A stretch of 39,284 nucleotides of DNA from an uncultured Altererythrobacter sp. (GCA_913055595.1 CAJXLD010000002.1:1-39284); one strand, 5' to 3'; counted from the first letter of the stretch, positions 1-39,284 are shown. Numbers and translations are program-made. Notes: generated from the sequence alone by a model not told the origin.

Positions 1-2
1 GT

Positions 3-77
3 ACCAAGACTGTCACTGCGCGCTGGCCCAGCGGCATCAAGGACGGCGCCGAATTCCAGATGCCAACGATGAAATAG
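3..77 (+). CDS. C-terminal fragment of a CDS truncated by the window edge (...TKTVTARWPSGIKDGAEFQMPTMK*)
   Basis: Open frame from the first bases to TAG at 75-77; too short for family assignment. Confidence 0.35.
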   Translation, partial: TKTVTARWPSGIKDGAEFQMPTMK

Positions 78-622
78 GCTGGGCGACGAACTTATTTGAG
101 GGGTCGGGACCATTGCCAGCCCCTCATAAGTTTTCGGGGGCCACGATTTCGAAGGGGATTTTGCGTTGCAAAGTGACCGCCGATGTCTCCTGCGGGGTCA
201 CTTCAATAAGGGTCTCAACAAGTAGATTGGATATCGCCTCGATCGGGTGACAGAACGCCGATTATCAGAACCTCTGGAGCCCCTTTCGAGTTTCGAGGCT
301 CATGGCGTGAGAGGTGCGCCGGGTACGTTCGCGGCGCTACGCAGTCACCCTGCTCGCAATGCTCCGTGACGCGGAGGCGGACTGTCGTTTGGTTTTAGAA
401 TTTTGCCGAACGAACCGGGCCGGCCCCTTGCGGCCCCGCCCAAGGCGCTGGCGTGGGGGATCTGGGGTAGGGGCTTCCACAACCTGCCGGGCAACTACGC
501 GCCCCAAAACAGCCATTTGAGGCCTCGAACAGGCAGCCCAAAAGCGGACACGAAATCAGTTGGCCGCGATGAAGGCGGCCGGCTGTGCTGCGCTGATCAG
601 TTAGTCTCGAGAACTGGAGCTA

Positions 623-850
623 TTAGCGATCCTGGGCCTGCGTCACCCGAATGGCGCGCCAGCAGATTTCGGCGATAGCGGCCGCGATAGTGACACCAGC
701 CAGCTTGAGAAACACCGCAAACTCTTGGCCTTCGAGCCACGCCGGACCGCCAACGGAGGCCACCCGAAGACAAAGGGCGCCGAATACAGCCACGATCATG
801 GCCGCAAGAATACACGTCATCAGGAATTCGGATTTCTGGACACGCGGCAA
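623..850 (-). CDS. small membrane protein (hypothetical)
   Basis: 75-aa ORF with two hydrophobic stretches (LMTCILAAMIVAVFGALCL; AVFLKLAGVTIAAAIAEICW); isolated and small. Confidence 0.4.
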   Translation of the reverse strand: MPRVQKSEFLMTCILAAMIVAVFGALCLRVASVGGPAWLEGQEFAVFLKLAGVTIAAAIAEICWRAIRVTQAQDR

Positions 851-1009
851 GACGGACTACTCCAACAGTCCGCTCACTTTGTCATTGGCGGATTGCCGCT
901 CCATCAAATGGATCGCATCAATTTTATCAGTGTTTGCAAGCCATCGTTCAATGCGGCTTGCGAGGGTGGCGCGGGGCTCACAGGACAGAATCGATTGTAG
1001 GAGACTGCC

Positions 1010-1831
1010 TTGAAATACGCGCTGCGTATCGTGGGCCTATTGGCTATTATTTTCGCTCTTTACATCATCGTTGGCGAGCAATTGGTGGGGTCCAGCAGCA
1101 ACGCCTATGTCAATACGCGCCTTGCTACCTTGCGCATGCCTTTGGATGGCACAATTCAGCTATCTACAGCGCCGGTCGGCGGCCGAATTTCTGCCGGCGA
1201 GGTCATCGGCGGTGCAACGCGGCGGCAAAACGACAACAGCGAAATCGCCTGGATTCTCGATGGTCGGCTTCAGGCCGCTGCCGATCTGCGAGCCTATGAG
1301 GCGGATCCCGAGATCTCCCCTGTGGTCCTTGATCAGGCACTTGAGCGTTTGAAGGCATACGAAGAGGCACGCGAGGCAATGCGTGGACAGCAAGTTGCCG
1401 CCAGCTCTACCGCACTGCGTTCGCCGGTCACAGGTGTAATCTGGAGCCTGGCCGCCCATAGCGGGGTGTATCTGCCCATGGGAGAGCCGTACGCGAGAAT
1501 CGCCGACTGCGAGGCGCTATTCGTTCACGCCACGGTCGATCAAAGGCTCTACAACCAGCTGCACCCGGGCGATGTCGCGCAGTTCCGATTTCATGATGGC
1601 GGCGTTGCGGAGATGACGGTCAGCCTGCTCGCCGGCACCGGGCCGCGAACAGTCTATGAAACGCTGGCGGTTAATCCAACCATCCGCCAACTCGAAGGCT
1701 ACGCGGTGTTCCTCGAGAGTGCGTTGCTGGACACTAGCGGCTCTTGCCCAATCGGCAAGACTGGCCGCGTGGTCTTCAGCGAAGGTCCAGCAAACTGGCT
1801 CGGTGAGCTTATCAGCGGGATTGGCCTCTAA
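1010..1831 (+). CDS. HlyD/Alg44-like membrane-fusion (periplasmic adaptor) protein
   Basis: N-terminal TM, then 'LRSPVTGVIWSLAAHSGVYLPMGEPYARIADCEALFVHATVDQRLYNQLHPGDVAQFRF' typical of HlyD-family barrel-sandwich/beta-barrel segments; overlaps the next gene start (TAATG). Confidence 0.75.
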   Translation: MKYALRIVGLLAIIFALYIIVGEQLVGSSSNAYVNTRLATLRMPLDGTIQLSTAPVGGRISAGEVIGGATRRQNDNSEIAWILDGRLQAAADLRAYEADPEISPVVLDQALERLKAYEEAREAMRGQQVAASSTALRSPVTGVIWSLAAHSGVYLPMGEPYARIADCEALFVHATVDQRLYNQLHPGDVAQFRFHDGGVAEMTVSLLAGTGPRTVYETLAVNPTIRQLEGYAVFLESALLDTSGSCPIGKTGRVVFSEGPANWLGELISGIGL

Positions 1832-3801
1832 TGCCAGTCCTGCCCGAATGGCTTGTTGTTCTTGCACCCAGCATCCTGCTGTTGGGTGTGGCTGTGAGTG
1901 TCTTGCCGTTCTTCCGCCGCGAATTTGCTCCGGTTCGCATAGTTGTCGCGATTGCCGCTATTGGGTTCAGTCTTCGCTATCTGTTCTGGCGCATGACGGA
2001 GACCTTGGCAGACCCCGGGTGGACACTCGATGCGTTCGCCAGTTGGTCGTTCTTTGCCATCGAGGCGGGCACGGTTGTTTCGAGCATTTCCGCCTTCATC
2101 CTTCTTTCGCGGCACCGTAACCGCACACCCGATGTCGACGCATTGTTGGCCAGCTCTACAGCACCTACGGAAGAAGCGGCCGTCTTCATTGCCACTTACA
2201 ATGAGGAATGGGCGGTCCTCGAGCGGACGATCATTGGTGCGATGGCTTGCGATCATCCCAACAAGACCATTTATGTTCTCGATGACGGCCGGCGTGAATG
2301 GCTGGCGGAGGCTTGCCGCAAGGCTGGGGTCATTCACATCACGCGGCCGGACAACCGGGATAGCAAGGCCGGCAACATCAACCATGCCCTTGGCATGCTA
2401 CGAGCCGGAGGTCGTCCGCCGGCCTTTGTCGCCGTATTGGATGCGGATTTCGTGCCCCATCGCGATTTTCTGCGACGAGGCCTAGCGCTGTTTGCAGATG
2501 AAAAGGTCGGATTGGTCCAGACGCCTCAGCACTTCTTTAATCCCGACCCTATCCAGCACAATCTGGGCATCAGCCGGTCCTATCCCGACGAGCAGCGCTT
2601 CTTTTTCGACTATATGCAGCCCTCGCGAGACGCCTGGGGGCTGGCCGTCTGCTGTGGCACCTCCTCGATCGTGCGCTGGGCTGCACTCGAGGAAATCGGC
2701 GACTTCCCAACCGCAAGCGTGACCGAAGACTATCTGTTAACCTCCACTCTCGCATTGCATGGATACTCCACGGTCTATCTCAATGAGCCTTTGAGCGAAG
2801 GCCTCGCACCAGAAGGCCTCAAGGAATACATCACGCAACGGGCACGCTGGTGTCTTGGGCTGATGCAAATCGTGCATAGCCGCGCCGGCCCATTCAGCCG
2901 CGAGAAGCTGCGCTGGCGGGACCGCTGGAGCATTCTGGATTCGGCAGCTTACTGGCTGACCACGTTCCCATTCCGTCTGGCCTGCATTCTGTTTCCGCTG
3001 CTCTACTGGTATTTCGGCGCCATCGTGGTGGACGCCAGAATGACCGACATCATCTACTATTTCTTGCCCTACTATCTGGCGACAATGATTTTCCTGAACT
3101 TCGTCTCGGTGGGCATGTTCGTCCCTATCGTCAACGACATCAGCCAATTGGTTGGCGCCTGGGATATCACCCGCGCCGCCGTAACCGGCTTGGTTAGGCC
3201 ACGGGGCCACGCATTCAAGGTAACCATGAAGGGCGGAGCCCGAGGGGGTATCGTCGTGCAATGGACCATCATGCGGCGCTTCATTCTTCTCTTTGCTTTG
3301 ACGGTGTTTGGGCTTTTGATCGGCCTGGTCTCAAATGAACTGTTTGATGCGCGCGCCGGAGAGGGGAAAGCGGTTATCCTGTTTTGGACCCTCTACAATC
3401 TCTTCGTTCTGGCCGGCACCATGCTGGTCTGCGTGGAACTACCCAGAACCTCTTCGATCCTCCGCATGCGGCCCGAACGCGTGCTTGTTAAAGCCGGCGA
3501 CCGAGAATGGAACACGTGGCTTGAAGACATCCATCACGAAGCTGTTCGCTTGCGCGGCTTGTCGCTACCCCTGGACACTGAATTCCAAATGAGCGTTGCC
3601 GGTGTGGGGCAATTCGGTGCGCGCGTCAGGCAGTCTCTTGGCGCAACGGTGGAGGCCGATATCTCGATGACCGCCGATCAGCGCGAACTTCTGGTTGAAA
3701 AGCTGCATACGCAAAGCGGAGCGCCTGGCACAGGTGCGGTGACAATGGCGGGTCTGGGGGCAGGAGTGCTCAGGCGCGTCATCGCGGGAACGATCCGATA
3801 G
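1831..3801 (+). CDS. family 2 glycosyltransferase, cellulose-synthase-like membrane protein
   Basis: Motifs DDGRR, DADF, TEDYLLT and QRARW (D,D,D,QxxRW) plus multiple C-terminal TM helices. Confidence 0.9.
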   Translation: MPVLPEWLVVLAPSILLLGVAVSVLPFFRREFAPVRIVVAIAAIGFSLRYLFWRMTETLADPGWTLDAFASWSFFAIEAGTVVSSISAFILLSRHRNRTPDVDALLASSTAPTEEAAVFIATYNEEWAVLERTIIGAMACDHPNKTIYVLDDGRREWLAEACRKAGVIHITRPDNRDSKAGNINHALGMLRAGGRPPAFVAVLDADFVPHRDFLRRGLALFADEKVGLVQTPQHFFNPDPIQHNLGISRSYPDEQRFFFDYMQPSRDAWGLAVCCGTSSIVRWAALEEIGDFPTASVTEDYLLTSTLALHGYSTVYLNEPLSEGLAPEGLKEYITQRARWCLGLMQIVHSRAGPFSREKLRWRDRWSILDSAAYWLTTFPFRLACILFPLLYWYFGAIVVDARMTDIIYYFLPYYLATMIFLNFVSVGMFVPIVNDISQLVGAWDITRAAVTGLVRPRGHAFKVTMKGGARGGIVVQWTIMRRFILLFALTVFGLLIGLVSNELFDARAGEGKAVILFWTLYNLFVLAGTMLVCVELPRTSSILRMRPERVLVKAGDREWNTWLEDIHHEAVRLRGLSLPLDTEFQMSVAGVGQFGARVRQSLGATVEADISMTADQRELLVEKLHTQSGAPGTGAVTMAGLGAGVLRRVIAGTIR

Positions 3802-3806
3802 CCAAG

Positions 3807-4886
3807 TCAGCGCCGGTCAGTGGCCCCATCCGACTGCAGGCGTGCGAGAACCTCTGATAGCGTCTGGACTTCCTTGAAGCGCCGGTGTTCGCGGACATAG
3901 TCGGTTGGCTCCCCCTTGACCTGCGCCAACAAAGCGCCAGCGATGCGGCGCAGGGGTCGGATAATGCCTCCCGAAATCAATGCGAAGGCTGTTGCGATAC
4001 ATACAGTAGCGAGCACAGCACCCAAGACCAGCTGCGTTTGGAAGCGCTTTTGGGGGCCAGAAAGCACGGTTGGATCGAGGCGCGCGACGAGGCTCCATCC
4101 AAATGAGGGGAGTGACGCGTAGGTCAGGTCCGGCACTGTGAAGGATTGGTACTCCAGCCCATCCGGCCAGGTTTCTTCAAACACTGCACGGACACCTCTT
4201 CGCGCGGCCAGAATGGAGTTCATGTCTGCTGTCCGCTCGTCAAAGGCTGCTGTGGAAAGAACGATCGTACCCTCACGGTTGACGATAAACACGTCGAGTT
4301 CGAGCAGTTGCGCAGCCTCCTCAACTAGCGTTCTCACCCAGCGCCAGTTTACATGTGCGCCGAGCACACCGATGACTTCGCCGTCCGCATTGCGGATTGG
4401 AGCGGAAAAATCGACAAAACGGAGCGGTTCATCGCCTTCCGACTGCATCAATCGAGCAAGAAGGACCGCTTCGTGCACGTCACCCGCGAACGGGGCGACC
4501 AGACCTTGTTGAAACCAAGGTCGTTGCGCAACATTTTCACCCCGCAGCATGCCTCGGCTACTGGCCAGAACCGTGCCATCTGCCGCGGCCACCCCAAGCC
4601 AAGACAACTTTTCGTCCGTGCTGCCCATGGAGTCTACACGTTGCTGCAGTGCATCGAAGTCGCGCAGGTCCCGGATGCTTGCCGCAGACCTTTCAATCCG
4701 CCCCCACTCTTCGTAGAGACTGCGCGTTAAAAAGGCTCCAAGCGCCTGCGATCTGATCCTGACGGCCGTTTCGGCAGTCTCCGATCGATAGGTGCTGAGG
4801 TTTGCTGCTGCCGCAAGGGTCAGAGCTGTAAGCGCCAGAGCCGACAATAGGCCGACGACTAGGGTAAGCAATGTGCGCAGCTGCAT
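3807..4886 (-). CDS. Cache-type sensor with C-terminal HAMP-like segment, no output domain
   Basis: N-terminal TM, extracytoplasmic region with 'WLGVAAADGTVLASSRGMLRGENVAQRPWFQQGL' and 'GVLGAHVNWRWVRTLVEEA', second TM, then HAMP-like 'IIRPLRRIAGALLAQVKG'; ORF extends to 5015 but MQLRTLL (4886) is the likely start. Confidence 0.7.
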   Translation of the reverse strand: MQLRTLLTLVVGLLSALALTALTLAAAANLSTYRSETAETAVRIRSQALGAFLTRSLYEEWGRIERSAASIRDLRDFDALQQRVDSMGSTDEKLSWLGVAAADGTVLASSRGMLRGENVAQRPWFQQGLVAPFAGDVHEAVLLARLMQSEGDEPLRFVDFSAPIRNADGEVIGVLGAHVNWRWVRTLVEEAAQLLELDVFIVNREGTIVLSTAAFDERTADMNSILAARRGVRAVFEETWPDGLEYQSFTVPDLTYASLPSFGWSLVARLDPTVLSGPQKRFQTQLVLGAVLATVCIATAFALISGGIIRPLRRIAGALLAQVKGEPTDYVREHRRFKEVQTLSEVLARLQSDGATDRR

Positions 4887-5170
4887 CGGCGATTCTCCTT
4901 CGACATCAAGGCAGTGTCTCAATCGAACCCGACAGGAAAAAGGGCGCAGACCTCGCTTGGTTAGGAAATGGTGAAGGGCATTTGGCGCGTCTGTTAGGCG
5001 CCCCATTCCGGCCATTCAGGCATGAAACGGCACTTCAATAAGCAGACATTTACGACAAGGCTTACTAACGTTGGTAGTCGCCAAGCATGGACCATGCAAT
5101 TCGCGACATCACGAAGAGGACATAGCTGCTAAGCAAGCCTCACGCGTACTGTCGCGTCACTAAGAGAGGA

Positions 5171-8100
5171 TCACCGACTGCGGTACTTTTCTTCTAGGGA
5201 CCGAAGCAAATCCATGGCCCCGGATTTATTCGCGAACTCTACCGTTCCCCACGTCGCCTTGAGAAGCTCGAAAAATTTCGGCAGGCTTTTCAAGTCGCTA
5301 TTAATCACTTCTTCGATCCTTCTTTCAAAGGCTGCTGGCGTAGTGAGAAGAAAGCGCTGACTAACAAGCACCTCTGTCCACCTCTCCACCATCCAATTTG
5401 CGGCCTTTTCTCCTAGCGCCCTCAATTCGTTCACCCCATCGAGCAACTGAACAACACTGAGCCCGAGTATCCAGATTTGCGCAGGGGTTAGTCGGCCCGT
5501 CCCTGATAGCTCCTCTTTTGCCGCAGTTAGCAAACTTGCCAACTGAGAGTTGAAACCATCATCTCCTTGGCCAGCGAGAAGAGTTAGACGAAAGTCTTTA
5601 TCGGCTGGGGGTAGGTCGGATTTGTTCAATCTCTCCAACGCGCCATCAAACGAATTGGCATTGCCCTCGAGGATACACGACGTCAGGAATGCGAGAAAGT
5701 AAAGCTGCCCCATACTTTCGACCGCAGGCCTAGAGTTTGGGTCTAGTGGCGGTATTCGCCCTTTCGTGGGATTGAGTGGATCGAAGGAGGCCGCAATTCC
5801 ACCCCTCGCCATCATATAGGCAAACCAGGCGAGTTGCCTTTGTAGAGAATCGAAGAACTTGATCTCATCCCCGTTTAATATTGCTCTAGTCAGCAGCGCA
5901 GGGATCAGCAGTGTCTGCCCCTCGATGCTCGTTCCATCAACTAAATCGTCCTCTATGGAGTCGGCGATGCCAACGTTAACGCCGCTTAGACATTCGACTT
6001 TTGCCAACATATATCGGCCCATGTCGACCGGGGATCTGGCATGCTCGCCAATATCTTTGTGCGGGTCGGGATTGCTTACACAGCCGGGATAAATCTCAGG
6101 CGGCTGTCCATTCGCGACGGCTCGCCGGTCTCCGGTGACCTCCTGGTCAAGCCAAAGCAGAATGTGATGGCCCACTGCTCTGCAGTGCGCCGCCCTAAGC
6201 GATGATTTTGGGTCAACTGTTTCTAGCTCTGCAAGGAATGCAGACAAGTTGGTCAAGCAGGTCGCTCTATCGCCATTGTGCCAAGCCGCAAGGGCCGCAT
6301 CGGCCCCGAGTCCTACGGCCATCGGCCTCATATCGGGCAGCAGAGATTCGAAGGCGGCGTTGCGCGCATACAGATAGTAAGTGCGTGCGGTTTCAAAGTC
6401 GCCCTGCTTTTCAGCACTTATGGCGGCATCTCGCCCCAGGAACGCCCTTTCAACAGAACTTGTGATTTCGTTCTGTTCGATGAGATTTTTCGAGAGACTT
6501 AAGCTGTCAAAGTGCTCTCCAGCTCGGTAATGCACCTTTGCTTTAGCTCGAACCAGCTCAGAGTTCGTTTCTCCGTAAAGTCTGAAGCCTTCTTCGAGAA
6601 TGGCAAGGGCCCTTTCTCGATCTTGTCCGTACTCATCCGCGATGACGGCTGCAAATTTCCTGCAAGCTGCTGGGATAGAAGGTACTCCCCAACCTGACGC
6701 CTCCTTTTCCAAATCGAGTAGCAGTTCAACATGCTTATCTGCACGAATGGTACCTGCCGCGTGCTCCGCAAGCCACGCTCCCCGGATGATCATATCCGGT
6801 TCGAACTCGGTATGAGCTAATGGCTGCAATAAATCGGCCCGCAGTGTCGGCGAACACATAGACAGGAACGAGAAGATAGAACGAAGTTGGTCAAGCTCCC
6901 CGATGCCTTGTACCTGCATGAAGAATGCGAGGCCTATGACAGTGACACCTCCTGGCCTTAGAAAATCAGTATCCGCCTCCCCTTCTTTTGCCATAAGCTC
7001 TTCCGTAGCTGGCAATAGGTCAGCCAACCTCTTGAGAATGTTTTCAAATTGGGGAATCGAGGTTTTGGAACCAGAACCATCGGCAAGGAGCTTAACGTAA
7101 ACTAGGGCTTCAAGTGACTTGGTTCCTAACGTGTCGCCAAGCTCGCCGATGTCTCGAACTATTGCATCGAACAGTTGAGGAATGGCCGCAAGGTCACCTC
7201 TTCCCTTTGCAAGTAGTAGCTGAGCGCCTCGAATGATGGCGTTGACCTGTCCAGATTCAGGCCAAATTACTTCGTCGGTACGCAAGTATTGCAGGGCCAT
7301 CATATGGTTGGATAATAGCGGCAACTCCTTTTCAGACGAGGTGATAACGGCCAACGCAATCTTCGTCATCACGCCGCTGTTGCGTGAGATGAGCGCAGAC
7401 ACAGCCGCCGTGCTTATTGCTCTCACGTCGAAGGTGCGCCCTCGGGTAAGATGGACAGCAATCGAGGAATGGACATCCCGCTGCCGATCTGCACTTAGTG
7501 AATTGTGCCCTAGTCCAGACAGAAGCGGCGACAATTGAAAGTGGGTGGCATCCACTTGGTCAACCCACGGACCAACCAGATCATCTAGCACCAATCCCGC
7601 TTGCGCTATTGGCGGCGGGGTGTCGGCAATGGCCAACACAGAGGCTCGATCAAACGCACCCGCGTAAAGCGACAACCGCTCCAAGAGAGACAAAGACGCC
7701 GGAGCAAGCTCACGTAGCAGGCGTTTACGGCTATCTACACGCACCTCTTCCACGGCTGGATTGTTTCCCAACAGCTTCTGAAGGTCGGCGAAATCACCAA
7801 GGGGCCAACCGCGTGTTCGCAGATTCCTGACCAGTGCCTCCGAGAGTTGCGGATGGCCACCGCCAGATCCTGTATACACGTACTTAGTCCAGATAAGCGG
7901 GTCACCGCCTTGTGCAGATATCAGTTCAGCAATTTCCGTCTCATCGAAGGTGGGCACGACGATTGAGCTCTCGGCCTCTATTCCAATGGCAAAAGCTACC
8001 TTGGATGGAGGAGGGGTGGATGCTGTGAAGATGAGCAGAACATCAAGGCGATTAGCGGCGCTGGCCAATAGCTGCAACGCATCCAACGTATCCTGCTCTC

Positions 8101-9250
8101 TGACCGCATCTAGGTCATCAACGACCAGGCCATCGATCCCCGATGCGGAAAGAGTGTTAGAGGCCAGCTCGAGTGAACTCGCCGTTTGTCCCTCATTGAA
8201 GTTCCGGAGGCTGATCGCTGCCCACTTACCGCCGCACCGGTTAGCGACGAGACGAGACAACATGGTTTTGCCCATGCCGGTTGCCGCTGAGAGCCAAAGA
8301 GCGCCCTTCACCCCGAGGATGCTTAGGCCTCGCTCTGCTATTGCTCCCCTAGGAAGGACGTTTGGCGGCAGGTCAGGAATGACTCGCAATGTTTTATCGT
8401 CACTGACAGAGACACCGCCGCCCAAGTAGCCGAGGGCCTTGCTGAGTAGACGCTCGTAATCGTCCTGCCGCACGGTGACGTGAGTAACTTGTTCGATGAG
8501 CTTATTGAAATCGAGAACAGTTAAAACACGCTGGCCGAGAGCCGCGCTTGTCTCCAGCAGTTTCCGCAGCACCAGAGCCTCAAAAGCGTCTAGTTGAGTT
8601 AGGCGCCCGCCATTTTCCTGAAGCACTCGACCTAATGCGTTGGATAGATCACGACGGAGGACCTCACTCGACGGTTCACCGCAATCAAAGTGTATTCGTC
8701 GCAGTACCTTCGTACGAAACTCACGGTCACTAAGCTCAGCTATTGCGTCCTTTGTCGCCTTGGATACCCCTGAGCGAGCTAGTACTGCGCGGAGCTCAGA
8801 GAGATCGCCAGATTTTGCCAAGGAGCGCCAGGCTTTAAGGGTCGGCTGCCCACCTACGCGATCCTCAATTCTCCGTTCTAGTCCTATGTCGGAGGTCGTC
8901 AGGAAACGTACATGCACCTCACTCTTGGAATTCGCGTCTGCAAGTTGAAAAAGAGATTCAATCGCTTTGACGACACCACTATCGTTTATCGTGATATTTG
9001 CTGCTGTGCGCTTCACTTGCACGCCAGTCAGCACCGATTCCGCTAGAGTCGCATAGTCTTCCGCGACCTCAAGAAACAGAAGGTGGTCCCCTTTGAGATC
9101 AACCCAAGCAAATGCACTCTGGTACAACTGATATATGTAGCCGCCAAGTGCGTCGATGGCCTCGCGAGATTGGTCACCCACTATCCGGCGTTTGTCTTCG
9201 ATCAAACCACCAGGCTCCCTCTCAGCTGGAAAGAACCCTGTGAGGTTCAT
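5171..9250 (-). CDS. DUF4297/Cap4-like nuclease - P-loop NTPase - helical repeat protein (AVAST/STAND-like defence candidate)
   Basis: 1359 aa; N-term 'GGYIYQLYQSAFAWVDLKGDHLLFLEVAEDYA...GVQVKRTAANITINDSGVVKAIESLFQL' (PD-(D/E)xK-like E..ED..QVK); Walker A 'AATGMGKT', Walker B 'GLVVDDLDAV'; C-term helical, TPR-like. Confidence 0.75.
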   Translation of the reverse strand: MNLTGFFPAEREPGGLIEDKRRIVGDQSREAIDALGGYIYQLYQSAFAWVDLKGDHLLFLEVAEDYATLAESVLTGVQVKRTAANITINDSGVVKAIESLFQLADANSKSEVHVRFLTTSDIGLERRIEDRVGGQPTLKAWRSLAKSGDLSELRAVLARSGVSKATKDAIAELSDREFRTKVLRRIHFDCGEPSSEVLRRDLSNALGRVLQENGGRLTQLDAFEALVLRKLLETSAALGQRVLTVLDFNKLIEQVTHVTVRQDDYERLLSKALGYLGGGVSVSDDKTLRVIPDLPPNVLPRGAIAERGLSILGVKGALWLSAATGMGKTMLSRLVANRCGGKWAAISLRNFNEGQTASSLELASNTLSASGIDGLVVDDLDAVREQDTLDALQLLASAANRLDVLLIFTASTPPPSKVAFAIGIEAESSIVVPTFDETEIAELISAQGGDPLIWTKYVYTGSGGGHPQLSEALVRNLRTRGWPLGDFADLQKLLGNNPAVEEVRVDSRKRLLRELAPASLSLLERLSLYAGAFDRASVLAIADTPPPIAQAGLVLDDLVGPWVDQVDATHFQLSPLLSGLGHNSLSADRQRDVHSSIAVHLTRGRTFDVRAISTAAVSALISRNSGVMTKIALAVITSSEKELPLLSNHMMALQYLRTDEVIWPESGQVNAIIRGAQLLLAKGRGDLAAIPQLFDAIVRDIGELGDTLGTKSLEALVYVKLLADGSGSKTSIPQFENILKRLADLLPATEELMAKEGEADTDFLRPGGVTVIGLAFFMQVQGIGELDQLRSIFSFLSMCSPTLRADLLQPLAHTEFEPDMIIRGAWLAEHAAGTIRADKHVELLLDLEKEASGWGVPSIPAACRKFAAVIADEYGQDRERALAILEEGFRLYGETNSELVRAKAKVHYRAGEHFDSLSLSKNLIEQNEITSSVERAFLGRDAAISAEKQGDFETARTYYLYARNAAFESLLPDMRPMAVGLGADAALAAWHNGDRATCLTNLSAFLAELETVDPKSSLRAAHCRAVGHHILLWLDQEVTGDRRAVANGQPPEIYPGCVSNPDPHKDIGEHARSPVDMGRYMLAKVECLSGVNVGIADSIEDDLVDGTSIEGQTLLIPALLTRAILNGDEIKFFDSLQRQLAWFAYMMARGGIAASFDPLNPTKGRIPPLDPNSRPAVESMGQLYFLAFLTSCILEGNANSFDGALERLNKSDLPPADKDFRLTLLAGQGDDGFNSQLASLLTAAKEELSGTGRLTPAQIWILGLSVVQLLDGVNELRALGEKAANWMVERWTEVLVSQRFLLTTPAAFERRIEEVINSDLKSLPKFFELLKATWGTVEFANKSGAMDLLRSLEEKYRSR

Positions 9251-9827
9251 GATCGACAGTTGCGCAATCCCTGAAGCAGACTGCTACTGATCCATACCGA
9301 ACAAATTATAAGACACAAGCATGTTGATCCATCCGAAATGCCAGGATGACGGCAATCATCATTGGCGCGCCCAGAGGGCGCTACTGGGCCCACCTTCTCT
9401 CTCAAACATCTGACACACCTTCGGCGGCATGTTTGGCCCTGTGCCTTCGGTCACGCTTAGTCAGGCCTGTTCCACCTTCGCATGGTTCTAAGAACAGCGG
9501 TCCATCACCGACTCATTCAATGAGGTCTGATTTTGGCCCCAGACGAACATTAATCGGCTTCCCGGGCAATGGCTGCTTCCATGGTGCGGCGACTCAAACC
9601 TGCCATTCCGCAAGCGGCCCCCTTATGGTCATTAGCCGAGCTCGGTGGAAAGGCAGATTAGGGGCCGTTTCCCGACCGTCCAGTTTTGGACGACGAGAGC
9701 CAAAAGCCGCCGTTACAGTCACGCGATGTTACCGGCCCCTCACGATTGCATTTTGGTCATGTTAAGTGCCTAGCTTGGAAAGCGAACATCTGCGTCGTTT
9801 CGGGCCCAGAAGCCGGCACCGAGGCGA

Positions 9828-10739
9828 TCATACTTCCCGGAAAGACGCCGCATTTGCCTGTGCGGTGATGTCTAGCGCCGACAGCCCTGCGCCCACCGCC
9901 AGCTTGTACTCCGTCGCGATATCGGTCGAAAAGAACGAAGGGTCGTCTGTTCCAAGCACCATAACGCATCCTGCCGCGGCCAATCGAGCAATCGGATGCT
10001 CGCCGATCGAGGGATATAGATTAAGGGCGAGATTGCTCGTCAAACACAACTCGAGCGGCACTTTTTCCGAAGCCAGTTGACGAGTCACCGATTCCGATTC
10101 GACTGCTCGGATCCCATGCCCCACGCGTTCCAAACCAAGCGCCTCAATCGCCTCGATTATGGTATCCGGCCCGAGATGCTCTCCGGCATGGGCCGTCGCC
10201 CGCAGCCCCTCTGATCGAGCGATACGGAACGCTTCCTTAAAATCGCTTGCAGCGAACATCCGCTCATCACCAGTTAGGCCGAAGCCGACGAGTATGTCGT
10301 CTCGACGACCAGCCGCTATTGTCGCCGCTTGTATGGCGGCCTCAGGTCCTAAATGCCGAACTGCCGTGGCGATCATTCGGCAATCGATGCCGTGGGATTC
10401 CAGCGCGCGACCACGCGCGGCAGACAGGGCCGCGAGCTGATCATCGAAGGCTACGCCCACACGCATCAAGTCGGGCGGCGAAAGCATGAACTCGACGTAG
10501 GTCGTGCCAAGTTGTGCGGACCTAGAAAGATAGTCATAAGCGACTTCCTCGAGGTCTCGAGCGGTAACGACGACCGACGCGATATGGTCGTATACCCGTA
10601 GGAAGGAGGTGAAGTCGTGCCACCCATATCCTTTCGTCGACCAAAGGACAGCGTCGAGGCTCATCGAATTCCTTTCGGCAAGTATACGGGCCATCGTCGG
10701 GGTGATGGTGCCACGTAGGTGCACGTGCAGATCGATCAT
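9828..10739 (-). CDS. adenosine deaminase family protein (KomA-like)
   Basis: Motifs IDLHVHLRGT (HxH), TAHAGEH, RVGHG, CLTSN, LGTDDPSFF; ATG at 10739 (ORF track uses GTG at 10745). Confidence 0.9.
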   Translation of the reverse strand: MIDLHVHLRGTITPTMARILAERNSMSLDAVLWSTKGYGWHDFTSFLRVYDHIASVVVTARDLEEVAYDYLSRSAQLGTTYVEFMLSPPDLMRVGVAFDDQLAALSAARGRALESHGIDCRMIATAVRHLGPEAAIQAATIAAGRRDDILVGFGLTGDERMFAASDFKEAFRIARSEGLRATAHAGEHLGPDTIIEAIEALGLERVGHGIRAVESESVTRQLASEKVPLELCLTSNLALNLYPSIGEHPIARLAAAGCVMVLGTDDPSFFSTDIATEYKLAVGAGLSALDITAQANAASFREV

Positions 10740-10808
10740 CGACACTTTCTTTTCGAATATGTAACGGTGGCAAAAGGTTGTCGGCGTGATCCCGCGCGGA
10801 GTTTGGAC

Positions 10809-11357
10809 ATGCGTGTCAGATTTCTATCCAGGAACGAACACAAGATCGCAGAGGCGTCCACTATTTTAAAGTCCGTGGGCGTGGAACTCGTCGCCGTACA
10901 CCTTCCGCTCGACGAACTGCAGTCCGACGATGTGCAGGCTATCGTGCGCAACAAGACGCTGCGGGCCTTCCGCCTTCTGGGTCAACCCGTGTTCGTAGAA
11001 CAGACGTGCCTATTCCTCACGGAACTGAACGGTTTCCCGGGAGGCCTCACGCAGGTGTTTTGGGACACTCTGCAAAAAGAACGGGTTGCGCGCCTGTTCG
11101 GGGGCGGATCGGTGACGGCTAAAACCCAGATCGGGTATTGTAACGGACAGCAGATATTCCACTTCGAAGGCGCCATCGACGGTACCATCGCTCCGGAACC
11201 TCGAGGTGATGACAGTTTCCAATGGGACTGCGTATTCATCCCGCAGGGACATGATCAGACATTCGCAGAAATGGGCGAGAAAAAGAACGAAATTTCGATG
11301 AGGAAACGAGCGTTGGACGCGTTCGCCGCTCACCTAGAGGGTAGCGGGCATGATTGA
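10809..11357 (+). CDS. HAM1/ITPA-like non-canonical purine NTP pyrophosphatase family protein, probably non-catalytic (KomB-like)
   Basis: Starts MRVRFLSRNEHKIAEA; 'PVFVEQTCLFLTELNGFPGG', 'FQWDCVFIPQGHDQTFAEMGEKKNEISMRKRALDAF' align by eye to ITPA motifs VEDTCL, FGWDPCFQPDGYEQTYAEM..KN..SHRFRAL; ORF track start 10719 is too far upstream. Confidence 0.85.
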   Translation: MRVRFLSRNEHKIAEASTILKSVGVELVAVHLPLDELQSDDVQAIVRNKTLRAFRLLGQPVFVEQTCLFLTELNGFPGGLTQVFWDTLQKERVARLFGGGSVTAKTQIGYCNGQQIFHFEGAIDGTIAPEPRGDDSFQWDCVFIPQGHDQTFAEMGEKKNEISMRKRALDAFAAHLEGSGHD

Positions 11358-12165
11358 CGAGCTCGCGGATCTGGTCTCTCGAAAGAAAGTCGTTTTGTTC
11401 GCCGGAGCGGGGCTGTCGGTTCCCTTGGGTCTGCCGAGCTGGTCAAGTCTGATCGGCCACATGGCGAGCGAACTCGGCTACGATCCCGAAGTCCTGGTGC
11501 CGGAGGGCGCCGACCATCTGCAGATCGCCGAGTTCTATAAACTGGAACGCAGTAGCATCGGCGAACTCCGTAGCTGGATGGATCGGAGCTGGCACGTTCC
11601 CGACGATCGCCTGCTGCAGTCGCGTATACACGATCAAATTGTCGAACTCGACTTTCCGCTAATCTACACGACCAACTACGATCGGAACCTCGAGCGCATT
11701 CATGAACTCAAAGGCAAGCGTTTCAGCAAGATCAAGTCGGTGCTCGACGTCGCCAACGCACTGCCCGACGCTACACAGATCGTCAAGTTCCACGGGGATT
11801 TCGACGATGACGACTCTCTGGTAGTAACTGAGTCCGATTATTTCGAGCGGCTACAATTCGAAGCTCCGCTTGACATCAAGTTTCGAGCCGACGTTTTGAG
11901 CCGCAGCATACTGTTCGTCGGCTACAGTTTGAACGATCTAAACATGCGCCTGCTTCTATATCGGCTCCACAAAATGTGGGAGAAAGCCGGCTTCGTGGCG
12001 CAACGGCCTCCTTGCTTCATATTTCTGCTACGGCCGGACCCCGTTCGCGAGCGGGTATTGGCAAGCCGCGGCATCCATCCGATCGTTTCGGACTCTCTAA
12101 ATCCCAGCACAGCGCTGGAAGAGATGTTTGACAAGCTCCTCTCCGCTCGAGGTAAATTGGCTTGA
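11350..12165 (+). CDS. SIR2-like NADase-family protein (KomC-like)
   Basis: Motifs VVLFAGAGLSVPLGLPSW, YTTNYD, VKFHGD, ILFVGYSLNDLNMR; start overlaps the upstream HAM1 gene by 8 bp. Confidence 0.9.
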   Translation: MIDELADLVSRKKVVLFAGAGLSVPLGLPSWSSLIGHMASELGYDPEVLVPEGADHLQIAEFYKLERSSIGELRSWMDRSWHVPDDRLLQSRIHDQIVELDFPLIYTTNYDRNLERIHELKGKRFSKIKSVLDVANALPDATQIVKFHGDFDDDDSLVVTESDYFERLQFEAPLDIKFRADVLSRSILFVGYSLNDLNMRLLLYRLHKMWEKAGFVAQRPPCFIFLLRPDPVRERVLASRGIHPIVSDSLNPSTALEEMFDKLLSARGKLA

Positions 12166-12402
12166 TGCCATAGCGCCACGGCAGAGCGCGCGCCATAAGA
12201 TTGGAAGGCTCCCGGTGATGGCGGCGCAATAGATCCCTAGCCTGTCGATATGCTGACCGCCTCCAATGACGCAAATAAACTCGCTGGTATCTGACCTTTA
12301 TCGAGGCATAGCCGTTGGTATGCGGCGCTAAATGCCACAGCTTCAGCGCTAGCGGCCGCAACCGCCGCTGCCGCGCCGTGACATTGCGACGGTGGGCTTT
12401 CG

Positions 12403-13905
12403 CTAGATGTAGAAGCGATAAGACGATTTCGGAGTCGCATTATCCGACAGCTCGCTCATCAGCTCGCCGACCCGTCGCGCGAACAACAGTGTAATCGGAA
12501 GGCGCGAAATCCCTTCGCTCGAATTCCAGTTCATCTTAGTAAGGGTAAGAATCTCCTTCGAGCGTTCCCGCATGTCGCTTGGGGCAGCGCTGCCGATCTC
12601 GAGCGGGGCCGGGATGTGCATGCCCGGATACTCGTTCCACCAAGGCACATAGCCCGCGGTGAAGAGGTAGGCCTGGTCGGCGAGCGTGCAAAGCGTCCCG
12701 CGCCAAGGCTCTTCGAGGCCCTTGCGTACCATCCGAAAAGAAGTCGAGCGTAACCACACGCAATCGACGGTCGCAACGCGATCCTTCGTTGCCTTCTTGA
12801 AGCCTGCGACTTCTTCTTCCTGAAACCCGCTTGTTTTGTGGATCACCACGCGGTCGGGCATGACGCCCGCGCGGTCGAAATACTGGTTCAGTACGTCTTC
12901 AAGGAGGCCGCTGGCCTGCGCTTCGTTGAGATAGGGTTGGCGGTCGATGCGCTGATCATGATCGATATTCGCGCCTTTCAACGCGAAGGGCTGCACATCC
13001 GTCGAATACGCTTGCGCCACACTGGCGTAGACAAGGTGGCCACTGCGACGCTTCATGTGGTGGAAGGATACGCCGACGAAGCACACATTCTTTGGCAGGT
13101 CCGTGGGGCGCCACGGAATGCCGCGAGCCTTATAGTACAGCGATGTCGAGAAATTCCAGAAGCGCGTTGCAAAGCTTTGGCCTTTGTCATCCGGCCGATC
13201 AACCGTATCCCGTCGGAGGATTTGGATCGGCACCGCCTCATCATGCGTCATCGTCTTCGCTTTGATGGCACGATAGAATGTGCGAAAGAGCAGATCGTCC
13301 GCCATTGTGTAGAGCGCTTCAGCGGCTTTGAGCTCATCGGGCGAGGGCTGGAAGAGGGCTAGCTGATCGCTTTCTTCTTCCGCACGGAGCACCTCAAGCG
13401 CCTTCCGCTCTTCGGGTGTCAATCCGGGGTTCGCGACGCGAAGATCGCCAAGTTCGGGCTTGATGCAGACGACGACACAATCAGGGGCTTCATCCCCAAA
13501 GAGGCTACTGATGCGTCCATCGAACAACTCGACCAGCTCGTTGAAAGACCTTCCAGTCAGGGCGTCCCTGAACAATGCGTTGTATATCGCGGGCTCGATC
13601 GGCCGGATAACCGCGTCATCGATCACGAATTCGCAATTCAACGCTGCCTTGAGCCCGGGCCAGTCGCGAAAGCGGTGCGAGTTGTTCTCATACGCCGGGG
13701 CGAAGGCACCTATACGCTTGATCCACGCATGGCTTGCCTCAATGTCCTCGGGAAGACCGACAAGTCCGACACGGATGCGGCGAAGGCCATGATTGTCCGC
13801 AGGGCCGTTTTCGGCAAGGCCGCGGCGCGGATCGACATGGCGCCCCGCGTTTGCGAACTCGATATACGGCTCAGGCAGAACGTCGATTTTGAGTGGCAAT
13901 GCCAT
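12403..13905 (-). CDS. short prokaryotic Argonaute (MID-PIWI only)
   Basis: 'KNVCFVGVSFHHMKRR', 'PDRVVIHKTSGF', 'RGTLCTLADQAYLFTAGYVP', 'LTKMNWNSSEGISRLPITLLFARRVGELMSEL', terminal 'SYRFYI'; strong SD AAGGAGG before ATG at 13905; no N/PAZ domains. Confidence 0.9.
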   Translation of the reverse strand: MALPLKIDVLPEPYIEFANAGRHVDPRRGLAENGPADNHGLRRIRVGLVGLPEDIEASHAWIKRIGAFAPAYENNSHRFRDWPGLKAALNCEFVIDDAVIRPIEPAIYNALFRDALTGRSFNELVELFDGRISSLFGDEAPDCVVVCIKPELGDLRVANPGLTPEERKALEVLRAEEESDQLALFQPSPDELKAAEALYTMADDLLFRTFYRAIKAKTMTHDEAVPIQILRRDTVDRPDDKGQSFATRFWNFSTSLYYKARGIPWRPTDLPKNVCFVGVSFHHMKRRSGHLVYASVAQAYSTDVQPFALKGANIDHDQRIDRQPYLNEAQASGLLEDVLNQYFDRAGVMPDRVVIHKTSGFQEEEVAGFKKATKDRVATVDCVWLRSTSFRMVRKGLEEPWRGTLCTLADQAYLFTAGYVPWWNEYPGMHIPAPLEIGSAAPSDMRERSKEILTLTKMNWNSSEGISRLPITLLFARRVGELMSELSDNATPKSSYRFYI

Positions 13906-16426
13906 TGGACAGTCCTCCTTCCTGAACGTCGGTTGTGAAAAATCCTCCTTCAAGCAAAAGATCGTCAACGTGGCGACCACCAATGTTGATGGTCTGCGAA
14001 CCTTGGGACAGGAAGCGCCCCCAAAAAACGAGGTCGCTCTCTACATTGGCGTTGCGATCGAATTTGATGCGCCGTGTGGCTTTGCTCGTCCGCATGTACC
14101 CCGGGAGCGGTGAGACACCGTCACGCTTGGCGAACATATAGAATGGCTTGATGCGAACGCCCCACAGATTCGCCTGCCGGACGACCTCATAGCCAAACCC
14201 CTCGCATTCGAACCAGGTTTTATGGCCTTCGCCGCGTCGCTTGACGACATCGCGCCGGACCCCTTTGCGGTTCGGGGTGTCGTAGATTATCGGACGGTTG
14301 TTTCCCTTGAGGGCGGTGAAATACGCGCGGCGTGCGGGCCGCCCTTTCTTGTCCTTCTCAATCACCAAGCCAACACCTTCGAACTGCTTGAGATAGTTTT
14401 CGAAGTGCTTGCGAGTCAGCCAGGAAAACTTGGCGTGAAGAACCTTGTCCGTCTCCACCTCGGCCAGCGGGATCGTGCGGGCCGGTCCCTTCGCAACCGG
14501 GCCGAACAGAGAGTTGACTAACACCTCCGGCATGAATGTCCAAAGATCGCCGGAACGGCCTTCGAACAGGAAGGTGCTTACTTCGCTCAACGGGACTTTG
14601 CGCTCAATCTCGCTCCAGCTTGAGACATTGATTTCAACGTGCGTCATCTGATCGGGAATTGCTGCGAAGGGCAGGAGGTTGATGACATAAGTGCCCATTG
14701 GCCGCGTGTCGCGCCCTACGCTGGTCGATCCGGCAGACGCTTCAAGCCGGAAAAGCTCACCCACGAAACTGTCTTCGCCCGGCGGGTAAGCGAAGTTTGC
14801 CGCACCGCCCTGCTGCGTTGAGAGATCGCGAGCGTCGATCAAGCCGGTGCCGGCTCGTTCCATCGCGCTTATACCGAAGAACACGTCACACAAAGCGCGG
14901 TTACGAAGATCACTAAACTCGGGGACAGGCTCAAAGCCACCGTCTGGCCCCAAGGTGAGGTGGGTCGTTGATTGGGGTAGCGGCGTTGCCGGGTTGATGA
15001 AGCGCAGCGCATGGTTTGGAATGACGTCTACATGCGACGGCTTTGGTATCGCGTAGTCGCGGTGCACAATCATGTTGGTCAGCAGTTCGGAGACAGCACG
15101 TTCCGGATAAGGCGTCCGCATTTCGTGTTGCCGCTTGCCTTTGACCTTGATCGGTGCGTTGACTGCCTCTTGCTCGAACCATTCCAGCAGGGCGGTATGC
15201 TGGCTGAGCAGATTGCCATCGAAGATGCGGCGCTTCTTGCCAGCCACCGTGGCGGCGATGATGGCTTGAGGAAAAAATCGCTTAGGCTCTCGCCCAAATA
15301 ACAAAATGCAGGCGGCACTGGGGCGCTCGCCGTTCGCGGTTTGCACGAGCAATCCAAGCTCGCGCATCAGCGGTTGCAGTTTTTGGGAGTCGAGAGAGCC
15401 GCGCTTTAGCTTAGTGCAGTAGTTTCGCAGCGTCGTAAGGGCGAGATCCCCATCAACGTCGCCCCAAGTTGCTTCCGCCACCGGCTGATCGTCGAACTGC
15501 GGGCGCGTCTCAATTGGCTGCGGTGCGAAGCGTTGGACGCCGGCAAGGTTACGATTGAGGTCAGACAACAGCTCGTCGAACCCGTTGATGTCGAGATACT
15601 GGAAGTTGCCCCCGAGTCGCATCGCAAGGCGCTCAACGTTCGGGTGCGGCTCGTCGCCTGCGCGTTTGCACCAATAGATGCCGTGGCGGAACGGGATGTT
15701 GGTTCTCTCGCCAAGCAGCGATTCCATGATGGACGGCTCAGCGCCACGATAGCCGACGACGATAAGTGGCGTTGCTTCCAAAAGCGGCGTTAGCTTCTGG
15801 ACGAGCGTAGGATCTAGAGCCTGCGTCTCACTGATGAGATTGCGGTCCGTGTATTGCTCGGCCTTGCCGTGTAGCCAGACGATCTGTGCACGGGCGAAGA
15901 GCGAGAACTCATTGAAGTCGTTCGGGCTGCGGTTCACTTCCGCGACGTGTCGGATGTGTGGCTGCTTGTCATGCAGCGCCTTGGGAAGACAGATATCGAA
16001 ATTGGTCGTGAGGATCGTACCGGCGAGACCGCGCAGGACGAGCTCAGCTATAGCACGATATCCGTCGCCGAGCTCTTGGCGGAGCGCGATGAGCTCAAGC
16101 AAGGTCGCCCGCCGATAGGCTTCCGGCTTTAGTAAGTGCTCGATGACAAGGGGAAAGTTTTCCGCCAGCCGTGCATCATCGTCGATAAACCATTGCTGCC
16201 TCTGAAGCCACGCCATCCATTCGGATAACTTGATCTGCTCGGGCAGCGTCTTTCCGCCAAGGACGCGGTCGCAATAGGCTTGCTTAGCAAGTCGCCTGAC
16301 ACTCTCGGCAGCGAGCGGGATACCGGAGGAGAACGAAGCACCGGCGCCAAACAGGAAAGTCGGCCGGGCGTCATTGTCCGGTTGGAGAAGCGAGGAGAGA
16401 AGCGAAACGCTGGCTGCGTGCGGCAT
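13871..16426 (-). CDS. SIR2 - RecG/HATPase_c_4-like - APAZ protein (SPARSA-like effector partner of short pAgo)
   Basis: 851 aa; N-term SIR2 (FLFGAGASFSSGIPLA, TTNFD, WLHGKA, VVGYRGAEPSI); middle 'YPERAVSELLTNMIVHRDYAIPKPSHVDVIPNHALRFINPATPLP'; C-term APAZ-like 'GVRIKPFYMFAKRDGVSPLPGYMRTSKATRRIKFDRNANVESDLVFWGRFLSQGSQTINIGG'; overlaps pAgo start by 35 nt. Confidence 0.9.
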   Translation of the reverse strand: MPHAASVSLLSSLLQPDNDARPTFLFGAGASFSSGIPLAAESVRRLAKQAYCDRVLGGKTLPEQIKLSEWMAWLQRQQWFIDDDARLAENFPLVIEHLLKPEAYRRATLLELIALRQELGDGYRAIAELVLRGLAGTILTTNFDICLPKALHDKQPHIRHVAEVNRSPNDFNEFSLFARAQIVWLHGKAEQYTDRNLISETQALDPTLVQKLTPLLEATPLIVVGYRGAEPSIMESLLGERTNIPFRHGIYWCKRAGDEPHPNVERLAMRLGGNFQYLDINGFDELLSDLNRNLAGVQRFAPQPIETRPQFDDQPVAEATWGDVDGDLALTTLRNYCTKLKRGSLDSQKLQPLMRELGLLVQTANGERPSAACILLFGREPKRFFPQAIIAATVAGKKRRIFDGNLLSQHTALLEWFEQEAVNAPIKVKGKRQHEMRTPYPERAVSELLTNMIVHRDYAIPKPSHVDVIPNHALRFINPATPLPQSTTHLTLGPDGGFEPVPEFSDLRNRALCDVFFGISAMERAGTGLIDARDLSTQQGGAANFAYPPGEDSFVGELFRLEASAGSTSVGRDTRPMGTYVINLLPFAAIPDQMTHVEINVSSWSEIERKVPLSEVSTFLFEGRSGDLWTFMPEVLVNSLFGPVAKGPARTIPLAEVETDKVLHAKFSWLTRKHFENYLKQFEGVGLVIEKDKKGRPARRAYFTALKGNNRPIIYDTPNRKGVRRDVVKRRGEGHKTWFECEGFGYEVVRQANLWGVRIKPFYMFAKRDGVSPLPGYMRTSKATRRIKFDRNANVESDLVFWGRFLSQGSQTINIGGRHVDDLLLEGGFFTTDVQEGGLSNGIATQNRRSA

Positions 16427-16618
16427 TTCGAAAGGATTACCGATTCTTTAGAACAAAACAAGCACACAAGTAGTTAATGCCCGGCTGGGTTCTAGAATAA
16501 AAGCCATTTTAGTCACCCCGGCCCGGCCGCTGTATGGGTAGCCATAGCGTCCGCTTCTGGATTTAGGCAAAGTCCGCCCTAACGGCGGCGATGGGGCGCA
16601 TGTTTCACTTACTGGCAG

Positions 16619-17560
16619 TCAGAGAGAACGAAGGAAGGCCAACAGTGCCTCCTGCTCGGCCTGCGTCATTCTGAGAAATCCGGCTCGAGCCTCCGCCGCT
16701 TCTCCGCCATGAGCCAGGATTGTCTCCTCAATGCTTCCGACGGAACCGTCATGCCAATATGGCGGTCCCACCGAAGATAATCCCCACAGAGGCGGTGTCA
16801 CGATTTTCGGCGATGGCCCGAGAGAATGAAACTTCTGATCGGTGTAAGCCGCAAATGTCATGCCCGCGAGCGATAGGGGCGCGTCGAAATCTGTTCGGGA
16901 AATAGGTGTGTGGCAGTTGTCACAGTTTAAGTTGCGGAAATGCTCTGCACCTTTTCCGGCGGAGCGCGCCGGCGGCGGTGACAGAAAACGAAGAAACGTC
17001 ACCACATCATTGACCTGAGCATCGCTTATGCCCGGCCGACAAGGGGAAGCTGTGACACAGTGCTTCGAGGTTGAAACGCCGAGTTCGAAAGCAAAAGCGG
17101 CGAATACAAAATCATGCAACGACGCCGTCTGCCCCCGCGAGCCGAACCGTGCTGCGTTTTCCAAACCGTCAGAGAACTCCAAGAGCCCCAAACCAAAGAG
17201 TGGTGGAGGTCTCCTCAGGGCGCCCTGGATGGAGATGCTTCTGCCATCTCCAACGTGATGAGGGATACCCGTTTGGGCATCCACCAAAACCAGTGTCTCT
17301 TGGCTTGCTCCAGAGCCACCCGGCATCGGAAGGGAGTGACACGTGACACAGCTCTCGGCGTTTCTTTGTTCTCGTTCGCTGGGCCAAGCGCGGGCAAAGA
17401 TCTGGAAACCCCTGTCAAATGCTAGAGCTTCCGACTCGGAAATGCCGGCCATTGGTGCGCCGAAATACCCTTCGGGGCCCGAGATCTCCGCAGCCCAAAC
17501 CGGGAGAAGCGCCAACCCAGCTAAGCCAACGGACCAAGTGATACGTGCTCTATTGCGCAT
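16619..17560 (-). CDS. di-haem c-type cytochrome / DHOR (DUF1111-like) thiol oxidoreductase-like protein
   Basis: Signal-like N-term; two CxxCH motifs (CVTCHSLPMPGGSG, CDNCHTP); 'WGLSSVGPPYWHDGSVGSIEETILAHGGEA' typical of di-haem oxidoreductase family. Confidence 0.8.
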   Translation of the reverse strand: MRNRARITWSVGLAGLALLPVWAAEISGPEGYFGAPMAGISESEALAFDRGFQIFARAWPSEREQRNAESCVTCHSLPMPGGSGASQETLVLVDAQTGIPHHVGDGRSISIQGALRRPPPLFGLGLLEFSDGLENAARFGSRGQTASLHDFVFAAFAFELGVSTSKHCVTASPCRPGISDAQVNDVVTFLRFLSPPPARSAGKGAEHFRNLNCDNCHTPISRTDFDAPLSLAGMTFAAYTDQKFHSLGPSPKIVTPPLWGLSSVGPPYWHDGSVGSIEETILAHGGEAAEARAGFLRMTQAEQEALLAFLRSL

Positions 17561-18605
17561 CTGAGCGCAAATACTCGATCCCGTAAGGAGCCTTGCCGAC
17601 GTCGATCACTCTGATGATCGAGCCAGTTTCGAGGTCTACCTTTACGATCTGATTATTCGCCAAGTCGGTAAACACTCCCTCGGAGCCGTCGAGACTTAGC
17701 GCAGCATTTTTGGGTGCACGGTTGGTCTCTCCACCTCCATCGTGTTCCTGAGCTCCAGCGCTGATCAGGATGTTCGACATCTCTGAGTTGGCTGCTGGGG
17801 CCGCTCCTGTTCTTAGCAACGATAGCGACGCCGAACGATTGTTCGTCACCAGCAGGCTTTCGCCGTCGTTGCTGGCTGCGATACTCCAGGGATTCCTACC
17901 TACTTCAATCTCGCTTATTGGCGCCCGAGTTTCGATATCCACCTGAACGACGCGCTGGCTGCCGTTAGCAGCAACGAAGGCGCGAGGCGGTTCACCAGCT
18001 AAGACGACTGTGTAGGGCAGAAGACCAACTTCAACGGTATCAACGAGCTCACCAGAGTTTTCTGCCAGCGTAAGGAAGTTGAGCGTTCCATTAGCCCAAC
18101 CCGTGACAACCGCCGTCCCGCCGTCGCTGCCTACAGCAACGCCATATGGCTGCCCCGGAACCGAGACGTCATATAATTTGCGTCGACCATCGAGATCGAT
18201 GACTGACACGGTATCACTCCCTGAATTGGCAACTATGAGACGATTGCCTCCATGGAAGACTATTAGATCGCGAGGTGACGAACCTGTCTCGATCGTCGCC
18301 TTAACCTGCTGAGCTACCACGTCGATAATTGCGACCTTATTCGAGCCGCTGCAGCTCACGTATGCTTCGTCCCCTCTGATACCCGATCTGATATCGTACG
18401 GTTTGGCGCAGCCGGCTGCCGCAAGCGTGTCCAAGCGCCACAATTCTTCGTGGCCTTCTTCGGCCTCTAAGTCGAGGAGGGCGACGGCATCGTCGCCCCA
18501 ATAAGTTGCAAGGATGAGCCTACTCCCTTGCCCAATGCTTCCACCAGCGAACGCGGCACTAAAAAGCGAAGTAAATACAATGGCTGACAGTAGAAAATTT
18601 CTCAC
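17550..18605 (-). CDS. YncE/YVTN-type beta-propeller secreted protein
   Basis: Repeated propeller blades (e.g. 'NRLIVANSGSDTVSVIDLDGRRKLYDVSVPGQPYGVAVGSDGGTAVVTGWANGTLNFL'), signal peptide 'VRNFLLSAIVFTSLFSAAFAGG' after likely GTG start near 18605; overlaps the downstream cytochrome by 11 bp. Confidence 0.8.
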   Translation of the reverse strand: MRNFLLSAIVFTSLFSAAFAGGSIGQGSRLILATYWGDDAVALLDLEAEEGHEELWRLDTLAAAGCAKPYDIRSGIRGDEAYVSCSGSNKVAIIDVVAQQVKATIETGSSPRDLIVFHGGNRLIVANSGSDTVSVIDLDGRRKLYDVSVPGQPYGVAVGSDGGTAVVTGWANGTLNFLTLAENSGELVDTVEVGLLPYTVVLAGEPPRAFVAANGSQRVVQVDIETRAPISEIEVGRNPWSIAASNDGESLLVTNNRSASLSLLRTGAAPAANSEMSNILISAGAQEHDGGGETNRAPKNAALSLDGSEGVFTDLANNQIVKVDLETGSIIRVIDVGKAPYGIEYLRSDAQ

Positions 18606-19030
18606 CACGACTCCCTCCGTTCCTGTAAATGCGGAATACTCTCTAGTTATTGGCGGCAAATCATATCATAAACAAAGTACCTTGCGAGTAAATTCACGAA
18701 ACAATTGAATTTGCAATAAAATCAGGCTCCTGCAATAGTTTCCAGAGCGCGGTCGGCTAACCGTCGCTTGTAGGGGGTGACCATTGCGGCGCCAAATGAG
18801 TGCGTCATTCCCGGCGAAAACGAAGGGCGATGACCAGAACCGTTCTGAAGTTCATAAATGGCTTCGTGGACGGCCGTCGCGTCCCGGATTGCGTTCCCTT
18901 GTGGTCAACCTGCAGTCCGTGCGGCGCTGGTGCAGTCCAATCCGAAACTGCGGAGCACACGGCCAAACGATCGACGCCGACCTATTCGACTATGCAGATG
19001 ACCGCTTTGGGGAAGTCTCCAGCTTAGGCT

Positions 19031-19065
19031 GAACGGCTGGAATGGGGCGCCCAGTCGACCGACGG
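19031..19065 (+). repeat. dispersed repeat family B, short copy
   Basis: gaacggctggaatggggcgcccagtcgaccgacgg, 31/35 identical to 20150-20184. Confidence 0.7.
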
Positions 19066-19116
19066 ATTTCGACACCCAAATGGCCATTCACCGTGGCCCA
19101 CACCGAATGCTTCTCA

Positions 19117-19847
19117 CTAATGTGCTATGAAGTCCATAAGTCTATATATATCTTCTGAACTATTGTCGGGTTCGTTAGTGATTTCGGGCGAGACTACCAA
19201 TCTATCCTGCCCCGATTTTGGAAGCCACGGCAGGACATCGAAGATGTGCGAAGTCAACGGCTTTGTTGTTTTGGTGACGCGTATGAGACGCAAACAGATT
19301 TCGGCGCAAGGTTGCCCGAATGGTGCTATTACGTAAGGCACCCGTTCTATGCTGGCGGGATCAAAGATGTTTGAGAAACGCACCAATTCGGGCGGAGCGA
19401 AATAGTGGTCGCTTTGCACGTCGCACGGGCCCTCAAACTCGGATCGCAGCCATTCAAAGATGCCGTTCTTTGGTTTGGGGGGGCGCATAGCAACGGAAAA
19501 AGACCGTAGCCCCGATGAGACCATTTGCCTTCTGCCCGGCGAAGCATGATGAGGGGGTCCGGACCACCTCTAAGTGCGAGCGCTTCGCCCCTCACAAAAG
19601 GATCTTGTGCTGAGGTTGTCGGTATTTTTGCGATCGACAGCTGCCCGTTCCACACGGCGTCACCGGAGTAGACTTGTCCATGAACTTCAAATTCGGCGCG
19701 AACTTCGAAGGTAACCTCTGCGTGGTCCGAGACGTAAGTCCTGTAGAAGGAAGGACCTGTCGTGAGCGCGACAAAAGCGAGCACAGCAAGAACGATAAGG
19801 GCCAGCAAGAGTGGCCGGCTGACATACCATGGCGGTGCGGAGGACAT
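19117..19847 (-). pseudogene. membrane-anchored hypothetical protein split by a frameshift at a 7-G/C tract
   Basis: Two overlapping ORFs (19347-19847 and 19117-19524) join into a continuous protein (...GLFPLLCAPPKPKNGIFEWLRSEFEGPCDVQSDHYFAPPELVRFSNIFDP...) if one C is added to the C7 tract at 19477-19483. Confidence 0.55.
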
Positions 19848-20079
19848 GCTCTCGCTTCTCCAGATTTAATGAACGCGATACTGGTCCCGCTCAATCACTA
19901 AATGCCAGGGGCTAAGAAACTGACCATTGGCAATTTTCCCAGGTCTGACAGATATAGTGGGTGACGAATAAATGATGCACGAGTTGGCGTTCTCTGACCG
20001 CAATCTGGTTGAAGCAGCGGTCGGGGTCGCGATCGTCGCCCGTCCGCTCCCCACCCGCCACTTTGCCGCCGGGCGGGTA

Positions 20080-20184
20080 CCCACCTCGTTCTCGACGTTG
20101 CCAGGACCAGAGCGGACCGGCCGCTTACGGGAAATCGAACTGGCAGCCTGAACGGCAGGAAGGGGGCGCTCAGTCGACCGGCGG
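20080..20184 (+). repeat. dispersed repeat family B, longer copy
   Basis: cgacgttgccaggaccagagcggaccg...gaacggcaggaagggggcgctcagtcgaccggcgg. Confidence 0.7.
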
Positions 20185-20340
20185 GTTGTGGCAGCCCCCC
20201 TGCCCTCATCGCCAGCTTCGCAAGTGACCGAATCGGGACCGACAGTCCGCAAACCTGCATGCAGCGTTGCGAGCGATCCGCGGGCGACATCTTCTTGGTC
20301 TGGACGAATGCCCCGGCGATAGCAACGTGACCTAGAAAGA

Positions 20341-21300
20341 TCAATCGGACGGACACACCCGGTTGCGGCCTTCCGCTTTGGCAATGTAGAGGGCCGTGTC
20401 GGCGCGCTTAAGCATCGTATCAAAGCTGGTGTCGCCCGCTCGAAATCCAGCTGTCCCTGCCGATAGTGTTACCTTCAGTTTCGTGCCTGGCAGGTCTATG
20501 GCAGTCACTGCAACGCGCTGACGGAAGGCGTCAGCGAATTCAAAGGCGCTCTGGTCGCCGGCGCCGGGCAGAAGAAAGAGGAACTCTTCGCCGCCAAACC
20601 GGGCAAACAGAGGTGAGTCCAGCTTGGTGTTGGTGGCCAGGAATTGGTGAGCAAGCCTGGCAAGTGCCTTGAGGACGCAGTCGCCCGCATCATGTCCGTA
20701 GGTGTCGTTCACCCGCTTGAAGTGGTCGATATCGAGCATCACGATGCTCAGGGGTGCTCTGCCGGCGACGGCCGAGTCAAAATGCAGCCCGGCCTCATAG
20801 AGCGCGTGTCGGCGATTATAGGCGCCCGTCAGTTCGTCAGTAATTGTCATCTGGCGAAGGGAGACTTCCGCCCTCTTCTGATCGGTGATGTCCTGCATCA
20901 GGACTTGAATGACGGGGTTGCCGGCCCAAGGAAGCGACCCCGTCGTCAGCTTCATCAATCGGCTGCTGCCATCCGGACGCTCGATGGCACAATCGATGTC
21001 GAAGCTGGAATCGGGATCGGTGAACGTCAATCGTAGAGCGTGTGAAACGGCATCGACGTCGCCGGTTGCGGCGTAATCGAGCAGGTGTTGGCCACGCAGA
21101 ATGGCGGGTTCAGCTTGTAGGAAGCTGCACGCCTGGCGGTTGGCAAAGACGATCCCCTGTTGCGTGTGGATCAGCAGGCCAATCGGCATCAGATCGAGCA
21201 TTTTGCCAAGGTTCTGCTGCGTATCGACGATAGCCTGTTGTGTTAGGCTTGCGGCCTCCGCAGCGTCGCCATCATCGGCAAACAGGTCCAAGTCGTCCAC
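20341..21300 (-). CDS. PAS-GGDEF diguanylate cyclase
   Basis: PAS-like N-term; 'TITDELTGAYNRRH', 'MLDIDHFKRVNDTYGHDAGD', 'ARFGGEEFLFLLPG', 'ADTALYIAKAEGRNRV'. Confidence 0.92.
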   Translation of the reverse strand: MDDLDLFADDGDAAEAASLTQQAIVDTQQNLGKMLDLMPIGLLIHTQQGIVFANRQACSFLQAEPAILRGQHLLDYAATGDVDAVSHALRLTFTDPDSSFDIDCAIERPDGSSRLMKLTTGSLPWAGNPVIQVLMQDITDQKRAEVSLRQMTITDELTGAYNRRHALYEAGLHFDSAVAGRAPLSIVMLDIDHFKRVNDTYGHDAGDCVLKALARLAHQFLATNTKLDSPLFARFGGEEFLFLLPGAGDQSAFEFADAFRQRVAVTAIDLPGTKLKVTLSAGTAGFRAGDTSFDTMLKRADTALYIAKAEGRNRVCPSD

Positions 21301-21864
21301 TGAACAACTCCTTCAGTAGGCAATGGCCCAACTGGCTGGAACTCCCTACGGTACTGACCTACAAGTAAACGCAAGGTTCCGTCCTGATCACAAAAGGCAC
21401 TCGTAGCGAGTATCGGCGGGACGCAGGCTCAAGGGATGGCCCTCGAACGGCATCTCCCGTTGAAGCAGCCTCATTGGCGGCTCTTGGACATTGCACCACC
21501 GGCGCTGCCCGAACGGTTCGCACCCCGTTTGGGTCGCGAGTGGGGCCCCTTCGAGGCGGCAGCCTTTGGAAACGGCAAAAGATCTTCAGGCTCGCTTCCG
21601 CTCACGAGAGACCGCTTCAGCAGTGAGCCGTAGGTCATCCAAGTCAACGCCCATGCACCGAAGCGCCCGCGCTGCAACGCCGTGGGGCATGCCGGCCACG
21701 ATGGCAACGATATGGCTCCCTAGGAGCGGCGAGTGCTGCGCGCGGGCCTTCGCCAGCCCCTGCATGACGTCTTGTCCTGAAGCGGAAGCCGAGTAGACAC
21801 CACGAGCGGCGGTGCTGGCAGAGGAAACCGGTGGCCGGTCAGTGACATCGGTAGGCAGGCCGAG

Positions 21865-22101
21865 CTAACCCAACGCTTCGCGGTACTGTTGCTCGATCGC
21901 ACTGTGCAGGCCCTCCGGGGCCGCTCCTGCTCTTGAAAGCGCCAGGCGAGCTGTGCCGTCCTCCAAGTCTAGTGCAGCCAAAAGGAAGTGTTCGGCGCCG
22001 GGCTTTTGCTGCTGATCGCGTAGCGCGTGCGCTTCGGCCAGCTCGCATAGAGTTTTGATAGTCCGGGCATCCCGGAGCTTGGTCATCAACGAATTGAACA
22101 T
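21865..22101 (-). CDS. Clp N-terminal (Clp_N/Clp-repeat) domain-like small protein
   Basis: 'ELAEAHALRDQQQKPGAEHFLLAALDLEDGTARLALSRAGAAPEGL' resembles the Clp repeat; adjacent to HTH gene. Confidence 0.65.
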   Translation of the reverse strand: MFNSLMTKLRDARTIKTLCELAEAHALRDQQQKPGAEHFLLAALDLEDGTARLALSRAGAAPEGLHSAIEQQYREALG

Positions 22102-22111
22102 TGCCGCGCTT

Positions 22112-22333
22112 TCATTGAGGAGTGTTGGGAGGGGCGAAGACGGAAAGGCGCTTGTGAGCAGCTTGCTTGCTGATACCCAGGGCTTGCGCGATTCTGGACC
22201 AGGTCCAACCTTGCCTCAACGCGTTGGAGACCGCTTCTGCCTCGACCTTGTCTGCAAGGTGGCGCAGCGCCACAACAGCGGCCAGTGCCTGCTCGGGATC
22301 CTTGGGTACGGAGCGTTTGTCGAGACTATTCAT
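22112..22333 (-). CDS. helix-turn-helix DNA-binding protein
   Basis: 'VSNALRQGWTWSRIAQALGISKQAAHKRL' HTH; located directly upstream of the Clp_N-like gene. Confidence 0.75.
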   Translation of the reverse strand: MNSLDKRSVPKDPEQALAAVVALRHLADKVEAEAVSNALRQGWTWSRIAQALGISKQAAHKRLSVFAPPNTPQ

Positions 22334-22354
22334 GCGTCAACATTAGTTGACGCA
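22333..22354. promoter_or_regulatory. operator-like dyad TGCGTCAAC-ATTA-GTTGACGCA
   Basis: Perfect 9-bp arms with 4-bp spacer, abutting the HTH start codon. Confidence 0.75.
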
Positions 22355-22358
22355 CTTG

Positions 22359-22384
22359 GTATCGTCAACAATAGTTGACGATAC
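22359..22384. promoter_or_regulatory. operator-like dyad GTATCGTCAAC-AATA-GTTGACGATAC
   Basis: Perfect 11-bp arms with 4-bp spacer, shares CGTCAAC-N4-GTTGACG core with the adjacent dyad; centres 28 bp apart. Confidence 0.78.
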
Positions 22385-22454
22385 CGCTTGTCGTCAGGTT
22401 GAGGTAGCGCAAGGTTCCAAACCGGACCGCCCCCCGCCGAAGACCGTATGTCGG

Positions 22455-22548
22455 CACAAGCGGACCGACTACCCTCGGGATGCGGCCGAGACAGCACCAA
22501 TGTCCGGAAAGGGGCGCTCAGCCGATTGTCGCCAGCCGACCCCATTCC
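22455..22548 (+). repeat. dispersed repeat family B copy
   Basis: gcggaccgactaccctcggga...agcaccaatgtccggaaaggggcgctcagccg...cgacccca. Confidence 0.7.
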
Positions 22549-22793
22549 CGCCGGTCAGCACCAGACTACAAATGCCTTATAGCTGCTGGCGAAGTTCGAA
22601 ATTGACGTGGCGAATGGCTCATGACCAAGTTCAGAGATGCCACGAATGACCCCGAAATCGGCACTCGAGCCGACCAGGGAGTTATCGCTGTGGGCGCTGC
22701 CCAACCCCAGCCAAGGGTAGACCAGAGTTGGAGTTTTGACTTGGACCGCCGCATTAAAGCTTGGCCGTTTGAGTTCTCGATAGAAGCCTCTAG

Positions 22794-23138
22794 TCAAGCC
22801 CGCTGGACTGCCGACTGCTGGTGTTGGGCAAGTTTCCAACGTCCGTCGACTGCGACGTAGGTCGATGTGCAGGCTGCTTCGTAAGGCTCATTTCCTGGCC
22901 TCGTCGCTAGCGCGCGATAACCAATGATGGAAACATTGCCTGCCGGCCCCGTTGGCGTAGTGTCAGTCATGTCTATGCTTGACCATCTGGGGGCGCCACG
23001 GATGCTGTCGATGATTTCTGATCTAGCCATGATCCCCATCGACGCAAATGCCATCACGCATTCGGGTCCCATAAGCTCTTCGTACGCACCAACTCCTTCC
23101 TGCCAGAGGCGGCGCTCGTTTTGCCAAAGATCATCCAT
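22794..23138 (-). CDS. SnoaL/DUF4440-like (NTF2-fold) protein
   Basis: 'MDDLWQNERRLWQEGVGAYEELMGPECVMAF...GNVSIIGYRALA...YVAVDGRWKLAQHQQS'; start set at MDDLW. Confidence 0.65.
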   Translation of the reverse strand: MDDLWQNERRLWQEGVGAYEELMGPECVMAFASMGIMARSEIIDSIRGAPRWSSIDMTDTTPTGPAGNVSIIGYRALATRPGNEPYEAACTSTYVAVDGRWKLAQHQQSAVQRA

Positions 23139-23382
23139 GTCTAGCTCCTTGCAGAATGCTCTTGTCGGCAACGCAGGGCACCGGCGCCTGGTTCATGGCG
23201 GCCTTACAAAAGGCAGGTGTCTGCTACTCACAAACAGACCGGCAGCTCTCGGGAAGTCGCCACCACAGCCTGAGCGGTCGGAATGGGGCGCATTGCCGAT
23301 TGCCAGATGTTGCCCCCATTGCAGCCATTACATGGTCGTCTTTTGTGAACTGAGTCCGCCAAGAAGTCTCATGAAACGGAAA

Positions 23383-23404
23383 GAGGCCCGCCTAAGCGGA
23401 CCTC
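23383..23404 (-). terminator. hairpin downstream of the beta-barrel fragment
   Basis: gaggcccgc-ctaa-gcggacctc stem-loop (one wobble on minus strand), copy of the hairpin at 29132-29153. Confidence 0.5.
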
Positions 23405-23424
23405 ATTGTCATCTTGACCATGCA

Positions 23425-23524
23425 CTAGAAGTGGAACGCTGCGCCAACCGTGGCGTGCGCGGCATTGAAAAGTCTGGTGCCGCCAATAGTACCCTCGCCT
23501 GTCAGTTGTCCCCGGACCGTTACC
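23425..23524 (-). pseudogene. 3' fragment of the outer-membrane beta-barrel gene found intact at 29174-29707
   Basis: About 33 codons ending ...VGAAFHF*, near-identical to the 3' end of the intact gene, homology stops at about 23524. Confidence 0.8.
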
Positions 23525-23608
23525 AGCGCGGCGGATTGGCTCCGAGAGTTGCGGTCAAGCACCGCTGGTGAATCACTCGAACAATTTGCGTTCGTGGATG
23601 ATGCATAT

Positions 23609-24208
23609 CTAAACAGAGGCGAGCTGAGTTTCGACTAAAAACTGGGCTTCCTCGATCGTCGTCTTCCGACCCAATATGCCATTTCGGTGCGGAAATCGCC
23701 CGAACCGCGTGATAATGTCGAGATATTGCGCCGTCCGGACAGCACCCGCCCGATAAAGCGGATTGTCAGGCGGCGCATGAGGTTTGATGTCGTTCATGAA
23801 GTGCCGCATCGCGCGGATCTGGTCGTCCAGGCGCTCACTGTGACCTAGGCAGATCGTCAGAAAGGCGCGCTCAACCAGTTTGAAACCGTCCATTCCGCCT
23901 AAGGTGATGGTATCCACCACGTGCCGCGCCCTGTTGTCGAACGCATAGCTTTTTGGTTGCCCACGAAAGATGTTGCGGGGAAATTGGTCGAGCAAAACCA
24001 CCAAGCCGACCTGTTGCGATCGGCTAAGGGCAAGGGCATCAATCGTGCTGGATTCAGCTTGTTTGAGCGTCTCCGAGAATCGCCGGGCTATTTCATCATC
24101 AGCTTTGCCGGCGAACCAGAGCGCCATACGATCAGCGTTGAACGCCTGAAAATCAGCGAGCGGCCCAAACCAGAACCGATGCACTGTATCCAAATCCGAG
24201 GTTCGCAT
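23609..24208 (-). CDS. DUF924 family protein
   Basis: 'HRFWFGPL...LVVLLDQFPRNIFRGQPKSYAFD...ERAFLTICLGHSE...RFGRFPHRNGILGR'. Confidence 0.88.
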   Translation of the reverse strand: MRTSDLDTVHRFWFGPLADFQAFNADRMALWFAGKADDEIARRFSETLKQAESSTIDALALSRSQQVGLVVLLDQFPRNIFRGQPKSYAFDNRARHVVDTITLGGMDGFKLVERAFLTICLGHSERLDDQIRAMRHFMNDIKPHAPPDNPLYRAGAVRTAQYLDIITRFGRFPHRNGILGRKTTIEEAQFLVETQLASV

Positions 24209-24337
24209 TCTCGCCGCTCCACCAATAAGTGTGATTAGGTCGATATTACTGCTCCAGCTAGCGGTGCTGGATGTCGACAGACGCGGGGCCGGCCGGTAGA
24301 TAGCCTGTGCCGGTCCCTGAACTCACCTTGTTTTTCA

Positions 24338-24910
24338 CTACTCAGCGACCTCGGCCGTGCCCCAACCATAGTTGACGTCGGATTCGACAGCGGCTGCCAT
24401 TCGGTCGGCGGCGAGTTCCGCAGCGGATGGCTTGCGGGTCCAAACAACATCCACACTGCCCGGCCCTATGGCGGTCATCGGGTTAACGTATCGCCAGGTG
24501 TCGCCCTCGATGGTAAATTGGCGACGCTGTTTCTCTCCCTCCCAGTTTGGAAAGGTCGAGACATCGACATTGAAGGTGACGATGCCGGCCTCCTCGTCGA
24601 CTTCCCAGGTGCCATAGAGGGCGTTTGAGCCTTGGCCGATGGCCGTATACTCCTCGGGCGTGCCCTGCATGCGATTGGCCCCCGCATAGAGTGGCAGGCT
24701 CTCGCGGGTGATGACGTTCACAAAATGGCCGTCGGCGGTCATGACCTGGATGCCGCGTGGTGCCGTACCGAACAGGTCGATCTTGCGATCCCCCTGGTTC
24801 ACGGTGAGCGAGACGAGTTCCCAGGTACCCACAAGCTGCTCCTTGAGGCTCTCTGCTTGTGCAGGCAGCGCGAAGGCAGTGAGGGTAAGGGCGAGTACGA
24901 AACGTTTCAT
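24338..24910 (-). CDS. secreted lipocalin-like domain protein
   Basis: Signal peptide MKRFVLALTLTAFALPAQA; 'LVGTWELVSLTV...GIQVMTADGHFVNVI...YGTWEVDEEAGIVTFNV'. Confidence 0.75.
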   Translation of the reverse strand: MKRFVLALTLTAFALPAQAESLKEQLVGTWELVSLTVNQGDRKIDLFGTAPRGIQVMTADGHFVNVITRESLPLYAGANRMQGTPEEYTAIGQGSNALYGTWEVDEEAGIVTFNVDVSTFPNWEGEKQRRQFTIEGDTWRYVNPMTAIGPGSVDVVWTRKPSAAELAADRMAAAVESDVNYGWGTAEVAE

Positions 24911-25051
24911 GCTTGATCTCCTGTTTCTGGCGGCGAGCGCTTTGACACCTCAAGACTGGAATTTCAGGAGCTGCCGGTCATGTAGACGCGCTGCAATTTT
25001 GCTGGAAGTGGGCTACAATTTTGCTGTCGTAACCTCGATGGAGGGCGTTAC

Positions 25052-26704
25052 TTGGCAGGCCGCTACTTCCGCTTCAGCCATTTCACCCTTGACCTCGATC
25101 GCATGGCGCTACTTGACGGCGGCACGCAGATAGAGCTGCGGCCAAAAGCTTTCGACACCCTTGTGGCACTGGTTGAGCGCAGCGGACGGGTGGTGAGCAA
25201 AGACGACCTGGTGGCCATCGTCTGGCCGGACATCACGGTCAATGACGACGCCCTGGCGCAATGCGTTCGCGATATCCGCAAAGCAATCGGCGATGCCGAC
25301 CAGAAGATCGTAAAGACAGTGCCAAGGCGCGGCTACATGTTCGCCGCACCAGTTGAGTTCGGTGAGGATGTGGCGGGCACGTCTCGGACAAAAATCGGGC
25401 GTAATAGCAGGCTGGCACTCGTGGCTGCCAGTTTGGTAGCGTTCGCGGTGGTCACAGCGGTGATCCTATGGAACTACCTTTCTTCGCCAACCAATGCCGC
25501 CCTCTTTGCACGAACCCCGCAGGCCACGGTCGCAGTGTTGCCCTTCGATGCCGGTGGAGAGACCGGAGAGACAGCCTGGCTGGGCGAAGGGTTGGCAGAC
25601 GAGGTCATTCTGACGATGTCGCGGTTTCGCGATCTGGCGGTCATCGCCCGGACCTCGAGCTTTGGCTATCGCGATGCAGACCTGGCGACGATCAGAGACA
25701 CGCTTGGCGCCGACTTTGCAGTACAGGGCAGCGTTCGCAGGATTGGCGACCAACTTCGGCTGGCCGTTCAGCTGGTTGACCTCCAATCAGGAGTCAACCG
25801 TTGGGCAAGCCGCTTCGAACGCCCCTATTCCGACCTCCCTCTGGTTCTGGAAGAGGTTTCGACGGAACTGGTATCAGCTCTGGTAGTGCAAGCGCGGGAC
25901 GCAGTGGCGCAGCGAACCACCCATGGTACCGCTGTGCTCAGTGCCTATGAGTTGACGATGAAGGCACGGCGGGCATTGCTGATGTTTGAACGCCATCAGA
26001 CCTTCGAGGCCCTGCGCCTTGTCGAACAGGCGCTTGAGCTCGATCCAGACTATTCCGTGGCGTGGGATCTTCTGGCCCAGATTCGCGTGCAGTTATTCAT
26101 CCAACCCTATGATGAACGGAGGGGCGATCCGGCAACCCTCGTGCTGGCTCGCGAGGCAGCGGTGAAGGCGGTATCGATCGACCCTACCTATTCGACCGCG
26201 CGGGCGACGCTAGCGGGCCTGCTTTCCAGGCAAGGCGATTATGAGGGCGCCCTGGAAATGCTGCGCCACGCCCTGGAACTCAACCCGAACGACGCCACCG
26301 CCCTGAGCACCTATGCCGATATACTTGATCGATCCGGAGATCATGTCGCTTCACTGGCTGCCTGGAACGCGTTGGCAAGAGTGGACCCGGCCGGACCGAT
26401 CTTGCGCCTTGCCCTGACATCGCGCGCCCAGATGTTTAACGGCGATCTTGAAGGCGCGCTTGCCAGCGCACGGGCCTGTGAGGCACGGGGTCCGCAATTT
26501 CAACCGTGCCTAGTTTTCCTGGCAATTGCCGCCGCCGCTATCGGCGACCAGGAAGCCGCCAGACGAGCGGGACAGCGTCTTCTTGAGGTGAATCCGCGCT
26601 TCACGATCGCAGGCCATTTTCAGGTCATACCATTCCGTCGCTCGGAAGACATAGCGCTGATGCGGCAGCACCTTCTTGCGGCAGGGCTGCCTGCATCGGA
26701 ATAG
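25052..26704 (+). CDS. CadC-like winged-helix regulator with TM, TolB-like segment and TPR repeats
   Basis: OmpR/PhoB-type wHTH 'LRPKAFDTLVALVERSGRVVSKDDLVAIVWPDITVNDDALAQCVRDIRKAIGD...VPRRGYMF', TM 'LALVAASLVAFAVVTAVILW', TPRs; TTG start. Confidence 0.88.
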   Translation: MAGRYFRFSHFTLDLDRMALLDGGTQIELRPKAFDTLVALVERSGRVVSKDDLVAIVWPDITVNDDALAQCVRDIRKAIGDADQKIVKTVPRRGYMFAAPVEFGEDVAGTSRTKIGRNSRLALVAASLVAFAVVTAVILWNYLSSPTNAALFARTPQATVAVLPFDAGGETGETAWLGEGLADEVILTMSRFRDLAVIARTSSFGYRDADLATIRDTLGADFAVQGSVRRIGDQLRLAVQLVDLQSGVNRWASRFERPYSDLPLVLEEVSTELVSALVVQARDAVAQRTTHGTAVLSAYELTMKARRALLMFERHQTFEALRLVEQALELDPDYSVAWDLLAQIRVQLFIQPYDERRGDPATLVLAREAAVKAVSIDPTYSTARATLAGLLSRQGDYEGALEMLRHALELNPNDATALSTYADILDRSGDHVASLAAWNALARVDPAGPILRLALTSRAQMFNGDLEGALASARACEARGPQFQPCLVFLAIAAAAIGDQEAARRAGQRLLEVNPRFTIAGHFQVIPFRRSEDIALMRQHLLAAGLPASE

Positions 26705-26840
26705 GTCACCGCGTCATGACTGGCGAACCAGGATTTGCCACGGGTGTCATGGATAGGCGGCATTCAGTATCTCGCACAGGACTGCTCAACGTCCGAAACG
26801 GGGCGCTTCCTTGCTGCTTTAGCCTTGCCCCGACTAAACG

Positions 26841-28421
26841 TCAGGGTTGAGCAAATAGCCTGCCTGCGAAGATGTCGATCCGCTCAGCGTTGCCGTCCGC
26901 CATTTCAAACGTGGCTGTCTCGACAACCAGGCTGTACCGACGCGAGCCCAGAGCAAAGTCGATTGCAGGATTGGAAATGCTGCTGAGCCGGTTGGGCCCA
27001 GGGGCAGTGCCTGACTGCCGTGTAAGCCACGCGGCGAGATCAATGCGGGCCTCATCATGTGCTGCGTCGCGAAGTGTTATGACCAATCCCTCGACGTTTC
27101 CCTCGAGAGGCGCGGGGAATCTCAGGTTGCCGCCAAGTCCGCTGATACCTCCCACATGGATCGGCGTGTCCGAAATGTCCACAGCTGCTGCCCTACCTTC
27201 GACGCCATAGCCAATTCGTCCCTCACGGAGGTTCATATAGGGCGGGTCAATCCGCTGTTGTGGCGCGATTGCCGCTGGCGCGGATTCGGCGAAAAGAAGC
27301 CCCGACAGAGACGAGGGCTGATAGGCGTAGTATCCGTCGATCGACCCCGTAACATCCACTGAAAGACTATCGATCAAGGCACGATATCGGACCTCTTCAC
27401 CTTCGAGCCAAAGCAGCGGTTCTTGGATTAGCATGAGAAAATGTTGCTCATAGCCCCAGCCCTCGGCCAAAAAGTCCTGCGTCGACGCGAAAGCGCCGTC
27501 GGCCTGTTTCTCAATCCAGAGATCCAAGTCGACCAATCTATCTCCCAAATAGCCTGAGGAATTGAGACGCACTGTCTCATCGCTTGTTCTGGGGTTGCGA
27601 AACCCCGACAGCGGACCGAGGTAGATCGGCGTTTCCGACATATCGATGGTGTGGTGATGGAGGTAGTTCAACTGTAGCTGCGCCCACTCCTGCGTGTTGT
27701 CGCGTTGCGCTTTGTCGCGTGGCGCGCGGCGGGGTGACGCGAGCAATTCTGCTGATATCTTTTCGCAGTGCGCTCGCGCGGTAATGCGATAGGTCATGAT
27801 GTCGGGCGGAACACCCCATCCTGCCAGTCGTGCACCTGCATGGCCATCACGCGCTATCATGGCGTCCCGGCTGATCGTGGGATCCTTGAATGCAGCGGCC
27901 CCAACTTCCCATGATCTTTGCAGCGATTGAACGGCCCAGCCGTCGGCGCCGCTCCAATCCGGAAAGAGATGCGCTAGCATGCCATCATAAAATGCGAACG
28001 CTTCGTCAGTGTCTCTCACCCCTAAAATGGGAAAATAGAACCAGAGCGTGTGAATCGACGTCTCGTTACCGATTAGCAGGACCGTAGAGAAGTCGTCGGC
28101 AACAAAGGCGCGGATCCGATCCCCCGGTTCGACAAAGCACGAGGCCTCCTCCGTTGGATCGAGCAACATCATTGCTGGCAGCGGTACGTCCGCCCGCTCC
28201 TGGAAACTCTCCCTGCCGAGAAGTTCCTCCGCCTTCATGATGAGCGTGTCAGTAGGCCATCCCCCGTGTTCTTGCCCGCTCGCCGTACCTAGGCCCCCAA
28301 AGAGTGCAAATAGCGTCAGACACACGACTTTGAGAAAATCCGCCAAGCCCAGTCCTCCTGTAATCGTGCGCCTGCATGAAGAAACCGCTTCTTCGGCCAT
28401 TTGGGCCAGCAGTTGCCCCAC
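26841..28421 (-). CDS. secreted hypothetical protein with an internally duplicated module
   Basis: 526-aa ORF, signal-like segment near N-term, two copies of D[MI]S[ED]TPI[YH][LV]G..SG. Confidence 0.6.
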   Translation of the reverse strand: MGQLLAQMAEEAVSSCRRTITGGLGLADFLKVVCLTLFALFGGLGTASGQEHGGWPTDTLIMKAEELLGRESFQERADVPLPAMMLLDPTEEASCFVEPGDRIRAFVADDFSTVLLIGNETSIHTLWFYFPILGVRDTDEAFAFYDGMLAHLFPDWSGADGWAVQSLQRSWEVGAAAFKDPTISRDAMIARDGHAGARLAGWGVPPDIMTYRITARAHCEKISAELLASPRRAPRDKAQRDNTQEWAQLQLNYLHHHTIDMSETPIYLGPLSGFRNPRTSDETVRLNSSGYLGDRLVDLDLWIEKQADGAFASTQDFLAEGWGYEQHFLMLIQEPLLWLEGEEVRYRALIDSLSVDVTGSIDGYYAYQPSSLSGLLFAESAPAAIAPQQRIDPPYMNLREGRIGYGVEGRAAAVDISDTPIHVGGISGLGGNLRFPAPLEGNVEGLVITLRDAAHDEARIDLAAWLTRQSGTAPGPNRLSSISNPAIDFALGSRRYSLVVETATFEMADGNAERIDIFAGRLFAQP

Positions 28422-28671
28422 ATCTTGGCGGATTGAACCGACCGGCAGCTATTGGGATTTCTCTCGATTGCCGAGAGCCACCAAATTTGGGGCGCGTTGC
28501 CGATGCCTCTCTCCGCAGGCTTGCGTGTCACAAGTCCCCTCGATATCCTAATTCTGCACACATCAGGGTCGGGTTTATGCCCCGTCGGTTGCCCGCCAAT
28601 AGCGGCCGAGTGCAGGGGCGCCTTTGCAGGCTGCGGCAACTTTCTGGATCGTCAACGATCTTGGAAGTGCC

Positions 28672-28965
28672 ATGTCGAAGCTCAGCAAGCTGCGCAATCA
28701 AGCCAGCGACAGCCAAGACGGAAAATGTTGGTATTGTGGCTGCGCCATGTTGCCGGCCTCAGACAAGAGCCCATCTAGATGCACTGCGGAACACCTCCGT
28801 GCGCGATGCGATGGTGGCAAAGATACTCTCGAAAATGTCGTTGCTTCTTGTTGGCTCTGCAACAACCGGCGCCACCGAAGAAAAGTGCCACCGGCACCGG
28901 AAGACTACAAAAAGCTTGTGCGCGATCGGCTTTCCAAAGGGCGATGGATCCTTCCGCTTCGGTAG
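28672..28965 (+). CDS. HNH endonuclease family protein
   Basis: 'KCWYCGCAML...RCTAEHLRARCDGGKDTLENVVASCWLCNNRRH' (two CxxC-type pairs plus EH..N..H). Confidence 0.8.
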   Translation: MSKLSKLRNQASDSQDGKCWYCGCAMLPASDKSPSRCTAEHLRARCDGGKDTLENVVASCWLCNNRRHRRKVPPAPEDYKKLVRDRLSKGRWILPLR

Positions 28966-29030
28966 TGGAGCCCGGATTTGGGGGGATTTGATTTCCGTTA
29001 TTGGGAGATGGTGATCGGTGTTGCAACGAC

Positions 29031-29273
29031 CGAAAGGGGGCGCATTGCCGATTGCCAGCTGTTGCCCCCGTTGCCATTACAAGGTCGTCTTTGGTGAACA
29101 GAGTCTGCCGAGAAGTCTCAAGAAACGGGAAGGGGCCCGCCTAAGCGGACCCCATTGTCATCTTGACCATACACTAGAAGTGGAACGCTGCGCCAACCGT
29201 GGCGCGCGCGGCATTGAAAAATCTGGTGCCGCCAAAATTACCCTCGCCTGTCAGTTGTCCCCGGACCGTTACC
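29031..29273 (+). repeat. ~245-bp duplicated segment, copy 2 (includes 3' end of intact beta-barrel gene)
   Basis: Near-identical to 23280-23524. Confidence 0.9.
29132..29153 (-). terminator. hairpin downstream of the beta-barrel gene
   Basis: ggggcccgc-ctaa-gcggacccc stem-loop (one wobble on minus strand) just after stop. Confidence 0.55.
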
Positions 29274-29707
29274 TGGTCGGTGACGGCGAACTCAACACCA
29301 CCACCAAGTTGATAGAGGTTTACGCTGTTCCCGCCGCTGGTAAACGTGCCGACACCCGCAAGCGCATAAACCAGGACCGGATCTGTCACCAACCAGCCTG
29401 CGCGCACATTTGCGAAGAGATCCACACCGTTTCCTGCGTTGTTCCAAGTGTAGTCGGCCGTAGCTTCGACACCGAGAAGCAGCGCGTCTGTCGGAAGGAA
29501 GTTGAAGCCCACGACACCGCCGATGGCGGCGAACGACGCCAGGCGGTACTGCTCTCCGCCACCGTGCAAACCGACATAGAGTCCGTTCCAATCAAATCCC
29601 GCTGCTTCGTAGATTGGCTCAGGCGTCACTGGGACATAGAGGTCAGCGGCGGTGGCTGCGGCGCAAGACAGCAATAGCGTTGCTACTACGGTGGCGGTGC
29701 GTATCAT
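29174..29707 (-). CDS. outer-membrane beta-barrel protein
   Basis: Signal peptide MIRTATVVATLLLSCAAATAADLY, 'FDWNGLYVGLHGGG', terminal '...RATVGAAFHF' with C-terminal Phe. Confidence 0.8.
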   Translation of the reverse strand: MIRTATVVATLLLSCAAATAADLYVPVTPEPIYEAAGFDWNGLYVGLHGGGEQYRLASFAAIGGVVGFNFLPTDALLLGVEATADYTWNNAGNGVDLFANVRAGWLVTDPVLVYALAGVGTFTSGGNSVNLYQLGGGVEFAVTDQVTVRGQLTGEGNFGGTRFFNAARATVGAAFHF

Positions 29708-29961
29708 GATATTCCTCGGCTCAGAATTTGATGGCGCCATAAAGAGATCATTAGCCTTAACGCGGAGTGAACTACTGGCTGAGTAGGTCGCAAAAATCGT
29801 GTAGCGACAATATTTTCGGCGTTTGGACGTGCCGACATTGGGAAATATCCCGATGTCTACGGCGACCTTTCCGGGGAGCTAATCCAAACCCGCCGGACAG
29901 CTGCCGACGTCGAATTTGCCGCTTGAAGTGCCAGACTCCGCTCCTGATATCTGAGGTGAGT

Positions 29962-30726
29962 ATGGAGGAACACGTATTGTCTGACCGGACCATATTGGCC
30001 ACCATCCTACACGACACCGAAGGAAGGCTGTCATTTCCCCTTCAGGACGCAGCGCCGACGCTTCGGAGATACTTCTCCGGCGTGGCGGTTAGCTTAACTG
30101 AGTCCACGGATCGTCAGGTCGCCGAAGTTCTTGAAGGCGAGCTTGGCGCTCTAGTTGCTTACCATCCTGTAGGTGAGGCTATTATCGGTCGTGCCCGTCG
30201 AGACGCAGTTCGCCTTGCACTCGATGCCGAAGGAGAGCGTGTGCTCTATTCGGACATCGATCATGTCCTGCGGTGGATCGACATGGATCCTGAGGAATTG
30301 GGGGCGTGTCTGGCGACACAACCAGCGACACAATTTCTGATTGTCGGTCGTACTGAGGAGGCCATGCAACGCATTCCACGGAGGCTGCGGGAAACCGAGG
30401 TCCCCGTCAACCAAGCCTACGAGTTGATGTCGGGGCGTCGCGCGGACCTGCTATTCGCTATCCGTCGAATGCATCGAGATGTGGCTGTAGAACTGGTCGA
30501 GAATAGCCGGGTCGATAGCATTGCCAATGACGTGGAATGGCCGTTGTTGGTCGAACGGCTAGGGTACTGCATCGGGTATTTCGAGGCGCATGGACTATCC
30601 TACCGCACCATCGATGAATATGGCTCGATGGCAGATAGCTATGACGATGACGCCCTGCAGTGGATACGACGGATCGAAATGGCCGGGGAGATGGCGCGTG
30701 CCATGCGAACATTCCTGACCAGTTGA
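29962..30726 (+). CDS. hypothetical protein
   Basis: Good SD (GAGGTGAG) before ATG at 29962; sequence 'LYSDIDHVLRWIDMDPEELGACL' but no family recognised. Confidence 0.6.
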   Translation: MEEHVLSDRTILATILHDTEGRLSFPLQDAAPTLRRYFSGVAVSLTESTDRQVAEVLEGELGALVAYHPVGEAIIGRARRDAVRLALDAEGERVLYSDIDHVLRWIDMDPEELGACLATQPATQFLIVGRTEEAMQRIPRRLRETEVPVNQAYELMSGRRADLLFAIRRMHRDVAVELVENSRVDSIANDVEWPLLVERLGYCIGYFEAHGLSYRTIDEYGSMADSYDDDALQWIRRIEMAGEMARAMRTFLTS

Positions 30727-30789
30727 TATCGTCTGATTGCGGGGCCGGCCGCCAAGTGCGGTAGGGCCGCTTCACACCCCGTACGCCCG

Positions 30790-30903
30790 TTCACCATGCT
30801 GGACATTATAGATGCAACATGCTGGTGCCAGGCCGTCCGGAACGCGGCAAGGATTTCGATATCATCCATGACGGGAGCGGCAGAAGACGACCCCATTGCG
30901 GTC
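30790..30903 (+). repeat. dispersed repeat family A, copy 1
   Basis: tcaccatgctggacattatagatgcaacatgctggtgccaggccgtccggaacgcggcaaggatttcgatatcatcc...accccattgcggtc. Confidence 0.75.
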
Positions 30904-30985
30904 AAACCGGGATACGAGGACTGTGTCCAAAACCTGCCAGGACGATGGCTCCGCCATGCCCTCGGCAAGATCATTTTGAATAAAT

Positions 30986-31264
30986 TTACACCAAAAGATC
31001 CAAAGCTACAATCGTAGCAAGTGATGATATGAAGCCAGAAGCGAGCAAAAACAGATCCAATTTCTGCTCCGGATCAAACAATGCTCGCCAGAATTTGGCT
31101 CTCTTTTCGACCCTCTGCCCCTTCGAAAACCTGCTTATCTCAATTGGGCTGTCAAATCCAACGCCCGACCGCTTGGCCACGCGATAGATTGCGGTAATAC
31201 TGACCGCCACGCCCAAAAAGAATACGAGAAACAATATTTCACTCAAAGTCGAGTTCTCCCTCAC
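30986..31264 (-). CDS. small membrane protein
   Basis: 92 aa with two hydrophobic segments (ILFLVFFLGVAVSITAIY; LFLLASGFISSLATIVALDLLV). Confidence 0.55.
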   Translation of the reverse strand: MRENSTLSEILFLVFFLGVAVSITAIYRVAKRSGVGFDSPIEISRFSKGQRVEKRAKFWRALFDPEQKLDLFLLASGFISSLATIVALDLLV

Positions 31265-31399
31265 GGCATGGGGTAGGCCCTGACGTTCTCAACATGTCTC
31301 GAACGAGGCGCATCGGCGATGGTCCGGTCTCGACCCCTTTGTGGTCACCAAGCCCACACGATGGGGCGACCAGAACCTGCCTTCTCCCTACCCACCGCG

Positions 31400-31426
31400 C
31401 GTCACCCTCGGGCTTGACCCGAGGGC
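31400..31426. repeat. 27-bp inverted repeat, left copy (itself a hairpin CCCTCGGG-CTTGA-CCCGAGGG)
   Basis: cgtcaccctcgggcttgacccgagggc, exact reverse complement of 31738-31764. Confidence 0.9.
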
Positions 31427-31429
31427 ACT

Positions 31430-31716
31430 TCACTTGACGATCTCGTCCCAGAGGTCACGCCAATCGGGGTTATCCCGCTCGATCAGTTCCTGTTTCCAGC
31501 GGCTGTACCAGCGCTTGAGCGACGTCTCACGCTGAATGGCCACGTGATATCACCGAACTGCTCGAAATAGACCAAGCGCTTGATGTTACGGGACTTGGTG
31601 TAGCCTGCGACCAGGCCTTCGCGATGTTCATAAACCCGGCGAACGAGATCATTGGTGACGCCAATGTAAGTGCGCCCCCGCCGCATATCGGCAAGAATGT
31701 AGACATAGCCGCCCAT
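31430..31716 (-). pseudogene. UPF0213-type GIY-YIG nuclease, frameshifted
   Basis: 'GGYVYILADMRRGRTYIGVTNDLVRRVYEHREG...YFEQFGDI' then in the +1 frame 'VAIQRETSLKRWYSRWKQELIERDNPDWRDLWDEIVK*'; frame breaks at 31544-31545 (one base short of GDIHVAIQRE). Confidence 0.8.
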
Positions 31717-31737
31717 TGGGACATCTTGAAGTGTAGC

Positions 31738-31764
31738 GCCCTCGGGTCAAGCCCGAGGGTGACG
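31738..31764. repeat. 27-bp inverted repeat, right copy
   Basis: gccctcgggtcaagcccgagggtgacg, exact reverse complement of 31400-31426. Confidence 0.9.
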
Positions 31765-32037
31765 GCCGGAGGATGGGGTGATATCAGGGAATACAGGGAG
31801 CGGCAGAAATCGATCCCAAATCAGGCATTGAATTGCAATACGCTCAATCCCCATAGTGGTCGTTGAGGCGGCCTCATCAATTTCCTGAAAGCGTTCTTTC
31901 GGCATTCTTGGAGAAGAGCAATTGTCGATTGCGCATTCAAGCTGCTAATCGCATCTAACTATAATTTGGCGGTCGACGCAATGAAGTAAATTACCGAAAC
32001 GCGACGTTGCCTTGGGAGATACCGGCAGGAAAGAACT

Positions 32038-32487
32038 TTGGTATATTTATGTATCGAAGATATGGAGGGAACGGTGTTATCTAGAATATTTGATTTGTCG
32101 CTATCGATTAGGCGTACATCAACATTTCTTGCGGCTTGTGCCGCAGTAACATTCAACTTATTCGGCAACGCCTATGGCCGCACGAACACAATTTCAGAGG
32201 ATTTCATACTTCATTGCGCATCGTTGTACATGATGATTTCGCAAGCGCAAGCGCTGGATCATCCGGACGTTGCTAAAAATTACGGTGAAAAGTACGACAT
32301 CCTTAGAAAGGAGATAGAGAGAAAATTCGAGAATTCAGAAGTAGGAATCGAGCAGGCGAGGGAAGAGATTCAGAAACAAATATATGAAATTTCCTTCGTC
32401 ATAACAAATACGCCTCCAATAATACCTACACTAATAGACAACTGTGACGACAGTACTGTATTAAAGGACATAATCGGATCCGAGTAA
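32038..32487 (+). CDS. small exported hypothetical protein (true start probably 32065-32074)
   Basis: Hydrophobic N-term 'TSTFLAACAAVTFNLFGNAYG', charged C-term; locally AT-rich; GGAGGGA SD before GTG at 32074. Confidence 0.5.
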   Translation: MVYLCIEDMEGTVLSRIFDLSLSIRRTSTFLAACAAVTFNLFGNAYGRTNTISEDFILHCASLYMMISQAQALDHPDVAKNYGEKYDILRKEIERKFENSEVGIEQAREEIQKQIYEISFVITNTPPIIPTLIDNCDDSTVLKDIIGSE

Positions 32488-32801
32488 ACTTTGTGCGTCA
32501 CTCGGCACAAGGATCGAAATCCTGCAAGATATTAGAGTTCCTTCAATTGATCATCGACATTTGAAGGGCAATCGCATGCACTTATGGATGGAGCAACTTC
32601 AGCCCGCTCGAATAGGTGTGCGGCCTTTTCAAGGTATAGAACATAAAAATATGTATTCTTCTCTACCGAACCGTCGGCGAGTACACTTCGACCATCAGAC
32701 TTAGGTGGTCTTTCTCACCCACCCTGCCGCACCGTGGATCGATTGCGCGTGTTTCAGTTTGTCGAAAACAAAGTCTGGAATCAACTAAACTTAGCGGGAA
32801 G

Positions 32802-32938
32802 CAGACTGTCCCCTACCCACCCCCTTTTCGACGTTGCCGGAACCTGAGCGGACCGACTGATCTCGGGATATCACCGAACCCGCACCAATGTCCGGAAAGG
32901 GGCGCAGTCTCCGTCAGTCAGCAGTCGACCCCATTTCG
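32802..32938 (+). repeat. dispersed repeat family B copy
   Basis: cgacgttgccggaacctgagcggaccgactgatctcggga...cgcaccaatgtccggaaaggggcgcagtc...tcgacccca. Confidence 0.7.
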
Positions 32939-33106
32939 GTCGTTTGGCGAGATTGGACTTACGCCGAAAAGTTGGCAGTAGCTTCGTCGCCTCCTAACCA
33001 GCTACCGGGTCGCTTGCCCGATCTCGTTACGTACTCAATACTGCCTCTAGACTGGCACCACCTGCGGGCTGTGAGGACTGGTCGCAAACTGGATGCGGGG
33101 GCGCAT

Positions 33107-34729
33107 TTGCCACTCTATATTCGGAAATCGGTTTCGGCTGGACCGTTCCGATTTAACTTCTCTAAGTCCGGGGTCGGCGTCTCTGTCGGCGTGAAAGGCC
33201 TTCGCATCGGAACTGGGCCCCGCGGGCATTACATTCATGCGGGGCAAGGTGGGCTCTACTACCGCGCGACCTTGGGGCGAGCCGGCCAGAGCCGGCGCCC
33301 GGCCGGACCTACGAGAGATGCTGTTGGTCCCAGCGCCCCGGTCAGCAAGGACGACGTCGTAATGATCGAAGTCGACTCCGGCGATGTCATGCATATGCGC
33401 GACGAGCCCTTTTCGGAAATGCTCGACGAGATCAACGCCAAGGCAAAACAGGTGCGCATGTCTGTCGCGCTGTTTTGGGTCACGTCTGCGATCGGCGTCA
33501 TCGCCATGCTGGCATTGGGCGGGCTTGGCATCCTGATATGGGCCGGCATTGCCGTGGCAGCGGTGATGGTCGGCAGATGGTTGGACTCGTATCGCAGAAC
33601 GACCGTCCTCTATTATGAATTGGAGGGCGATGCCGAGACTGCTTACTCGAGCCTTGCCGAGGGCTTCGACACCCTGAGCGCCTGTGCTGCCAAATGGCAC
33701 ATAGAAGCGGGCGGCGCAGTTCAGAACCTGACGACGTGGAAACGCAACGCCGGTGCCTCTCATCTCGTCCGACGGAAGCCGACCACCCTTGCCTACAAAC
33801 TTCCCAGTGTAATCAAAAGCAATCTGATCCCTCCCGCACTGCATGTCGGGAGGCAGATACTCTTCTTCATGCCGGACATCGTGCTTGTGCAGGACGGTAG
33901 TCGTGTAGGGGCAGTGAACTATGCCGACTTGAACCTGAGATGGCAGGATTCCCGGTTCATCGAGGCCGAGAGGGTGCCCAGCGACGCCAGTATCATTGGC
34001 CATACATGGCAACATCCGAATAAGAGCGGTGGGCCAGATCGACGCTTCAAGGACAATCGCCAGATCCCGATCTGCCTGTATGAGACCATGCACCTCACAA
34101 GCGCTACCGGTCTGAACGAGCTGGTGGAGTTCTCCAGGACCGGTGTAGTGGCCGGTTTCGAGCAGGGGCGGCGAATGCTTGCGGGCTTGCCACGGCAACG
34201 TTCGTCCGGATCGATTTCAGCGCCCGCGAACGATACCGTAGGGGTGCCGACCGTAGAAGCGACCAAGAAACGGGCCCCTCACACTGGAAGAGCTCTGGTT
34301 GCGATCGGCGTCGTAGCCTGCGCCGGCTTGCTTGCGAATGCGCTTCTATCCAGCAACGGTGGCTCAACTTCTGGCCCGCCGACGTCCGTTGCTATCGCAC
34401 CATCCGCTTCTCCCATGCCAGTTGAAACCGATCCGGCTCCCGACGCATCCCCTTCGCCGGTCTCTCCCCCTCCGATTGAAGCGGCCGCGAATGTAGAGAT
34501 ACCCGAGCCAGCTAGCCCTAGCGATGCTGACACTGCGCCCTACGCGCTGCGTTACACCACGACCGACGTTAATCTACGGACCGGGCCAGGCAGGCAGTTC
34601 GAGGTCGTAATGGTGGTGCCGGGCGGAACCGAGGTGCTGCTCGTAGAAGCCGGAGGCGGGTGGAGCCGCGTTCGAGTCGGCGAAGGTACGGTTGGCTGGA
34701 TGTCCAACTCCACTTTCGAGGCGCGATGA
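33107..34729 (+). CDS. DUF4236 N-terminus, TM segments and C-terminal bacterial SH3 domain
   Basis: 'LPLYIRKSVSAGPFRFNFSKSGVGVSVGVKGLRIGTGPRGHYIHAG' (DUF4236), C-term 'YTTTDVNLRTGPGRQFEVVMVVPGGTEVLLVEAGGGWSRVRVGEGTVGWM' (SH3); TTG start at 33107 because the ORF-track N-terminus lies in repeat sequence. Confidence 0.8.
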   Translation: MPLYIRKSVSAGPFRFNFSKSGVGVSVGVKGLRIGTGPRGHYIHAGQGGLYYRATLGRAGQSRRPAGPTRDAVGPSAPVSKDDVVMIEVDSGDVMHMRDEPFSEMLDEINAKAKQVRMSVALFWVTSAIGVIAMLALGGLGILIWAGIAVAAVMVGRWLDSYRRTTVLYYELEGDAETAYSSLAEGFDTLSACAAKWHIEAGGAVQNLTTWKRNAGASHLVRRKPTTLAYKLPSVIKSNLIPPALHVGRQILFFMPDIVLVQDGSRVGAVNYADLNLRWQDSRFIEAERVPSDASIIGHTWQHPNKSGGPDRRFKDNRQIPICLYETMHLTSATGLNELVEFSRTGVVAGFEQGRRMLAGLPRQRSSGSISAPANDTVGVPTVEATKKRAPHTGRALVAIGVVACAGLLANALLSSNGGSTSGPPTSVAIAPSASPMPVETDPAPDASPSPVSPPPIEAAANVEIPEPASPSDADTAPYALRYTTTDVNLRTGPGRQFEVVMVVPGGTEVLLVEAGGGWSRVRVGEGTVGWMSNSTFEAR

Positions 34730-34887
34730 CCTCTTGTCGTCGCTACCGTGGCAGGACGGTTCTTGGCTAGGGACGCTCCATAATACTGAGCGCTGTACCC
34801 GCATATTGGAGCGCCTCCTTCAGTGTCTGCTTCGACGTCATTTCAGCAAATGGCAGACAGTCCCCTTCCCACCCCCAAACGGTCCTT

Positions 34888-34960
34888 AGCCATGTTGGAC
34901 ATTTGTAGACACAACATCCTGGTGCGCGGGCCGTCCGGAGCGCGGCAAGGAAATCCATGC
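34888..34960 (+). repeat. dispersed repeat family A, copy 2
   Basis: agccatgttggacatttgtagacacaacatcctggtgcgcgggccgtccggagcgcggcaaggaaatccat. Confidence 0.75.
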
Positions 34961-34969
34961 CTGGGCGCC

Positions 34970-35392
34970 CTATTCCCGTTGGGAAGCGGCATTGGCTGGA
35001 GAGTTGGACACCGCTTCGAGGTGATGACCGTCAAGGTCGATTACGAATGCCGCGTAGTAGTTGGGACCATAATCCGGGCGATAGCCGGGGACGCCGTTGT
35101 CTGCCCCGCCATGGCGCATCGCCGCATTGTAGAATGCGTCAACCGCCTTCTGATTGGGTGCGGCGAAGGCAAGATGGAAACCCTCGCCGACTGCAACTGC
35201 GTTTGGCCGGAGCCTGAGCGCAAGCTTATCGCCGCCATTTGGCAAGCCGTAACCCACGGCCTGGTTAGGTTCCCCGGGTCGCAGATCGCTCCAGACACGG
35301 ACATAGCCGAGCGGCGCAAGAATCGCATCGTAGAGGCTCACGGCCCCTTCGATGTTAGTGACACCGAGAGAGACGTGATGAAGCATGTGCAT
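34970..35392 (-). CDS. VOC (glyoxalase/bleomycin-resistance fold) family protein
   Basis: 'MLHHVSLGVTNIEGAVSLYDAILAPLGY...HLAFAAPNQKAVDAFY...YAAFVIDLDGHHLEAV'. Confidence 0.9.
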   Translation of the reverse strand: MHMLHHVSLGVTNIEGAVSLYDAILAPLGYVRVWSDLRPGEPNQAVGYGLPNGGDKLALRLRPNAVAVGEGFHLAFAAPNQKAVDAFYNAAMRHGGADNGVPGYRPDYGPNYYAAFVIDLDGHHLEAVSNSPANAASQRE

Positions 35393-35446
35393 GGAGAGTC
35401 TCTCTACGGTACGAGGTCGATGAGGTGGTCCAGCGAGAGGCGATTG

Positions 35447-35983
35447 TCACAGTGAAGCAGCCCAAGCTGCAATGATCTTCGCCGCCTCAACCGCGCTCTT
35501 GGATGTCGTATCAAGTTCCAGCAGATGCGGTGCGTCAAAGCCGGCGAGTATCTTGCCCTCCAACTGGTTGCGTTGGGCCATGCCGGGGTCTCGTGGCTTT
35601 CTCTTGGCGCTGCGCTGGGGTGATTGAATGCGCCGAATGTTTTCGTCCAGGCCACAGTGCACGTGGACAACGAGGAATGGTGGCCTGGTATCGCCAAGCT
35701 TCACAATCCTCTTCCACTCCGCCCTCCCCCAATCACTGTCGCCGGCAATGACTGTGGTCAGGACGACGGGGACATTATCTGGCAGGCGAAGGATTAGCTT
35801 GTGTGCAATCGCCTCCACGTCCTCGACTGCTTCCATGAATTGAGGGGACTTAAACTCCGTGAGCGCAAATGCGATGTTGTAGACCGAATGGATGTCCAGC
35901 AGTCGACCGTCAACAAGGGCGGCGAGTTCGCCGCCGATGGTGAGTTTTCCCACGCCGGGGTAGCCATTCAGGACGATGATCAT
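35447..35983 (-). CDS. P-loop kinase/ATPase
   Basis: Walker A 'GYPGVGKLT' near N-terminus; kinase-like 'VHVHCGLDENIRRIQSPQR'. Confidence 0.75.
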   Translation of the reverse strand: MIIVLNGYPGVGKLTIGGELAALVDGRLLDIHSVYNIAFALTEFKSPQFMEAVEDVEAIAHKLILRLPDNVPVVLTTVIAGDSDWGRAEWKRIVKLGDTRPPFLVVHVHCGLDENIRRIQSPQRSAKRKPRDPGMAQRNQLEGKILAGFDAPHLLELDTTSKSAVEAAKIIAAWAASL

Positions 35984-36038
35984 GTTCCACCACTTGGTCT
36001 CGTTGGTTGATAGCTACGACGACGCCGGTTTCCGCCGA

Positions 36039-36848
36039 CTATGGGGAAGACGCGCTGACGATGCGATCTAGCGCGTCATGATGCTTCACCAGCCAACCCG
36101 CGCTGCGGGTGCGCCAAATCACGGCGTCGAGCAAAGCCGACGGATCGGTGGCTTGCAACGCGAGGTTGCTTGATATCTCGTTCGCAGCATTCAAGACGGC
36201 GAAGTCTCGAACAAGGCCCATGAACCCTATGCGGCGTGAAGCCGGTAGCTCGTAACCGTCGAGCAGCATTCTCACCTGTTTCCCCCGGGCCTCAACGCCA
36301 CCGAGCCCTAACTTTTCCGCAAGGTCATCGTCAAAGAGCAGCGCGTTGAGCCAGCAAGCCTGCGCCAGTTCTACCAGCGGATCCACCGGTCCGGCCTCTT
36401 CCCAATCGATCAGAGCCACTGGGACGCCTTGCCGGGCAATGATGTTCCATGCGCCGGTGTCGCAATGCCCGATGGTACTCGGGCACCCCATATCGCGGCC
36501 GAACCAGGGACGCCATGTCGCGTCAGCTTGGGGAAAAAACGACGCCGTTGCAGCGTGCAGCTTCTTGAGAATTGCGCCTAAAACGGGCAGAGCGTCGTCG
36601 CTCCAAGGGTAGGGATGGGGGCTTTCGCCCTCGACGAAAGTCAGCATCTCCCGACCTTGCTCATCGAAGCCATTGCCGATGGTTCGAGGAGCGTATTCGA
36701 ATCCCTCCGCCTCAAGATGGTGCAGCAGGGCCATCGTTGTCTGCGACCAGGGCGCCGCCTGCCGAAAGACAACGTTTCCCCGTTTGGTCACGGTAGACCT
36801 GCCGCCGACTAACGAAACTTCTGTCGTTGAATTATCTTGCTCAACCAT
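36039..36848 (-). CDS. aminoglycoside phosphotransferase (APH) family protein
   Basis: 'STIGHCDTGAWNIIARQGVPVALIDWEEAGPVDPLVELAQACW' (HCDxxxxN, IDWEEA). Confidence 0.9.
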   Translation of the reverse strand: MVEQDNSTTEVSLVGGRSTVTKRGNVVFRQAAPWSQTTMALLHHLEAEGFEYAPRTIGNGFDEQGREMLTFVEGESPHPYPWSDDALPVLGAILKKLHAATASFFPQADATWRPWFGRDMGCPSTIGHCDTGAWNIIARQGVPVALIDWEEAGPVDPLVELAQACWLNALLFDDDLAEKLGLGGVEARGKQVRMLLDGYELPASRRIGFMGLVRDFAVLNAANEISSNLALQATDPSALLDAVIWRTRSAGWLVKHHDALDRIVSASSP

Positions 36849-36985
36849 AGGGGTATTGTGAGGCAGTCGGCGCGCAAGACAAGACCCATCTATCCTCTTG
36901 TTGAGCGGGTCAGTACTTCGGCGAACCAGGGTTGAGGCGTCAGGGGGTGGGCTCTACCGTAGTCCAAACTTCTCGGAGACAGGCA

Positions 36986-37381
36986 ATGCATACCGGATCG
37001 TGCCTTTGCGGGGCTGTGTCCTTCAAAGTGCAGGGGAGTATCCCCAAGGCGTCGTCTTGCCACTGCACCAAATGCCGAAAGGCAACAGGGCACTACGAGG
37101 CTGGCGTGGACGTCAAGAAATCAGCCGTCACCATCAGCGGCGAAGCAAACCTGACGTGGTATTTCTCATCGGAGAATGTGCGCCGGGGCTTCTGTTCGAC
37201 CTGTGGGTCGCCGATGTTCTTCGATCCACCGGCAGCCGATTGGATCGGGCTGATGCTCGGCGCGTTTGATGGACCAACCGACACAAGGATCGCGGAACAC
37301 ATCTTCGTCGGCAGCAAGGGCGACTACTACGAGATTTGTGATGGTGCACCACAGTACAACACCGTACCTGGCCAACCGTAG
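36986..37381 (+). CDS. GFA (glutathione-dependent formaldehyde-activating enzyme-like) family protein
   Basis: 'GSCLCGAVSFKVQG...CHCTKCRKATG...FCSTCGSPMFF' zinc-binding motifs. Confidence 0.92.
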   Translation: MHTGSCLCGAVSFKVQGSIPKASSCHCTKCRKATGHYEAGVDVKKSAVTISGEANLTWYFSSENVRRGFCSTCGSPMFFDPPAADWIGLMLGAFDGPTDTRIAEHIFVGSKGDYYEICDGAPQYNTVPGQP

Positions 37382-37407
37382 GCGCCCAGCGCACGGACAT
37401 GCAGCGC

Positions 37408-37517
37408 CATGCGCCATTTGTATGCACAATATGCTGGTGCACGGGCCGTCCGGGGCGCGGAAAGGATTTCAATATCAATCCATCAGGCTAACGGCAGCTC
37501 CCGACCTCATTGCGGTC
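37408..37517 (+). repeat. dispersed repeat family A, copy 3
   Basis: catgcgccatttgtatgcacaatatgctggtgcacgggccgtccggggcgcggaaaggatttcaatatcaatcca... Confidence 0.8.
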
Positions 37518-37599
37518 CTTTGCGATTCGGTCTCGCGATGACAGTTTTGGCCCAAAGCGGTCTTCTATAGCTTCCCAAGCACGCCGTTCTATGCGCGTG

Positions 37600-38574
37600 T
37601 CAGAGGCCCAAGAAGCGGTAGAGCTTGGAGCGCTCGATCTCGTCGGGCTGCGGATGCCTGAAGAGTGATTCAAGGGAGCGACGCGATGCACCGTAGAGCA
37701 CCGGTGTGAGCTCCTTAAGGAGATTATCCGTACCGTGGCTAGGCGGAACGGAGCTTTTCGAAGTGGGCCGGTTATAGAGCACGTCGACGCCGGAGGGATC
37801 TACGATGAAGATCTGCAACCCGTTTCCCGCTGTTGCTGCTTGCCGAATGAGTTCGTTGATGTGCTGATCACCAAAGCTGTAGCCGATCACCACGAGCCGA
37901 GTGTCTGGGATCGCCAGGAAGCGCTGAAACTCCGATCGGTACCACTTCAGCAGCACGCTGCCGTCGATGCTAGCGAGCTTATCGCCGCCCATGATCAGAA
38001 GCGCGTCATCGGCCTCAGCACTCTGCCGGAAGCTGCTCGATCCATGCAGCTTGAAGTACGCCTGGAAGTTGCTGGCGAGCTTGAAATTGGTCGGGTCATC
38101 GGGAACGCGCAGATCAAAGAGCTCGCCCTTCTTCGGGTCGAGGAGCGTCGTGCCGGGAAGCAGCATGCCGTTCCAGCGCTGCGGGTTTGTCGGCGTGTAG
38201 CGTTGCTCGATAAGGGTGTCTTGATTGAGCGTGAAGATCGCGTCGAAGTGGCCGAGCAACTTGGCGGCCGGGTGACCGCTGCCGATCTCAGGGCCAGGTG
38301 CCCTTTGAAAGCCGCCGTTCATCAAGTCGAACATCCCGCGAAGAGCTCGCATGAGCTCCTCGGCGTCGCTGTCGCTCTTGGCTTTGCTCTGGAGCCGAGC
38401 AAGGGCACCCTCGAAGCCGGTTCGCTTCTCGTAGCACTGCCAGAGCAGGTTCTTGATGCGGTCGTTGAGAGAGCACCCAAGGAGGTACTCAAACGCCTCG
38501 TTGGCCAGCCAGCCGCCCCAATTCCTTGAGAAGCCGGCGCCGGTAAGAACGATCGATGGGAGAGTTCGCTTATT
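37600..38574 (-). CDS. SIR2-family protein (third SIR2-like gene in the window)
   Basis: Frame is open upstream of the listed M: 'LNKRTLPSIVLTGAGFSRNWGGWLANEAFEYLL...' then FTLNQD, YFKLHGS, VVIGYSFGDQHIN; in-frame TGA at 38584-38586, only CTG (38574) as near-cognate start. Confidence 0.75.
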   Translation of the reverse strand, partial: NKRTLPSIVLTGAGFSRNWGGWLANEAFEYLLGCSLNDRIKNLLWQCYEKRTGFEGALARLQSKAKSDSDAEELMRALRGMFDLMNGGFQRAPGPEIGSGHPAAKLLGHFDAIFTLNQDTLIEQRYTPTNPQRWNGMLLPGTTLLDPKKGELFDLRVPDDPTNFKLASNFQAYFKLHGSSSFRQSAEADDALLIMGGDKLASIDGSVLLKWYRSEFQRFLAIPDTRLVVIGYSFGDQHINELIRQAATAGNGLQIFIVDPSGVDVLYNRPTSKSSVPPSHGTDNLLKELTPVLYGASRRSLESLFRHPQPDEIERSKLYRFLGL

Positions 38575-38820
38575 CAGTCTCGGTCACCGTGATCTCGATG
38601 CGCGGGCATTCTTTGTCATAGCACTGCGAACGCGTACCCTGCTCGATCCAGCTTCGTATTTCGTCTTGCCGTTCCCGTTTTTCAGCGGCGTACGCGTCCA
38701 GCTTGCATAAAGCTGGATGTTCATCACGGGTTGCTGGGCGAATGTCCATGAACCCACCTTGCCAGAGCCCACGTAGAATTCAAAGATCAGGCCATCGCCG
38801 GTTTGAGCGGCCATTGTCAT
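38569..38820 (-). CDS. small ORF upstream of the third SIR2 gene, possibly frameshifted
   Basis: Frame 1 'MTMAAQTGDGLIFEFYVGSGKVGSWTFAQQPVMNIQLYAS' then frame 2 'LDAYAAEKRERQDEIRSWIEQGTRSQCYDKECPRIEITVTETE*', the latter ending in overlap with the SIR2 frame. Confidence 0.4.
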
Positions 38821-38828
38821 GCCGACTA

Positions 38829-38904
38829 GTGCGCGGCCGTCCGGAGCACGCCAAGGATTTCAATATCAATCCAGGACGAGAGCGGCAGAACCCGACCCCG
38901 AATG
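38829..38904 (+). repeat. dispersed repeat family A, copy 4 (5'-truncated)
   Basis: gtgcgcggccgtccggagcacgccaaggatttcaatatcaatccaggacgagagcggcagaacccgacccc. Confidence 0.8.
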
Positions 38905-38908
38905 GGCC

Positions 38909-38985
38909 ATTCACCATGCGTCATTTGTATGCACAATATGCTGGTGCGCGGGCCGTCCGGAGCGCGCAATAATCGACCCGATTTC
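38909..38985 (+). repeat. dispersed repeat family A, copy 5
   Basis: attcaccatgcgtcatttgtatgcacaatatgctggtgcgcgggccgtccggagcgcgc... immediately after copy 4. Confidence 0.8.
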
Positions 38986-39086
38986 AGTCCTTGCGCTTAT
39001 GCACATGACGCCGCGGGCTCACTGGCATAGCACCGCAACCAACGGTCGCACTTGCCCCTTCAGGCTGAGACTTCTGGAGAGGCAAA

Positions 39087-39284
39087 GTGCCAAAATACTA
39101 TTCTAATGTCCGCCAGGTGAACGGCTCGACCACCAATGAAACCTATGGCGCAGAGCTTGGGGACGACGATACCGCGAGGCGCGAGGCTGGTGTGGCCTTG
39201 GCCGAGATGGGCCGAGACATGGTGTCATTGGTCGGCACCATGGAGTTCGAAGTTGTCGTCACCACAATGGATGGCCGAGAAATC
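39087..39284 (+). CDS. DUF6894-like small protein, truncated by window end
   Basis: GTG-started 'VPKYYSNVRQVNGSTTNETYGAELGDDDTARREAGVALAEMGRDMVSLVG...'. Confidence 0.6.
   Translation, partial: MPKYYSNVRQVNGSTTNETYGAELGDDDTARREAGVALAEMGRDMVSLVGTMEFEVVVTTMDGREI

What the first reader, a model, noticed from the sequence alone, without database searches (positions are those of the whole stretch)
5171..9250. Giant single-gene nuclease-NTPase-helical repeat protein, AVAST/STAND-like
N-terminal Cap4/DUF4297-like nuclease signature (GYIYQLYQ..LEVAEDYA..QVKRT), Walker A AATGMGKT and Walker B LVVDDLDAV, then about 700 aa of helical repeat. This matches the effector-NTPase-sensor logic of Avs proteins, where the C-terminal solenoid recognises a phage protein. 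The sensor half is not recognisable to me, so the trigger could be new.
Basis: partly seen in the sequence, partly recalled or inferred. Interest (0 to 1): 0.72.

Follow-up and report, generated by a model that had tools for sequence, protein, structure and literature searches.

The report
Nuclease-NTPase-TPR phage-sensor-like protein
A single large bacterial gene in a cluster of virus-defence genes encodes a DNA-cutting domain, an ATP-driven switch and a long helical 'sensor' arm, the same layout as known bacterial immune receptors, but it belongs to a sequence family that no searched library of defence proteins models as a whole.

Summary
Window 5171-9250 (minus) is one intact 1359-aa ORF with about 17 relatives, roughly a dozen of them full length (25-39% identity), patchily spread over Alpha-/Betaproteobacteria, a Nitrospira MAG and others, often on plasmids beside defence genes and integrases. 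N-terminus: a DUF4297/Cap4/LmuA-type PD-(D/E)xK nuclease (PADLOC LmuA 4e-12; family profile hits solved DUF4297 nucleases at 4e-6; E61, D65, Q78 and K80 align with theirs). Middle: a P-loop NTPase with Walker A, a DD Walker B, a GxP-type GHPQ motif and a winged-helix-like block that fits STAND; HMM scores alone do not separate STAND from AAA+. C-terminus: about 700 aa of TPR-like solenoid, recognisable by structure prediction. Neighbours in the window are a Kongming-like gene set and a SIR2-APAZ/short-Argonaute pair: a defence island. Best reading: a single-gene, NLR-like abortive-infection receptor with a DNA-cutting effector. It works like Avs3/Avs5 but matches no Avs model searched here; it is not Lamassu either (no LmuB). 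The trigger is unknown. New member of a known kind; moderate interest. The island as a whole and a conserved PGxxSNPxP loop in the solenoid are the most useful additions.

The parts
5171..9250 (-). Whole gene, 1359 aa, single-gene nuclease-NTPase-solenoid protein
   Evidence: ORF call; full-length relatives
8501..9166 (-). N-terminal DUF4297/Cap4/LmuA-type PD-(D/E)xK nuclease domain, residues about 29-250
   Evidence: PADLOC LmuA 4.3e-12 over residues 29-256; family profile to solved DUF4297 chains 8xav 4e-6, 8ziq 4e-5
9128..9142 (-). GYxYQ signature, residues 37-41
   Evidence: G, Y, Y and Q invariant in 13 of 13 nuclease domains
9056..9070 (-). Acidic active-site residues E61 and D65
   Evidence: Invariant in alignments A1 and A3; aligned with E and D of the solved DUF4297 nuclease 8xav
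9011..9019 (-). QxK motif Q78-V79-K80, predicted catalytic lysine
   Evidence: Q nearly invariant; K in most relatives, R in L007, L009, L011 and L020; aligned with QCK of 8xav
7901..8368 (-). P-loop NTPase core, residues about 295-450
   Evidence: AAA_16 in 7 of 13 members, nSTAND3 in 6 of 13; alternating strand-helix core with pLDDT about 65-88
8264..8287 (-). Walker A AATGMGKT, residues 322-329
8114..8128 (-). Walker B LVVDD, residues 375-379
   Evidence: D379 invariant, D378 nearly so
8018..8026 (-). Sensor-1-like T-A-S, residues 409-411
   Evidence: [TN]-x-[SYAH] on the strand after Walker B in the family alignment
7847..7858 (-). GxP-type motif GHPQ, residues 465-468
   Evidence: G465, P467, Q468 invariant in 13 of 13; weaker in the most distant members
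7451..7753 (-). Winged-helix-like block, residues about 500-600, ending L..L.GPW[VI]...[RF].[RL]SPLL
   Evidence: Conserved block; hhalign with a MalT-like STAND protein continues through it
5174..7333 (-). C-terminal TPR-like alpha solenoid, residues about 640-1359, proposed sensor
   Evidence: All-helical model; TPR proteins among fold matches; TPR families match individual members
6281..6640 (-). Most conserved stretch of the solenoid, residues 871-990
   Evidence: Up to 86% identity to the three closest relatives
6062..6091 (-). Conserved non-helical loop YPGCVSNPDP in the solenoid, residues 1054-1063
   Evidence: PGxxSNPxP kept in most relatives; in the non-helical gap of the model
5471..5740 (-). 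Fast-diverging solenoid stretch, residues 1171-1260, candidate specificity region
   Evidence: 13-18% identity even to the closest relatives

Best explanation
It is a single-gene, NLR-like immune receptor. In the resting state the TPR-like solenoid (residues about 640-1359) would hold the NTPase switch closed. When the solenoid binds a phage-made molecule, most likely a protein, the STAND-type NTPase (295-600) would exchange or hold ATP and the protein would oligomerise. That would bring the N-terminal PD-(D/E)xK nuclease domains (29-250) together so that they cut double-stranded DNA, of phage or host or both, and the infection is aborted. Shown here: intact gene, nuclease-family assignment with the active-site residues kept, P-loop NTPase with STAND-type motifs, helical solenoid (predicted), defence-island setting, patchy spread. 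Inferred from Avs and DUF4297 systems: ligand-induced oligomerisation, dsDNA cutting, abortive outcome. Not known: the ligand.
For: Nuclease: LmuA 4.3e-12, DUF4297 model 0.014; LmuA in 10 and DUF4297 in 9 of 13 family members, best 4.6e-17 and 4.8e-7; family profile to solved DUF4297 nucleases 8xav 4e-6 and 8ziq 4e-5, with E61, D65, Q78 and K80 in register. The DUF4297 nuclease of the HerA complex is a dsDNA nuclease that needs its PD-(D/E)xK residues (PMC11291478). NTPase: Walker A, DD Walker B, GHPQ and a winged-helix-like block conserved over 13 diverse members; hhalign with a MalT-like STAND protein covers P-loop through the winged-helix block (257 columns, E 2.2e-5). Sensor: confident helical solenoid, TPR fold matches, TPR families in members. 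Setting: Kongming-like and SIR2-APAZ/pAgo genes in the same window; relatives beside Qat, CBASS, SIR2, HEPN, type III R-M and integrase genes. No shared partner gene, so it probably acts alone. Trees of the three parts give the same main groups, so the parts travel together.
Against: No functional test. STAND rather than another AAA+ clade rests on motifs and domain order: a Cdc48-like AAA+ control scores as well as or better than the STAND templates over the P-loop core, fold search of a poor model returns p97, and the nSTAND3 profile matches nearly every genome at E about 1e-4. The model of the nuclease half is unusable. Some relatives have R in place of the catalytic K.
Confidence: 0.72

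Rival explanations
1. A defence NTPase-nuclease of the broader AAA+ kind that is not a STAND switch: the NTPase works as a motor or ring and the solenoid binds DNA or a host partner, as in HerA-DUF4297 or Lamassu.
For: Pfam AAA is the best single Pfam hit of the window protein (0.0013); profile hits to Cdc48/p97; fold matches to p97; Cdc48-like control E 3.7e-7 in hhalign. The nuclease is nearest to those of Lamassu and HerA-DUF4297.
Against: The alignment with Cdc48 is poor after the sensor-1 strand, where the family has its invariant GHPQ and winged-helix-like block. No LmuB or HerA neighbour in the window. A long C-terminal TPR solenoid after the NTPase is the STAND arrangement.
Confidence: 0.15
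2. A defence protein that senses infected-cell damage or a host process rather than a phage protein, with the solenoid acting as a scaffold for a host partner.
For: The best conserved solenoid part (871-990, 1054-1063) is shared by relatives in different phyla, as expected if it contacts something conserved, which could be a host factor or the protein's own other domains.
Against: The end of the solenoid diverges fastest (1171-1260), as in receptors tracking a changing ligand; the Avs types with known triggers sense phage proteins (PMC12931631).
Confidence: 0.1
3. Not an anti-phage protein: a plasmid- or element-borne gene for competition between mobile elements, which cuts DNA of rival plasmids.
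For: Many relatives are on plasmids and near integrases.
Against: The window copy sits among two NAD-depleting anti-phage gene sets; element-borne anti-phage genes are ordinary.
Confidence: 0.08

Closest known systems
Avs1-Avs4 (AVAST), in particular Avs3 with a Cap4 nuclease
   Same: N-terminal nuclease, central STAND NTPase, long C-terminal helical sensor in one polypeptide; acts as a single protein
   Different: No Avs HMM matches; profile comparison with Avs2 aligns the P-loop core only; Walker B is DDL here; ligand unknown. Avs3 itself was not compared directly.
Avs5 (SIR2-nSTAND3-TPR)
   Same: nSTAND3-like NTPase followed by TPR-type repeats (PMC12931631)
   Different: Effector is a PD-(D/E)xK nuclease, not SIR2; no PADLOC or NCBIfam Avs model matched; the nSTAND3 match is weak and not specific
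Lamassu LmuA
   Same: Closest nuclease model (PADLOC LmuA PDLC03848, 4.3e-12)
   Different: Only the first about 230 residues match; no LmuB (SMC-like) gene among the neighbours scanned; own NTPase and sensor in the same chain
HerA-DUF4297
   Same: Nuclease-domain homology with the same active-site residues
   Different: Two-gene system with a HerA hexamer; here no HerA and a fused STAND-type NTPase with a TPR solenoid
Bacterial STAND conflict systems described by Aravind and co-workers (PMC7159879, PMC8195603)
   Same: Effector + STAND NTPase + superstructure-forming repeats
   Different: The passages read list REase-fold effectors but DUF4297 occurs in neither text (and Cap4 not in PMC7159879)

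Membership tests
DUF4297/Cap4-type PD-(D/E)xK nucleases | Significant profile match to the domain | tested here: met
   LmuA 4.3e-12; family profile to solved DUF4297 nucleases 4e-6. The Pfam Cap4 model alone is below its cut-off in the window protein (0.062; 0.0042 for the domain alone)
DUF4297/Cap4-type PD-(D/E)xK nucleases | Conserved acidic residues and QxK | tested here: met
   E61, D65, Q78, K80
DUF4297/Cap4-type PD-(D/E)xK nucleases | DNA cleavage | not testable with these tools
   Needs purified protein
STAND NTPases | P-loop with Walker A and hhhhDD Walker B | tested here: met
STAND NTPases | GxP motif followed by a winged-helix domain | tested here: inconclusive
   GHPQ kept in 13 full-length members and a conserved block after it; fold not confirmed, model pLDDT below 50 over most of it; in the MalT-like alignment GHPQ falls in a gap
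STAND NTPases | Profile match that separates STAND from other P-loop NTPases | tested here: inconclusive
   nSTAND3 in 6 of 13 members, best 2.8e-4, but that profile rings in 189 of 191 genomes; an AAA+ control scores as well or better
STAND NTPases | C-terminal superstructure-forming repeats | tested here: met
   TPR-like solenoid
AVAST (Avs1-Avs5) | Match to a curated Avs family model | tested here: not met
   No Avs model in PADLOC or NCBIfam at E up to 10; none over the 13 members in PADLOC; Avs2 and Avs4 models find nothing in this genome
AVAST (Avs1-Avs5) | Activation by a phage protein | not testable with these tools
   Needs co-expression
Lamassu | LmuB (SMC-like ATPase) encoded next to LmuA | tested here: not met
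   Neighbours are a dCache protein and an adenosine deaminase; no LmuB hit among the neighbours scanned
HerA-DUF4297 | Adjacent HerA gene | tested here: not met
   No HerA among the neighbours scanned

The most novel reading that the evidence does not exclude
A separate, unnamed type of nuclease-armed STAND receptor whose TPR solenoid, through the conserved PGxxSNPxP loop and the 871-990 core, recognises a phage component different from the terminase, portal, Ksap1 and JADA proteins sensed by the known Avs types.
Probability: 0.35. Interest if true: 0.6.

Novelty: new member of a known kind. Interest (0 to 1): 0.4.

Why it matters
If it works as proposed, it is one more independent bacterial immune receptor built like animal and plant NLR proteins, with a different sensor. 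It suggests that the LmuA/DUF4297 nuclease is used as a plug-in effector across unrelated switches. The relatives from several phyla and the conserved solenoid loop give a ready set for finding the trigger.

Tried and rejected
Search of viral contigs for relatives: the search machine gave no answer four times, so viral carriage is untested there; the phage collection had none. Structure prediction of nuclease plus NTPase with four sequences failed (mean pLDDT 50), so its fold matches are not used as evidence for AAA+ over STAND. An effector swap in relative L005 looked possible because it aligned only from residue 297, but its reading frame is open at the 5' end of the locus, so its N-terminus may simply be cut off. 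Membership in nSTAND3 by HMM was set aside after the control showed matches in nearly every genome. Lamassu and HerA-DUF4297 were rejected for lack of their partner genes. PDB sequence search with the single protein found nothing; the family profile was needed.

Full report
Observation. The ORF at 5171-9250 on the minus strand is real, 1359 aa and free of stops. The coordinates are right except that the start codon is uncertain: no clear ribosome-binding site precedes the ATG, and conservation begins at about residue 25-31. The G+C content falls from about 0.59 to 0.53 over this gene, which fits acquired DNA.

Relatives. Three relatives at 37-39% identity over nearly the full length were found in genomes (Maritimibacter alkaliphilus, Roseovarius confluentis and a Nitrospira MAG). 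Seventeen plasmids gave matches, eight of them over at least 80% of the length (Paraburkholderia, Bradyrhizobium, Agrobacterium, Ciceribacter, Rhizobium, Caulobacter). None was found in phage records. Of 387 genomes of the same class, one other genome had a long relative, so the spread is patchy, as for defence genes. The two genomes of the same genus in that sample had none. Trees of nuclease, NTPase and solenoid made separately give the same main groups, so within this family the three parts have stayed together; the solenoid changes fastest. More distant proteins share only parts. In Rhizobium leguminosarum the nuclease-NTPase chain (770 aa) is followed by an overlapping 576-aa gene. In Burkholderia contaminans the nuclease is joined to a region without the P-loop. 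In Aulosira the protein begins at the NTPase.

Nuclease. PADLOC LmuA matches residues 29-256 at 4.3e-12, with the DUF4297 model at 0.014. Over the family, LmuA matches 10 and DUF4297 matches 9 of 13 members, and Pfam Cap4_nuclease matches 7 of 13 nuclease domains, best 1.8e-5. A profile of 13 nuclease domains finds solved DUF4297 nucleases as its best hits (8xav 4e-6, 8ziq 4e-5, 9c1m 0.003), with E61, D65, Q78 and K80 on the E, D, Q and K of 8xav. The DUF4297 nuclease in the HerA complex cuts dsDNA and depends on its PD-(D/E)xK residues (PMC11291478). Four relatives carry R in place of K80, so activity should not be assumed for every member; the window copy has K.

NTPase. Walker A, a DD Walker B, a T/N-x-S sensor-1-like strand end, a conserved G-H-P-Q and a block ending GPW[VI]...[RF].[RL]SPLL are kept across the family. 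The order and spacing are those of STAND proteins, where a GxP motif and a winged helix follow the P-loop core (from general knowledge of the STAND class). Comparison by hhalign with a MalT-like protein runs from the P-loop to the end of that block (257 columns, E 2.2e-5), although GHPQ itself falls in a gap there. A Cdc48-like AAA+ control has a better E-value (3.7e-7), but its alignment is poor after the sensor-1 strand. nSTAND3 matches 6 of 13 members, but this profile matches 189 of 191 genomes at the same level, so it is not specific. STAND is therefore the better reading on motifs and architecture, not proven by scores.

Sensor. The model of residues 440-1359 is all-helical, with pLDDT about 80-93 over much of 780-1270. 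Its fold matches are mainly TPR and other helical-repeat proteins at weak E-values, and TPR families match individual relatives. Two features stand out: a core at 871-990 with up to 86% identity to the closest relatives, and a non-helical loop with PGxxSNPxP (1054-1063) conserved in most relatives. The stretch 1171-1260 is only 13-18% identical even to the closest relatives. I infer that the core and loop contact something constant and that the end of the solenoid may carry specificity.

Surroundings. Next to the gene lie an adenosine deaminase (9828-10745, minus), a Ham1-type pyrophosphatase (10719-11357, plus) and a SIR2 protein (11350-12165, plus). This is the gene set of the Kongming system, in which KomA helps make dITP and KomB-KomC destroys NAD+ (PMC12774641; that the three genes are ADA, Ham1 and SIR2 is from my own knowledge). 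Then follow a short pAgo (12403-13983, PADLOC 7e-140) and a SIR2-APAZ-type protein (13871-16426, 1.9e-139), as in SPARSA. Relatives lie beside Qat, CBASS, SIR2, HEPN and type III R-M with an integrase. On Agrobacterium plasmids the neighbourhood repeatedly contains the same kinds of integrase and RHE_PE00001-family genes with different cargo. No partner gene is shared, so it is probably a single-gene system.

Comparison with known systems. It works like Avs proteins (effector, STAND switch, sensor; PMC12931631). Its NTPase plus TPR arrangement resembles Avs5, and its effector resembles the Cap4 type of Avs3. It is not filed as AVAST because no Avs model matched and the comparison with two Avs2 proteins aligned the P-loop region only, at 15% probability. 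Avs1, Avs3, Avs4 and Avs5 were not compared profile to profile. It is not Lamassu or HerA-DUF4297 for lack of LmuB or HerA. Two surveys of STAND conflict systems do not mention DUF4297, but I cannot say whether this exact combination has been listed elsewhere; preprints and many subscription papers were not searchable.

Verdict. A well-supported architecture, a likely mechanism by analogy and an unknown trigger: a new member of a known kind, of moderate interest.

Noticed in passing
window 9828-12165: Adenosine deaminase (minus), Ham1-type pyrophosphatase and SIR2 protein (plus), the gene set of the Kongming defence system, with the deaminase gene divergent from the other two.
   Followed up: partly
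window 12403-16426: Short class I pAgo (PADLOC 7e-140) with a SIR2-APAZ-type partner of 851 aa (1.9e-139), a SPARSA-like pair.
   Followed up: partly
window 1010-3801: HlyD-type protein followed by a cellulose-synthase-like glycosyltransferase 2, next to a dCache protein at 3807-5015.
   Followed up: no
L016 (Rhizobium leguminosarum pRLTp73_3) 7986-12025: Nuclease-NTPase chain of 770 aa followed by an overlapping 576-aa gene of unknown fold, possibly the sensor as a separate protein.
   Followed up: partly
L014 (Burkholderia contaminans plasmid) 7974-9818: Related nuclease domain fused to a different C-terminal region without the P-loop.
   Followed up: partly
L025 (G621:C14): Another large protein with a Cap4-like N-terminus (GFRYQ, Pfam 0.0034) and a STAND-like NTPase (nSTAND1 4e-4), only distantly related.
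   Followed up: partly
L002 (Roseovarius confluentis) 6143-7588: Trypsin-like protease gene just upstream of the relative; not seen in the other loci examined.
   Followed up: no
G733:C22:37490-38341 (L022) and G549:C6:3890602-3891330 (L023): C-terminal solenoid pieces only, the first with stops: likely remnants of this gene, or solo solenoid genes.
   Followed up: no
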